A stretch of 64,000 nt of DNA from assembly GCA_902580945.1 (NCBI GenBank), contig CACHML010000003.1:1-64000 (forward strand), in the 5' to 3' direction. The position numbers and the translations under genes are program-made. This DNA is from an uncultured Pelagibacteraceae bacterium. Lineage in GTDB: Bacteria > Pseudomonadota > Alphaproteobacteria > Pelagibacterales > Pelagibacteraceae. The notes beneath the pieces were generated by a model. It did not search any database, was not told the DNA's origin, and saw only the letters and a list, made by a program, of their open reading frames with translations. Shown here in pieces: positions 1 through 64,000 of this stretch. The first letter of the stretch is position 1. Every line of letters starts with the position of its first letter.

Positions 1-354
1 GTAAATGTTAGATACGGTCCAAGCTTTGATTATCCAATTAAATATGTTTATAGAAAGATTGAGTTACCTCTGAAAGTAATCGATAAAAAAGAAAATTTCA
101 GAAGAGTTATCGACCATAAAAAAAATAGTGGTTGGATCCATATTTCACAATTGAGGAATTCACGCTCAATAATCACCAAATCTGAAAAGATTCTATTTAA
201 AAACCCAACAAAATACTCAAAACCATTAGCTAAATTGGATGAGGGTCGTCTTTTAAAAGTTATTAAATGCGAGGAAAAATGGTGTAATATTAGGACAGGC
301 GATTACTCAGGCTGGGTTATGAAAGATGATAATATATGGGGTATCGTTAATTAA
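1..354 (+). CDS. SH3-domain protein (bacterial SH3-like), 5' end outside window
   Basis: Frame 1 is open from base 1 (VNVRYGPSFDYPIKYVY...); NVRxGPS and GW(V/I) repeats typical of bacterial SH3 domains; the listed ORF at 151 is only its C-terminal part. Confidence 0.8.
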   Translation, partial: VNVRYGPSFDYPIKYVYRKIELPLKVIDKKENFRRVIDHKKNSGWIHISQLRNSRSIITKSEKILFKNPTKYSKPLAKLDEGRLLKVIKCEEKWCNIRTGDYSGWVMKDDNIWGIVN

Positions 355-952
355 AGTCTGCAGAAAGAGCTTTGATATTTTCCTCTGAAAATTTAGTCGT
401 GTGTGAATACTCCTTGTGATCAATGCCAACTTCAATTAAATTACTTTGGTCTTTGAACTTATTTACCTGATCATCTGAAAATTGAAAATGTATAAACTGA
501 ACTGAAGATGCTTTTCCATCATCTGAAGTTCTATCAACATCCATTTCTGGAACTGCATAAATTTTTTCATCTCCAACTTTAATAAATATATTATTTTCAA
601 CACCACCTAACTTGCCAAGAAACTCAGCTCTAATGATGGGGTTGTCTATCTCAAACATCAGAGTGGCAACTAGCTCTTTACCATTGGGGATCAGAGGATT
701 ATATGCAGCAAGTTCATCTGCAACTTGTTCATCTCCACCCTTTTCGATGTAAAGCATTTCTTGTACCTGAGCTATCATTGTTTCATAACATTCAAAATAA
801 AATGTTGCATAAGGCCCTAAAAGAATTCTTCTATTTTTTTTAAACTCAACTAATTCTTTTCTCATTTGTCTTCTAACCTTTGAGTATGCATCTAAAGGAA
901 GAAGATCTTCTTTTGTAATAATTTTTTGTTCTTTTGACATTCTATAATCCAT
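347..952 (-). CDS. DUF3501 family protein
   Basis: Sequence style and position in a rubrerythrin / Fe-S oxidoreductase / DUF3501 cluster. Confidence 0.7.
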   Translation of the reverse strand: MDYRMSKEQKIITKEDLLPLDAYSKVRRQMRKELVEFKKNRRILLGPYATFYFECYETMIAQVQEMLYIEKGGDEQVADELAAYNPLIPNGKELVATLMFEIDNPIIRAEFLGKLGGVENNIFIKVGDEKIYAVPEMDVDRTSDDGKASSVQFIHFQFSDDQVNKFKDQSNLIEVGIDHKEYSHTTKFSEENIKALSADFN

Positions 953-2267
953 AACTTTTTGAGACTATCTCAATTGGATGCACAGCTTCATCACTTACGA
1001 TATTTGTATCATCAGCTAACTGCTTAATATGTTTACCAGCCAATGGACAGTCAGATGCCATATATTTATTATTTTTTCTTTTAACAGTACTTGCGGTAGT
1101 TTTGCCCACCTTGTTTGCTATATCATGAGTTTCTTTCATAATACCAAAAGTTCCTCCATGACCTGCGCATCTTTCAACAACATCTAATTTAATATTTGGA
1201 ATTAATTTAAGCATATCTCTTGCTTTATTACCCATATTTTGTGCTCTAGCATGACAAGCATTATGGACTGTTACTCCTCCATCAATTTCTTTCAAACCAT
1301 CAACTAAACCCTCTTTATTTGCAATATCCATAACATACTCATCAATATCGAGAGTGTTTTGAGAAAGTTTTTTAATTATCCCATCATTTGGCATCAATAA
1401 AGGCCATTCAAACTTTAACATCAATCCACAACTTGCTGTTAAAGTTACTACTTTATAACCTTTTTCGACATATTTGATTAATTCTCTAGAGACTAACTCT
1501 GCTTGCTTTGTAACTTGATCTAGATCTGCTTGTTCCAGATAAGGCATACCACAACAGCCCGCATAAGAGTGTTCTACTTCTACATTATTATGATGAAGTA
1601 CTTTCAAAGCTGCTTCTCCAGTTTTTTTCTTGTTAAAGTTAACAAAACATGTCGAATATATTACGACTTTTCTTTCTTTATATTTTGGTAAAATATTTTT
1701 TTTAAATTTTTGAAAATAATTTGCGAATGTTTCTTTATTATATTTTGGTAAAATAACTCTTTTGTCTATTCCAGTAAAAAATTCTAAAACTTTTCTAGCA
1801 AATTTATTTTTTACATTAGTAATCCAATTTATAAAAAAGCTAAAAAATATTCCTATTTTTGAATTTCGATCAATTTGAGTTAATTGATTAGCAGTTTTTG
1901 ATATATCTCCATTTTTTCTTTGAGCCGTTCTATATCTCAACATCAAATGTGGAAAATCTAAATCAAATTCGTGTGGTGGAACATACGGACATTTAGTCAT
2001 AAAACACATATCACATAAAGTGCAAGCATCTACAACAGGTTTAAACTTTTCACTTGAAAGATCTGATACTTCGCCACCCTCAGTTTCATCGATAAAGTCA
2101 AATAATTTTGGAAAACTATCACACAAGTTAAAACATCTTCTGCATCCATGACAGATATCAAATACTCTTCTCATTTCCTGATCAATTTTTTCAGGATTTA
2201 TAAAATCTGGATCTCTAAATTTTAATGGGTGTCTTGTAGGTGCTTGTGTGCCGCCTTCTTTGCTCAT
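942..2267 (-). CDS. Fe-S oxidoreductase, GlpC/HdrD-like (CCG domains)
   Basis: CxxCxxC-type ferredoxin motifs (CHGCRRCFNLCDS, CTLCDMCFMTKCP) and CCG motifs (AGCCGMPYLEQ, CAGHGGTFG). Confidence 0.8.
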   Translation of the reverse strand: MSKEGGTQAPTRHPLKFRDPDFINPEKIDQEMRRVFDICHGCRRCFNLCDSFPKLFDFIDETEGGEVSDLSSEKFKPVVDACTLCDMCFMTKCPYVPPHEFDLDFPHLMLRYRTAQRKNGDISKTANQLTQIDRNSKIGIFFSFFINWITNVKNKFARKVLEFFTGIDKRVILPKYNKETFANYFQKFKKNILPKYKERKVVIYSTCFVNFNKKKTGEAALKVLHHNNVEVEHSYAGCCGMPYLEQADLDQVTKQAELVSRELIKYVEKGYKVVTLTASCGLMLKFEWPLLMPNDGIIKKLSQNTLDIDEYVMDIANKEGLVDGLKEIDGGVTVHNACHARAQNMGNKARDMLKLIPNIKLDVVERCAGHGGTFGIMKETHDIANKVGKTTASTVKRKNNKYMASDCPLAGKHIKQLADDTNIVSDEAVHPIEIVSKSYGL

Positions 2268-2288
2268 AGATTTTTTATAAATGTGGTT

Positions 2289-2317
2289 TTTGTGGACGGG
2301 AGGGGTTCGTCCACAAA
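2289..2317. other. Intercistronic stem-loop between the rubrerythrin and Fe-S oxidoreductase genes
   Basis: TTTGTGGACG-GGAGGGGTT-CGTCCACAAA, perfect 10-bp stem with 9-nt loop. Confidence 0.75.
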
Positions 2318-2323
2318 TTTTTT

Positions 2324-2740
2324 TTAAGCGATGCTTTCTAAAGTCTTTTGAAATTTACCAGCGTGCGATTTTTCAGCTTTTGCTAAAGTCTCGAACCAGT
2401 CAGCTATTTCATCAAAACCTTCGTCTCTAGCTGTTTTAGCCATTCCAGGGTACATATCTGTGTACTCATGTGTTTCACCTTGAATTGCAGATTCTAGATT
2501 AGCTTTTGTTTCACCAATTGGCTTACCAGTTGCTGGATCACCTACTTCTTCTAAATATTCTAAGTGACCATGAGCATGTCCAGTTTCACCTTCTGCAGTT
2601 GATCTAAATACCGCTGCTACATCGTTAAAGCCTTCAACATCGGCTTTTTGAGCAAAATAAAGATATCTTCTATTTGCTTGGCTTTCCCCAGCAAATGCTT
2701 CTTTTAAATTTTCCTCTGTTTTACTACCTTTTAATGACAT
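2324..2740 (-). CDS. Rubrerythrin
   Basis: [26 protein letters not shown] plus [10 protein letters not shown] and AEKSHAGKF diiron motifs. Confidence 0.93.
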
Positions 2741-2854
2741 ATTTACTCCTACTATTAATAATGATTCTAAAGTGGTTTATATATAGAGGAATTATAATAT
2801 GTCAACAGTTTAGAATAAATATAATATATTATTTAAACTATTGATATTATTGAG

Positions 2855-3283
2855 TTATTTTTGAGATTGATTATCACTCACAATTTTAGCAATAACTTCT
2901 ACTGATCTAATTTTTTTCCCAGGGATTGTTCTTTTAATATTAACTTCATCAACATCATCTTGATGAATATCAATCAATTTATTTTCTTCCTCGTCAAAGA
3001 AATGGTGATGATGAGTTACATTTGTGTCGTAATAACTTTGTGAAGCATTTAGTGGAATCTCTTTTAAATAACCCTTCTTCATAAATGCGTGAACAGTATT
3101 GTAAACAGTTGCTAAAGAAACCTTAATATTTGCTTGATTTTCAATGATTTTAACCAATTCTTTAATTGTAAAATGAAAGGTTTTATCTGCATCAAATAAT
3201 ACCTCACAAATTTTTATTCTTTGTTTTGTAGGTCGAAGTCCTGATTTTCTCAGTTTATCTATATATTGCTCAGCGTAAGCCAT
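2855..3283 (-). CDS. irr: Fur-family regulator, Irr-like
   Basis: Fur fold (GLRPTKQRIKICEVLF, ATVYNTVHAFMKKG), HHHHFF motif; adjacent to fabA and rubrerythrin. Confidence 0.75.
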   Translation of the reverse strand: MAYAEQYIDKLRKSGLRPTKQRIKICEVLFDADKTFHFTIKELVKIIENQANIKVSLATVYNTVHAFMKKGYLKEIPLNASQSYYDTNVTHHHHFFDEEENKLIDIHQDDVDEVNIKRTIPGKKIRSVEVIAKIVSDNQSQK

Positions 3284-3296
3284 TACTAATTATAAT

Positions 3297-3310
3297 TATT
3301 CTAAAGAATA
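3297..3310. promoter_or_regulatory. 14-bp inverted repeat TATTCT-AA-AGAATA, candidate Fur/Irr operator
   Basis: Perfect palindrome arms in the irr/fabA divergent intergenic gap. Confidence 0.45.
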
Positions 3311-3355
3311 TCTATATTATAATGTTGGTAAATCAAGTAATAAGATTACAAATTT

Positions 3356-3856
3356 ATGAAAAAAAATTCCTTTAATTATGACGAATTAATAGATTGTGCA
3401 AATGGTGAGCTTTTTGGCCCTGGTAACGCAAAATTACCATCTCCTCCAATGCTTATGTTTGACAGAATTACTGAAATTGATGAAAATAAGGGCGCTTTTG
3501 GCAAAGGATTAATGAAGGCTGAACTTGATATTAAAGATGATTTATGGTTTTTTGATTGTCACTTTAAAGAAGATCCAGTAATGCCAGGATGTTTAGGTCT
3601 AGATGCAATGTGGCAGTTGGTTGGATTTTACTTAGGTTGGCTTGGAAACCCAGGAAGAGGAAGAGCTTTAGGGGTAAGCACAGTAAAATTTACTGGAGAA
3701 GTTTTGAAGAATGTCAAAATGGCAACATACATAATTGATATGAAAAGAATATTAATTAAAGGCGAAACAACTGTGGGCTTAGCAAATGGAATTCTTATGG
3801 CAGATAATAAAAAAATTTACTCGGCTGATGGTCTAAAAGTAGGATTATTTAAATAA
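3356..3856 (+). CDS. fabA: 3-hydroxydecanoyl-ACP dehydratase/isomerase
   Basis: [40 protein letters not shown]. Confidence 0.95.
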
Positions 3857-5067
3857 TGAGAAGAGTAGTAATTACAGGTTTAGGAATTGTTTCCTGTTTA
3901 GGTAATAATCAAGAAGAAGTTCATCAATCTTTATTAAATTCTAAGTCAGGTATTTCTTTTTCAGAGGAATATAAAGAACATAATTTAAAAAGTCATATTC
4001 ATGGAAAGCCAAATATAAAACTTGAAGATCATATAGATAGAAAAACCATTAGATTTATGGGTTCAGGATCAGCCTACAATTATATTGCCATGAAAGAAGC
4101 GATAGAAGACTCTGGATTGGAAGAAAGTGAAGTAAGTAATTTTAAAACAGGAATTGTTATGGGTTCAGGTGGACCTTCAATTGAAAATGTTATTTTAGCA
4201 GCAGATAAAACTAGAGCTAAGACTCCAAAATTAATGGGACCATTTATAGTTCCAAGAACAATGGCAAGCACTGCATCTGCAACACTTGCTGTACCTTTTA
4301 AAATTAAAGGTACTAACTATACGATGAGTTCTGCTTGTGCAACAAGTGGTCACTGTATTGGAAATTCAATGGAATTAATTCAAATGGGTAAACAAGATAT
4401 TGTATTTGCAGGTGGTAGTGAGGAAATACATTGGGCAATGACAGCTATGTTTGATGCAATGACTGCACTATCTTCAAAATATAATGATACGCCTGAAAAA
4501 GCCTCAAGAGCTTACGATAAAACTAGAGATGGTTTTGTAATTGCAGGAGGTGCAGGGGTGCTTGTTCTCGAAGAGTACGAACATGCAAAAGCGAGAGGAG
4601 CTAAAATATATGCAGAATTAACTGGTTATGGAGCAACTTCAGATGGATATGATATGGTAGCGCCTTCTGGTGAAGGTGCAGTAAGATGTATGCAAATGGC
4701 AATGGCAACTTCAAAAAATAAAGTAGATTATATAAATACTCATGGAACTTCTACTCCAGTTGGAGATATTACTGAATTGAATGCTGTTAAAGAAGCTTTT
4801 GGAAATGAAATTCCAAAGATTAGCTCAACCAAATCTTTGTCGGGTCATCCATTAGGAGCGGCTTCCGTTCACGAAGCTATATATTGTTTAATTATGATGA
4901 AAAACAATTTTATTACTGGATCAGCCAACATCAGTGAAATGGATGAAGAGGCTCAAAAGTTTCCAATCGTTGCTAAAACAGAAACAGAAGCAACTTTAAA
5001 TACGGTTATGTCTAATAGTTTTGGTTTTGGTGGAACAAATGCAACATTAATTTTTGAGAAAGTTTAA
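3856..5067 (+). CDS. fabB: Beta-ketoacyl-ACP synthase I
   Basis: [30 protein letters not shown] active-site Cys, [10 protein letters not shown]. Confidence 0.95.
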
Positions 5068-5070
5068 TTC

Positions 5071-5856
5071 ATGTCTTTAATGAAAGGAAAAAAAGGACTA
5101 ATAATGGGTGTTGCCAACGAAAGATCCATTGCGTGGGGTATTTCGCAAAAACTTGCTGAGGCAGGTGCAGAATTAGCTTTTACTTATTTGGGTGATGCTC
5201 TTAAAAAAAGAGTGGTACCTTTAGCAGAAAAACTCAATTCAAATGTTACTTTTAGCTGCGATGTTGAAAAAAAAGAAGATGTAATAAAATTATTTGAGGA
5301 TGTTAAGTCTCAATGGGGCGAGATAGACTTTGTAGTTCACGCAATTGCTTTTTCTGATAAATCTGAACTTTCAGGAGAATATCTAAATACCACAAGAGAA
5401 AATTTTTTAAGAAGTATGCTGATTTCGTGCTTTTCATTTACTGAAGTTGCAAAAGAAGCTTCAAAAGTCATGAAAAATGGTGGTAGCATGATTACACTTA
5501 GCTATGAGGCTAATAAAGCAATCCCTAATTACAATGTAATGGGTGTTTGTAAGGCAGCATTAGAATCTAGTGTTAAGTACTTAGCTAGAGATTTAGGAGC
5601 TAAAGGAATACGGGTGAATGCAATAAGTGCAGGGCCAATAAAGACATTGGCTGCTTCAGCCATTGGAGATGCAAAATTTTTATATAAATGGAATGCTGAT
5701 CACTCTTTTTTAAAAAGGAATGTAGATAATATCGATGTTGGAAACTCAGCATTATATCTTTTAAGCGATATGGCAGGTGGTGTTACAGGTGAAATTCACT
5801 ATGTTGATGCTGGTTACAATAAAGTAGGTATGCCAGATCCAAAAAATATATCTTAA
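5071..5856 (+). CDS. fabI: Enoyl-ACP reductase (NADH)
   Basis: GLIMGVANERSIAWGI, GIRVNAISAGPIKTLAASAIGD. Confidence 0.95.
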   Translation: MSLMKGKKGLIMGVANERSIAWGISQKLAEAGAELAFTYLGDALKKRVVPLAEKLNSNVTFSCDVEKKEDVIKLFEDVKSQWGEIDFVVHAIAFSDKSELSGEYLNTTRENFLRSMLISCFSFTEVAKEASKVMKNGGSMITLSYEANKAIPNYNVMGVCKAALESSVKYLARDLGAKGIRVNAISAGPIKTLAASAIGDAKFLYKWNADHSFLKRNVDNIDVGNSALYLLSDMAGGVTGEIHYVDAGYNKVGMPDPKNIS

Positions 5857-5868
5857 AATTTTATAATT

Positions 5869-6018
5869 ATGTTAATTTTAGTTTGGTTTGTAGTTTGTAT
5901 AATATTTATTTTTGTTCAATTAATTCTAGAGGGTTCTGGTCATGCACTAGAAGTTTTTGCCCTATTGACTGCAATAGCTTTATTCTTGATAAATAAGCTT
6001 GGGAAAAAAAATAAATAA
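5869..6018 (+). CDS. Small membrane protein (49 aa)
   Basis: ATG-TAA ORF MLILVWFVVCIIFIFVQLILEGSGHALEVFALLTAIALFLINKLGKKNK between fabI and msrB; two hydrophobic segments; not in the supplied track. Confidence 0.5.
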   Translation: MLILVWFVVCIIFIFVQLILEGSGHALEVFALLTAIALFLINKLGKKNK

Positions 6019-6034
6019 CTAATAAATAATTGTT

Positions 6035-6526
6035 GTGAGAAGAAAGTTTTTGAAAATTACTGGGGCTTCCATATTAAGTTTCATATTTTATCCGTTAACA
6101 TCTTTAGCAAATAACATAGTTGGTTTTAAAAAAAAATTAAAGAAAGATGAGAGTGAATACAATATAATTAATCCTGATCTTACAAATGAGCAAAAAATAA
6201 TAATGTTTGAAGAGGGTACTGAACGTGCAGGTACTAGTGAATTAAATTATGAGAAAAGAAAAGGATCTTATCATTGTGCTAATTGTGGTGTGAAACTATT
6301 TGAGTCCACTGCAAAATTTGATAGTGGAACTGGGTGGCCATCATTCACTGAGGCAATACCAGGCGCGTTTGTAACAAAAACTGATTATTCTTTTGGCATG
6401 AAGAGGACTGAATATAGCTGTGCAAATTGTGGCGCTCATCACGGCCATGTATTCAATGATGGTCCAGATGGTGGAAAAAGATATTGTAGCAATGGTCTTT
6501 GCTTGCTTTTTATCCCAGAAAGTTAG
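6035..6526 (+). CDS. msrB: Peptide-methionine (R)-S-oxide reductase, probably Tat-exported
   Basis: CANCGVKLFES...GTGWPSF...CANCGAHHGHVFNDGP...RYCSNG; GTG start; N-terminal RRKFLK plus hydrophobic stretch. Confidence 0.9.
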   Translation: MRRKFLKITGASILSFIFYPLTSLANNIVGFKKKLKKDESEYNIINPDLTNEQKIIMFEEGTERAGTSELNYEKRKGSYHCANCGVKLFESTAKFDSGTGWPSFTEAIPGAFVTKTDYSFGMKRTEYSCANCGAHHGHVFNDGPDGGKRYCSNGLCLLFIPES

Positions 6527-6529
6527 TAA

Positions 6530-6910
6530 TTATATTTTTCTAATATAACCAACATTAGTAGTCTTAAAATGCTTGAAAGGGATATTTGTATCTTTTATTG
6601 CCTTGATAGTCTCTTCCGTAATATTTCCATAGACCTCTATTTCGAATCTATCCGCAATTTTGTTGTGCTTTTCAACATAAGCTTGGACTGGGGCATTATT
6701 AAGATGATGCAGCATAGCTTCACTATTTCGATAAACTTCACTCCAAGTAAATTCTAAAGGATCAGTTGGATCTTGATCGAAAGTATGAATAAGCATGTCT
6801 GGCTCTGATGCATTAACAGCCTCATCAGCTTCTTTTGCTATCCTGAGATACTCTTCAACCTTACCCTCTTTAACGCGTATTCTTGCAATTAAAATAAATG
6901 GGTTGGACAT
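6530..6910 (-). CDS. Antibiotic biosynthesis monooxygenase (ABM) domain protein
   Basis: IARIRVKEGKVEEYLRIAKEADEAVNASEPDMLIHTF...EVYRNSEAMLHHL. Confidence 0.8.
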   Translation of the reverse strand: MSNPFILIARIRVKEGKVEEYLRIAKEADEAVNASEPDMLIHTFDQDPTDPLEFTWSEVYRNSEAMLHHLNNAPVQAYVEKHNKIADRFEIEVYGNITEETIKAIKDTNIPFKHFKTTNVGYIRKI

Positions 6911-6914
6911 TTAT

Positions 6915-8987
6915 CTAAATAGCGGCCTGCTTAATAGATAGTTTTACTTTTCCTCTATCAAATCCGATAACTTTTACTTTAACCTCGTCACCTTCTTTGA
7001 CAATATCTGTTACTTTAGCAACTCTCTTATCTGCAAGTTCAGAAATGTGAACAAGTCCGTCTTGTTTTCCTAAGAAATTAACAAAAGCACCAAATTCCAT
7101 AATTTTCATAACTTTACCGTTATAAATCTTATTTAATTCAGCTTTAGCGGTAATATCTTTAATCATTTGCATCGCCACATTTCTAGACTCTTCATCTGGT
7201 GCTGCTACTGTTACTTCACCCTCATCGTTAACATCGACTTTTGCTCCAGATTTTTCAACTATTTCTCTTATTGTTGCACCACCCTTACCAATTACTGCTG
7301 CGATATCTTTTTTATCAACTGTAATTTTTTCCATTTTTGGTGTGTGTTTACCAACATTATCTCTTGATTTAGAAAGAGCTTTATTCATTTCACCTAAGAT
7401 ATGAATTCTCCCATCTTTAGCTTGATTTAAAGCCTGCTCCATAATCTCAAATGTAATTCCAGTTATCTTAATATCCATCTGCAAAGATGTGATGCCATCT
7501 TTAGTTCCAGCAACTTTGAAATCCATGTCTCCTAGATGGTCTTCATCGCCAAGAATATCTGATAAGACCGTAAAATCATCGCCTTCTTTAATTAAACCCA
7601 TTGCAATTCCAGCCACAGGTTCTTTGATAGGAACTCCTGCATCCATAAGAGCAAGTGAAGTTCCACAAACAGTTGCCATTGAAGATGAACCATTAGACTC
7701 GGTTATTTCTGACACAATTCTAAACGTATATGGGAAACTTTCTTTTGGTGGAAGTGATGAGTTAATCGCTCTCCATGCCAACTTACCATGACCAATCTCT
7801 CTTCTGCCTGTTCCAATTCTACCAGTTTCACCTACTGAAAATGGTGGAAAATTATAGTGCAACATAAATCTTTCTTTTTGAAGACCATCTAAACTTTCAA
7901 TTCTTTGTTCATCATCCGATGTTCCAAGTGTAGTTGTGACAATAGCTTGTGTTTCACCTCTAGTAAATAAAGCAGAGCCATGAACTCTAGGTAATATTCC
8001 CACTTCACACATGATTGGTCTTACATCTGCAAGACCTCGTCCATCAATACGATTTTTATTTTTTAGAATATCTGTTCTTACAATCGATTTCTCTAAGTTC
8101 TTAAGTTGGGAATTTACATCTAGATCGGTATAGTTCTCATTTTCATCATAAAGCTTTTTAGCTTTTTCAGTTATTTCAGAAATTTGATTTGATCTATCCT
8201 GTTTATCTCTAGTAGAGAATGCTTTTTTAAGATCCTCAGTAAATTCTTCTTCTAATTTCTTTTTTATCTCAGAAAGATCTTTTTTCTCGACTATCCATTC
8301 AGGTTTTCTACATTCTTTTGCAAGATCTTCAATTATTTCTATTACAGGGACGAAACCTTCATGTCCAAATTTTACAGCATTTAACATTTCTTCCTCTGTT
8401 AAACCATTTGCTTCCGACTCAACCATTAAAACAGCGTCTTTGGTTCCTGCTACTACTAAATCTAATTTTGACTCCTCTAATTCCTTTTTTGATGGGTTAA
8501 GTACATACTTTCCTTTAATAAAGCCAACTCTTGAGGCTCCTACAGGTCCCATGAAAGGCATTCCAGATATAGCTAAAGCTGCTGATGATGCTATGATAGA
8601 CAAGATATCAGGTTCATTCTCCTTATCATAAGATATTACAGTTGGTAATAATTGTACTTCGTTTTTAAATTCGTCAGGAAATAAAGGTCTAATTGGTCTA
8701 TCTATTAATCTTGAGATTAGTGTTTCACTTTCAGTTGGCCTTGCCTCTCTTTTGAAATAACCACCTGGTATCTTACCAGCTGCATAATATTTTTCTTGGT
8801 AATTTACAGATAATGGGAAGTAATCCATATCAGGGTTTACTTTTTTTGCTCCAACGACTGTCGCTAAAACAACTGTCTCTCCACATTGAGCTATAATTGC
8901 TCCGTCTGCCTGTCTTGCTATTTTTCCAGTTTCTAAACTTATTTTTTTCCCGCTTATTTCAATTTCTTTTTTTACTACTTTAAACAT
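6915..8987 (-). CDS. pnp: Polyribonucleotide nucleotidyltransferase
   Basis: RNase PH domains, KH ([12 protein letters not shown]) and S1 domains. Confidence 0.98.
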
Positions 8988-9236
8988 TTACTTCCTTAGA
9001 TTTAATTTTGTTAATACTGATTTATAAGACTCCATATTATTTTTCTTTAAATAATCTAATAACTTTTTTCTTCTATTTACTGCTCTCAAAAGACCAACAG
9101 ATGAATGTTTATCTTTTTTGAATTGCTTGATATGTTTAGACAGACTCTCAATTTTATCCGTTAATAGAGCAATCTGCACCTCAGATGATCCAGTATCCTT
9201 CTCATGGATTTGAAGTTCTTTTACTTTTTCTTTCAT
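8988..9236 (-). CDS. rpsO: 30S ribosomal protein S15
   Basis: HEKDTGSSEVQIALLTDKI...HSSVGLLRAVNRRKKLLDYLK. Confidence 0.97.
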   Translation of the reverse strand: MKEKVKELQIHEKDTGSSEVQIALLTDKIESLSKHIKQFKKDKHSSVGLLRAVNRRKKLLDYLKKNNMESYKSVLTKLNLRK

Positions 9237-9244
9237 TGTTTTCC

Positions 9245-9610
9245 TTACTTATTTGTTTGTTTAATTAAATTTTCTATTTTTTCTGCATAATCAAAAGAAT
9301 CATCTTTAATAAAGAAAAGTTTTGGTAAAAACTTCATAATTATTTTTTTTGATAATACTTTTCTAATCATAAAAGATGATATTTTCAATTTCTCTATAAT
9401 ATCATCTGTATTTTTACCTCCTAAAGGCATAACAAATATTTTTGCAGTTTTTAAATCTGGTGACATTCTTACCTCTGTTACAGTTATTTCTTTTGTTGAT
9501 AAATCTATTATTTTAGCCTCATCTCTTATAAAAATCATGCCTAAAGCTTTTTTTATCATTTCTCCAACTCTTAATTGTCGTTGTGTAATGGGCTTGCCTA
9601 GGTGTTTCAT
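9245..9610 (-). CDS. rbfA: Ribosome-binding factor A
   Basis: Sequence pattern (RQLRVGEMIKKAL, VTEVRMSPDLKTAKIFV) and position between infB and rpsO. Confidence 0.9.
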   Translation of the reverse strand: MKHLGKPITQRQLRVGEMIKKALGMIFIRDEAKIIDLSTKEITVTEVRMSPDLKTAKIFVMPLGGKNTDDIIEKLKISSFMIRKVLSKKIIMKFLPKLFFIKDDSFDYAEKIENLIKQTNK

Positions 9611-11827
9611 TTAGATTGTTCTCTCAGTTTCTGTTGAATTATAAACTTCTATAATATCTTTTTTTTGATAATCTGCGAAATCTTTAAGAGTGATCCCACA
9701 TTCAAGACCCGCTGAAACTTGTTTAGTTTGATCTTTCTCTCTAAATATAGAACCTATTTTTCCATTAAATATTATAGTTCCATCTCTGATTACTCTTGCA
9801 CTAGAGTTTTGTGTTATTTCCCCCTCCACTACCTTTGATCCAGCCACTTTACCAACTTTCGATACCTTAAAAATTTCAAGTATTTCAGCACTTCCAATAA
9901 TTTTTTCCTCAACATCTGGTGATAGTAAACCTGCCATTTTTCCTTTTATAAAATCTAAAACCTCATAGATTATATTGAATGATGAAATTGAAATTTTTTC
10001 CTGCTCAGCTCTTTTTTTTGCCTCTTTGCTAGGTTTGACATTAAATGCAATTATTACAGCATCTGATGCTTTTGCCAATGTTACATCTGTCTCGGTCACC
10101 ATACCTATATCTGATAGAAGTATTTTTGGTTTGACCTCATCATGTTTAATCTGATCTATTGCATTTTTTATTGCTTCTGATGAACCATGTACATCTGATT
10201 TAATAATGATATTTAATTCCTCTGAAACTGAATTTTGGAAAGCCGAGTCTTGTGTAACAAGCGTAAGAGGTATTTTATCATCTTTTGATTGTTGAACTCT
10301 AGCCTCACACAAGGATTTTGCCTCCTTTTCATTGGGTAATACTATAAAATCATCACCTGATTTTGCTGCACCATTTATTCCTATTATCTCAATTGGAGTA
10401 GCTGGCTCTGCAATTTCAATGTTTTTTCCATGATCATTTATAATTGCTCTTATTTTTCCCCATTTAAGACCACTAACAAAGTAGTCTCCTTTTTTTAAAG
10501 TACCAACAGTTACAATAATATTTGCAACCGGTCCTCTACCAGTATCGATTTTGGACTCTAAAACTATTCCTTTAGCATTTGTTTCAAAATCTGTTCTTAA
10601 ATCTAATAATTCTGCTTGTAAAATTATGGACTCTACCAACTTATCTAGATTTTTTTTAGTTTTAGTAGAAATTTCTACCATTAATGTATCTCCAGACAAA
10701 TCCTCAGCTATTAATTCATATTCTAATAGTTGATTTTTTATTTTTTGTGGGTCTGCCTCAGGTAAATCACATTTATTGATTGCAACTACTATTGGAACAT
10801 TTGCTGCCTTTGCATGTTTAATTGACTCGATAGTTTGAGGTTTAACTCCATCATCTGCCGCAACAACCAGTACAACTAAATCTGTCAATTTTGAACCTCT
10901 AGCTCTCATTTCAGTAAAAGCTGCATGACCTGGAGTGTCTATAAAGGTAATTTTGTTATTTTGGTGATTAATTTGGTAAGCGCCTATGTGTTGTGTAATG
11001 CCTCCAAACTCTCCTGAAACTACGTTTGCTTCTCTTAATACGTCTAAAACTGAAGTTTTTCCATGGTCAACGTGCCCCATAACAGTAACTATTGGAGGTC
11101 TGTTTTTCAAATTTTCAGATTTTACCTCTTTAATTTTTTCAATTATTTCCTCGACTTTCTCTTCTCTGATTGGTTTGTGTCCAAATTCTTTAACTAAATA
11201 TTCAGCTGTATCAGCATCTATAGTATGATTTATAGTTGCAGTTACACCCATACTGAGCAAATGTTTTATAATACTGCTTGACTGCTCTGCCATTCTATTT
11301 GCGAGTTCTCGAATTGTTATCACCTCAGGTAGATTTATTTCTCTCTTTACTTGCTTGAAATTATCTTTCTCATTGTTTTGGTTTAAATTTCGATTTTCTT
11401 TTTGTTTAGCTCTCTTTAAAGAAGCAAGACTTCTTGATTTTATTTCAGCATGATCATCACTTAAAGCTCTTGAAATTGTTAATTTTAATTCTCTTCTTTT
11501 TCCTCCAATTTTATTCGATTTACTATCTTTTTGTTGAGTTTCACCTTTTAATCTTCTTGTGGCTCTTTGTTCAGCTAATTTTCTTTTTTCAAAATCTGAG
11601 GAAGGTTGTGTAGATGGTCTGTTATAATTACTTGGTTTTGAAAAAGTATTGATGCTTGTTCTGGGTTTATTTATATTTTGTCTAGAAAATTGAGACTTTC
11701 CAGAAAATTTAGTATTTTTTTTTTCTATAAATACAGTGTTTTTGGATTTTGATTTAGCTTGTTCTATACTACTGAATGTTTTCTTTGAGCTTCCAGATAC
11801 TGATAACTTTAATTTTTTCTTCTCCAT
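9611..11827 (-). CDS. infB: Translation initiation factor IF-2
   Basis: PPIVTVMGHVDHGKTSVLDVLR, IDTPGHAAFTEMRARGS, NKCDLP. Confidence 0.98.
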   Translation of the reverse strand: MEKKKLKLSVSGSSKKTFSSIEQAKSKSKNTVFIEKKNTKFSGKSQFSRQNINKPRTSINTFSKPSNYNRPSTQPSSDFEKRKLAEQRATRRLKGETQQKDSKSNKIGGKRRELKLTISRALSDDHAEIKSRSLASLKRAKQKENRNLNQNNEKDNFKQVKREINLPEVITIRELANRMAEQSSSIIKHLLSMGVTATINHTIDADTAEYLVKEFGHKPIREEKVEEIIEKIKEVKSENLKNRPPIVTVMGHVDHGKTSVLDVLREANVVSGEFGGITQHIGAYQINHQNNKITFIDTPGHAAFTEMRARGSKLTDLVVLVVAADDGVKPQTIESIKHAKAANVPIVVAINKCDLPEADPQKIKNQLLEYELIAEDLSGDTLMVEISTKTKKNLDKLVESIILQAELLDLRTDFETNAKGIVLESKIDTGRGPVANIIVTVGTLKKGDYFVSGLKWGKIRAIINDHGKNIEIAEPATPIEIIGINGAAKSGDDFIVLPNEKEAKSLCEARVQQSKDDKIPLTLVTQDSAFQNSVSEELNIIIKSDVHGSSEAIKNAIDQIKHDEVKPKILLSDIGMVTETDVTLAKASDAVIIAFNVKPSKEAKKRAEQEKISISSFNIIYEVLDFIKGKMAGLLSPDVEEKIIGSAEILEIFKVSKVGKVAGSKVVEGEITQNSSARVIRDGTIIFNGKIGSIFREKDQTKQVSAGLECGITLKDFADYQKKDIIEVYNSTETERTI

Positions 11828-11837
11828 TTCTCATCTC

Positions 11838-13391
11838 TCAATCTTTATAAACTTTATCTCTTGCTGACATAATCAAATTATCAGCTTCTTGTTTTGAAAG
11901 AGCAAAATCCTCAAGATAGCCCTTAATTTTAACTCTTTCACCTTTAATTACATCATATGTTCCTGTAAGTTCATCTGACGCTAAATCAGCTAAATCTGAT
12001 AAAGTTAGAACTTTTTGTTCACCTAAAGTAACTAACATTCCAGGTGTAAGTCCCTCATGATTTATTAAGTCATTTTCTAAACCAAGATCCTTTATCCTTT
12101 TAGATATCTCCTCTTGATCCTTTTCATAAAACTCCTTTGCTCTATCGATTAACTCTTTAGCAGTATCCTCCTCTATACCCTCTATCTTTGTCAGTGCATC
12201 AGGTGAGCTATCTTTAATATCATCTATTGATGAAAATCCTTCAGCTACCAAGAGTTGTCCTAGAGTTTCATCCAATTCAAGGTTCTTAACAATATTATCT
12301 GTTTTTTCTTTGAATTCTAATTGTCTTCTCTCTGAGTCTTCTTGCTCTGTCATTATGTTTATTTCATAGTTTAATAATTTGGTAGCCAATCTCACATTTT
12401 GCCCTCTTCTTCCAATTGCCTTGCTTAAATTTTCTTCAGTTAAAATTACATCAAGCTTTTTAGCCTCATTGTCTACATTTACCCGCTGTACTTCAGCAGG
12501 TGATAATGCATTAGCTACAACAATGGCTGGATCCTCTGACCAGTTCACTATATCGATTTTTTCACCCTGAAGTTCATTTACCACTGCCTGAACTCGACTA
12601 CCTCTCATTCCAACACATGCGCCAACTGGATCTAGAGATGTATCTATAGCTTTAACACAAATTTTAGCTCTACTGCCAGGATCTCTTGATGATGATTTTA
12701 TTTCAATTAGACCATCATAAATTTCTGGAACTTCCTGAACAAATAATTTCTCCATAAATTTGGGATGTCCTCTAGATAAGAATATCTGTTGTCCTCTTGG
12801 CTCTCTTCTCACATCTAAACAATATGCCTTAACTCTATCTCCTGCTTTTATATTTTCTCTAGGTATCATTTCATTTTTTTGAATAATTGCCTCTGTTCTT
12901 CCTAAATCAACTATAACATTCCCAAATTCTAACCTTTTTACAATTCCACTTAATATTGTTTCTTTTTTGTCAATAAAATCATTATACTGTCTTTCTCTTT
13001 CAGCTTCTCTAACGTTAAAACTTATTACTTGCTTAGCTGTTTGTGCAGCAATTCTTCCAAAATCAAAAGAAGGTAAGGGTTGCAATACCTCATCTCCAAC
13101 TTTTTTATCTTTATTTGTTTCATTCAGCTTGATCGCATCGTCCAGAGTAATTTCAATATTTGAATTTTCTGGTTTAACTACAATTAATAGTTTTCTGAAT
13201 ATACCTATGTCACCGTTATCTCTATTAATTTCCACTTTAATCTCATTATCAGATCCAAATTTTGATCTTGCTGCTTTAGCAATGCCAGTTTCCATTGATC
13301 CTATTATAAGTTCTTTATCAATAGACTTTTCTAAGGCAACAGCCTCTGCAATTCTTAATAATTCAAGTTTATCTGCTCTTCTATTTAACAT
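11838..13391 (-). CDS. nusA: Transcription termination/antitermination factor NusA
   Basis: S1/KH domains (DPVGACVGMRGSRVQAVVNELQGEKIDIV). Confidence 0.97.
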   Translation of the reverse strand: MLNRRADKLELLRIAEAVALEKSIDKELIIGSMETGIAKAARSKFGSDNEIKVEINRDNGDIGIFRKLLIVVKPENSNIEITLDDAIKLNETNKDKKVGDEVLQPLPSFDFGRIAAQTAKQVISFNVREAERERQYNDFIDKKETILSGIVKRLEFGNVIVDLGRTEAIIQKNEMIPRENIKAGDRVKAYCLDVRREPRGQQIFLSRGHPKFMEKLFVQEVPEIYDGLIEIKSSSRDPGSRAKICVKAIDTSLDPVGACVGMRGSRVQAVVNELQGEKIDIVNWSEDPAIVVANALSPAEVQRVNVDNEAKKLDVILTEENLSKAIGRRGQNVRLATKLLNYEINIMTEQEDSERRQLEFKEKTDNIVKNLELDETLGQLLVAEGFSSIDDIKDSSPDALTKIEGIEEDTAKELIDRAKEFYEKDQEEISKRIKDLGLENDLINHEGLTPGMLVTLGEQKVLTLSDLADLASDELTGTYDVIKGERVKIKGYLEDFALSKQEADNLIMSARDKVYKD

Positions 13392-13403
13392 ATTTCTTTA
13401 GCC

Positions 13404-13431
13404 AAAAAAAAATGGGCCTAGGCCCATTTTT
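13404..13431 (-). terminator. Intrinsic terminator after metK
   Basis: AAAAATGGGCCT/AGGCCCATTTTT perfect palindrome; minus-strand T-run follows stem; lies between the metK stop and the nusA start. Confidence 0.85.
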
Positions 13432-13485
13432 GAAATTTCAACAATGTATTTGGAATATAGTTATTTTTGCTTATTTTTCAACAAT

Positions 13486-14649
13486 TTACTTACTAAAAAT
13501 CCCAGATTTATCTGTTTTTTCCCATGAAAAGGAACCATCGCTTTCTGGTGTTCTTCCAAAGTGTCCATAAGCTGCGGTTTTTTCATAAATAGCTTTATTT
13601 AACCCAAGCATTTCTCTAATTCCTCTTGGGCTCAAATCAAAGTTTTCTTTAATCAGTTTTTCTACATGAATGTTCTTTTCTTCATCATTGTCAAACAAGT
13701 CTACATAAATAGATAAAGGTTTTGATACACCAATAGCATATGCAAGTTGAATTAAACATTTGTCAGCAATTTTTGACGCAACAACATTTTTAGCTAAATA
13801 TCTAGACGCATAGGCAGCTGATCTATCAACTTTTGTTGGATCTTTTCCAGAAAATGCTCCACCACCATGTGGCGCTGCTCCTCCGTAAGTATCAACAATA
13901 ATTTTTCTACCAGTTAAACCACTGTCTCCATCTGGACCTCCAATTACGAAGTTTCCAGTAGGATTTATATAAATTTCTTTTTCATCAAGACTTCCTAATA
14001 AATTTTTAGGTATAGATTTCTCTATATAAGGTATACATAATTCTTTAACTTGAGCTAATTTAACATCTTTTGAATGTTGTGTAGAAATTACCACGGATGT
14101 TACAGCAGAAGGAATACCATCTTTATATTCAATTGTAATTTGGCTTTTAGAGTCTGGTTCTATTCCATTTAATTTTCCTGATTTTCTATCCTCAGCCATC
14201 AGTCTTAAAATTTTATGTGAGTAATGAATTGGGGCTGGCATCAACACGTCTGTTTCATTGCAAGCATAACCAAACATAATTCCCTGGTCACCTGCACCTT
14301 CATCTTTATTTCCAGCTGAGTCTACTCCCATTGCAATATCAGCTGATTGTGAGTGTAAATGTGTTTCAATTTTTGTTTGTTCTCTCCAAGAAAAACCATC
14401 TTGGTCGTAGCCAATATCTTTAATACAATCTCTAACTTTTGATATTAAATCGTCATTTTTAAACTCAGGACCTCTTACTTCTCCTGCTAATACAACTTTA
14501 TTTGTTGTAGTTAAAGTTTCACATGCAACTCTTGCTTGAGGCTCTAAAGCCAAAAAACTGTCCACGACCATATCAGAAATTCTGTCACAAACTTTATCTG
14601 GGTGTCCCTCTGACACAGACTCACTCGTAAATAAAAAATTTTTTTTCAT
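13486..14649 (-). CDS. metK: S-adenosylmethionine synthetase
   Basis: [48 protein letters not shown]. Confidence 0.98.
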
Positions 14650-16172
14650 TAATTCCCCCGTATTTTAAAAAAGAAAATTAAACTAATATAAATAGACAGA
14701 AAATAAAAGAAGATCTTATTACCGAACTTGCTAAAAATAGTTTTATCGGAGTTTTTAAATGATTTAAGTTCAATAAATCCCTTGTCAGTTGTTAATATCT
14801 TATCTATTACTTTGCCTTTTGGGTTTATAAATGCTGAAATTCCATTATTTGATGATCGGATAACGGTCTTTCCCTCCTCTATCGATCTGAAAATTGAGTG
14901 AGAGAAGTGTTGGTGTGGGCCAATAGAATTACCAAACCAACCGTCTTCTGATATATTCAGAATAAAATCGTAATTTTTTTTACTTTTGTTTATTTTGCCA
15001 GAGTAAATAATTTCATAACAAATAAGGGGGATGAAATTAAAATTATTCAACTTTATTAAATTTCTTTCATCGTCTGCAGAAAAAGACTGGTAACCTTGTG
15101 TTAATTTTTTAAAACCTAAATTACTTAAAATTTTTTCGAATGGTAAAAATTCTCCAAATGGAACCAATTTATTTTTATAATACATATCTAAAATTTCAAC
15201 ATTATTATCTAATACTAAAAGAGAATTATAAATCTTTTGGTCCTCGTAAATGTTCATACCTAAAACAATCTTATGTTTTTTTGAAAAATTATTTGAAAAA
15301 AGATTCTTTAACCTTTGAAGATTTTCAAGATTAAGACTAGAGAGAATACCTTCTGGCAAAATAAATACTGTTTCACTTGATAGTTTTGGATCAGAAATAT
15401 TAATTAATTCAGAGATGAGTTTACTTGGATCTTCGTTTTGGAAATATCTGTTAATATTTATTTTTGGAGAAACTACTTTAATAGTAAATCCTAAATCTTT
15501 TTTATCGATCAGTTCATACTGATTTAATTTTGACTTCCCCCAAAGATAATTTATAGATAAAATAAATAGAAAAATAATAGATATACTTATTTTAATTTTT
15601 TTTTTGTAGTTAAATAATAAAATAGTTGGAAATAAAAATAACAAAATAATGATTAGGTTAAAAGCATAAGTTCCCGTTATGGATAACAATTGAATAAATT
15701 CCAAATAATTTACAAAACTAAAAGCTACTAAGTTCCATGGGAAACCACCAAATATAAAACTCCTTATATATTCGAATAAAGAAAAAGATAAGGCTAATAT
15801 TAAAATTGATAGAAAATTTTTTTTTGGATTTAAAAATGAAAAAGCTAAGGTTGAAAATCCATAAAATAGTCCTAAAAATAGTGGAATTAAAATCAAAGCA
15901 AATGGTATCAATGGTTTAAAAATTTCCTCAAAAGTTAATGAATTAGTAATCCAATATAAATTTGAAATAAAATAACCAAAGCCAAATATCCATCCAATAG
16001 TAAATGACGTAATTTTATCTTTTGAATATAATAATAATGTCCACAAAAGATATGGATATGAAAAAAAATTTAAAAAAAAAAAATTGTAAGGTGGTAGACT
16101 AAAAGATGATATTAAACCTAAAGAAAATACAAATAAGAATAATAAAATTTTATTTTTGTATAATAAAGTCAA
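14649..16172 (-). CDS. lnt: Apolipoprotein N-acyltransferase
   Basis: Multi-TM N-terminus plus nitrilase domain ([48 protein letters not shown]). Confidence 0.93.
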
Positions 16173-16615
16173 TTTACTTTATGAAAATATTTTAATATTA
16201 ATTTTTCTTTTCTTAACATTTTTTTAAAATCATTTATTTTTTTATGATCGTATCCAATTAGATGTAAATAACCATGTATCCACGTTTTATCAAATTCTAA
16301 GTGAAAATTTGTATCCTTTGATCTCTCTTTAATAATTTCATAACTAATTGCTATGTCACCTAAATAAAGTTTTTTTTTATTTTTAATTTTTAGTGGAAAA
16401 GATAAAACATCTGTAGTTTTGTTTTTTTTTCTAAACTTAAAGTTTAAATATTTCATTTGTTTATTATTAGTTAGTAGTATAGAAAATTCATGGTTTTTTC
16501 TTTTAAATGTGGGTGCATTAGACAATATTTTAAGTCTTTTCTTTAAGTAATTATTTGGTTTTTTTATGATTCTCTTCCACTTTGAATGACCAAATATTAC
16601 ATTGGCCTTTATCAT
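16169..16615 (-). CDS. ybeY: rRNA maturation endoribonuclease YbeY
   Basis: FRKKNKTTDVLSFP...HGYLHLIGYDH. Confidence 0.93.
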   Translation of the reverse strand: MIKANVIFGHSKWKRIIKKPNNYLKKRLKILSNAPTFKRKNHEFSILLTNNKQMKYLNFKFRKKNKTTDVLSFPLKIKNKKKLYLGDIAISYEIIKERSKDTNFHLEFDKTWIHGYLHLIGYDHKKINDFKKMLRKEKLILKYFHKVN

Positions 16616-17616
16616 CCGTCTGAGCTTTTATCAGTATATGCCTTAACAATTTTCGATACCAAAGGATGTCTAACAACATCTTTGTGATCAAAATCAACAA
16701 CTGCAATTTCCTTTAAATGTCCAAGCAGTTTTTTTGATCTTTGTAATCCAGAAAGTGATTTGTTTGGTAAATCTATTTGCGAAGGATCGCCATTAATTAC
16801 TATTTTCGAATTTTCTCCTATTCTAGTTAAGAACATTTTAATTTGAGTATCTGTTGCATTTTGTGCTTCATCTAGTATTGCAAATGAATTTTTTAAAGTT
16901 CTACCTCTCATAAAAGCTAAGGGAGCTATTTCAATATCGCCAACTTCAATTTTTTTCTGTATCTTTTCAAAATCTAATAAATCATATAAAGAGTCATACA
17001 ATGGTCTCAAATAAGGGTCTACCTTCTCTCTCATATCTCCAGGTAAAAATCCAAGTCTTTCGCCGGCTTCAACAGCAGGCCTAGATAAAATAATTCTCTC
17101 TATTTTTTTATCTAAAAGCATAGTCAATGCTACAGCAACCGCAAGAAAAGTTTTACCAGTTCCAGCCGGTCCCGCAGAAATAATTATATCTGAATCTTTT
17201 AATGCTCTGACGTATTCTTTCTGTTTTTCAGACCTTGGAATTACAGATTTTTTTGGGGTTTTTATTATATATTCAACTTTTTTTACTGAATTTGTTTTAT
17301 CTATCATAAACTCATTTACTGAGGAAACTATATCTTTTTTTTCAATTGTGCCATTAATTAAAAATTGTTCGGTTAGAAACTGTATTGCATTTTTAACTAA
17401 ATTATTTTTTTCTGGGTTACTTTTTACTAATATTGAATTTCCTCTAGAATATAAACTTGTTTTTGTAATTTTTTCTAGTTCCTTCAAATTATTATTAAAT
17501 TCACCTGCTACCCCAAGTAATAAATCATTATTTTTAAATATTATACTTAAAGTATTATTTTCAGAGTATAAAAATTTTAAATCAGAAATAATATTTTTTT
17601 TATTTATATTACTCAA
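16612..17616 (-). CDS. phoH: PhoH-like ATPase
   Basis: SAGPAGTGKTFLAVAVAL, LSRPAVEAGERLGFLPGDMREKVDPYLRPLYD. Confidence 0.95.
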   Translation of the reverse strand: MSNINKKNIISDLKFLYSENNTLSIIFKNNDLLLGVAGEFNNNLKELEKITKTSLYSRGNSILVKSNPEKNNLVKNAIQFLTEQFLINGTIEKKDIVSSVNEFMIDKTNSVKKVEYIIKTPKKSVIPRSEKQKEYVRALKDSDIIISAGPAGTGKTFLAVAVALTMLLDKKIERIILSRPAVEAGERLGFLPGDMREKVDPYLRPLYDSLYDLLDFEKIQKKIEVGDIEIAPLAFMRGRTLKNSFAILDEAQNATDTQIKMFLTRIGENSKIVINGDPSQIDLPNKSLSGLQRSKKLLGHLKEIAVVDFDHKDVVRHPLVSKIVKAYTDKSSDG

Positions 17617-17617
17617 T

Positions 17618-18952
17618 TTAAGCTGCTTTCATATTTTTATCTACAGATCCAAATAATGTATTTTGGTTACTGGTTTGAATTTTTACTTTTACAATTTTTC
17701 CTATATTACTATCACAAGCATCAAAAATTACAGGTGTTATATATTTATTCCTGCCAAATAATTTGCTCTGTTTTTCCATTCTATTTTCGACAAGAACATC
17801 AATTATCTGATTTTCCATGGATCGATTTATTTCTTTTTGATTATTAAATAATTCCTTCTGAATTAACTTTAATCTTTCTTTAGAAATATTTTTGTCAATC
17901 ATTTTTAATTTTGATGCTTTTGTCCCTGGTCTGGGGCTAAATATAAAGGAAAATGAGTTAATAAACTTAATTTTTTTTATAAGGTTAAATGTATCTTCAA
18001 AATCTTTTTGTGTTTCTCCTGGATAACCAACTATAAAATCACTCGAAAATTCTATTTCTTCATTGATTTTTTTTAACCTTTCGTAAATTTTTAAATATTC
18101 ATCTACTGTGTGTTTTCTGTTCATTAATTCTAACATCTTATTAGAACCACTTTGAATCGGTAAATGGACAAATGGCATTAATTTATTAGTAGTGGAATAA
18201 CACTCTAGCAAGTCGTCAGTCATATCCCTAGGATGTGAAGTTGTATATCTTATCCTATCCAATTCTGAATATTGGTTTAAATGATTTATTAAATTTGAAA
18301 TTCTAAATTCTTTAGAATTTTCTGTATATGAATAAGCATTAACATTTTGACCAAGTAAAGTTATTTCTTTTGCACCATTTTCAATTAATTGTTCTGCTTC
18401 TGCTATGACTTTATAAAATGGTCTAGAGTACTCAGGTCCTCTTGTATAAGGTACCACACAAAAATGGCAAAACTTGTCACATCCTTCTTGAATAGTTAAA
18501 AAGGCTGATATTTTATTATTTTTATTTTTTATTTGATCAAAGTATCCAAACTTTGAGATGGTATCAAATTCAGTTACATCATGTTTTAAATTTCTAATGT
18601 AGTTTTTAAGTAAGTCATTCACTTTATGATAAGATTGGGGACCCAAAACAATATCTATGTATGGCTCTCTTTTAAGCATTTCCTCATTTTCAGCTTGTGC
18701 AACACATCCAGCAACAACCATTATTGGCTTTTTCTTATCTCTATATAACTTTTTTACTCTACCAATTTCATGATAAACTTTTTCTTTAGCTTTATCGCGA
18801 ATATGACATGTATTTAAAATATAACAATCAGCATTTGATTGATTATTTGTTTTAACAAAACCCAATTTACTAACAGAGTCATAAATTCTATTAGAATCAT
18901 ACTCGTTCATTTGGCAGCCAAAAGTTTTTATAAATATTTTTCCATTTTGCAT
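17618..18952 (-). CDS. miaB: tRNA-2-methylthio-N6-dimethylallyladenosine synthase
   Basis: TFGCQMNEYDSNRI, GCDKFCHFCVVPYTRGPEYSR. Confidence 0.97.
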   Translation of the reverse strand: MQNGKIFIKTFGCQMNEYDSNRIYDSVSKLGFVKTNNQSNADCYILNTCHIRDKAKEKVYHEIGRVKKLYRDKKKPIMVVAGCVAQAENEEMLKREPYIDIVLGPQSYHKVNDLLKNYIRNLKHDVTEFDTISKFGYFDQIKNKNNKISAFLTIQEGCDKFCHFCVVPYTRGPEYSRPFYKVIAEAEQLIENGAKEITLLGQNVNAYSYTENSKEFRISNLINHLNQYSELDRIRYTTSHPRDMTDDLLECYSTTNKLMPFVHLPIQSGSNKMLELMNRKHTVDEYLKIYERLKKINEEIEFSSDFIVGYPGETQKDFEDTFNLIKKIKFINSFSFIFSPRPGTKASKLKMIDKNISKERLKLIQKELFNNQKEINRSMENQIIDVLVENRMEKQSKLFGRNKYITPVIFDACDSNIGKIVKVKIQTSNQNTLFGSVDKNMKAA

Positions 18953-18985
18953 ATTTAAATTTTTAAAAAAAAACTGAAATAATCA

Positions 18986-19414
18986 TTATTTATCTTTTTT
19001 TATTCCGTATAGTTCTAATTTATGATCTACTAATTTATAACCATACTTCTCAGCTACTTTTTTTTGAAGTTTTTCAATCTCATCATCTACAAATTCAATA
19101 ATTTCTCCTGACTTTATATCAATTAGATGATCATGATGACTCTCAACTATAGTTTCGTATCTTGCTTTGCTACCCTTAAAATCATGTTTTGTAAGTATTC
19201 CCGACTCCTCAAAAAGCTTAACTGTTCTATATATAGTAGCAATGCTTATTTTTGAGTCCAATTTTGAAACTCTTTTATATAATTCATCAACATCAGGATG
19301 ATCTGACTCACCGTAAACTTCTTTAGACTCTGACAAGACTTTAGCAATAATTCTTCTTTGATCAGTAAGTTTCACACCTTTTTTTTGACAAATCTGTTCA
19401 ATATTTTCAGACAT
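18986..19414 (-). CDS. fur: Fur-family transcriptional regulator
   Basis: VKLTDQRRIIAKVL, ATIYRTVKLFEESGIL, HHDHLIDIKSGEIIEF. Confidence 0.88.
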   Translation of the reverse strand: MSENIEQICQKKGVKLTDQRRIIAKVLSESKEVYGESDHPDVDELYKRVSKLDSKISIATIYRTVKLFEESGILTKHDFKGSKARYETIVESHHDHLIDIKSGEIIEFVDDEIEKLQKKVAEKYGYKLVDHKLELYGIKKDK

Positions 19415-19422
19415 AAATTATT

Positions 19423-19794
19423 CTAACTCGAATATACTGGTTTTATCAAATCTTTTAATAATTTTTTTTCTAGTTTTAGTAAATTGTAGTAATTTTTATT
19501 TACTAAATCATGTGACTTAAAACCGATTAAACTAATATTATTAGCTAAAGATATAGCTTTTGCTATCGATAATGATATTCTCAAACTTGTAAATTTACCT
19601 GGCCCCAAATTTACAAAAACTCTATTTATTTCACTAATTTTTATTTTTTTTTTATCTAAAAAAATTGAAAGTAATTTCATAAATTTGTCAAAGTTTTCTC
19701 TACAGTTTATATGTCTCGTAGTATATGTTTGCTTGTTAGCTATGATTACAAAAACTATTTTTTCGTTAACTGCGTCAATAATTAAATTTATCAT
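19423..19794 (-). CDS. tsaB: Short TsaB-like tRNA t6A biosynthesis protein (123 aa)
   Basis: NLIIDAVNEKIVFV...NRVFVNLGPGKFTSLRISLSIAKAISLANNISLIGFKS pattern; syntenic with fur/miaB; much shorter than typical TsaB. Confidence 0.75.
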   Translation of the reverse strand: MINLIIDAVNEKIVFVIIANKQTYTTRHINCRENFDKFMKLLSIFLDKKKIKISEINRVFVNLGPGKFTSLRISLSIAKAISLANNISLIGFKSHDLVNKNYYNLLKLEKKLLKDLIKPVYSS

Positions 19795-20794
19795 TTTTTA
19801 TCTATTTTTTTTAAATGCTTATGCAGAAACTGTAAACAAAAAATATGAACCTGATGAAAAAGGTATATTGGCTATTATGTACCACAGATTTGAAGAAAAC
19901 AAATACCCCTCTACAAATGTAAGAATCGATATATTCAAGAAGCATATAAATATTATTGAGAGAAATAATTTTACTTTTTTAAACCCAAAACATTTTGATC
20001 TTGAGTTTAATAAAGTAAGTAAAAAAAAAAAAATTTTACTAACAATTGATGACGCCTTTTCTTCATTTTATGAAAAAGCGTGGCCAATATTAAAAAAAAA
20101 GAGAATTCCCTTTATTTTATTTGTTTCAACTGAGACTGTTGGAAAAAAGGGCTATATGAGTTGGGAAGAAATAGTTGAAATATCAAAAGAAAATTTTGTA
20201 ATGATTGGAAATCACTCACACTCTCACGAATATTTAATTAAATATGAATTCGAGGATTTTAAGAAAGATATTAACAAATCAATAAAAATTTTAAGAGAAA
20301 ATCTTGATTATAATATAAATTTTTTTTCTTATCCTTTTGGAGAGTACAACTTAGAACAAAAAAATTACATCTCTAAAAAATTTGATTACGCATTTGGGCA
20401 ACACTCAGGAGTTATAGATTTAAACAAAAACAGGTATGAGTTACCTAGGTTTCCAATAAATGAAAAATATGGTGATTTAGAAAGATTTGAATTTTTGATA
20501 AATCTTTTACCAATTCAATACAGAAAAATAATTCCAGAAGATAAATTTTTATCTGAAACAAATAACCCACCAAAAATGACAATAGAATTTTTTGAAGAGC
20601 AAATCAATATTGATAAAATTAATTGCTTTTCAAATGAGGGTGGTAAATGGAAAAACTCTAAGTTGAAATATGAGAATCATAAAATTGAAGTTTTTTTCTC
20701 AGAAAAATTTTTGCCTAGGAGAGGAAGAATTAATTGTTCAATGCAAGATAAAGAAGGATGGAAATGGTTCGGTACTCAATTTACCTTAAACTAA
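19742..20794 (+). CDS. Polysaccharide deacetylase family protein, secreted
   Basis: MYHRFEENKYPS, LLTIDDAFSSFYEKAWPILKKKRIPFILFVSTETVG, MIGNHSHSHEYL, FSYPFGEYN; signal-peptide-like N-terminus from ATG 19742. Confidence 0.88.
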   Translation: MITKTIFSLTASIIKFIIFYLFFLNAYAETVNKKYEPDEKGILAIMYHRFEENKYPSTNVRIDIFKKHINIIERNNFTFLNPKHFDLEFNKVSKKKKILLTIDDAFSSFYEKAWPILKKKRIPFILFVSTETVGKKGYMSWEEIVEISKENFVMIGNHSHSHEYLIKYEFEDFKKDINKSIKILRENLDYNINFFSYPFGEYNLEQKNYISKKFDYAFGQHSGVIDLNKNRYELPRFPINEKYGDLERFEFLINLLPIQYRKIIPEDKFLSETNNPPKMTIEFFEEQINIDKINCFSNEGGKWKNSKLKYENHKIEVFFSEKFLPRRGRINCSMQDKEGWKWFGTQFTLN

Positions 20795-21873
20795 ATCAAA
20801 TTCTTCATTTTTAAACTAGTAGGTAAAATTTCAACATCATCAAAATCAGTTAACTTATTTTGTAAAATTATTTTTTTGAGTACTTCAGTATATTCTTTTC
20901 CAGTTTCAGCATATTTTTGTAAAAAATTGACGAGTTTTAAGCTATCAAGTCTCCCATTATTATCTCTTTGAATTGCTCGTTCAATTCTAAATTCTTTGTA
21001 ACTGGCGTGAGTATTCAGATTTCTTTGATATGCTCTCACAGAGGCTTTTAGTATTTTAAACTTTGCAACTTTATGTTTTTTATCCTTTTCTACATCTAGT
21101 GGCCTAATACCCTCTCCAGACCACGTCCACTGACCAAACAAAGCATTTCCCTCTTGCGCAAATCTTGAACTTCCCCACCCAGTTTCCTTGGCTGCTTGAG
21201 CTATGGCGAGGGAAACTGGAATTTCATCCATTCTTATTTTAAGTTTAACTAAATCATTATTTTTTATACCATACTGTTTAAATTTAAGTTCGAGCCAGGC
21301 CTTATCACGTCCTGAGGTGTTATTTTTATTTAATATTTCAAAAAGTTTTTTTCTATCAAATCTTATTTTAATATTTTCCTCAATAATTAATGGTAAAACA
21401 ATTTTTATAAATAGTTCTTTTCTCTTTTTGGGACTTTCAATATTTTTAAGTTCTTTGGGAAGTCTTGTTAACTGGTTACCAGCGTTTACTAATTTAGTTT
21501 TTTTAACAGTGTCTAGATTATATCCGTTATCTTTAAATAACTCCTCAATTGTTGAGGCACTTAATCTTTGAGGATCTTGATCATCCTCATCTTTTCCAAA
21601 TACATCAATATCTTCAAAAATATTCCAGGAGTATCTATTTTTTACAGAGTTTTCAATTTCTTTGTTATTTTTTTTCTTTTTATCAAGTATTTCATCAAAA
21701 TTTTGCTTAGAGGAATTAAATACAACTTCATTAGACTTAAAATTACTTTTTATAAATCCAACTATGTTTGGTAAAACAGAAAATAAAAGAATTAAAATTA
21801 AACTTGATAATAAAGTTTTAAAAAAATTTAAGTTTTTATTATCAATTTTTTTTTTAAAATTTTTTTTTTTCAT
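20791..21873 (-). CDS. Bax-like glucosaminidase-domain protein, membrane-anchored
   Basis: VSLAIAQAAKETGWGSSRFAQEGNALFGQWTWSGEGIRP...YQRNLNTHASYKEFR. Confidence 0.83.
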   Translation of the reverse strand: MKKKNFKKKIDNKNLNFFKTLLSSLILILLFSVLPNIVGFIKSNFKSNEVVFNSSKQNFDEILDKKKKNNKEIENSVKNRYSWNIFEDIDVFGKDEDDQDPQRLSASTIEELFKDNGYNLDTVKKTKLVNAGNQLTRLPKELKNIESPKKRKELFIKIVLPLIIEENIKIRFDRKKLFEILNKNNTSGRDKAWLELKFKQYGIKNNDLVKLKIRMDEIPVSLAIAQAAKETGWGSSRFAQEGNALFGQWTWSGEGIRPLDVEKDKKHKVAKFKILKASVRAYQRNLNTHASYKEFRIERAIQRDNNGRLDSLKLVNFLQKYAETGKEYTEVLKKIILQNKLTDFDDVEILPTSLKMKNLI

Positions 21874-21909
21874 ACAATTAATTATTTGTTATAATTGATT
21901 GTAAGTATA

Positions 21910-22452
21910 TTATATAGCTAAAACTTCTTTAACTTCAGGAATATAGTGGCATAGTAAGTTTTGAACCCCTTGTTTTAAAGTTAAAGTTGAAGATGGACAT
22001 CCCGAACAGCTTCCTTTTAGCATAACTTTAACTTTTCCATCTTTAAATTCTACAAAGGTTATATCTCCGCCATCTCTTGCAACAGCTGGTCTAATTTTAG
22101 TATCTAATATTTTGATAATTTTATTTTCAATTTCTCCATAATTTTTTTTATCATTTAATTTATTATTTTTATTAATTATAAATTCATTGCCATCTTGATA
22201 ATACTCATTAAGATGTGAAATAACGATATGTTTAATATTCTCCCATTTTTCATCTTGCGACTTGTTAACTGACAGAAAGTCTTCACTTAAAAAAATGCCA
22301 GTTACACCATTAATTGATAAAATATTCTTTAATATAGGAATTTCGGTTTGATTTTGACTTAAAAATTCATAAGGACCATCATTAGATACTCCCTTACCTG
22401 TTATAAATTTAAGAGAATTTGGATTTGGAGTTTCTTGTGTTTGTATAAACAT
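21910..22452 (-). CDS. NfuA/NifU-like Fe-S scaffold protein
   Basis: N-terminal Nfu domain (QTQETPNPNSLKFITG) and GSCSGCPSSTLTLKQGVQNLL. Confidence 0.93.
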   Translation of the reverse strand: MFIQTQETPNPNSLKFITGKGVSNDGPYEFLSQNQTEIPILKNILSINGVTGIFLSEDFLSVNKSQDEKWENIKHIVISHLNEYYQDGNEFIINKNNKLNDKKNYGEIENKIIKILDTKIRPAVARDGGDITFVEFKDGKVKVMLKGSCSGCPSSTLTLKQGVQNLLCHYIPEVKEVLAI

Positions 22453-22491
22453 ATATTTTATATAATAATTTATTTTAAAATTTAAAGATTT

Positions 22492-23493
22492 TTAAAAACC
22501 TATAATTTTCTTCATTTCCCTTATCTTTTTTCCAGCAATTACTTCTGCTTTATCTGCCCCTTCTAAAAGGATCTTATCTAAATAATCATGGTCATTAATT
22601 AATTTTTTTATTTCATCTGAAATTGGAGAGATTTTGCTTAACAAAGTTTCAGCTAATTGATTTTTTAAATCTGAAAAGTTTTTTCCCCCAAACTCATCTA
22701 AAGTTTTAGTTAATGACTGATTTGAAATACTAGAATAAATTCCTAGAAGATTTTCAGCCTCAGGTCTATCTTTTAGCTTTTGCACTTCATTAGGAATTGG
22801 AAAAGTGTCTGTTTTTGCTCTTTTAATTTTGTTAATAATTTGATCTTTAGTGTCAGTTAAATTAATTCTACTAAGATCTGATGGATCCGATTTACTCATC
22901 TTTTTTGAACCATCTTTTAAACTCATTATTCTTGAAAAATTTTTTTTTATTAATGGTTCTGGGGGTTTTAAAAAATCTTCACAATTGAAGTCTTTATTAA
23001 ATTTTTGAGCGATATCCCTCGTTAATTCTAAGTGTTGTTTCTGGTCATCACCAACGGGAACGTGGGTTGCATCATAAAGTAGTATGTCACTTGCCATTAA
23101 AATAGGATAAATATAAAGACCAACGGATGCCTTTTCTTTGTCTTTGCCAGCTTTTTCCTTAAATTGCGTCATTCTATTTAACCATCCCATTGGGGACATA
23201 CAACTTAATATCCATGAGCCTTCAGCGTGTGCATGAACTTTTGACTGGTTAAATATGATGCTTTTACTTGGATTAATTCCACTTGCAATAAAAGTTGCAG
23301 CAGTTTCACGGATATTATTCTTTAGTTGATCTTTATCTTGCCTAACTGTAATTGCATGTAAATCCACAACACAAAATATACACTCATTTTCTTTATCATT
23401 ACTCAATTCAACAAAATTTTTAATAGCACCAAGATAGTTACCTAAATGAAGATTGCCTGTAGGTTGTACACCTGAAAATATTTTTTTCGACAT
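22492..23493 (-). CDS. trpS: Tryptophanyl-tRNA synthetase
   Basis: FSGVQPTGNLHLGNYLGAI, GSKKMSKSDPSDLSRI. Confidence 0.98.
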   Translation of the reverse strand: MSKKIFSGVQPTGNLHLGNYLGAIKNFVELSNDKENECIFCVVDLHAITVRQDKDQLKNNIRETAATFIASGINPSKSIIFNQSKVHAHAEGSWILSCMSPMGWLNRMTQFKEKAGKDKEKASVGLYIYPILMASDILLYDATHVPVGDDQKQHLELTRDIAQKFNKDFNCEDFLKPPEPLIKKNFSRIMSLKDGSKKMSKSDPSDLSRINLTDTKDQIINKIKRAKTDTFPIPNEVQKLKDRPEAENLLGIYSSISNQSLTKTLDEFGGKNFSDLKNQLAETLLSKISPISDEIKKLINDHDYLDKILLEGADKAEVIAGKKIREMKKIIGF

Positions 23494-23496
23494 CTA

Positions 23497-25026
23497 TCAA
23501 TACTTTAAATTAATATCTGAAATTTTAAAGGCTTTTATAATAATTGAAATACCAATGTATGAGACCATAGTTAGCAAAACAATTAGTATGACAAATATTA
23601 ATTTATAATTGTTTGCATAGTCTATCTTGGTTGCTAGAAAATTTATTAAAAAATAAAATAAACAAATCGAAATTATATTTGAGAAAATAATTTTTATTAT
23701 TTGAATAGTAAAATTATGACTAAATTTAAAGAAACCTTTATTAATCACAAATATTAACAAAATAACTCCGTTAAACCATGAGGATATGGTTGTAGCGATT
23801 GGTATTATAATAAAACCAACTTTTGAAAAAAAGCTTAAACTAATTATTATATTTAACCCAACAGAAATTAGAGAATACTTAAAGGGTGTTTTAGTGTCAT
23901 TTCTAGCAAATAAGAATGTTGAAAATATTTTGATCAACGAAAATGCAGGAAGTCCAAAAGAAAAACAGAACAATGCTTTTGCAGCATTATTAACACTTAA
24001 TTTATCAAAAGAGCCATATCCAAATAAAGCAGATGTTATTTGTTCTGAACCAACTATAAGAGCAAGAGATGCAGGTAAACTTAAAAATAAACTAAGCTCT
24101 AAAGCTTTATTTTGAAGTTCTATTGTTTTTATAGAATTATTACTTTTAATATGTCGACTTAAATTTGGAAGTATTACTGTACCTATGGCAATCCCTGCAA
24201 TTGCTAAATTAATCTGATAAATTCTGTCAGCATAGTACAGATATGATACGGCACTTGCCTGAAAGGATGCGATAATTGTTCCAACCAATATATTTATTTG
24301 AGTTACACCAGATGAAAAAATACTCGGTAAAAGTTTACTAAAAAAGTTTTTAACTTTTTTATTTATTTTAAAATTAAAATTAATATTTAGAACAAAGTAT
24401 TTTTTGACATACATATATAAAAAAACAAATTGAAGAATTCCAGCTAAAGTAACGGTATAAGATAAATAATAGACTAAATTATCATTTAAAATTTTCCCGA
24501 ATAATAAACATATTATCAACAATATATTTAGAATTATTGGTGCTGCTGCAGCGACACCAAATTTATTATGTGAGTTTAAAATTGCCGAAAAAAAAGATGC
24601 AAGACAAATAAAAAATAAAAATGGAAAGGTTATTCGGGTTAAATCAACTGCAATATTATATTTTTCAGAATTATTAGAAAACCCTGGTGCAATTATCTTA
24701 ATAAATGCAGGCATAAATATCTCAATAAATATGATTGTAAAAAATAATCCCAATAACAATAAATTAAAAATTGTGTTAGCAAATAAATTTGCATTTCTTT
24801 TTCCTCTTAGGGTCTCTGAAGAATAAGAAGGAACAAAAGCTGCATTAAAAGTTCCCTCTGAAAATAATCTTCTGAAGGTATTTGGAATTCTAAAAGCTAC
24901 AAAGAATGCATCTGCTAACGGCCCTGATCCAAGATACAACGCTATGAAAAAATCTCTTATATAACCAAAGACCCTACTTATCAAAACAAATATACTAAAT
25001 GTGCTTGTTGACTTAATGAGGTTCAT
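23497..25026 (-). CDS. murJ: Lipid II flippase MurJ
   Basis: STFSIFVLISRVFGYIRDFFIALYLGSGPLADAFFVAFRIPNTFRRLFSEGTFNAAFVP. Confidence 0.96.
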   Translation of the reverse strand: MNLIKSTSTFSIFVLISRVFGYIRDFFIALYLGSGPLADAFFVAFRIPNTFRRLFSEGTFNAAFVPSYSSETLRGKRNANLFANTIFNLLLLGLFFTIIFIEIFMPAFIKIIAPGFSNNSEKYNIAVDLTRITFPFLFFICLASFFSAILNSHNKFGVAAAAPIILNILLIICLLFGKILNDNLVYYLSYTVTLAGILQFVFLYMYVKKYFVLNINFNFKINKKVKNFFSKLLPSIFSSGVTQINILVGTIIASFQASAVSYLYYADRIYQINLAIAGIAIGTVILPNLSRHIKSNNSIKTIELQNKALELSLFLSLPASLALIVGSEQITSALFGYGSFDKLSVNNAAKALFCFSFGLPAFSLIKIFSTFLFARNDTKTPFKYSLISVGLNIIISLSFFSKVGFIIIPIATTISSWFNGVILLIFVINKGFFKFSHNFTIQIIKIIFSNIISICLFYFLINFLATKIDYANNYKLIFVILIVLLTMVSYIGISIIIKAFKISDINLKY

Positions 25027-25074
25027 AAATCATATTAGTCTTAAATTTACCTTAATAGTATATTTATTTAGCTA

Positions 25075-27363
25075 ATGAGAAAAAATAAAATTGAACATTA
25101 TTCAGACAAAGAGGCCCTTGAGTTTCATAATTCAAATAAATCTGGCAAGATTGAGATAAATTCTTCTAAACCGATGACATCAAAAAGAGACCTTGCCCTA
25201 GCATATTCTCCGGGCGTTGCAGCACCAGTTAAAGAAATTTATAAAGATCCAGAGCTAGCATATGATTATACAACTAAAGGAAATTTAGTTGCAGTAATTA
25301 GTAATGGATCTGCAATTTTAGGTTTAGGAAATTTGGGTGCAATTGCCTCTAAACCCGTAATGGAGGGTAAAGCAGTTTTATTTAAAAGGTTCGCAGATAT
25401 AGATGCTATTGACTTAGAGATTGATAACAATGATCCTAAAGAAATTGTTAATAGCATAAAGAACTTTGCTGTTAGTTTTGGAGGAATTAACCTAGAAGAT
25501 ATTGCTGCTCCTGAGTGTTTTGAAATAGAGGAAAGTTTAAAAAAAAAACTTGATATACCAGTATTTCATGATGACCAGCATGGTACAGCAATTATTACAT
25601 CAGCTGCGCTTATTAATTCGATAAATATTACAAAAAAAAAAATTTCAAAAATTAAGATTGTTGTAAATGGTGCTGGCGCTTCAGCAATGGCATGTTCAGA
25701 TTTATTTATAAAATTAGGAGTAAAAAAACAAAATTTAACTATGATAGATAGTAAAGGTGTAATCAGTTTAAATAGAAAAAGATTAAATAAATGGAAATTA
25801 AAATATGCAAAAAAAACAAAAGATAAAAATTTAAATGACGCACTACAAAATGCAGATGTTTTTTTAGGTTTGTCATCAGCTGGTATACTCAAGAAGGAAA
25901 TGATAAAAAAAATGGCAAAAAATCCAATTATATTTGCTTGTGCTAATCCTGATCCAGAAATACTTCCTGAAGACGCATATAAAATTAGAAAAGATGCAAT
26001 TATTGCTACTGGGAGGTCTGATTACGCAAACCAAGTAAATAATTTAATCGGTTTTCCATACATATTTAGAGGAGCACTTGATGTAAGAGCAAAAACAATT
26101 AATGAGGAGATGAAAATTGCTGCAGCGACTGCAATTGCAAATTTAGCAAGAGAAAGAGTTCCAGATGAAGTTGCAGCAGCAATGGGAGGAGATAGACCAA
26201 AGTATGGAAAAGATTATATAATCCCATCTACTTTTGATCCAAGATTAATAAGTGTAATACCAGTAGCAGTTGCTAAAGCTGCGATTAAAACTGGAGTTGC
26301 TAGAAAGAAAATTGAAAATTTTAATTTATATTCTGATCAATTAAAACAGAGATTGGATCCTTCGGTAACAATTCTTCAAGGTATCAATAATAAAATTAAA
26401 AAAAATCAAAAAACAGTAGTATTTGCAGATGGAGAAGATGAAAATACTCTAAAAGCAGCAATAGCATTTAAAAATAGTGGTTTAGGAACGCCAATTATTG
26501 TTGCAAAAGAGAATGTTGTTAAACAAAGATTAAAAGAAATTGGATATGGAAACAATTTAGATATTAAAATTATTAATTCTACAAATAAAAAAATGAGAGA
26601 AAAATATGTAAAATTTCTATTTGAGAAAATGCATAGAGATCAGGGTTTACTGGAGAGAGATTGCGACAGGTTGATAAGAAACGATCGAGTTATCTGGTCA
26701 TCTTGCATGGTTGAATGCGGTGACGCTGATGCTATGGTTACAGGAAATACAAGAAGATACTCTCAATCATTAGAAAAAATAAAAAAAGTAATACCTCCAA
26801 GAGAAGGAGAAATAATGTTTGGATTAAATATGGTAGTAAGTAAAGGTAAAACGGTATTTATTGGAGATACATCAGTTAATGAATATCCATCATCCGAGGA
26901 ATTAGCTCAAATAGCAATTTCAGCAGCAAGAGTTGTAAGACTATTTGGATTTGATCCAAAAGTTGCTTTTTTATCTCATTCAACTTTTGGTCAACCAATA
27001 ACAAGCAGAACAAAACATATTAGAGATGCTGTTGAAATATTAAAAAATAAAAAAGTAGATTTTAAGTTTGACGGCGATATGCAGCCAGATGTTGCACTGG
27101 ATGGAGAATATTCAGATTTGTATCCATTTTCAAAAATAGTCGGTAATGCAAATATTTTAATAATGCCTGGACAACATAGTGCAGCAATCTCATATAAGAT
27201 TATGAAAACTCTTGGAGGTGCTAAAGTTATTGGTCCATTACTAATTGGCTTAGCCCAACCGATAGAAATTGCACCATTAAGGTCTTCTACTTCTGAAATT
27301 TTAAATTTAGCATCTGTTGCTGCATATTCGGCAGGTATTATTAAATATAAAAAAAAAATTTAA
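25075..27363 (+). CDS. maeB: NADP-dependent malic enzyme fused to phosphotransacetylase-like domain
   Basis: SKRDLALAYSPGVAAPV, FHDDQHGTAIITSAALINS, C-terminal PTA-like domain. Confidence 0.95.
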   Translation: MRKNKIEHYSDKEALEFHNSNKSGKIEINSSKPMTSKRDLALAYSPGVAAPVKEIYKDPELAYDYTTKGNLVAVISNGSAILGLGNLGAIASKPVMEGKAVLFKRFADIDAIDLEIDNNDPKEIVNSIKNFAVSFGGINLEDIAAPECFEIEESLKKKLDIPVFHDDQHGTAIITSAALINSINITKKKISKIKIVVNGAGASAMACSDLFIKLGVKKQNLTMIDSKGVISLNRKRLNKWKLKYAKKTKDKNLNDALQNADVFLGLSSAGILKKEMIKKMAKNPIIFACANPDPEILPEDAYKIRKDAIIATGRSDYANQVNNLIGFPYIFRGALDVRAKTINEEMKIAAATAIANLARERVPDEVAAAMGGDRPKYGKDYIIPSTFDPRLISVIPVAVAKAAIKTGVARKKIENFNLYSDQLKQRLDPSVTILQGINNKIKKNQKTVVFADGEDENTLKAAIAFKNSGLGTPIIVAKENVVKQRLKEIGYGNNLDIKIINSTNKKMREKYVKFLFEKMHRDQGLLERDCDRLIRNDRVIWSSCMVECGDADAMVTGNTRRYSQSLEKIKKVIPPREGEIMFGLNMVVSKGKTVFIGDTSVNEYPSSEELAQIAISAARVVRLFGFDPKVAFLSHSTFGQPITSRTKHIRDAVEILKNKKVDFKFDGDMQPDVALDGEYSDLYPFSKIVGNANILIMPGQHSAAISYKIMKTLGGAKVIGPLLIGLAQPIEIAPLRSSTSEILNLASVAAYSAGIIKYKKKI

Positions 27364-27372
27364 AACATTTTT

Positions 27373-27966
27373 TTATTTTTTAACAACTCTTAAATCATCA
27401 ACTAAAAAAATGCTGGTAATTACATCTTCAACATCTAAAACTAGTTTTGCTTCTTTGGTTACTTCATCCCTTTCAGCTTTATTTTGTGCTATACCGTATA
27501 TATAAATTTTTTTTTTATATGTATCTATATTGTAATTAACAGACTTAATTTTTTTGTTAGTAATCATGGCCGCTCTAAGTTGTGATGTTATAATTAAATC
27601 CTTTGCCGATCTCTTAAAGTCAAATCCTTCTTTAATTTGTAAATCATTATTTACTGATCTGGCACCTTTAGTTTCCCAGGCTAGCTTTGTAATTTTAAGC
27701 TTATCTTCAACTGAATTTACTTTTCCTGTAAGAAATATTCTTCCATCTAAAATTTTTGTTTTTACAGATATGATATAACTTTTGTTTGATGATAATAATC
27801 TTGCTCTGAGGCTTTGTTGCATTAATGAATCATCAATTTGTGTACCTAAACTTCTTGGGTCTAATGCAATAGAAACTCCAGTACCCAAAACTCCTGTTGA
27901 CGAATAACCGACACATCCTGAGAGAGTTACAAAGATAAATAAAATAATGATCTTTTTAATTTTCAT
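27373..27966 (-). CDS. BON-domain lipoprotein (DolP/YraP-like)
   Basis: Lipobox IFVTLSGCVGYS from ATG at 27966; two BON repeats; next to rsmI and an LpoA-like gene. Confidence 0.82.
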   Translation of the reverse strand: MKIKKIIILFIFVTLSGCVGYSSTGVLGTGVSIALDPRSLGTQIDDSLMQQSLRARLLSSNKSYIISVKTKILDGRIFLTGKVNSVEDKLKITKLAWETKGARSVNNDLQIKEGFDFKRSAKDLIITSQLRAAMITNKKIKSVNYNIDTYKKKIYIYGIAQNKAERDEVTKEAKLVLDVEDVITSIFLVDDLRVVKK

Positions 27967-28807
27967 TTCTAATTTCAAGACAATAATTATAAATAAGTTT
28001 TTTAGAAATATCTCTATCTTCAGAAACTTTTTTAACAATATCTTTAATGGACATTTTTTTTATTAATTTATTAATTTTTTTTTTATCTGATTCTTCAAGC
28101 TCTTTGAAACTTATTTTTTCTTCTTTAATTTCAGATATAACAACAGTTATCTCTCCTTTTCTTGAAAAATTTACATTCGAAAGTTCATGAACAGAGCTTC
28201 TAATATACTCCTCGTGATATTTTGTAATCTCTCTACAAATTAGTATTTCTCTATTTAAAAAAAATTCCTTAATATCTTCAATTCTCTTATTCAACTTATT
28301 AGGTGAAATAAAAAAAATAATTGAACATTCAAGTAAAGATAAATTTTTAAATAATTTTTTTATTTGGTTTGCTTTCTCAGGAAGAAATCCACAAAAATAA
28401 AAATTGTCTGAGAAACCACTTATTGAAATTGCAGAGCTTACTGCAGAGGGACCAGGAATAGGGAAAATATCAATTCCAATTTTTGCACATTCTCTAATTA
28501 GTATTTTTCCAGGATCTGATACTGCAGGAGTACCAGCATCTGAAACTAATGATACTATTTTATTTTTTTTTAGGATTTCTATTACTTTTTCTAAATTTTT
28601 ACTTTCATTAAATTTATGGTTTGAAATAATTTTTTTACTTATATCAAATTTTTGAAAGATTTTTCTTGATACCCTTGTATCTTCACACAGAATTAGGTCA
28701 GATTTTTTTAGTATTTCGATAGCTCTAAAAGAAATATCACCCATATTTCCTATAGGTGTAGCAACACAATATAGCCCAGGTTTAAATTTATTATTATTTA
28801 AATTCAT
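27956..28807 (-). CDS. rsmI: 16S rRNA 2'-O-ribose C1402 methyltransferase
   Basis: GLYCVATPIGNMGDISFRAIEIL, LCEDTRVSRKI, SDAGTPAVSDPG. Confidence 0.96.
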   Translation of the reverse strand: MNLNNNKFKPGLYCVATPIGNMGDISFRAIEILKKSDLILCEDTRVSRKIFQKFDISKKIISNHKFNESKNLEKVIEILKKNKIVSLVSDAGTPAVSDPGKILIRECAKIGIDIFPIPGPSAVSSAISISGFSDNFYFCGFLPEKANQIKKLFKNLSLLECSIIFFISPNKLNKRIEDIKEFFLNREILICREITKYHEEYIRSSVHELSNVNFSRKGEITVVISEIKEEKISFKELEESDKKKINKLIKKMSIKDIVKKVSEDRDISKKLIYNYCLEIRNEN

Positions 28808-28843
28808 ATGAATTATTTATTTAAATATATTATTAGGTCTTAA

Positions 28844-29995
28844 ATGAAAACTTTTATTAAGCTGTTAATATTTGTAACTATAAGTATATACAATTTTAAT
28901 CAGAGTGCATATTCGTCTGATAAAATTAAAATTGGATTAATTGTACCTTTAACGGGTGATAATTTTCTTATAGGTGAAAAAATTATAAAATCAGTAAGAA
29001 TGGCAATTAATAAAATAAATGATGACAAGATAGAAATAATACCAAGAGACACAAAATCTAACCCCATCGATGCTTTAAAAGTATCAAAAGAATTATATGA
29101 TGATGGTGTCAGAATTATTATTGGTCCAGTATTTAATGAAAGTACTAAATATCTAGATGATTTAAAAGAAATAACTTTTATATCTTTTACGAATAAGTTA
29201 ATTGATAATCCCGAAAATGTAATCAGCGCAGGAGTAAATGCAATTTCACAAATACAAACAATAAAAAAATTTAATAAGAAAAATAATTTATTAAAAAGTA
29301 TTATTTTGATACCAAGGTCGGAGTTCAAAAAAGAGATTGAGGTAGCAATTAACAAGACAAAAATAAAACATAAGAAAGTTTTTTATTACGATAGGGAACC
29401 AACTAAACTTACTAAACAAATTGAAAATTTAACAGAATATGAAGTAAGAAAAAAAAATCTCAAAAATGAGATAGAAAGAATCAAAAATTTATCTTTTAAA
29501 GACAAAGAAAAAAAAATTCAAAACTTAAAAAAAAAAGATACTCTTGGAAGTATCAATTTTGACTCCGTAATTATAGCTGACTTTGACGAAAATTTGAAAA
29601 GTGTAGCTACATCGCTACTTTATACTGATGTTTCATCAAAAAGAATTTCATATATAACATTAAACCAATGGTTTGATGAAAGTCTTTTAAGAGAAAGTTC
29701 CATACATCCAATTTATTTCCCATCAATAAATAAAAGTAATTATGAATTATTTATGATTGAGTTCAAAAATACTTTTGGAATAGACGGTGATCAACTTTCA
29801 TTTTTAAGTTATGATTTGGTGGGGTTAGTCTATTTCTTAATTTATGAAAATAAATTTAATATTTCAAAAAATATATTTTATAAAAAAAATAAGTTTAAGG
29901 GTAAGATAGGTATTTTTGAAATAAGCAAAAATACTATTACTCATCAACTAAACTTTTATAGCATTGAGGACAATAAGTTTAAAAAAATTTTCTAA
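28844..29995 (+). CDS. Periplasmic-binding-protein-like / LpoA-like penicillin-binding protein activator
   Basis: Signal peptide, KIGLIVPLTGDNFLIGEKIIKSVRMAI, IIGPVFNESTK; beside rsmI. Confidence 0.7.
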   Translation: MKTFIKLLIFVTISIYNFNQSAYSSDKIKIGLIVPLTGDNFLIGEKIIKSVRMAINKINDDKIEIIPRDTKSNPIDALKVSKELYDDGVRIIIGPVFNESTKYLDDLKEITFISFTNKLIDNPENVISAGVNAISQIQTIKKFNKKNNLLKSIILIPRSEFKKEIEVAINKTKIKHKKVFYYDREPTKLTKQIENLTEYEVRKKNLKNEIERIKNLSFKDKEKKIQNLKKKDTLGSINFDSVIIADFDENLKSVATSLLYTDVSSKRISYITLNQWFDESLLRESSIHPIYFPSINKSNYELFMIEFKNTFGIDGDQLSFLSYDLVGLVYFLIYENKFNISKNIFYKKNKFKGKIGIFEISKNTITHQLNFYSIEDNKFKKIF

Positions 29996-30582
29996 TTTTT
30001 TTAAATGCATTGAAGCGGTGATCTATTTTATATTTTTTTTGAGGTTCCATTTCACCAAATGTTAATCTTTTTCCTGTAGGTATAAAGATTGGATCGTAAC
30101 CGAAACCATTTTTTCCTTTCTTAAACTTAGATATGCGTCCTTCGATCTTACCAATTTTGCTTACAAATTTTCCATTTGGCCAATATAATGTCAGTACACA
30201 AATAAATCTTGCTCTAATATTCTTTTTTTTCCAATTTTTGTCTTTTTTAGAAATTTCTCTATAAACTTTTTTAATAGCTAAATTGAAGTTTCTTTTTTTT
30301 CCTGACCAATCTGCTGAATATACACCGGGTGCTTTATCTAAAATATCAATCTCAATTCCGGAGTCATCTGACAAGCATATTTTATTTATTTTTTTTGCAG
30401 AAGTATTTGGCTTTTAAAAGTGAATTTTCTTGAAATGAAAATCCTGTTTCTTTGGGACTTGGTATTTTAAAGTCTAAATTTGAATAGATTTTTAGTTTTT
30501 TAGGTAATAGTTCAGCTATTTCCTTAAGTTTTCCTTTATTATTTGAACCAATAAATATTTCTTTAATTTTTTTTTTAGACAT
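29979..30582 (-). pseudogene. rdgB: RdgB/HAM1 dITP/XTP pyrophosphatase, split by a frameshift at T8 (30389-30396)
   Basis: N-part FIGSNNKGKLKEIAELL...ENSLLKAKYFCKK, C-part LSDDSGIEIDILDKAPGVYSADWSG...GFGYDPIFIPTGKRLTFGEM; removing one A gives KKINKICLSDDSG. Confidence 0.88.
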
Positions 30583-30618
30583 CTAGAAATTACATATTTT
30601 CTTACCATATAAAGGTGT

Positions 30619-31272
30619 ATGGACAAAGATGAATCAAAAGAAAATAAAGACAATAACGTAAATGCAGATGTCATTACTGATGAGGAAACAAAAGAAAAAG
30701 AAGCAATAGACCAAAAGACTGAGGATGAAAATCCAGATCTAGAAAAAAAGCAAGAAGAAAAGAAATTAACCCCAGAGGAAGAAATAGAAATACTAAAAGA
30801 TAAGTTAGCAAGAACCTTCGCCGAAATGGAGAACCAGAGAAGAAGATTTGAGAAAGAAAAAGATGATGCATATGAGTATGGAGGATATTCTTTCGCAAAA
30901 GAGGCATTAAACCTCCTAGATAATCTCGAAAGATCAAAAGTTGCACTAGAAAATGATGATAGTTTAAAAAATACTGAAGCACTAAAAAAAATAGTAGATC
31001 ACTTAAATATTATAAATAACGATATGTTATCTATTTTCAAAAAAAATAATATTGAGCCTATTAAATCAGTAGATCAAAAGCTCGACCCAAACCTTCATCA
31101 AGCAATGATGGAAATTGAAGATGAGTCAAAAGAACCAGGGACTATTGTCCAAGAAATTCAAAAAGGTTTTATGATGAAGGATAGATTATTAAGACCTTCT
31201 TTAGTAGGTGTTTCAAAAAAAAAAGTAGAAGAAGTCCAAACAGAAGAGGGAGAAACTGAAAAAAGTCAGTAA
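30619..31272 (+). CDS. grpE: Nucleotide exchange factor GrpE
   Basis: FAEMENQRRRFEKEKDDAYEYG...LLDNLERSK...LDPNLHQAMMEIED. Confidence 0.94.
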   Translation: MDKDESKENKDNNVNADVITDEETKEKEAIDQKTEDENPDLEKKQEEKKLTPEEEIEILKDKLARTFAEMENQRRRFEKEKDDAYEYGGYSFAKEALNLLDNLERSKVALENDDSLKNTEALKKIVDHLNIINNDMLSIFKKNNIEPIKSVDQKLDPNLHQAMMEIEDESKEPGTIVQEIQKGFMMKDRLLRPSLVGVSKKKVEEVQTEEGETEKSQ

Positions 31273-31292
31273 AAACAGTAAAAATTTAAATT

Positions 31293-31317
31293 TTTTAGAC
31301 GGTTGTAGTCTAAAAAT
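31293..31317. other. Stem-loop in grpE-dnaK intergenic/leader
   Basis: TTTTTAGAC-GGTTGTA-GTCTAAAAA. Confidence 0.55.
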
Positions 31318-31349
31318 TAACACTTATATGATCGGTAGGTTATAACATT

Positions 31350-33269
31350 ATGAGCAAAGTAATAGGAATAGATTTAGGAACTACAAATTCTTGTGTAGCA
31401 GTAATGGAAGGTACGCAAGCTAAAGTATTAGAGAATGCTGAGGGTGCAAGAACAACACCGTCAGTTGTTGCATTTTCAGAAAATGATGAAAAATTAATTG
31501 GTCAACCAGCAAAAAGGCAAGCGGTAACTAACCCAGAAAATACAATATTTGCTGTCAAAAGATTGATAGGAAGAAATTTTGATGATCCATCAGTTAAAAA
31601 GGATGTAGAAACTGCTCCATTTAAAATTGTTAACTCAGATAAAGGAGATGCTTGGATTGAAGCGAAAGGAAATAAATATTCTCCTTCTCAAATTTCTGCT
31701 TTTACACTTCAAAAAATGAAAGAGACTGCTGAAAAATATTTAGGCCAAGAAGTTTCTCAGGCTGTAATAACTGTTCCAGCTTATTTTAATGATGCGCAAA
31801 GACAAGCCACTAAGGATGCAGGAAAAATTGCAGGTTTAGAAGTTTTAAGAATTATAAACGAGCCAACAGCAGCTTCACTTGCTTATGGCCTAGATAAAAA
31901 AACAAATAAGAAAATTGCTGTATATGATTTAGGTGGAGGAACTTTTGATGTTTCTATACTTGAGCTAGGTGATGGAGTTTTTGAGGTTAAATCAACAAAT
32001 GGTGACACTTTTTTAGGTGGTGAAGATTTTGATAATACAATCGTAGAGTATTTACTATCTGAATTTAAAAAAGAAAACGGTATTGATCTAAAATCTGATA
32101 AGTTGGCTTTACAAAGATTAAAAGAGGCTGCGGAAAAAGCAAAGATTGAATTATCCTCTGCTGCACAAACTGAAATTAATTTACCATTTATAACTGCGGA
32201 TAAGACTGGTCCAAAACACATCAACATGAAAATGACTAGAGCAAAACTTGAGGCTCTTGTTGAAGACCTAATTTCTAGAACCATACCACCATGCGAGACA
32301 GCTCTTAAAGACGCTGGATTAAATGCAAGTGAAATTGATGAGGTAATACTAGTTGGTGGAATGACAAGAATGCCTAAAGTTATAGAAGAAGTTAAAAACT
32401 TCTTCGGTAAAGAACCAAATAAATCTGTAAATCCAGATGAAGTTGTAGCAATGGGTGCTGCCATTCAGGCTGGAGTATTACAAGGTGACGTCAAAGATGT
32501 ATTGTTGCTTGATGTAACACCACTTTCACTTGGTATAGAAACTTTAGGTGGAGTTTCAACTAAATTGATAGAAAAAAATACAACAATACCAACCAAAAAA
32601 AGCCAAGTTTTTTCAACAGCGGAAGATAACCAACCCGCAGTTTCAATCAGAGTTCTACAAGGTGAGAGGGATATGGCTTCAGATAATAAAGTTCTAGGGA
32701 ACTTTGAGCTAGTAGGTATAGCTCCTGCACCTAGAGGAGTTCCTCAAATTGAAGTTACTTTTGATATAGATGCAAATGGAATTGTAAATGTTTCTGCAAA
32801 AGATAAGGGAACTGGTAAAGAGCAAAAAATTCAAATCCAGGCATCAGGAGGTTTAAGTGAAGATGAAATAAATCAAATGGTTAAGGATGCTGAAACAAAT
32901 AAAGAGGCTGATAAAAAGAAAAGAGAAGCGGTTGATGCTAGAAACCAAGCTGATACTTTACTTCATTCTACAGAAAAAAATTTAAAAGAACATGGTAGTA
33001 AAGTTTCTGATGCAGATAAAAAAGCTATCGAGGATGCATCAGCAAATGTTAGAAATGCATTAAAAGGGACTGACGTAGAGGAGATTAAAAAGAAGACTCA
33101 AGATTTGGTTCAAGCTTCTATGAAACTAGGAGAAGCTATTTACAAATCACAACAAAGTACTAAACCTGGTGAAGCACCTAAAGATGCAAAAGATGAAGGG
33201 AAAAAAGACGATAATGTTGTTGATGCAGACTTTGAAGAAGTAAAAGAAGATAAAGAAAAGAGCGCCTAA
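31350..33269 (+). CDS. dnaK: Chaperone DnaK
   Basis: [30 protein letters not shown]. Confidence 0.99.
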
Positions 33270-33297
33270 ACTATCAACCATTTGTCTATAACTAGTT

Positions 33298-34425
33298 ATG
33301 GCAAAAAGAGATTACTATGATGTATTAGGTGTTGAGAAAAGTGCTAGTCCCGACCAAATAAAAGCAGCATACAGAAAACAAGCAGTAAAATATCATCCTG
33401 ACAAAAATAAAGGTGATAAAGGAGCTGAGGAAAAATTTAAAGAAGCCTCAGAAGCATATCACGTTTTATCTAACTCAGAGAGAAAACAGAATTATGATAA
33501 TTTTGGACACGCAGCTTTTGAAAATGGCGGAGGTGGTAGAGGAGGGTTTGGAAACTTTGACTTTTCAGGCTCCTTTTCAGATATTTTTGAGGATTTTTTT
33601 GGAGAAGGATTTGGTGGAGGGGGAAGAAGATCAAGAAGATCTAATAACAGAGGATCTGATTTAAGATATGATCTCTCAATAACCTTGGAAGAAGCTTATA
33701 CTGGAAAAAAACAGGATATTAAATTTTCAACCTCCGAAAGATGTGGTACATGCAGCGGTTCAGGATCAAAACCAGGTCATAGCGCAAGTTCTTGTTCAAT
33801 GTGTGGTGGCCATGGGCAAGTACGATCAAGTCAGGGTTTTTTTACAGTTCAGCAAACATGCCCTCAATGTGCTGGTTCTGGTGAACAGATTACTGATCCA
33901 TGTGCAAGTTGCGGAGGGCAAGGCAAAAAACAAGCTAGTAAAAGACTTTCTGTAACTATTCCTAAAGGTGTAGATGATGGAACAAGGATTAGATTATCTG
34001 GGAAAGGAGAAGCTGGATCAAGAGGAGCAAGTAATGGTGATCTTTATTTATTTATTAATGTTGAGTCACACGAACTTTTTAAAAGATCAGAAGTAAATTT
34101 ATTTTTTGAATTTCCTATTTCTTTTACAGATGCAGCATTAGGAACAACAATTGAAATACCTACAATAGATGGAGGTAAAGCAAAAATAAAAATTCCTGAC
34201 GGAACTCAAAGTGGAAAACAATTTAGATTGAAAGGCAAAGGAATGCCATTTATGAGAAGGGGAGACTATGGAGATTTATACGTCCAAGTTAACACTGAGG
34301 TACCAGTATCCTTAAATAAAGAACAAAAAGAATTACTTGAAAAATTTAGAAAAATTGAAAATGATAGATCAAATCCAAGTATAAAAAGATTTTTTCAAAA
34401 AGCTAAAAATTTCTGGAAAAATTAA
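33298..34425 (+). CDS. dnaJ: Chaperone DnaJ
   Basis: J domain with HPD (KYHPDKNKGD), Gly/Phe region, four CxxCxGxG-type zinc motifs. Confidence 0.98.
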   Translation: MAKRDYYDVLGVEKSASPDQIKAAYRKQAVKYHPDKNKGDKGAEEKFKEASEAYHVLSNSERKQNYDNFGHAAFENGGGGRGGFGNFDFSGSFSDIFEDFFGEGFGGGGRRSRRSNNRGSDLRYDLSITLEEAYTGKKQDIKFSTSERCGTCSGSGSKPGHSASSCSMCGGHGQVRSSQGFFTVQQTCPQCAGSGEQITDPCASCGGQGKKQASKRLSVTIPKGVDDGTRIRLSGKGEAGSRGASNGDLYLFINVESHELFKRSEVNLFFEFPISFTDAALGTTIEIPTIDGGKAKIKIPDGTQSGKQFRLKGKGMPFMRRGDYGDLYVQVNTEVPVSLNKEQKELLEKFRKIENDRSNPSIKRFFQKAKNFWKN

Positions 34426-34527
34426 ATGAAAAAAAAAATTAAATATATTATTTTTGGCGTCATTTATATTTTAGCAATTTTAATATTAGGTGCCTATTTC
34501 TATAAAGAAGGAATTGGAATAATTTAA
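34426..34527 (+). CDS. Small single-TM protein (33 aa)
   Basis: ATG directly abuts dnaJ TAA; MKKKIKYIIFGVIYILAILILGAYFYKEGIGII; not in the supplied track. Confidence 0.45.
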   Translation: MKKKIKYIIFGVIYILAILILGAYFYKEGIGII

Positions 34528-35234
34528 TTATCTTTTGCTAGCCTAATAAAGATATCTCCCATGCCCCCTTTTACTTCCTCAAGAGGTGCCGTATTTCTAA
34601 AAGCACAATATTGGCCAGTTATCTCATGTTTATCGATTGCTGCTATGCTTTGTTCATTACATTTTGATGCATTGTGAAACAAACCAATAACTAACCTATC
34701 ATCTAAAACATATACTTGTTTGTCATCAAGTTTTTTACCGTTACAAAAATAATTCTTATTAACTTCCATTGGAAAGTCATCTTTTCCACAGGGATTACTT
34801 ATTGTTAAAACAAAAAATTCTTTTTCACCATCTGTAAAAGTGTAATTCATTTTTTTAACTTTTGAATATTTCATCAAATCACATGAACATGGGACACAGC
34901 ATCTATGATAAAAACCACATATTTTCTCTTCATTTTCAACGCTATTAAGATAGACAAATTCAGGCTTGTTATTCGGATCTATCAATGAACCAGACACAGC
35001 GCAATATAGTTTGTTATATTCCAAAAAGTCCTGGTAAGTAATTTTTTTACCTAAAATATGTTTAAAAAATTTAGGACCTGCTGCATTTCTATTTTGATCA
35101 GGAAAGATTTCTGACCAATCTCCAGCTAGATCAGCATAATAATTAAATTGGGTTGCATGGGTAGGTTGAGACATACTAAAGCTTATTAAAAGACTAAATA
35201 GTATAAAGTTTTTAATTTTTTTTAATAAACTCAT
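34524..35234 (-). CDS. Cys-rich secreted protein of unknown function
   Basis: Signal peptide (FILFSLLISFSMSQPTHA) and Cys cluster CGFYHRCCVPCSCD. Confidence 0.6.
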   Translation of the reverse strand: MSLLKKIKNFILFSLLISFSMSQPTHATQFNYYADLAGDWSEIFPDQNRNAAGPKFFKHILGKKITYQDFLEYNKLYCAVSGSLIDPNNKPEFVYLNSVENEEKICGFYHRCCVPCSCDLMKYSKVKKMNYTFTDGEKEFFVLTISNPCGKDDFPMEVNKNYFCNGKKLDDKQVYVLDDRLVIGLFHNASKCNEQSIAAIDKHEITGQYCAFRNTAPLEEVKGGMGDIFIRLAKDN

Positions 35235-35291
35235 ATTATTTATTCAAGTATACTTTTAATTCTAAAAAATTAATTGGGTTTTATTGTCCTA

Positions 35292-36728
35292 TTATTTTTG
35301 CTTAACTTCTATTGTTTTATTTAATTCATTAATATTTAAAGTCTCAGTAAGACCACTCGTCCAAATAATTTTAATAGAAATATTTTTTTCACCATCTCTA
35401 ATTCCATAATGTGCCACTGGTTCCATTTGACATAAATAACCAGATCCAGCATCAATTGTTTTAGCATGATTTCTCAAATTTGATTTTAATATAACAGTAG
35501 CTCCTCTAGCAGGAGCTCCAAATTTATTTAATGGCTTTATCCTTAAATAATTGAAATCTTTTTTAATATCAGCTTTATACATTGTTAAAGGTTGCATTCC
35601 AGACTCACCATGAGCAATTAACAATTCTAAAATTCCATCATCATCTATATCTGCTACAGCTGCACCTGTTCCAAGACCATTTGCTTCATAAGCATTTTTA
35701 ATATTGATTTCTTCAAAAAACCCATTTTCTTTTATTTTGAATAGTTTATTTGGCTCACCAATGTTATTCATGAATATCTCATCATAACCATCATTATCAA
35801 AATCTGCTGATATTACAGTTCTAATTCTAGTTGGAATATTATAGGTTGGAGTAGCAATATCTCTAAATTTGTTGTCTTCTAAAACGAAGGCCCTATGATA
35901 ACCATTCCAATTAGATGTAACTATATCTAGTCTTCCTCTATAAAATATATCAGTTAAAGTTGTGCCCCTTCCATTTTCGTATTGATCGTCAACTTTATAA
36001 TCTTCGGCAATGTCCTGAAAATATCCATCAGAGTTGTAATATAAAAAGTTTTTACCTCTCTCATTTGCAGCAAATATATCCATTTTTCCTGACAAAATAT
36101 TTCCTGCAACCACTGCTCTTCCTCCAGTTATTTTGTTGATTTTAAGCTGTTCTGCTAAATCTAGAATTTGTCCAGAACGGAGTTCATAAAATCTAGTAGG
36201 CCCTCCATAATTCGCAACATATATGCCATATTTTCCATCACCATTTCTATCAACACAAACAACTGATCTTCCAGCAGTTAAATTCAGGTTTTTTTTATTG
36301 ATATCTTTTTCAAACAAATCTACAAAGCTATCGCTATTATTATCAATCAATCTATCCGAATATTTTTTTTCTCCACTATAAGTGTCAGTGTTTAAGAAAT
36401 AAATTTCTTCAAAACCATCTTGATCTATATCACATGCAGCTACACCAATTGTTTTTCTTTTAGCATCATCAAATATTTCATTTTTATTAATGTTTACTAT
36501 TTTCCCATTTTGATAAGTCAGAGCTAAATTCGAAAATCCAAATCCAGTAACCACAAATTCAAATTTGCTGTCTTGGTTAACATCTGTAACTGAAATACCA
36601 TAACTAAGTCTAAAGTCATTATCTTCAATTTGAGATGTAATATCTTTAAAAAAGTCTGCTTTAGAATGATTGTGAGACACAAAAAAAAATAAAACCAGAA
36701 AAAATTTTAATAGGTATTTAATAACCAT
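35292..36728 (-). CDS. FG-GAP/VCBS-repeat protein with ASPIC/UnbV-like C-terminus (CRTAC1-like), secreted
   Basis: Repeated DxDxDG blades (DIDQDGFEEIYF, DRNGDGKYGIYVANYG, DFDNDGYDEIFMNN, DIDDDGILELLIAHG) and C-terminal RGATVILKSNLRNHAKTIDAGSGYLCQMEPVAHYGI. Confidence 0.85.
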   Translation of the reverse strand: MVIKYLLKFFLVLFFFVSHNHSKADFFKDITSQIEDNDFRLSYGISVTDVNQDSKFEFVVTGFGFSNLALTYQNGKIVNINKNEIFDDAKRKTIGVAACDIDQDGFEEIYFLNTDTYSGEKKYSDRLIDNNSDSFVDLFEKDINKKNLNLTAGRSVVCVDRNGDGKYGIYVANYGGPTRFYELRSGQILDLAEQLKINKITGGRAVVAGNILSGKMDIFAANERGKNFLYYNSDGYFQDIAEDYKVDDQYENGRGTTLTDIFYRGRLDIVTSNWNGYHRAFVLEDNKFRDIATPTYNIPTRIRTVISADFDNDGYDEIFMNNIGEPNKLFKIKENGFFEEINIKNAYEANGLGTGAAVADIDDDGILELLIAHGESGMQPLTMYKADIKKDFNYLRIKPLNKFGAPARGATVILKSNLRNHAKTIDAGSGYLCQMEPVAHYGIRDGEKNISIKIIWTSGLTETLNINELNKTIEVKQK

Positions 36729-36769
36729 AATTGTTGTATATTAATTAAAAAATATATTAAAATAAATTA

Positions 36770-37546
36770 ATGAGCAAAGTAAAATTAGCTATATCTGGTT
36801 GCATGGGACGAATGGGCCAGCAATTAGTGAAATCTTCTAAAACTGACAAAAATTTTAAATTAACCACACTTACAGAAAACAGATTAATAGAAAAAAAAAT
36901 TGCTGGGATAAAACCTAGTTTGAATCATGAAAATTCTTTTAAAAATGTTGATTTAATAATCGATTTTACAATTCCTAAATGTACTTTTGAAATTCTTAAA
37001 ATAGCATCAAAGCTAAAAAAAAGAGTGGTTATTGGCACAACCGGTTTCTCTAAAATGGAAGAACTTCAAATTAAAAAATTTTCAAAAAAAATTCCTATTC
37101 TAAAAGCTGGCAATATGAGTTTAGGCATAAATCTATTGATGTATTTAACTGAAATTGCCTCTAAATCATTAGGTAATAATTTTTTAAGTAAAGTGTATGA
37201 GGTACATCATAAGCATAAAATAGACCATCCATCTGGAACAGCGTTGATGCTGGGTAAAGGTATAGCTGTAGGTAAAAATAGGGATTTTTACAATTTAATT
37301 GGAAAAAAGTATCTAAACAAAAAAAGTTTTCCATATGGAAAAAAAATTAATTTTAACTCAATACGTAAAGGTAAAACGGTAGGTGAACACGAGGTAAAGT
37401 TTTCTAGCGGTAAAGAAATTATTACACTAAATCATGAGGCATTTGATAGAGCTTTATATAGTGAGGGAGCTTTAACAGCTGGAAAATGGTTAATGAATAA
37501 GAAACCTGGTTTATATTCTATGCGTGATGTTTTAAATTTTAAATGA
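36770..37546 (+). CDS. dapB: 4-hydroxy-tetrahydrodipicolinate reductase
   Basis: LAISGCMGRMGQQLV, VIGTTGF, EVHHKHKIDHPSGTAL. Confidence 0.95.
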   Translation: MSKVKLAISGCMGRMGQQLVKSSKTDKNFKLTTLTENRLIEKKIAGIKPSLNHENSFKNVDLIIDFTIPKCTFEILKIASKLKKRVVIGTTGFSKMEELQIKKFSKKIPILKAGNMSLGINLLMYLTEIASKSLGNNFLSKVYEVHHKHKIDHPSGTALMLGKGIAVGKNRDFYNLIGKKYLNKKSFPYGKKINFNSIRKGKTVGEHEVKFSSGKEIITLNHEAFDRALYSEGALTAGKWLMNKKPGLYSMRDVLNFK

Positions 37547-38196
37547 ACGAAGAACAAAGAGCAAAAATTGTTCTTAAAATATTAAATAAAATATATCCCA
37601 AAACACCAATACCTCTTAAACATAAAAATATTTTTACGCTCCTTATTTCAGTACTTTTATCTGCACAATGTACAGACGTAAATGTTAATAATGTAACAAA
37701 AAATATATATCCAAAATATAATAAACCAGAACATTTTGTTAAACTTGGAAGAAAAAAAATTGAAAAGCTAATAAGAAGTATTGGTATTTTTAGAATTAAA
37801 GCAAAAAGTGTTTATAATTTGTCAAAAACTTTAGTCGATAAATATAATGGAAAAGTTCCAAAAACATTTGAACAATTGGAAGAATTGCCTGGTGTAGGAC
37901 ATAAAACAGCTAGCGTAGTAATGTCTCAAGGATTTGGATACCCTGCCTTCCCAGTAGACACTCATATACACAGACTTGCACAAAGGTGGGGTTTAACTAA
38001 TGGAAAAAATGTAGTTCAAACAGAAGAGGATTTAAAAAGACTTTTTCCCAAAAAATATTGGAACAAGTTACATCTTCAGATTATTTATTATGGGAGAGAA
38101 TATTGTAAAGCAAGAGAGTGCTATGGTTTATCTTGTAAAATCTGTACTACTTGTTATCCTGAGAGAAAAAAACCACTTATAACAAAGAAAGCATAA
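37543..38196 (+). CDS. nth: Endonuclease III
   Basis: LISVLLSAQCTDVNVN, LPGVGHKTASVV, FPVDTHIHRLAQRWG, C-terminal 4Fe-4S Cys motif. Confidence 0.96.
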   Translation: MNEEQRAKIVLKILNKIYPKTPIPLKHKNIFTLLISVLLSAQCTDVNVNNVTKNIYPKYNKPEHFVKLGRKKIEKLIRSIGIFRIKAKSVYNLSKTLVDKYNGKVPKTFEQLEELPGVGHKTASVVMSQGFGYPAFPVDTHIHRLAQRWGLTNGKNVVQTEEDLKRLFPKKYWNKLHLQIIYYGREYCKARECYGLSCKICTTCYPERKKPLITKKA

Positions 38197-38199
38197 TCG

Positions 38200-39129
38200 A
38201 TGAAAATATTAGGAATTGGAAATGCAATTGTAGATGTAATTTGCAAAGTAGAGGATGATTTTATCATTAAAAATAATTTAACAAAAAGTACTATGAAATT
38301 AATTTTTGATGACAAAGAGTTCAAAGATTTATTATCAAATCTTAAGATAGAAAAAACTGTATCAGGAGGTTCGGTTGCAAACTCAATTGTAGGTTTATCT
38401 CAACTTGGAAATGAAGTTGGTTTTATTGGTAAAGTTAATGATGATGAACTTGGCGGTAAATATGAAGATGGCTTGAAACAAGAAAATGTTAAATATTTTT
38501 ACACTAAGAAAAAAGAAGATTTACCAACTGGAACTTGCTTAATTTTAGTTACACCGGACTCTGAAAGAACAATGTGTACTTTTTTAGGGACGGCAGGAAA
38601 AATAAATGAAAATGATGTTAGCTCAGATGCAATTAAGAAAAGTGAGATAATACTTTTAGAGGGATATCTTTGGGATGAAGGAGAACCAAAAAAAGCCTTT
38701 GAGAAAGCGATTCAAAGTGCAAATAAAGTTGCTATGTCGCTATCAGACCAATTCTGTGTAGATCGACACAAACCTCATTTTTTAGAGTTAGTTAAACATA
38801 AATTGGATATAACTTTTGCAAATGAACAAGAAATAATGTCCCTTATTGATGCAAAATCATTTGATGAAGTGATAAATTTTTCAAAATCTTTAGGCAAAAT
38901 AATTGTTTTAACAAGAGGTGAGAAAGGTGCTGTTGCTATTAATGGAGATGAAGTTGTTGAATGTGGTATTAAACAAGGTCTGAAAATTGTTGATTTGACT
39001 GGTGCAGGTGACCTTTTTGCTGCAGGATTTTTACATGGCCATGTAAACAATATGTCATTAAAAGAAAGCTTAGACAAAGGAACTGATATGTCCTCTAAAG
39101 TTATACAACAAATAGGTGCGAGACTGTAA
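38200..39129 (+). CDS. PfkB-family sugar/adenosine kinase
   Basis: GGSVANSIVGLSQLG, VDLTGAGDLFAAGFLHG. Confidence 0.88.
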   Translation: MKILGIGNAIVDVICKVEDDFIIKNNLTKSTMKLIFDDKEFKDLLSNLKIEKTVSGGSVANSIVGLSQLGNEVGFIGKVNDDELGGKYEDGLKQENVKYFYTKKKEDLPTGTCLILVTPDSERTMCTFLGTAGKINENDVSSDAIKKSEIILLEGYLWDEGEPKKAFEKAIQSANKVAMSLSDQFCVDRHKPHFLELVKHKLDITFANEQEIMSLIDAKSFDEVINFSKSLGKIIVLTRGEKGAVAINGDEVVECGIKQGLKIVDLTGAGDLFAAGFLHGHVNNMSLKESLDKGTDMSSKVIQQIGARL

Positions 39130-39131
39130 AA

Positions 39132-39239
39132 TTATTTTTTTTTTCTTTTAAAACTACCTTTACCTTTTTTAGGTTTTACAACTCTGGTTTTATACTTTGG
39201 TGTTAATAAATCTTTAGCGATTAGGTTTTTTTTTTTCAT
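39132..39239 (-). CDS. arfA: ArfA-like alternative ribosome-rescue factor (35 aa)
   Basis: ORF MKKKNLIAKDLLTPKYKTRVVKPKKGKGSFKRKKK; core LL.P.Y.TRV.K.KKGKGSF.RK resembles the E. coli ArfA core [24 protein letters not shown]; start overlaps the upstream stop as TAATG. Confidence 0.72.
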   Translation of the reverse strand: MKKKNLIAKDLLTPKYKTRVVKPKKGKGSFKRKKK

Positions 39240-39823
39240 TATATAATGTAACCAAATTTTGAACTCTTTATAAAATCTTTATCTTCAAAGATTGTATTAA
39301 TTTTTTTTCTTAATCTATAAATATGTGTTTCCACTGTATGTGTGTCCAATTTTGAGTTATGTCCCCAAACCTCAGTCTGTAATTTACTAATTTTGACTGG
39401 CTTTTTTGAATTTTTTAAAAAAACAATAATATTTGCCTCCCTTTCTGTTAAATCTAAGCTTTTTTCATTATTAAAAATTTTTCTTGAATTTAAATTCAAT
39501 TTATATATTCCAAGGTCTATCTCGGATTGCTCACTGTATTTTCTCTTCAGAAATTTTATATTTATGATTTCAATCAATTTATTAATTTCTATAGGAAAGT
39601 CTTTTACAATTATTTGGTTTTTTATGTCTTTCATTTCTTTTTCTGATATTACCATGTAATTACCTTTAACTTTTTTAAGTTTATAATTGAAATCATTACT
39701 ATTTTTAACAAATATCAAATTAAAGTTTATTTTGTTCTCTAACTCACTAAGAATTTCATATAAAATCTTAAAATCACAAATTACTAAAGTTTGATTATTC
39801 ATATATAATAAAGGATATGACAA
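39239..39823 (-). CDS. OmpR-type winged-helix DNA-binding protein with atypical receiver-like N-domain
   Basis: C-terminal LTEREANIIVFLKNSKKPVKISKLQTEVWG...THTVETHIYRLRKKI...GYII; start may be 39802. Confidence 0.8.
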   Translation of the reverse strand: MSYPLLYMNNQTLVICDFKILYEILSELENKINFNLIFVKNSNDFNYKLKKVKGNYMVISEKEMKDIKNQIIVKDFPIEINKLIEIINIKFLKRKYSEQSEIDLGIYKLNLNSRKIFNNEKSLDLTEREANIIVFLKNSKKPVKISKLQTEVWGHNSKLDTHTVETHIYRLRKKINTIFEDKDFIKSSKFGYII

Positions 39824-40311
39824 TTATTCTAAAAAAGAAAGCAACACTTAATTTCGGTGAATTTAATTTTAAGTGCTCTATTGGAAAAAAAGGATTGACT
39901 AAAAAAAAGGTAGAGGGAGATAAAAAAACACCAATTGGAATATTTTCTTTGGGTAATTTGTATTATAGGAAGGACAGACACGCTAAACCTTTTACAAAAT
40001 TAAAATGCATCCCGATTAATAAAAATATGGGTTGGTGTGATGATGTAAAAAATCAAAAGTTTTATAACAAACTAATTACAATTAAGAAAAGAATTAGTTG
40101 TGAAAAATTATTTAGGAAAGATCATAAATATGATTTTATAATCCCTATAAACTATAATTCAAAAAAACCTATAACAGGAAAAGGTAGTGCAATTTTTATT
40201 CATTTAACAAAAAACTTTAATCCTACTTTAGGATGTGTAGCATTAAATAAAAAAGATTTTTTAATTTTATTGAAACTTATAAACAAAAAGACAAAAATAA
40301 AATTATCTTAA
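39817..40311 (+). CDS. L,D-transpeptidase (YkuD)-like protein
   Basis: KKTPIGIFSLGNLYYRKDR...GSAIFIHLTKNFNPTLGCVALNKKD. Confidence 0.78.
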   Translation: MTIILKKKATLNFGEFNFKCSIGKKGLTKKKVEGDKKTPIGIFSLGNLYYRKDRHAKPFTKLKCIPINKNMGWCDDVKNQKFYNKLITIKKRISCEKLFRKDHKYDFIIPINYNSKKPITGKGSAIFIHLTKNFNPTLGCVALNKKDFLILLKLINKKTKIKLS

Positions 40312-40970
40312 CTACGTTTACCAAATATATTTGATCCAATTCTTAAATATGTTGACTTAAATTCTATTGCACTTAGATAATCTGAGGACATTCCCATACT
40401 TAACTCGGTTAAATTTATTATTTGATTTAATTCACTCATTTGTGAGAAAAATTTAGTGGATTTCTCATTAATGGGAGGAATACACATTATCCCAATTATA
40501 TTGAGATCAAGATTTTTAGAAAAATTGTAAAAATCTAACAAATTTTCTTTTAATATTCCAGATTTTTGACTTTCTTCACCAAGATTTATTTGAATGAAAA
40601 TTTTAGGTCTGACATTTAATTTTTTTTGTTCCAAAGATATTTTTTTAGCTAATTTTTCACTATCAAGTGAATGTATATAATCAAAAATTTTTACTGCAAT
40701 CTTAACCTTGTTTGTTTGAAGTTTACCAATTAAATGTAAGTTGATTTTTTCATTTTGTTTTTTTACATTTGTCCATTTTTCAACTGCTTCTTGAACTTTA
40801 TTCTCACCATAATCTAAATGGCCATATTCAATCAATGGTAAAATATGATCCATTTTAAAAGTTTTTGAAACTGCAATAATTTTAGGTATTCTATTTCTTT
40901 CTTTAATTTCTAATAATTTAGAATTGATTGAGCTTTGAATTGATATTAAATTTTGAATAGTTTTATGCAT
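40308..40970 (-). CDS. yggS: YggS-family PLP homeostasis protein
   Basis: IAVSKTFKMDHILPLIEYGHLDYGENKVQEAVEKW, HLIGKLQTNKVK, LSMGMSSDYLSAIEFKSTYLRIGSNIFG. Confidence 0.93.
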   Translation of the reverse strand: MHKTIQNLISIQSSINSKLLEIKERNRIPKIIAVSKTFKMDHILPLIEYGHLDYGENKVQEAVEKWTNVKKQNEKINLHLIGKLQTNKVKIAVKIFDYIHSLDSEKLAKKISLEQKKLNVRPKIFIQINLGEESQKSGILKENLLDFYNFSKNLDLNIIGIMCIPPINEKSTKFFSQMSELNQIINLTELSMGMSSDYLSAIEFKSTYLRIGSNIFGKRS

Positions 40971-41507
40971 AGAATGAATTTTAAAAAGTATTACTTTATA
41001 GATAAATTTGAAAAAAGTAACATTGATAAACAAAGTAAAAATACTAGAATAATTTATAGAAATTACAGAAAAAACTGCAGAATAAGTGAAATTATATCAA
41101 TAAGAAATTTTTGTAGAAAAAAAAATATTAAATTTTATTTATCGAACAATATTAAATTGTCTATCAGTTTAAATTTAGATGGCGCATATCTACCATCATT
41201 TAATGAGAGCTATACTCATTTAAATTACAGTTTAAAAGAGAATTTTTTACTTCTTGGATCAGCACATAATTTACGAGAAATTAGAATTAAAGAGAAACAA
41301 AAAGTAAAAGAAATTTTTTTATCTTCCTTATTTAAAAATAATGGAAATTTTTTGGGTTTAAACAAGTTTAAAATTTTATCAAATTTCTCTAGGAAAACTA
41401 TTATTGCTTTAGGTGGAATTTCAGAAAAAAATATCAAACTTATCAGTTTAACAAAATCTAATGGATACGCTGGTATTTCAAATTTTGAACAAAAAAAAGG
41501 CCCCTAA
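40965..41507 (+). CDS. ThiE/TenI-like thiamine phosphate synthase family protein
   Basis: NLDGAYLPS, LLLGSAHNLREI, IIALGGISEKNIKLI...GYAGIS; start may be 40974. Confidence 0.65.
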   Translation: MHRMNFKKYYFIDKFEKSNIDKQSKNTRIIYRNYRKNCRISEIISIRNFCRKKNIKFYLSNNIKLSISLNLDGAYLPSFNESYTHLNYSLKENFLLLGSAHNLREIRIKEKQKVKEIFLSSLFKNNGNFLGLNKFKILSNFSRKTIIALGGISEKNIKLISLTKSNGYAGISNFEQKKGP

Positions 41508-41522
41508 AAGAGGCCTTTTTTT
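41492..41522. terminator. Bidirectional intrinsic terminator between the ThiE-like and porin genes
   Basis: AAAAAAAGGCC-CCTAAAAGA-GGCCTTTTTTT; the left part overlaps the ThiE-like 3' coding end. Confidence 0.85.
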
Positions 41523-41542
41523 AAAAATTTGATTCTTTGTAA

Positions 41543-42487
41543 TTAGAATGCAAATGAGAAGTTAACTTCGTAACCTGTGTTATCAGCTGTTCCAGTACCC
41601 GCAACATTATCGATTGTTGAATGAGTTCCTGAAATAGTTAAGCCGCCTGAAGTGTAAGAGAAACTCACACCAGTTGCTTCCTGATCATTTGATCCAGATT
41701 CAAAATCAATCTCTGATACGTTGTAAGAAATTGATAAATCATCACTTACAGCATATGAAATACCCATTGCTGTAAAGTCTTCGTCTTCATTCGCAGTACC
41801 TGAATCAGTTTCATTTACTTGGTAACCGACTGTAAGTGCTCCCATAGCATATGTGATTGCCATAGCAGACAAGTCAGCTTTTCCAGTAATACCTGTAGTA
41901 GGTTGGTTGTTATTTTCACCCATTGCTAGATATACTGATAAGCCGTCGATACCAGTGTATAATGCACCGATTTCAGTTGAACTTTCAACTACACCTACTC
42001 CGCCTGATGGAGTGTAAGCAGCTTTAATTGCTAGTCCGTCCATTGCAGTGTAATCCCAGATGAATCTGTTAGCAGAGCTAGCAGCATTTGCAGCACCAGC
42101 AGCTGTTCCAGATACAGCAACACCATGAGCTTCTTCGTTTGCACTTGGAGTTACATCATCCCAAGCACCTATTGGTCCTGATGAACCACTTCCTGAGAAA
42201 GTTAATTTACCCAAATCACCAGTGTCGATAGAAATACTTCTGTCGTCCATATTATTTCCGTCAATCTCTATTGATGTTGATACTGTGAAACCATTATCCA
42301 TTTCACCACTTGCAGTAAATGTAAGAGAGTCAGTCATTGACCAACCATTTCCTAGGTCAGAATTATCCTCACCATTGAAAAAGATTGAAGTAGCGCCTGA
42401 TACAGACATTGATGCTGCTTGCGCAGAACCAGCTGTTACCAATGCAGTACCTAATGCTGTCAATCCTATTTTTTTTAGATTGTCCAT
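41543..42487 (-). CDS. Outer-membrane porin
   Basis: Signal peptide MDNLKKIGLTALGTALVTAGSAQA, alternating beta-strand pattern, C-terminal F (VNFSFAF). Confidence 0.88.
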   Translation of the reverse strand: MDNLKKIGLTALGTALVTAGSAQAASMSVSGATSIFFNGEDNSDLGNGWSMTDSLTFTASGEMDNGFTVSTSIEIDGNNMDDRSISIDTGDLGKLTFSGSGSSGPIGAWDDVTPSANEEAHGVAVSGTAAGAANAASSANRFIWDYTAMDGLAIKAAYTPSGGVGVVESSTEIGALYTGIDGLSVYLAMGENNNQPTTGITGKADLSAMAITYAMGALTVGYQVNETDSGTANEDEDFTAMGISYAVSDDLSISYNVSEIDFESGSNDQEATGVSFSYTSGGLTISGTHSTIDNVAGTGTADNTGYEVNFSFAF

Positions 42488-42703
42488 ATTATTACCTTTC
42501 GTTAGTTGTTTAATATTAAACATTTAATTCCTATCAATTATTTTTAAAAAATATTCCTTATTTTACTTGAAAATAGTATATTTAGGAAAAGTGTTGTATT
42601 TTTACATCACAATTAAACAAATAATTATCGGCTTTTTTAACCTTTTTGAAAAAAAACTTTTTAATCTCTCTTCTTTTCATTTATTACTAATTTTAAGGAA
42701 ATT

Positions 42704-43273
42704 ATGTCATTTTTTTTTAAGTCCAGACTTACTACAATAATTTTAGTAGCATTATTTGCATTATATTCTTGCGAAGGGATGCCAGGAGGTGACGCCAGAA
42801 AGAATCCACCAAATCCAAAAGAAAGGGTGAAGAAAAATTTAGAAGAAGGTAGAGGATTTAGGCTAGATAGTGCTTTTGGAAAAAGCGCAAAAGGTGGAGA
42901 TTTTCTATTTGCAAGTGCAAATGAACTTTGGAGGGCTTCTCTTGATACAATTGATTTTATGCCACTTTCATCCGTTAATTATAGTGGTGGAATAATAATT
43001 ACAGACTGGTACTCAGACGGAAACAATCTGGATGAATCTGTTAAAATAAGCATTAGATTTTTAACAAATGAGGTAAGAAGTGATGCCTTGGATATAAGTG
43101 TGTTTTATAAAAAATGTAATCAAGTTTTAAATTGCAAAATAGAAAAAAGAACTGGATCACTTGTTGCAGAACTAAAAAAAGAAATTTTGAGTAAGGCTGC
43201 AATTTACAAAAAACAAAAAAAAGATAAAAATTTCAAAGAATATAAAGGTAGTGCAGTCGACATTACAAAATAA
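42704..43273 (+). CDS. DUF3576-like lipoprotein
   Basis: Lipobox-like ALYSCEG, position before leuS, sequence style. Confidence 0.72.
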
Positions 43274-43287
43274 ATTTTAATATTAAA

Positions 43288-45843
43288 GTGACTTCTTCAG
43301 AAAGATATAATTTTAAAACTATAGAAGAAAAGTGGCAAGAAAAGTGGATTAAAGCAAAAGCTTTTTCATCTAAGGTCGATAAAACCAAACAAAAATTTTA
43401 TTGCTTGGAAATGTTTCCGTACCCTTCAGGAAAAATACATATGGGTCACGTAAGAAATTATACAATAGGTGATGTATTATCTAGATATAAAACTTTAAAA
43501 GGTTTTAATGTAATGCACCCAATGGGATGGGATGCATTTGGGATGCCAGCTGAAAATGCTGCAAGAGAAAATAATTTGGATCCAAAAGATTGGACTAATA
43601 AAAATATTTCTACAATGAAAAGTCAATTAAAAAAACTAGGACTTTCTATTGATTGGGAAAGAGAAATTTCAACTTGCTCAGAAGAATACTATAAACATCA
43701 ACAACTTTTTTTTTTAGAGTTATATGAAAAAGGATTGGTTTACAGGAAAGAAAACTATGTAAATTGGGATCCGATCGATCAAACAGTTCTAGCTAATGAA
43801 CAAGTTATTGATGGGAAAGGATGGAGATCGGGAGCTATAGTTGAAAGAAAAAAACTAAATCAATGGTTCTTTAAAATCTCAGAATTTTCGCAAGAACTGT
43901 TAGATGATTTAAAGAAATTAAACGAGTGGCCAAATAAGGTCAAAGTAATGCAAAAAAACTGGATAGGTAAATCTTATGGTTGTGAAATAACTTTCAAAAC
44001 AGAGGGAGATTTACCAGTTGATGAAATCAAATGTTTTACAACAAGGCCCGATACTTTATTTGGTTTCTCTTTTTTGGCTATTTCAATTGATCATGAAATT
44101 TCAAAATATTATTCAAAAAATAAAGACTTTCAAAGATTTAAAAAAGAGTGTCAGAAAACTGGAACTACCGAGGAAGCGCTCGCCATAGGTGATAAAATTG
44201 GTTTTAAAACAAATTTAAAAGCTGTAAATCCATTAAACCCAAGTGAAAAAGTTCCTGTTTTCTTTGCAAATTTTGTTTTGATGGATTATGGGTTTGGCGC
44301 AGTTTTTGGCTGCCCAGCACATGATCAAAGAGATTTTGATTTTGCAACAAAATATAATCTAAATATTAAAACTGTGGTTAGACCTGATGATGAAAACGAG
44401 CGTTATACTGTAAAAGACAAAGCATATACAGGATCAGGTGTAATTATAAATTCAGAATTTTTAAATGGACTAAAAGTTCCCGAGGACTCAATTTCTAAAA
44501 CAATTGATATTTTAGAGAAAAAAGGAATTGGAAAGAAACAGTTCAATTTTAGACTAAAAGATTGGGGAGTTTCTAGACAGCGTTATTGGGGATGTCCGAT
44601 CCCTATTGCGTATGATGAAGATGGGAATGTAAAAAAAATTCCCAAAGAAGATTTACCAGTTACACTTCCAGAAAATGTAGACTTAAATAGTAAAGGTAAT
44701 CCATTAGACTCACAGAATGAATGGAAAAATATATTAATTGAGGGAAAAAAATATATCAGAGAGACTGATACACTTGATACTTTTGTCTGTTCCTCTTGGT
44801 ACTATCTTAGATTCTGTTCACCTAAAGAAACTGAATATGGATATAAAGATGAAGATATTAATTATTGGATGCCAGTTGATCAATATATTGGCGGTGTGGA
44901 ACATGCTATTCTTCACCTTTTATATTCACGTTTTTTTATGAAAGCCCTAGGTTATAAAAATAAAAATTTTTCATTTACTGAGCCGTTTAAAGGATTGTTT
45001 ACTCAAGGCATGGTATGTCATGAGACTTATAAAGATCAAAATAATAATTGGATTAGCCCTAATGAAATAGAATTTAAAGATGGTAAGTATTATAAAAAAG
45101 GAGAACAAGAAAATAAAATAATTGTCGGACCTTCTGAGTCAATGTCAAAATCAAAAAAAAATGTTATAGATCCAGAAAATATAATTAATAACTATGGTGC
45201 TGATGCAGTAAGATTATTTATATTATCAGATAGTCCACCTGAGAAAGATGTTCAATGGTCAGACCAAGGTATGATTGCTTCACATAAATTTATACTTAAA
45301 CTTTGGGGCCTACATTTAAAAGTGAAACAAAAAATTAAAAAAAGTGTTGGAAATAAAAAAGATAATGAAAATTTTGAAAAATTTACAAATCAAATGATAA
45401 ATAAAATTACTAATAATTTAGAAAATTTTAATTATAATGTAATTATTGCAAATATTTACGAAACATATAATTTTTTAAATAAAGAAATAGATAGTAATGT
45501 TGATAGTAATGTTCTTAAAATAAATTACATCAAAATACTAACTTTATTTTCTCCAGCAATACCTCACTACGTATCGGAATGCTTAGAGGATTTAGGATAT
45601 ATGGACCAGTTAAACTGGCCAGAGGTTAATGAAAATTTGTTAGAGGAAATTAAAATAGATTATGTAATACAAATTAATGGAAAAAAAAGAGCTATTTTAA
45701 ACGAAACTAGAGATATAGACCAAGAAAGTCTTTTAACCAAACTAAAATCTAATAAGGTGTCTCAAAGATATATAAAAAATAAGTCTATAAAAAAAATAAT
45801 TTTTGTGAAAAATAGATTAATAAACTTACTAATTGATGAATAA
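43288..45843 (+). CDS. leuS: Leucyl-tRNA synthetase
   Basis: [37 protein letters not shown] start. Confidence 0.98.
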
Positions 45844-46300
45844 AATATTGTTAACATTTTTAATAATCTTCAGCACCTCATGTGCTTACAAACCAATTCT
45901 TTCTGAAAAAAACTACAATTTTCAAATTGAAAAAATTACATTTTCTGGTGAAAAAAATATTAATAGAGTAATAAAGAGAAAACTTTCAATGATTAGAGAA
46001 AGTGATAATTCCAACAAAAAAAAATTTGACGTAATAATTGAAACACTAAAAAATAAAAAAATAGTTTCCAATGATAGCAAAGGGGATCCTTTAAAATTTG
46101 AAGTTAATATAATAGTTTTTTATCAAGTTGAACTCAATGGTGATATATTGCTTAAGAGAGAAATAGAAAAAAATCATATTTATAATAATAAGTCTGATAA
46201 ATTTCAACTTGAACAAGATGAGAAAAATATAATTGATAATTTATCTAATAAAATTAGTGATGACATAATATCTTCAATCATAAATTTAAATGATAGTTAA
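45833..46300 (+). CDS. lptE: LptE-like LPS assembly lipoprotein
   Basis: Lipobox [12 protein letters not shown] and position between leuS and holA. Confidence 0.75.
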
Positions 46301-47267
46301 AAGTTTTGAATTAAATAGTTTTAAAATTAAAGATAAAAAAATACATCTAATTTTTGGAAACAATGAAGGTCTAAAAAATGATATTTTAGATAAAATTTAT
46401 TTAAAGGATTTTTCTGGCGAAATTTTAAAATATGATGAGCAAGAGATTTTAGTTAATAAAGATAGTTTAATATCAAATTTATTCAACAAATCACTTTTCG
46501 AAGATAAAAAAATAATTGTTATTTCACGGGCTACAGAAAAAATATTCAATTTAATAAATGAAATAATGGAAAAAGAATTGTCAGAAGTAAATATTATAAT
46601 AAATTCTTCTAATTTAGAAAAAAAATCAAAATTGAGAAATTTGTTTGAGAAAGAGAAAGAATTAATTTGTACTCCAGTTTATGAGGATGATACAAGGTCT
46701 TTAAATTTTGTTATTCAAAACTTTTTAAAGGAACATAAATTTAACTTATCACAAGAAATAAAAAATATTCTTATTGAAAGATCAAATGGAGATAGAATTA
46801 ATTTAAAAAACGAACTTACTAAGTTGAAAAACTTATCAATTAGCAAGAAAATAATTAGTTCTGAGGATTCTATAAAACTTTCTAATCTTGCTGAAAATTA
46901 TAGTGTATTTGAATTATCTGACAATTATTTGGCTAAAAATTCTAAGAAAGTTTCTAATATACTTAATGAAAACAATTACTCTTCTGAGGACTGTATATTG
47001 ATCATCAGGACGATATTAAGCAAATCTAAAAGACTTTTGAAAATAAGAACTGAAATTGACAATCATCAAAACTTAGAAAAAGCTCTATCAAGCGTTAAAC
47101 CGCCAATATTTTGGAAAGAAAAAGATATTGTAAAAAAACAAGTTCAATCATGGTCGACTGAAGAGGTAAAAAAAATGATATTCAAAATAAATGATTTGGA
47201 AGGTTTAATTAAGAAAAATTCAACAAATTCAATGCTTTTTGTATCTAATTTTATAAGCAACTATTAG
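46290..47267 (+). CDS. holA: DNA polymerase III subunit delta
   Basis: IHLIFGNNEGLKNDI... fold pattern and synteny. Confidence 0.85.
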   Translation: MIVKSFELNSFKIKDKKIHLIFGNNEGLKNDILDKIYLKDFSGEILKYDEQEILVNKDSLISNLFNKSLFEDKKIIVISRATEKIFNLINEIMEKELSEVNIIINSSNLEKKSKLRNLFEKEKELICTPVYEDDTRSLNFVIQNFLKEHKFNLSQEIKNILIERSNGDRINLKNELTKLKNLSISKKIISSEDSIKLSNLAENYSVFELSDNYLAKNSKKVSNILNENNYSSEDCILIIRTILSKSKRLLKIRTEIDNHQNLEKALSSVKPPIFWKEKDIVKKQVQSWSTEEVKKMIFKINDLEGLIKKNSTNSMLFVSNFISNY

Positions 47268-48115
47268 TAATTCTGTTTAATAATCTCTACTAGCCTATCC
47301 AATTGGTCAGCCGCTTTATATTCTAAAATCATAGTACCAGAATTATTCTTTTTGTTTCTAACAAATACCCTCATACCTATTTTATTTGTTAATTCTTCCT
47401 CAATACTTATAATATTTGGATCTTTACCTCTCTTTAAATTAGTAGAACTTGCTTTTATCATTCTAACTAAATTTTCAGCCTGTCTTACGGATAATTTTTT
47501 TGAAATTATCCTTTTTGCTAAAATTAACGCATTATCCAAACCTACTAAAATTTTAGCATGACCCTGGGACAATTTCTCCTCAACTATTAAACCTATTACT
47601 TCATGTGGAAGAGATAAAAGTCTTAAGCAATTAGATATATGTGTTCTACTTTTGCCAATAAATTTTGATACTCTATCCTGATCATAACCAAATTCATCAA
47701 TTAGTCTTTTGTAACCCTCTGCTTCTTCAATTGGATTTAAATCTTTTCTTTGAACATTTTCTACAATAGCAAATTCTAATGATTTAAGATTATCGACATT
47801 TATTAAAATCACAGGTACTTCGTGAAGACCTGCGTATTGTGCTGCCTGCCATCTTCTTTCTCCTGCTATTATTTCATATTTATCTTTATCATCAGAAGAT
47901 GGTCTAGCTATTATTGGTTGTATTATACCTCTCTCTCTTATAGAATTAGTTAATTCCTCTAAACTCACTTCATCAAATTTTTTTCTTGGCTGGTACTTGT
48001 TTCTGATCAATGAACTTATTGATATATTTTTTTTTCCCTCAACTTTTTCACTGTCACCGATTAAGGAAGATAATCCTCTTCCAAGTCCCTTTTTTGATTT
48101 AAACGGATTTATCAT
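47264..48115 (-). CDS. parB: Chromosome partitioning protein ParB
   Basis: GLGRGLSSLIGD, NKYQPRKKFDEVSLEELTNSI, AGERRWQAAQYAGL. Confidence 0.97.
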   Translation of the reverse strand: MINPFKSKKGLGRGLSSLIGDSEKVEGKKNISISSLIRNKYQPRKKFDEVSLEELTNSIRERGIIQPIIARPSSDDKDKYEIIAGERRWQAAQYAGLHEVPVILINVDNLKSLEFAIVENVQRKDLNPIEEAEGYKRLIDEFGYDQDRVSKFIGKSRTHISNCLRLLSLPHEVIGLIVEEKLSQGHAKILVGLDNALILAKRIISKKLSVRQAENLVRMIKASSTNLKRGKDPNIISIEEELTNKIGMRVFVRNKKNNSGTMILEYKAADQLDRLVEIIKQNY

Positions 48116-48912
48116 GCTGCACTCTCCACTTGTTTATCTTGGTTTAAAAATTCTTCAGTAAAATTAAAATATGCTCTACTTCCTGGACATGACCTATCAT
48201 AAATTAGAACTGGGACACCATGTGAGGGTGCTTCTGACAATCTGACATTTCTCGGTACAGCAGTACTGTAAACTTTATCTTTAAAGTAGTTTCTTGCCTC
48301 TGCCTCAACCTCTCCAGATAATTTGTTTCTCTTGTCATACATCGTCAGAAGTATTCCTCTTATGTCTAAAGATGGGTTTAGGTTCGACTTTATCCTCTCA
48401 ATGGTTTTCATGAGTTGTGTGAGGCCCTCTAAAGCAAAAAATTCTGTCTGAAGAGGTACTACGAGAGCATCGGAGGCTACTAATGCCATGATTGTTAGGA
48501 GACTTAAAGATGGTGGGCAGTCAATTATAATATAATCATAGAATGGCTCAGAATTATTTAAAATTGCGGTTAATTCGTCTTTTAATTTAAAGGCTCTTCT
48601 ACTATCACCTGCTGTTTCCACCTCTAGTCCAGACAAATCAACATTTGATGATATCAAATCTAAGTTTTCAAAGCTTGTAGACTGAATTACTTCTGAAATT
48701 TTTTTATTTCCATTCAATACATTGTAAATTGTTTGATCAGAACTTGTTGTGTTTGATAATCCAAGACCTGTAGTAGCATTACCTTGTGGATCAAGATCAA
48801 TTACAAGAATTTTTTTTCCTTTCATTGTTAAACCAGCAGCAAGATTGATGACTGTGGTGGTCTTGCCGACTCCACCTTTTTGATTTATGACCGAAATAGT
48901 TTTTCTATTCAT
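48112..48912 (-). CDS. parA: Chromosome partitioning ATPase ParA
   Basis: SVINQKGGVGKTTTVINLAAGL, DLDPQGNATTGLG. Confidence 0.98.
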   Translation of the reverse strand: MNRKTISVINQKGGVGKTTTVINLAAGLTMKGKKILVIDLDPQGNATTGLGLSNTTSSDQTIYNVLNGNKKISEVIQSTSFENLDLISSNVDLSGLEVETAGDSRRAFKLKDELTAILNNSEPFYDYIIIDCPPSLSLLTIMALVASDALVVPLQTEFFALEGLTQLMKTIERIKSNLNPSLDIRGILLTMYDKRNKLSGEVEAEARNYFKDKVYSTAVPRNVRLSEAPSHGVPVLIYDRSCPGSRAYFNFTEEFLNQDKQVESAA

Positions 48913-49550
48913 ATTTTTTTTTTTAAATTTGAAATTTTTACAACTAGTGACTGTTCACTTGTAAGACTTCTCATTTCCTCTATATCGAATTTCCATTTTA
49001 TAGAAACATCTTTCAAAATTTTTTTTCCACTTTTGCCTAAATACATAACTATGTATTTAAAGTTTTTAAAATTTTTTGTTGCTATATCAAAAATAACTGG
49101 CAAAGGTTTAAATGCTCGACAAATAATTACATCTGTTACTAAATTTTTTTCTTCAAATATATTTTTTTGAAAAATCTTAGCCTCTAATTTAAACCTTTTT
49201 GTCATCTCTTTTATAAAATTGCTCTTGTGATAACTCTTTTCATAAAAAATTAGCTTAAAACCTTGTTTTTTTGGTTTCATCAAAATACCCAAAACTATAC
49301 TAGGTAGCCCTGCACCAGATCCAAGATCAGTGCATACTTTAATATCATTTTTATCAATAAAATCAATAGTTTGTGCACTATCATAAATATGTCTTGAATT
49401 TATTGACTTTTCTGTACTTGAACTTATCAAATTAATTTTCCTATTTGTATTTAAAATCGACTGTGAATAGTCTTCTAGCTCCATTAATGTTTCACGTGAA
49501 ACATTTGGGAGATAAATTTTGTCTTTTTTTATTATTTTCGAATCAATCAA
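48909..49550 (-). CDS. rsmG: 16S rRNA m7G527 methyltransferase
   Basis: [28 protein letters not shown]; synteny mnmG-rsmG-parA. Confidence 0.93.
49488..49503. promoter_or_regulatory. parS centromere site
   Basis: TGTTTCACGTGAAACA, perfect 16-bp palindrome identical to the consensus ParB site, within the rsmG 5' coding region. Confidence 0.95.
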
Positions 49551-51418
49551 GCTATATGCTTAATAGACTTTCTTTTGACATGAGACAACAAAATATATAC
49601 TGCAGCTGGGGTAATCCCGTCTATTCTAAGTGCTTGTCCTAATGTTTTTGGCTTTATTTTCTTAAATTTTGACTTAACTTCATTTGATAATCCAGAAAAT
49701 TGATCATAATCTATATTTTCCGGTATTTTGAGATTTTCATCTCTTTTAAATGCTAAAATATCTGCATCTTGCTTTTTCAAATATCCTTTATAGTGAGCTT
49801 TTATCTCAATTTGCTCATCAATTTCACGAGAAAAATATTTGATTTCTGGCCAAATTTCCCTAATTTTAATCATATTGACTGACTTTTGGCTCAATATTTC
49901 TAATGCATTTCTTTTTACCCCATCTTTAGCAATATTAATTCCAAATTTATATGCTTTTGAAGGGGAAATTAAAGAATTTACCATCATTTTAAGACTTTTT
50001 TTCAGTTTAGATGCTTTCTCTTTATATACAAATTTTCTATCTTCTAATATTAACCCAATATCGATTCCTTTTTGTGTAAGTCTTATGTCTGCATTATCAG
50101 ATCTTAAAGACAGCCTATATTCTGCCCTTGAGGTGAACATTCTATAGGGCTCTGCAACTCCTTTTGTAACTAAATCGTCTATCATAACTCCTATGTATGC
50201 CTCAGATCTATCAAGTATAAATGGCTCTTTGTCTTTAATAGAAAGAGCAGCATTTATTCCAGCTATTAATCCTTGTGCTGCAGCTTCCTCATAACCTGTT
50301 GTTCCATTAATTTGTCCCGCAAGGTAAAGATTTTTAATTTTTTTTGTCTCTAATGTTAAAAATAGTTCCCTTGGATCCACAAAATCGTATTCTATGGCAT
50401 ATCCAGGCCTTAAAATCTTAACGTTTTCTAAACCATTGATATTATTACATATTTCTTGCTGTATCTCAGCAGGAAGAGAAGTCGAAATTCCATTAGGGTA
50501 AATAGTTTTATCATTTAGACCTTCTGGCTCCAGAAATATTTGATGTTTTTGTTTATCAGCAAACTTTACGATTTTATCTTCTATAGAGGGACAGTATCTA
50601 GGACCAACTCCTTGGATACTTCCAGAATACATAGCACTACTTTTTATATTTTTAGAAATAATCTCATGAACTGCTTGATTGGTGTATGTCATCCTACATG
50701 AAATTTGCCTATTAATATTTTTTTTTGTTAAGAAAGAAAAAAAATATGGATCATCGTCAGCATGTTGTTCCTCGAGCTTTTCAAAGTTAATTGTAGTTGC
50801 ATCTAATCTTGGAGGTGTTCCTGTTTTTAACCTTCCAATCTTGAAATTATATTTTTCTAACTGTTCACTTAATCCTATTGAAGGTTTTTCATTAAATCTT
50901 CCAGCTGGTGTTTTTTCTTCACCAATGTGAATTAAACCATTGAGAAAAGTTCCAGTTGTTAAAATTACTTTTGATGATAATACTTTTTTTCCATCTTGTG
51001 TAACAAAACCGATTATAGTGTTTTTATCAAAAATGAACTCAATTACGGGATCTATAAAAATGCTTAAATTACAGTAGTTTACAAGTTTTTCTTGCATATA
51101 TTTTTTGTATAATGATCTATCACTTTGAGTTCTTGGTCCACGCACCGCAGGGCCTCTACTTCTATTTAATAATCGAAATTGTATTCCTGATTTATCTGCA
51201 ACCTCTCCCATTACACCATCAAGTGCATCTATCTCTCGTACAAGATGACCTTTGCCTAATCCTCCTATTGCAGGATTACATGACATCTCACCAATTGTAT
51301 CAAATTTATGTGTAAATAATGCAGTGTTTACACCTAATCTTGCCGAAGCTGCTGCTGCTTCACAGCCAGCATGACCTCCACCAATTACAACAACATCAAA
51401 TGATAGCTCATTTTTCAT
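49547..51418 (-). CDS. mnmG: tRNA U34 carboxymethylaminomethyl modifying enzyme MnmG/GidA
   Basis: [43 protein letters not shown]. Confidence 0.98.
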
Positions 51419-51494
51419 AGCTGTAATTTATTATTGATCTTAAAATTTACAAGAAAACAGTTAAAAGCGTAAAAAAAGTAAGTAAAATCAATAC

Positions 51495-52826
51495 TTATTT
51501 ACCTATACAGAAATCATTAAAAATGGAACCAAGTATTTCTTCAACATCTACTTTTCCAACAATCATTCCTAGGTGTCTAGTTGCTAATCTTAAATCCTCT
51601 GCAGCTTTATCAAAATCTTCTTGCGAATTTTTTTCCTCAAAATTTTTTAAATTTTGAACACAGGCCTCTAAGCTTTGTCTATGTCTTTCTCTTGTAATTA
51701 AAGTTTCGTTTGAACGTACAAATTTATTTTTTAGTTTATCTTTAATTCTATTTATTAACTCATCTAAGTTTGTTTCATTCTTAATTGATATAAAAATTGG
51801 ATTAAACTTTTCAATTTGTTGATTTACATTTTTATATCCAAGATCTATTTTATTAATTACAATAATTGATTTTTCACTAACCAAATCGTTCAAAAATCCA
51901 GTAAAATCAACACTTTTTGGCTCTATTACTATAATATTGAGATCAGCATCTTCAGCTCTTTTAAGAGCTAATTTAATACCTTTTTTTTCTATCTCATCTT
52001 GAGACTCCCTTATCCCAGCAGTGTCAGAAATCACAACTGGATAACCATCTAAATTCAAATGAGCTTCGACAACATCTCTTGTTGTTCCTGCAATTTCTGA
52101 AACGATAGCTACATCACGATTAGAAAGATGATTTAATAAAGAAGATTTTCCTGCATTAGCTGGTCCAATAATTGCTATCTTAAAACCCTCTCTAATTCTT
52201 TCTCCAACTTTTTGATCATCCAAAATTTTTTCAATTTCTAATCTTATTTTTTCGGAATCTATTTTAATATTTTTAATTACATCTTCTGGAAGATCATCTT
52301 CAGGAAAATCAATTTTGGCCTCAACATTTGATAAAATTTTTAAAAGCTTTTCCCGAAGGGAATTAAATTTTTCAGAACTTCTTCCACTCATTATTTTAAT
52401 AGCTTGTTGCCTTTGAATTTCGGTTTCTGCAGAAATAAGATCCGATATACTTTCAGCCTTAAGAAGATTTATTTTTTCATTTTGAAAGGCAATTTTTGTA
52501 AATTCACCAGGCTCAGCTAATCGACAATTCTCGATATTAGATAATTGATCTAAAATTGATCGAACAACAGCTATGCTACCATGTGTATGGATCTCAGCCA
52601 TATCTTCGCCTGTATAGCTCTTAGGGCCAGGAAACCATAACAATATTCCTTCGTCTATGAGTTCAGAATTGTTAATTTTATTGAATTTTTTTAACGTTGC
52701 TACCCTTGGTTCAGGTAAGACAGATTTTGTTAATAATTTTAAAATTTTACTAGTCTTATTTCCTGATATTCTAATTACAGCTATACCAGATAAACCTTGT
52801 CCAGAGGAAAGTGCATAAATAGTCAT
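51495..52826 (-). CDS. mnmE: tRNA modification GTPase MnmE/TrmE
   Basis: IAIIGPANAGKSSLLNHLSNRDVAIVSEIAGTTRDVVE, C-terminal FCIGK. Confidence 0.97.
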   Translation of the reverse strand: MTIYALSSGQGLSGIAVIRISGNKTSKILKLLTKSVLPEPRVATLKKFNKINNSELIDEGILLWFPGPKSYTGEDMAEIHTHGSIAVVRSILDQLSNIENCRLAEPGEFTKIAFQNEKINLLKAESISDLISAETEIQRQQAIKIMSGRSSEKFNSLREKLLKILSNVEAKIDFPEDDLPEDVIKNIKIDSEKIRLEIEKILDDQKVGERIREGFKIAIIGPANAGKSSLLNHLSNRDVAIVSEIAGTTRDVVEAHLNLDGYPVVISDTAGIRESQDEIEKKGIKLALKRAEDADLNIIVIEPKSVDFTGFLNDLVSEKSIIVINKIDLGYKNVNQQIEKFNPIFISIKNETNLDELINRIKDKLKNKFVRSNETLITRERHRQSLEACVQNLKNFEEKNSQEDFDKAAEDLRLATRHLGMIVGKVDVEEILGSIFNDFCIGK

Positions 52827-52873
52827 AAAATTTATTATAGTTTTATATTATTCATAATTATATATCTTTCTTA

Positions 52874-53739
52874 ATGATAATTTGGTTAACATCATATCCC
52901 AAAAGTGGAAATACCTGGTTGAGATTTTTTGTTATTTCTCTTTTGATGGGAAAAAAAAACAAACCTAAATCTCAATCATTTAAAAGCAATATTAGCTTAT
53001 CCGAACGTTTCTCATTTTGAAAATTTAGTATCAAATTATTTGGATCTTAAAGAAATAGGAAAAAATTGGATTTTATCACAAGATAGAATAAATGCTGATA
53101 AAAATTTAAGATTTTTTAAAACTCATAACATGCTTGGAAAACTAAATAACCACCAATTTACAGACAATAAAAATACACTTGGTGCAATTCATGTTGTTAG
53201 AGATCCAAGGAATATTATTACATCCTTGAAAAATCATTTATCTTTTCCAACTTATAATGAGGCAAAAGAATTTATGTTTAATGAAAAACAGATATTAAGT
53301 TTGTCAGATCAAGAAAAAGAGAGGTACGAGAAGTATAAAACTAAATATCCGCTTCCACAAATAATTGGATCATGGAAAACACATTATTTATCTTGGAAAA
53401 AAATGAATAAGAATTACCTTTTAGTAAAGTATGAAAATCTTATTGAAAATCCAAAACTTGAGTTTACAAAAGTGGCAAAATATATTGGAGATTTAATTAA
53501 ATTAAAATTTGATGATGACCAAATTAATACAGCTATCAAGCTAAGTTCTTTTGAAAAATTAGAGAACTTGGAAAAAAAAACATGGTTTCATAGAAAGCGC
53601 AATGGATATGAATGGAAAAAAAAAGAAATTTTTCTTTTTAGGACCTAAAAATAATTGGGAAGATTTGTTAGATTATGAAATTTCTAATGAGATTAAAGAT
53701 AAATTTAATAATGAAATGAGAGAACTTGGATATCTATGA
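52874..53739 (+). pseudogene. Sulfotransferase, broken by two +1 A frameshifts (52951-52959 and 53616-53624)
   Basis: Frame A MIIWLTSYPKSGNTWLRFFVISLLMGKK (PAPS loop), then HVVRDPRNIITSLKNHL...WKTHYLSW...LLVKYENLIENP...FHRKRNGYEWKKK, then FFFLGPKNNWEDLLDYEISNEIKDKFNNEMRELGYL in a third segment. Confidence 0.85.
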
Positions 53740-53742
53740 TGA

Positions 53743-55015
53743 TTATACTGGTTTATTCATTGAATTGAAGAATTCGGCATTATTTTTTGTTGTCTTTAAT
53801 TTAGAATTAATAAAGTCGATGGCATCCATTGAACCCATTGGTGCAATAATTCTTCTTAATACATTCATTTTTTGAAGGTCATTTTTATCAAAAATAAGTT
53901 CCTCTCTTCTAGTTCCTGACTTTGTAATATCTATTGCAGGGAAAATTCTCTTTTCTGATATTTTTCTATCTAAAATTGTTTCACTATTTCCAGTTCCTTT
54001 AAATTCTTCAAAAATTACTTCATCCATTCGACTACCTGTATCTATAAGAGCAGTTGCTATAATTGTTAGAGATCCTCCTTCTTCAATATTTCTAGCTGCA
54101 CCAAAAAATCTTTTTGGTCTCTGCAGAGCATTTGCATCGACACCACCTGTTAAAACTTTTCCAGAGCTTGGAACTACAGCATTATATGCTCTTCCTAACC
54201 TTGTTATAGAATCTAAAAGTATCACAACATCTTTTTTATGCTCAGTAAGTCTTTTAGCCTTTTCAATAACCATCTCGGCTACAGCAACATGACGTTGTGC
54301 TGGTTCATCAAACGTTGAGCTTATAACTTCTCCCTTTACAGTTCTTTGCATATCTGTGACTTCCTCTGGCCTTTCATCAATCAACAAAACCATAAGATAA
54401 CATTCTGGATGATTGGCTGTTATTGAATTTGCAATACTTTGTAAGATCATAGTTTTACCTGCTTTAGGAGGTGAAATAATTAATGATCTTTGACCTTTTC
54501 CTATAGGACTTACCAAATCAATTAGCCTTGGAGTTAAGTCAGGTTTTTTTTTCCACTTTATTTGATTCAACTTCCATACCTAATTGTTTATTTGGATACA
54601 AAGGAGTTAAGTTATCGAAGGCTATTTTATGTTTAAATTTATCTGGTTCTTCAAAATTTATTTTACTAACTTGAAGAAGTGCAAAATATCTTTCTCCATC
54701 CTTAGGTGATCTTATAGGTCCTTCAACAGTATCTCCTGTTCTTAAACCAAATCTTCTAATTTGGCTTGGGCTTACATATATGTCATCTGCTCCAGGCAAA
54801 TAATTTGACTCCATAGCTCTTAAGAATCCAAAACCATCTTGGAGTAATTGTAAAACTCCTCCTCCAGTTATTTCTTCACCCTTCTCTGCTAGCTTTTTTA
54901 AAATTGCAAAATAGATTTCTTGCCTACGTAATGTACTTGCGTTTTCAATACCAAGTTTTTCAGCCTCAGTAATTAATTTCTCGGAGCTTTTTTCTTTTAA
55001 TTCTTGAATATTCAT
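53743..55015 (-). CDS. rho: Transcription termination factor Rho, apparent +1 A frameshift at T9 (54544-54552)
   Basis: N-part [49 protein letters not shown] and C-part [30 protein letters not shown]; one fewer A joins [19 protein letters not shown]. Confidence 0.93.
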
Positions 55016-55073
55016 GTGTGGAAGTTTTGTTTAAGATAAAGTAAATATATATACTGAATTAAAAATTTCAACC

Positions 55074-55508
55074 CTAGATAGGTTTAAAAACTACAATTAA
55101 AACAATGAAAATAAGCAATACTGTTGGTATTTCATTGATAATTCTGTAAAATTTTGATGATTTTTTGTTTTCTTTCAATTTTAGCAAACGCATGCATTTG
55201 CCAAGATATTCATGATAGATACTCAATATTACAACTAATATGATTTTAAGTTGAACCCATAAATATGCAAAGCTTTCGATACCATTAATCCAAATTAAAA
55301 TTATTCCAAAAAGCCATGATAAAATCATGGCTGGTCTCATTATGTAATTGTAAAGCTTTCTTTCCATTGTCTCAAAGATTTCTGTAGCCTGTTCTTTTTC
55401 AAAATTTTCTACATGATAAACAAATATTCTTGGTAAATATAGTAGACCAGCCATCCAAGAAATAACCGCGATTAAGTGAAGAGATTTAAATAATAGATAT
55501 CCACTCAT
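55074..55508 (-). CDS. hemJ: HemJ/CopD-type protoporphyrinogen oxidase
   Basis: KSLHLIAVISWMAGLLYLPRIFVYH; beside hemH/hemE. Confidence 0.9.
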   Translation of the reverse strand: MSGYLLFKSLHLIAVISWMAGLLYLPRIFVYHVENFEKEQATEIFETMERKLYNYIMRPAMILSWLFGIILIWINGIESFAYLWVQLKIILVVILSIYHEYLGKCMRLLKLKENKKSSKFYRIINEIPTVLLIFIVLIVVFKPI

Positions 55509-55511
55509 AAG

Positions 55512-56504
55512 TTATAAGTTTTTTGTAACTAGATGTTTTAACAATGAAATGTGATCTTCATTATCATTCAAACATGGTACCATTTCAAAATTTTGACCCC
55601 CTGATTTGATAAAACTTTCTTTTCCTTGGATCGATATTTCTTCTAAGGTTTCTACACAATCAGATGAAAATCCAGGGCATATAACCAAAATATTTTTTTT
55701 ACCTTCTTTAGGTAGAATCTCAAAAGTTTTATCTGTGTAAGGTTGCAACCACTCTTGTGGACCAAATCTAGATTGAAAGGTAGTCTTGATTTCAATATCT
55801 GAATATTTTTCTGAAATTAATCTGGTAGTTTTATGACAATAACAATGATAAGGGTCACCTTTATCAAAATATTTTTTTGGAATTCCATGATAAGATGCAA
55901 TTATTAAGTCGGGCTTCCAATTAATTTCACTTATCTTTTTTAAAATACTATTTTTAATCGCCTCAATGTATAATGGTTCAGACTCATAATGAGGTATTAT
56001 TTTAAGATTTGGTTGCCATCTCATTTTCATTAAAGTTCTGTATACTTCATCACAAACTGTTGCTGTTGTTGCAGCAGCATACTGAGGATAAAGTGGGAGT
56101 ATAACTAAATTTTCACAACCTTTTTTTTGAAGATCATGAATTTTACCTTTAATACTAGGATTTCCATACCTCATGGCGAAATCAACGATTAAATCTTCCT
56201 TGCCAATTTGATTAGATAGTTTCTCTGCTTGCCTTTCTGTAAAATATCTTAAAGGAGACATATTTTTATCTTCCATCCATATTTCTTTATAAGCTTTAGC
56301 TGTTTTAGAGGGTCTAAAGGTAAGTATAAATAAGTTAAGTATTACCTGCCAAATTAAAGGATTAACTTCAATTACTCGTCTGTCTGACAAGAATTCTTTT
56401 AAATATTTCCTGATATCTAACCAGCTCGTTGAGTCAGGTGTACCAAGATTAACAACTAATATTCCTGTTTTGCCAAATTTAATTTTTGGATGTTCTGGTG
56501 TCAT
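55512..56504 (-). CDS. hemH: Ferrochelatase
   Basis: GILVVNLGTPDS, LIASYHGIPKKYFDKGDPYHCYC, CPGFSSDCVETLEEI. Confidence 0.97.
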   Translation of the reverse strand: MTPEHPKIKFGKTGILVVNLGTPDSTSWLDIRKYLKEFLSDRRVIEVNPLIWQVILNLFILTFRPSKTAKAYKEIWMEDKNMSPLRYFTERQAEKLSNQIGKEDLIVDFAMRYGNPSIKGKIHDLQKKGCENLVILPLYPQYAAATTATVCDEVYRTLMKMRWQPNLKIIPHYESEPLYIEAIKNSILKKISEINWKPDLIIASYHGIPKKYFDKGDPYHCYCHKTTRLISEKYSDIEIKTTFQSRFGPQEWLQPYTDKTFEILPKEGKKNILVICPGFSSDCVETLEEISIQGKESFIKSGGQNFEMVPCLNDNEDHISLLKHLVTKNL

Positions 56505-57502
56505 TTGAAATTTCTTACAATCTTGATTAGTTCCTCAACCATTTCAATTTTAGTCTCAGGAAGTATTCCGTGACCTAAATTAAAAATGTATGGGTGATCT
56601 TTAAAAATACCAAGATATTTTTCAACTTCTATTTTAAGGGTTTTTTGATCAGTTAATAATATTTTTGGGTCAAGACCACCTTGTATTGGTATTTTGATTT
56701 CATTGAGTATTTTCTTTGGATCAACATCGTAATCAATATTAACAGCGTCAGGTTTAACAATTTCGCAAAAGTTTTTATAATCTTTTATACCCCTTGGAAA
56801 ACAAATAACAGGGACTCCTAGTTTTTTTACATACTCTACAACATTTAAAGTAGGTATATAAATATATTCGGGGATTTTATCTTCTAATAATCCAGCCCAA
56901 CTATCAAAAATTTGAATAACTTGGGCTCCGGCGTCAATTTGATTTTTTATATGAAGTTTTAAAAATTTCTCTATTATTCCTAGTAATCTATTAATTAAAA
57001 AATCGTCTTTAAAAAATTCATCTGATAAACCTTTTTTGGGAGAAGATTTATTAATCATGTAAACTAGTATTGTCCAAGGAGCTCCAACAAATCCAATCAT
57101 ATCCCTATTGCTCATTAAAGAGTCTTTGGACGTCTTTTTGATTGCTTTATAAACTTTATAAACTTTTTCTGTAAAACTTATTTCATCGACATTTTTTATT
57201 ATTTCTAAATCTATATCTCCTAATTTTGGTCCAAAATTTTTTTCAAATTCTACTTTTTGACCAAGGCCATAAGGTAACATTAAAATATCTGAAAATATTA
57301 CAGCTCCATCAAATCCAAACCTTCTTATAGGTTGTAGAGTAATTTCGGACGCCAAATCACTATTCAAGCAAAGCTTTATAAAATCTTGGTTCTCTTTCCT
57401 AATTTCTCTAAACTCTGGAAGATATCTTCCTGCTTGTCTCATTAACCATATAGGATTAGATGAGGTATCTTTATTTTTAATACAGTTAGTTATGAGCCCC
57501 AT
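56501..57502 (-). CDS. hemE: Uroporphyrinogen decarboxylase
   Basis: PIWLMRQAGRYLPEFREIR, FNLGHGILPET. Confidence 0.98.
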   Translation of the reverse strand: MGLITNCIKNKDTSSNPIWLMRQAGRYLPEFREIRKENQDFIKLCLNSDLASEITLQPIRRFGFDGAVIFSDILMLPYGLGQKVEFEKNFGPKLGDIDLEIIKNVDEISFTEKVYKVYKAIKKTSKDSLMSNRDMIGFVGAPWTILVYMINKSSPKKGLSDEFFKDDFLINRLLGIIEKFLKLHIKNQIDAGAQVIQIFDSWAGLLEDKIPEYIYIPTLNVVEYVKKLGVPVICFPRGIKDYKNFCEIVKPDAVNIDYDVDPKKILNEIKIPIQGGLDPKILLTDQKTLKIEVEKYLGIFKDHPYIFNLGHGILPETKIEMVEELIKIVRNFK

Positions 57503-57786
57503 ATAAATAGATATATATTATTTACTTTATTAGTATTATGTATTGTGAATAACGTAAATTAGTCAATTTCCACATTTAATTAACTTTTTATTATCAATTT
57601 TGATATGAAATTAATAAGGTTTTTAAGGAATAAATTAGAGTTTCCAACATTTTTATGTATTTTGTATAACTATAATCACATTTTATAATTCAGTTAATTT
57701 TATTATAAAAAAAACAAACTTCTATGCCCTTAAAGGATAAATCTGCATTTTTCTTATTTTACTTATAGTTTATAAACATTTTATAC
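57503..57786. promoter_or_regulatory. oriC: Candidate chromosomal replication origin (oriC)
   Basis: 284-bp AT-rich divergent gap between hemE(-) and ppsR(+); perfect DnaA-box match TTATTCACA on minus strand at 57544-57552; degenerate boxes at 57566-57574 and 57672-57680; parABS about 8 kb away. Confidence 0.7.
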
Positions 57787-58614
57787 ATGAGAAACTTATA
57801 CCAAATTTATTTAATATCGGATTCTACTGGTGAGACACTAGATAGGATTTTTTTGGCTTTAAAAGCTCAATTTCCTAATTTTGAGTATGAGACTAACCAT
57901 TTTTCCTTCACCCGCACTGAAAACCAAACTTTAAGCATTTTAAAACAAGCTAAGAAAGATCAAAATTCTATTATTTTATATACAATAGTAAATAGTAAAC
58001 TTGCAAAGTATCTTACAGAAAAAGCCTATGAAAGAGAAATACCATGTTTTGGTGTTCTTGGTGACTTAATATTAAATTTCTCAAAAGTGCTTAATCAAAA
58101 AGCCTCTCATCAGCCAAGCGGCCAACACGTTCTTAATGAAGAATATTACGATAGAATTGAAGCTATTCAGTTTACTATGAATCATGATGATGGTAATCAA
58201 ACTGATGATATAGAGAAATCCGATATCATTCTTCTAGGGGTGAGCAGAACAAGCAAAACCCCAACAGCAATTTATCTAGCTAATAGAGGTTTTAAAACTT
58301 CAAATATCCCACTAGTAAATAAAAATTCAATTCCATCAAAGATTAAAGAAAAAAATTTTTCTCCCTGTGTTGTCGGTTTAGTAACCGAAGCTGAGAGACT
58401 ATATGATTTAAGAAAAAATAGATTAAACTCTCTTAAAGAAGATCAGAATAGTGAGTACGTAAATATAGATAAAATTAGGGATGAATTAAATAGCTCTAAA
58501 AAAATATTTAAAGAAAATAATTGGCCCACAATAGATGTAACTAGAAAATCAGTTGAAGAAACAGCAGCATCTGTAATTAAAATTTATGAAATAAAAAATA
58601 AAAAAAATGGCTGA
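57787..58614 (+). CDS. ppsR: PEP synthetase / PPDK regulatory protein (DUF299)
   Basis: YLISDSTGETLDRI, LLGVSRTSKTPTAIYLANRGFKTSNIPLV. Confidence 0.95.
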   Translation: MRNLYQIYLISDSTGETLDRIFLALKAQFPNFEYETNHFSFTRTENQTLSILKQAKKDQNSIILYTIVNSKLAKYLTEKAYEREIPCFGVLGDLILNFSKVLNQKASHQPSGQHVLNEEYYDRIEAIQFTMNHDDGNQTDDIEKSDIILLGVSRTSKTPTAIYLANRGFKTSNIPLVNKNSIPSKIKEKNFSPCVVGLVTEAERLYDLRKNRLNSLKEDQNSEYVNIDKIRDELNSSKKIFKENNWPTIDVTRKSVEETAASVIKIYEIKNKKNG

Positions 58615-59191
58615 CATTATTTTAGCTTCAAAGAGTAAAGTTAGAAAAGAAATATTAGATAATCACAACATTAATTGTAATGTTGAAGCTTCTAATGTTG
58701 ATGAGGATCCAATAAAAGAGAGTCTATTAAAAGAGGGAGCTTCACCTGAAATTATTTCCAAAAATCTTGCAGAACTGAAAGCAAATAAAGTGAGTCAAAA
58801 AATGAATAATACTTTGGTTTTGGGTGCTGATAGTGTGATCGATTTAACTGGGGAACTAATATCTAAACCAGAAAGTAGGGAAGAGGCTTTAAATATTTTA
58901 AAGAAATTAAATGGAAAAAAACATTCTTTGATCAGTTCGGTTTGTATATCTAAAAATGGATCCATGATTTGGAACTATACTGACAAAGCTTATTTGACCA
59001 TGAAGGATTTTTCTGAAAATGAATTAATCACTTATCTAAATAAAATAAGTGATGAAGCTTTGTATGCTTATAATGTCTATCAAATTGAAGGCGAAGGAAG
59101 AGCTTTATTTTCTAAAATTGATGGCGATGAAGACACGATAATGGGCTTACCTATTAAAAAAATTAAGGAATATTTGGAACTACAAAAATGA
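58607..59191 (+). CDS. maf: Maf-like nucleotide pyrophosphatase
   Basis: IILASKSKVRKEIL, VLGADSVIDLTGELISKP, MGLPI. Confidence 0.93.
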   Translation: MADIILASKSKVRKEILDNHNINCNVEASNVDEDPIKESLLKEGASPEIISKNLAELKANKVSQKMNNTLVLGADSVIDLTGELISKPESREEALNILKKLNGKKHSLISSVCISKNGSMIWNYTDKAYLTMKDFSENELITYLNKISDEALYAYNVYQIEGEGRALFSKIDGDEDTIMGLPIKKIKEYLELQK

Positions 59192-59724
59192 GAAAATTTT
59201 TGTCTTTGTATATATTAACTTATTTTTTTTTAACATCTATTTCATATAGCAATAATCATGATTTATATGACAATTTTAAAAAAGCAATAGTTGATGAGTT
59301 TTTAAAAATGAAAATCATTAATATCATAGAAGCAAATTTAATTTTGAATTACAAAAGAAAGAAAAAAGATAATATTGTTGATGTAAAGTTATTATGTGCA
59401 GAAAGTAATTTGCCACAAATAGAAACTGATGAAATTATAGGTCTAGAATTTGAAAATAATGAAAAAGTTAAAATGTATGGTTTTGGTAATGATAAATGGC
59501 TCGATGATACAAAATTTAATTATACGCTTGAATCAGAATATATTAATATGTCTCGTAATTATGAAGGAAAACAATATACAGAAAAAATTAACAGAAGAAC
59601 ATTAAAAATAGATGATTTTGATTTATACTGCTTGATTTTTAATCATAATTTAGATTTAAAAAAAATTATAAAAGATCTATATCGTATTCATAATGGAAAA
59701 TATCCTATCGAATTAAAACTTTAA
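59188..59724 (+). CDS. Secreted protein of unknown function between maf and aroE
   Basis: Signal-peptide-like MRKFLSLYILTYFFLTSISYSN; intact 178-aa ORF with 4-nt overlap to maf. Confidence 0.6.
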   Translation: MRKFLSLYILTYFFLTSISYSNNHDLYDNFKKAIVDEFLKMKIINIIEANLILNYKRKKKDNIVDVKLLCAESNLPQIETDEIIGLEFENNEKVKMYGFGNDKWLDDTKFNYTLESEYINMSRNYEGKQYTEKINRRTLKIDDFDLYCLIFNHNLDLKKIIKDLYRIHNGKYPIELKL

Positions 59725-59727
59725 CTA

Positions 59728-60519
59728 ATGAAAAAATTTCTTGTTATAGGAAACCCAATTGAACATTCTTTATCTCCAAAGTTGCATAATTACTGGATAA
59801 AATCCAATAATTTAAAAGCTGTTTACGATAAAAAAAAATTAGATATCTCAGAATTAGATAATTTAATTAAAGAAGTAAGAGAAAAAAAAATTGATGGAAT
59901 AAATGTTACTGTTCCTTTTAAAAATTCTGTAATTCCTTTTTTAGATAAATTATCCAACGAGGCTCAAAAAACACAATCAGTAAATACGATATATTTGAAA
60001 GATGGAATGGTAATAGGTCATAATACAGACATAGAAGGATTTGAGTTGGCCATTAAACACTCAAATTATGATATTGTTGGAAAAAATATACTAATATTGG
60101 GCGCGGGAGGAGTTTCTCCATCAATAATTTTGGCTTTAAACAATATGAGTGTAAAAAAAATATTTATAAGCAATAGAACACAAAGCAAAGCTGAAAATTT
60201 AAAAAAAAACTTTAATGAAATTGAAATTATTAGATGGGGTACAATACCAGATTTTGACATGATTATTAATGCAACTAGTTTAGGTTTGAAAAATGATGAA
60301 AATATTATTTTGGATTATTCAAAAATTAGTCCAGAAAAGTTTTTTTATGATGTCATATATAATCCTGCTGAAACTAATTTTTTAAAATCAGCAAAAAAAA
60401 ATGGAAATAAAATAGAAAATGGAAAAAAAATGTTTATTTTCCAGGCTCAAGCCTCATTTAAAATATGGAATAACCTCGAGCCCAAAGTGGATGATAAAGT
60501 AATGGAGCTTTTAAATTGA
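59728..60519 (+). CDS. aroE: Shikimate dehydrogenase
   Basis: VIGNPIEHSLSPKLHNYW, GINVTVPFKNSVIPF, ILGAGGVSPSII. Confidence 0.96.
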   Translation: MKKFLVIGNPIEHSLSPKLHNYWIKSNNLKAVYDKKKLDISELDNLIKEVREKKIDGINVTVPFKNSVIPFLDKLSNEAQKTQSVNTIYLKDGMVIGHNTDIEGFELAIKHSNYDIVGKNILILGAGGVSPSIILALNNMSVKKIFISNRTQSKAENLKKNFNEIEIIRWGTIPDFDMIINATSLGLKNDENIILDYSKISPEKFFYDVIYNPAETNFLKSAKKNGNKIENGKKMFIFQAQASFKIWNNLEPKVDDKVMELLN

Positions 60520-61103
60520 TTAAAATTGGTATTTTAGGTGATATAGGTTCAGGAAAAAGCTTTGTTGCAAAACAATTTGGTTACCCAATCTTTAATGCTG
60601 ATAAAGAAGTTAGTGATATCTACAGAAATGATAAATCTTGTTATAAAAAAATAAAAAAGAAATTTCCGAAATTTATTAAGTCAAAATCTTTAAAAAAAGA
60701 TGAGCTTGGAAGTCTTATTAAAGCAAACAAAAAAAATCTGAAAAAAATATCTAATATTGTACATCCCATCGTCAGGAAGAGAATGGTCATTTTTTTTAAA
60801 AAAAATAAAAGAAAAAGGATGGTTGTACTAGACATACCCTTATTAGTTGAAAACAATCTGTATGATAAAAATTTTTATTTAATATTTGTTCATTCAAACA
60901 AAAATGAGATAAATAAAAGACTTAAAAAAAGACCTTTTTACAATAAAAAAATAATTGATAGCCTTAGAAAATCACAAAGATCTCTTGCTTATAAAAAGAA
61001 AATATCTGATTTTGTTATTAAGAACAATTTTAAACTTCAAAGCTTAAAAAAAAATATTAAAATAATAAAAAGAAAAATTTTTAATGAAAGAATTAGTTCT
61101 TGA
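60516..61103 (+). CDS. coaE: Dephospho-CoA kinase
   Basis: IGILGDIGSGKSFVAKQFG, DIPLLVENNLY; TTG start. Confidence 0.92.
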   Translation: MIKIGILGDIGSGKSFVAKQFGYPIFNADKEVSDIYRNDKSCYKKIKKKFPKFIKSKSLKKDELGSLIKANKKNLKKISNIVHPIVRKRMVIFFKKNKRKRMVVLDIPLLVENNLYDKNFYLIFVHSNKNEINKRLKKRPFYNKKIIDSLRKSQRSLAYKKKISDFVIKNNFKLQSLKKNIKIIKRKIFNERISS

Positions 61104-61746
61104 TACAGAAACTACAGGTTTGTCGGTAAGAGATGGGCATCGAATCGTAGAAATTGGCTGCATAGAGTTAGATAATCTAGTCCCAACCGAAAATGTATTT
61201 CATGTTTATTTAAATCCAGAAAGAAAGGTCTCTGAGAAAGCTTTTGAGGTTCACGGTTATACTGATGAATTTTTGTCTAATAAACAAAAATTTTCAGAAG
61301 TTGCTGAAGATTTTTTATCATTTATTCAGGATAAAAAAATTATAATTCACAACGCTGAGTTTGATATTGGGCATTTAAATAACGAATTATCCTTAATCGG
61401 AAAGCCCAAAATAAGTAATTCAAATGTAATTGATACTTTAGAACTTGCTAGAAATAAATTTCCAGGCTCCGGGATAAGCCTAGATGCATTGTGTAAAAGA
61501 TTTAGAATTGATAATTCAAAAAGAGAGAAGCATACTGCATTGATCGACTGTGAGTTACTTGCAAAAGTTTATATTAATCTTATTGATCAAAAAGAACCTA
61601 CCTTTGATTTAGATGAAAAAAATGTATCCAAATTTACATTGAATGAAAAACTGGATTACTTCAAAAAAATTATTTTACCTACCGAAAAGGAATTATCAGA
61701 TCACACTGAATTTTTAAAAAAAAATTTAAAAAAAAATTATTTTTAA
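61084..61746 (+). CDS. dnaQ: DNA polymerase III subunit epsilon
   Basis: LVLDTETTGLSVRDGHRIVEIGCIEL, HNAEFDIGHLN, HTALIDCELLAKVY. Confidence 0.97.
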   Translation: MKELVLDTETTGLSVRDGHRIVEIGCIELDNLVPTENVFHVYLNPERKVSEKAFEVHGYTDEFLSNKQKFSEVAEDFLSFIQDKKIIIHNAEFDIGHLNNELSLIGKPKISNSNVIDTLELARNKFPGSGISLDALCKRFRIDNSKREKHTALIDCELLAKVYINLIDQKEPTFDLDEKNVSKFTLNEKLDYFKKIILPTEKELSDHTEFLKKNLKKNYF

Positions 61747-62165
61747 TTTAATCTTGCCTTGTATAATTCTTCAAAATCTATTTTTTTACCAAATTTAAGG
61801 TCTGGTAAGCCTGAATTTCTTAAAATTGTTAAAAATTTTTGCTCTAATTCTGGGTAAATTTCAACTTGAAGATCACATAAAATTATCTTCTCTAATTCTT
61901 TTTTTTCAATTTTTAAATCTAAAATATCAATTACCGTTGCATATTTAATTTGAAAGTAACCTGTTTTCTTTTTTTTGTTTGGATTTGTGTAGCTAAGTGT
62001 AGTTAAAATTTCTATCAATTTTTTTTTTAAAGGTTTGGAATTAATGTCAACTTTCATTTGAAACTCAGGAATTGTATTTCTAATTGTTATTAAATTTTCA
62101 GGACTAGGTATTTCAATCGATAAATCTTGTATATAACTTAATATAATTTTGTATTTATTTTCCAT
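61743..62165 (-). CDS. secB: Protein-export chaperone SecB
   Basis: YIQDLSIEIPSPENL...CDLQVEIYPELEQKFLTILRNSGLPDLKFGKKIDFEELYKARL. Confidence 0.92.
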   Translation of the reverse strand: MENKYKIILSYIQDLSIEIPSPENLITIRNTIPEFQMKVDINSKPLKKKLIEILTTLSYTNPNKKKKTGYFQIKYATVIDILDLKIEKKELEKIILCDLQVEIYPELEQKFLTILRNSGLPDLKFGKKIDFEELYKARLN

Positions 62166-62583
62166 CTTTATCCTCTATATCCTCATATTCACCCTCTATA
62201 AAACTTTTTTCACTAGATCTGCTTTTATTTTTCTTTGAATATGTTTTTGAATATTTTCTTAAAATTATTTTTCTTGTAACTGGTAAAACTAATAAAATGC
62301 CTATAACATCAGTTGCAAACCCTGGTAGTATTAATAATAAGGCTGCAAATGCAATCGCTGCTCCAGAAACTATCTCATAAAGAGGTAGTTCATTTTTGAT
62401 TAACTGTGACATACCTGATCTTAAAGTGTTAAAACCCTCATATCTTGCATACCAAATACCTAAAATAGCAGTAACAAGTATCAGCAAAATTGTGTTTAAA
62501 GCTCCTATTTGAGTACCAACTTTTATGAATAAGTAAATTTCAATAAGGGGTATTCCTAAAATAAGAATTATTGCTGTGTTCAT
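62155..62583 (-). CDS. fxsA: FxsA family membrane protein
   Basis: GIPLIEIYLFIKVGTQIGALNTILLILVTAILG...LLILPGFATDVIGILLVLP. Confidence 0.9.
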   Translation of the reverse strand: MNTAIILILGIPLIEIYLFIKVGTQIGALNTILLILVTAILGIWYARYEGFNTLRSGMSQLIKNELPLYEIVSGAAIAFAALLLILPGFATDVIGILLVLPVTRKIILRKYSKTYSKKNKSRSSEKSFIEGEYEDIEDKDGK

Positions 62584-62641
62584 TTGTCTATAGTGTAAAT
62601 TGCAGGTTGAAATTAATCAACATAGTAAATATTATCATTAT

Positions 62642-63232
62642 ATGAGTTATAGTTTCGAATACATTGATATTATATTATTAGCAATGATAGCTGGATTTAT
62701 TTTCCTTAGATTAAGGGGTATTTTAGGAAAAAAAACAGGCTTTGAGGAGAATATAAACTCCACATTTCCACACGAGGAGGTTCCAGAAAAGAAGTCTTCT
62801 CCTATTTTAAACGCTGAAACTTTTGATGATGCAGCAAAAAAAGATTTTTTGAATGGTGCAAAGATAGCTTACGAAACTGTAATAACTAGTTTTTCTAAAG
62901 GTGATCTAAAATCTATTAAAAATCTTTTAGATAAAAGCGTTTATGATCAATTTGATGAAGCTATTAAAGATAAAAAAGCTAGAAATGTTACTTCTGAAAC
63001 TACGTTTATTGGTATTAATTCCGCAGAAATAAAAGAGCATTCTCAAAACAAAAATATGCTTGAAGTAAGCGTTGAGTTTGTAAGTGAAATTATTTCATGC
63101 ATTAAAGATAAAGATAATAAAATTGTATCTGGAGACTCACAAAAAGTTAAAAAGGTGCTCGATACATGGAAATTTACTAAAGATGGTACTTCAAAAAATC
63201 CTAATTGGTTAATAGTAGATACACAAGCTTAG
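62642..63232 (+). CDS. Tim44-domain protein
   Basis: MSYSFEYIDIILLAMIAGFIFLRLRGILGKKTG...FLNGAKIAYETVITSFSKGDLKSIKNLLDKSVYDQF; ATG at 62642 preferred over the track start. Confidence 0.88.
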   Translation: MSYSFEYIDIILLAMIAGFIFLRLRGILGKKTGFEENINSTFPHEEVPEKKSSPILNAETFDDAAKKDFLNGAKIAYETVITSFSKGDLKSIKNLLDKSVYDQFDEAIKDKKARNVTSETTFIGINSAEIKEHSQNKNMLEVSVEFVSEIISCIKDKDNKIVSGDSQKVKKVLDTWKFTKDGTSKNPNWLIVDTQA

Positions 63233-63649
63233 TTGATTAAAAAAATATCAGATAAAGATAAACAAGACTGGCAAAATTTTCTAAATAGTTCAGATAAATT
63301 AGAAAATAAAGATCAAAAAATTTCTACATCACCCAAACGACACATTGAAAAATCTATTGACTTGCATGGTTATACTTTAGAGGAGGCTAACCAAAAAATG
63401 ACTTCTTATATTGAAGAATGTTATGAAAATGGTGTTAATAAAATAAATGTTATTACTGGCAAGGGATTAAGATCTAAAAACTTAAATGATCCATATCAAT
63501 CTAATAACTTAAGTATTTTAAAGTTTTCAGTACCTCATTTTATTAAAGGTAATAATCAACTGATGAGTAAAATAATAAGTATTGATTTTGAGGCTGTTGA
63601 AAATCCATCTGTAGGAAATTTTGATATTTTTTTAAGAAAAAAAAAATAA
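63233..63649 (+). CDS. Smr-domain protein
   Basis: SIDLHGYTLEEANQKMTSYIEECYENGVNKINVITGKGLRS. Confidence 0.9.
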   Translation: MIKKISDKDKQDWQNFLNSSDKLENKDQKISTSPKRHIEKSIDLHGYTLEEANQKMTSYIEECYENGVNKINVITGKGLRSKNLNDPYQSNNLSILKFSVPHFIKGNNQLMSKIISIDFEAVENPSVGNFDIFLRKKK

Positions 63650-63652
63650 GAA

Positions 63653-64000
63653 CTATAAAATAAACTTTGACAGATCTGCGTCCTTAACAAGTTCACCAAT
63701 ATTTTTCTTAATGTAGTTTGAATCTATACTGATTTTTTCACCAGCTCTATCTGTTGCTGTAAAACTAATTTCATCCAAAACTCTTTCTATAATAGTGTGC
63801 AGCCTTCTCGCTCCTATGTTTTCAACAGTTGTGTTAACCTCACTTGCAATTGTCGCGATGGTATCAATTCCATCTTCAGTAAATTCTAAATCAACATTTT
63901 CTGTTTTTAGTAGAGCTTTGTATTGTTTAATCAAACTGTTATCCGGCTCTTTTAAAATTCGTTTAAAATCCTCACTATTTAACGCATCTAGCTCAACTCT
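63653..64000 (-). CDS. hslU: ATP-dependent protease ATPase subunit HslU, C-terminal part (5' end outside window)
   Basis: Frame open to window edge: [31 protein letters not shown]...[20 protein letters not shown]. Confidence 0.95.

Follow-up and report, generated by a model that had tools for sequence, protein, structure and literature searches.

The closest described counterparts of the locus considered here are alphaproteobacterial chromosomal origins of replication that lie beside hemE. Cori of Caulobacter crescentus occupies an AT-rich gap with DnaA boxes between the divergent genes hemE and COG1806 (DUF299), and the origin predicted from such boxes in Rickettsia prowazekii has the same flanks and is also AT-rich, with a reported size of >400 bp and both CtrA and IHF sites (PMC1914354). 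In this line, the predicted origins of Wolbachia, Ehrlichia and Anaplasma are flanked by hemE and COG1253, and published origins of relatives with 0-1 CtrA sites exist, which indicates that CtrA sites are not required for an origin (PMC1914354). Another point of reference is the basal origin unwinding system (BUS), a DnaA box plus DnaA-trios, whose published pattern calls for three or more triplets, each with a middle A, no further than 16 bp from the box (PMC8287927). Our literature search, of incomplete coverage, found no paper mapping an oriC in SAR11.

The window analysed in this work comprises 64,000 nucleotides (bases 1-64000 of contig 3) of a 1.23-Mb draft genome in 31 contigs, 92% complete, whose nearest public relatives are single-cell genomes of uncultured Pelagibacteraceae (SAR11). 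A preliminary description of this DNA had proposed the 284-bp AT-rich gap between hemE and ppsR as the oriC, and in all likelihood the gap corresponds to a SAR11 chromosomal origin, positioned like Caulobacter Cori (hemE/ppsR type). Since origins of this class were already known in Alphaproteobacteria, the case of Pelagibacteraceae very probably adds one more, an expected and well-supported find. The gap lies exactly between both genes, is the longest intergenic gap of the window in a simple ORF screen, and its AT content of 82% is above the ~71% of the window. The divergent hemE / COG1806 (ppsR) flanks bore out the position advanced for it, beside hemE and the DUF299 gene as in Cori and the proposed Rickettsia origin (PMC1914354). 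Gene directions, leftward for most genes from parB to hemE and rightward from ppsR onwards, were also as first given, with the exception of a small sulfotransferase-like ORF (named by its sequence; 53040-53648, + strand) between mnmE and rho, which runs opposite to its neighbours.

Coordinates of the proposed origin, its elements and neighbouring genes in the window
Feature	Position	Strand	Remarks
Proposed oriC, intergenic region	57503..57786	.	284 bp, 82% AT; length kept; top for DnaA boxes in screens of relatives' intergenic regions
hemE, left flank	56501..57502	-	TIGR01464, above cut-off
ppsR (DUF299/COG1806), right flank	57787..58614	+	PRK05339, above cut-off
maf, right flank in the sister family, which has no ppsR	58607..59191	+	TIGR00172
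AT-rich segment, proposed DUE-like	57503..57527	.	From sequence; TATATATA-type runs at same end in sister family; putative role
Candidate DnaA-trio array TAT TAG TAT TAT	57528..57539	+	3'-NAT-5' read away from box
Main DnaA box TTATTCACA (TGTGAATAA on +)	57544..57552	-	Conserved position; invariant G at 57554
Weak DnaA box ATTTCCACA	57566..57574	+	18/36 intergenic regions with <=1 mismatch to TTWTNCACA vs ~1% in shuffles
Weak DnaA box ATAATCACA	57672..57680	+	20/36 intergenic regions with <=1 mismatch
Weak DnaA-box-like TTATAAACA, ppsR end	57770..57778	+	23/36 intergenic regions with <=1 mismatch
parS TGTTTCACGTGAAACA, palindrome	49488..49503	.	Only perfect site found in genome; inside rsmG reading frame, near parA
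parB	47264..48115	-	TIGR00180
parA-type partition ATPase	48112..48912	-	ParA-family matches under equivalog cut-offs; adjoins parB

Three DnaA boxes had been pointed out in the gap. The perfect TTATTCACA on the minus strand was confirmed in the sequence, and the two weaker boxes to its right are real, each with 2 mismatches to TTATNCACA, and conserved in relatives above chance. The gap holds several conserved boxes, as sought in an origin of the Cori type, with one exact and two more with at most one mismatch to TTATNCACA. A further weak box at the ppsR end was absent from the initial list, and a TTATAAACA-type box also precedes ppsR in G143, a complete genome from a different genus of Pelagibacteraceae, which lacks hemE at this site. 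The chance expectation for one TTATNCACA site in 284 bp is ~0.01; the motif is not enriched in the source genome (49 sites over its 1.23 Mb, where the reversed control has 44), so that a single match in one genome weighs only modestly. Conservation of the boxes among relatives had been suggested as a check, and the main box did hold its position, recurring as an exact match in one 20-bp bin in 43 of 55 full-length loci, with no more than 4 in any other bin over 10 kb on either side of ppsR. In a non-redundant set of 36 intergenic regions less than 80% alike, this position carries an exact TTWTNCACA in 19 and a one-mismatch version in 13 more (32/36 with at most one mismatch, vs ~1% in shuffles), counts that are not independent events because the sequences compared are related. 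Some variation remains: 17 of the 36 have no exact match at the main-box position, box number and the central part differ between species, the source genome has only one exact box in the gap and G143 has none in its intergenic region. DnaA of the relatives carries the DHTT recognition motif.

Near-matches come easily at 82% AT, and together with the lack of genome-wide enrichment of TTATNCACA this could fit a functionless AT-rich spacer with chance box matches, or else a small RNA gene. We give this explanation next to no credit in view of the position-specific conservation just described, and an RNA gene was rejected, with no Rfam match in the window and an RNA stability not beyond that of shuffles (z +0.93). 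The inverted repeat TATCAA-TT-TTGATA, noted earlier as part of the gap, is present at 57592-57605 but was discarded as a conserved origin element, as only 2 of the 36 intergenic regions keep 5-6 of the 6 arm matches.

The gap was also compared with other intergenic regions (150 bp or longer) in a screen covering 57% of a complete congener (G012), 64% of the complete G143 and contig 1 of a genome from the sister family (G037). It ranks first in G012, both for AT content and for DnaA boxes, with 2 exact ones and 4 at up to one mismatch, and first for near-boxes in G037 contig 1. In G143 it is joint first for near-boxes with another region, of 1.6 kb and lower AT content.

A gap between divergent genes must hold both of their promoters, and this one might be no more than the two-way promoter and leader region of hemE and ppsR, in which DnaA would perhaps act as a transcription regulator, with replication starting elsewhere. 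Promoter-like hexamers do occur in it, yet no more than in shuffles (3 vs 4.5). The fate of the gap when its neighbours change speaks against this explanation. None of the 108 genus loci covering both flanking genes departs from a gap length of 261-288 bp. In the sister family, where ppsR found no match in any of the 24 genomes searched (of the same order), hemE faces maf and the gap still measures 265-281 bp in 19 loci. In G143, hemE, hemH and hemJ are missing from the site, and rho faces ppsR over a 353-bp gap. A region of similar size that outlives the loss of either neighbour is not what a mere promoter would predict; moreover, a skew trough and a parS are located here, and a trio-like array with a box in fixed register (see below) is not expected of a promoter, all of which makes the promoter explanation very unlikely. 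The neighbour swaps show that it is the gap itself, and not the flanking genes, that stays. The situation resembles that of Wolbachia, Ehrlichia and Anaplasma, where the hemE side also stays and the other neighbour changes (PMC1914354), with the differences that the replacement gene there is not maf, as it is in the sister family, and that in G143 hemE itself is lost. The sole hemE-like match of G143 shows 30% identity and lies at G143:C1:718115-719032, 0.6 Mb from the proposed origin.

In many other bacteria the oriC lies beside dnaA, and a gap of 286 bp and 85% AT upstream of dnaA in G012 makes this a natural alternative, which would place the origin 63-72 kb to the left. We did not find dnaA in the draft source genome; in a close relative it is 69 kb to the left of ppsR, and the equivalent position here would be beyond the contig end. 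The GC-skew check advised in the preliminary description was made on three relatives, the source genome being split into contigs. The broad trough of G012 (57% of bases covered), at 1.225-1.315 Mb, takes in the gap (1.262 Mb) but not dnaA (1.199 Mb). For G143 (64% covered) the minimum is reached in the bin of 148.7-158.7 kb; the gap of this genome lies at 141.3-141.7 kb and its dnaA at 69 kb. On the 660-kb contig of G037 a trough at 350-460 kb again takes in the gap (423.7 kb), and dnaA is located at 489 kb. A skew minimum, as expected of a bacterial oriC, is consequently seen in all three, its trough containing the gap or lying within ~17 kb of it, and dnaA, 63-72 kb off, is outside each. Skew mostly tracks gene direction and thus resolves only tens of kb, so that its minimum by itself does not give the exact site; at third positions the two arms have similar skew, with no clear difference that would separate replication from transcription effects. 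Even at this resolution, the skew speaks more strongly against the dnaA locus than against that of hemE. No DnaA box, exact or with one mismatch, occurs in the G012 gap upstream of dnaA, and parS adjoins hemE and not dnaA: it lies 8 kb from the gap in the window, and each of five Pelagibacterales genomes searched has one main perfect or one-mismatch parS at 7-20 kb from the corresponding gap. An origin beside dnaA is on these grounds extremely improbable, and the hemE/ppsR gap remains the preferred site.

Regulatory elements known from Cori are less apparent in SAR11. The best match to Caulobacter CtrA has 32-35% identity in five Pelagibacterales genomes, which yielded no CtrA ortholog, as against 84% in two other alphaproteobacteria. 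The absence of ctrA in Pelagibacter has also been published (PMC2877005), and a CtrA control of the Caulobacter type is therefore unlikely. The SAR11 gap hence differs from Cori in its shorter length, in the lack of a detected CtrA ortholog and in having no TTAAN7TTAA site. Among the relatives this motif occurs in 19 of 36 intergenic regions (shuffle mean 7.3, max 15), and it was rejected as a set of CtrA sites since it is absent from the gap of the window and no CtrA was found; the excess may stem from neighbouring TTATTAACA-like weak boxes. The IHF site WATCAANNNNTTR is likewise absent from the gap and at chance level in the relatives (5/36 vs 3.4 in shuffles), and HU/IHF-family proteins are present. 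Neither the CtrA nor the IHF consensus reported for the longer R. prowazekii origin is thus matched in the SAR11 gap. GANTC, the CcrM site, which is methylated in Pelagibacter (PMC9516812), is absent from the gap and under-represented in the relatives, with 3 of 36 intergenic regions vs 9.8 expected from shuffles.

A close-up view of the hemE end of the gap reveals a candidate DnaA-trio array. Four TAN units are followed by a 4-bp spacer, by TGTGAATAA and then by the invariant G. Conservation over the 36 non-redundant intergenic regions reaches 94-100% for the T and 81-97% for the middle A, and 26 of them have a near-box with three or more TAN units next to it, as opposed to a mean of 0.7 and a maximum of 4 in shuffles and to 4 with the reverse complement. 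With four units and so short a spacer, the window has the triplets that define the BUS, and on the strand expected for DnaA-trios, the units reading 3'-(T/G)AT-5' away from the box. The SAR11 array shares with the BUS (PMC8287927, PMC6669920) the box, the short spacer, the period-3 triplets, the conserved middle A and the strand, whereas its units are mostly TAT instead of the consensus TAG (3'-GAT-5'), its 4-bp spacer is not GC-rich, and its role in unwinding is putative. Under a strict TAN-trio test only 2 of 19 loci pass in the sister family. The E. coli origin, with the segment CTTATTAGGATCGCACTGCCCTGTGGATAACAAGG, has its AT-rich side on the same side of the box as SAR11, and 4819 of 5426 E. 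coli genomes contain this segment.

Comparable arrays occur in other alphaproteobacterial genomes, where 61 of 69 ppsR loci have a divergent hemE|ppsR arrangement (25/29, G143 included, and 36/40 in two sets). In the first set, a (T[AGT]G)3+ array was found on the top strand of 15 of 25 gaps and on the bottom strand of none (shuffle mean 1.0). In the second set, with the pattern fixed beforehand, it was found in 12 of 36 and the bottom strand again gave none, with a mean of 1.7 and a maximum of 5 in shuffles, which brings the total to only 27 of 61 hemE-ppsR gaps (sets L184-L211 and L274-L313). Most of the arrays are found 40-130 bp away from hemE, and G-rich sequence and a DnaA box come after them, often with TGTG(G/A). 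Their middle base is variable, with 35 TAG, 36 TTG and 34 TGG units over both sets (C being excluded by the pattern). Position, orientation and a shared TGTGAATAACG suggest that the SAR11 TAN run may descend from this alphaproteobacterial array. Much more tentatively, the hemE-side alphaproteobacterial origins might share an unwinding core made of a (T-N-G)n array, a G-rich spacer and a DnaA box, conserved in the outer bases and not in the middle A, of which SAR11 would keep an AT-drifted TAN form in a compact origin without CtrA control. We consider this less likely than not; if true, the base by which DnaA of this class reads single-stranded trios may not be the one used in Bacillus.

Altogether, the GC-skew troughs, the conservation of the boxes, the persistence of the gap and its length when a flank is lost, the nearby parS and the trio-like array with its conserved triplets, observed at the location initially proposed, support the inference of an oriC. 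DnaA binding, strand opening and initiation would then proceed within the gap as follows. DnaA-ATP would bind the conserved main box, assisted by the weak boxes to its right and at the ppsR end, and would extend leftward from there on one strand over the T-A-N triplets. The AT-rich end would melt as DnaA extends, with the helicase loaded at the melted end, and the new origins would be segregated by ParB on the nearby parS. As a short sequence, the gap is usable for autonomous-replication trials. SAR11 bacteria count among the ocean's most abundant cells, and an origin delimited to 284 bp, its core mapped, would offer a fixed anchor for metagenomic peak-to-trough estimates of their growth.
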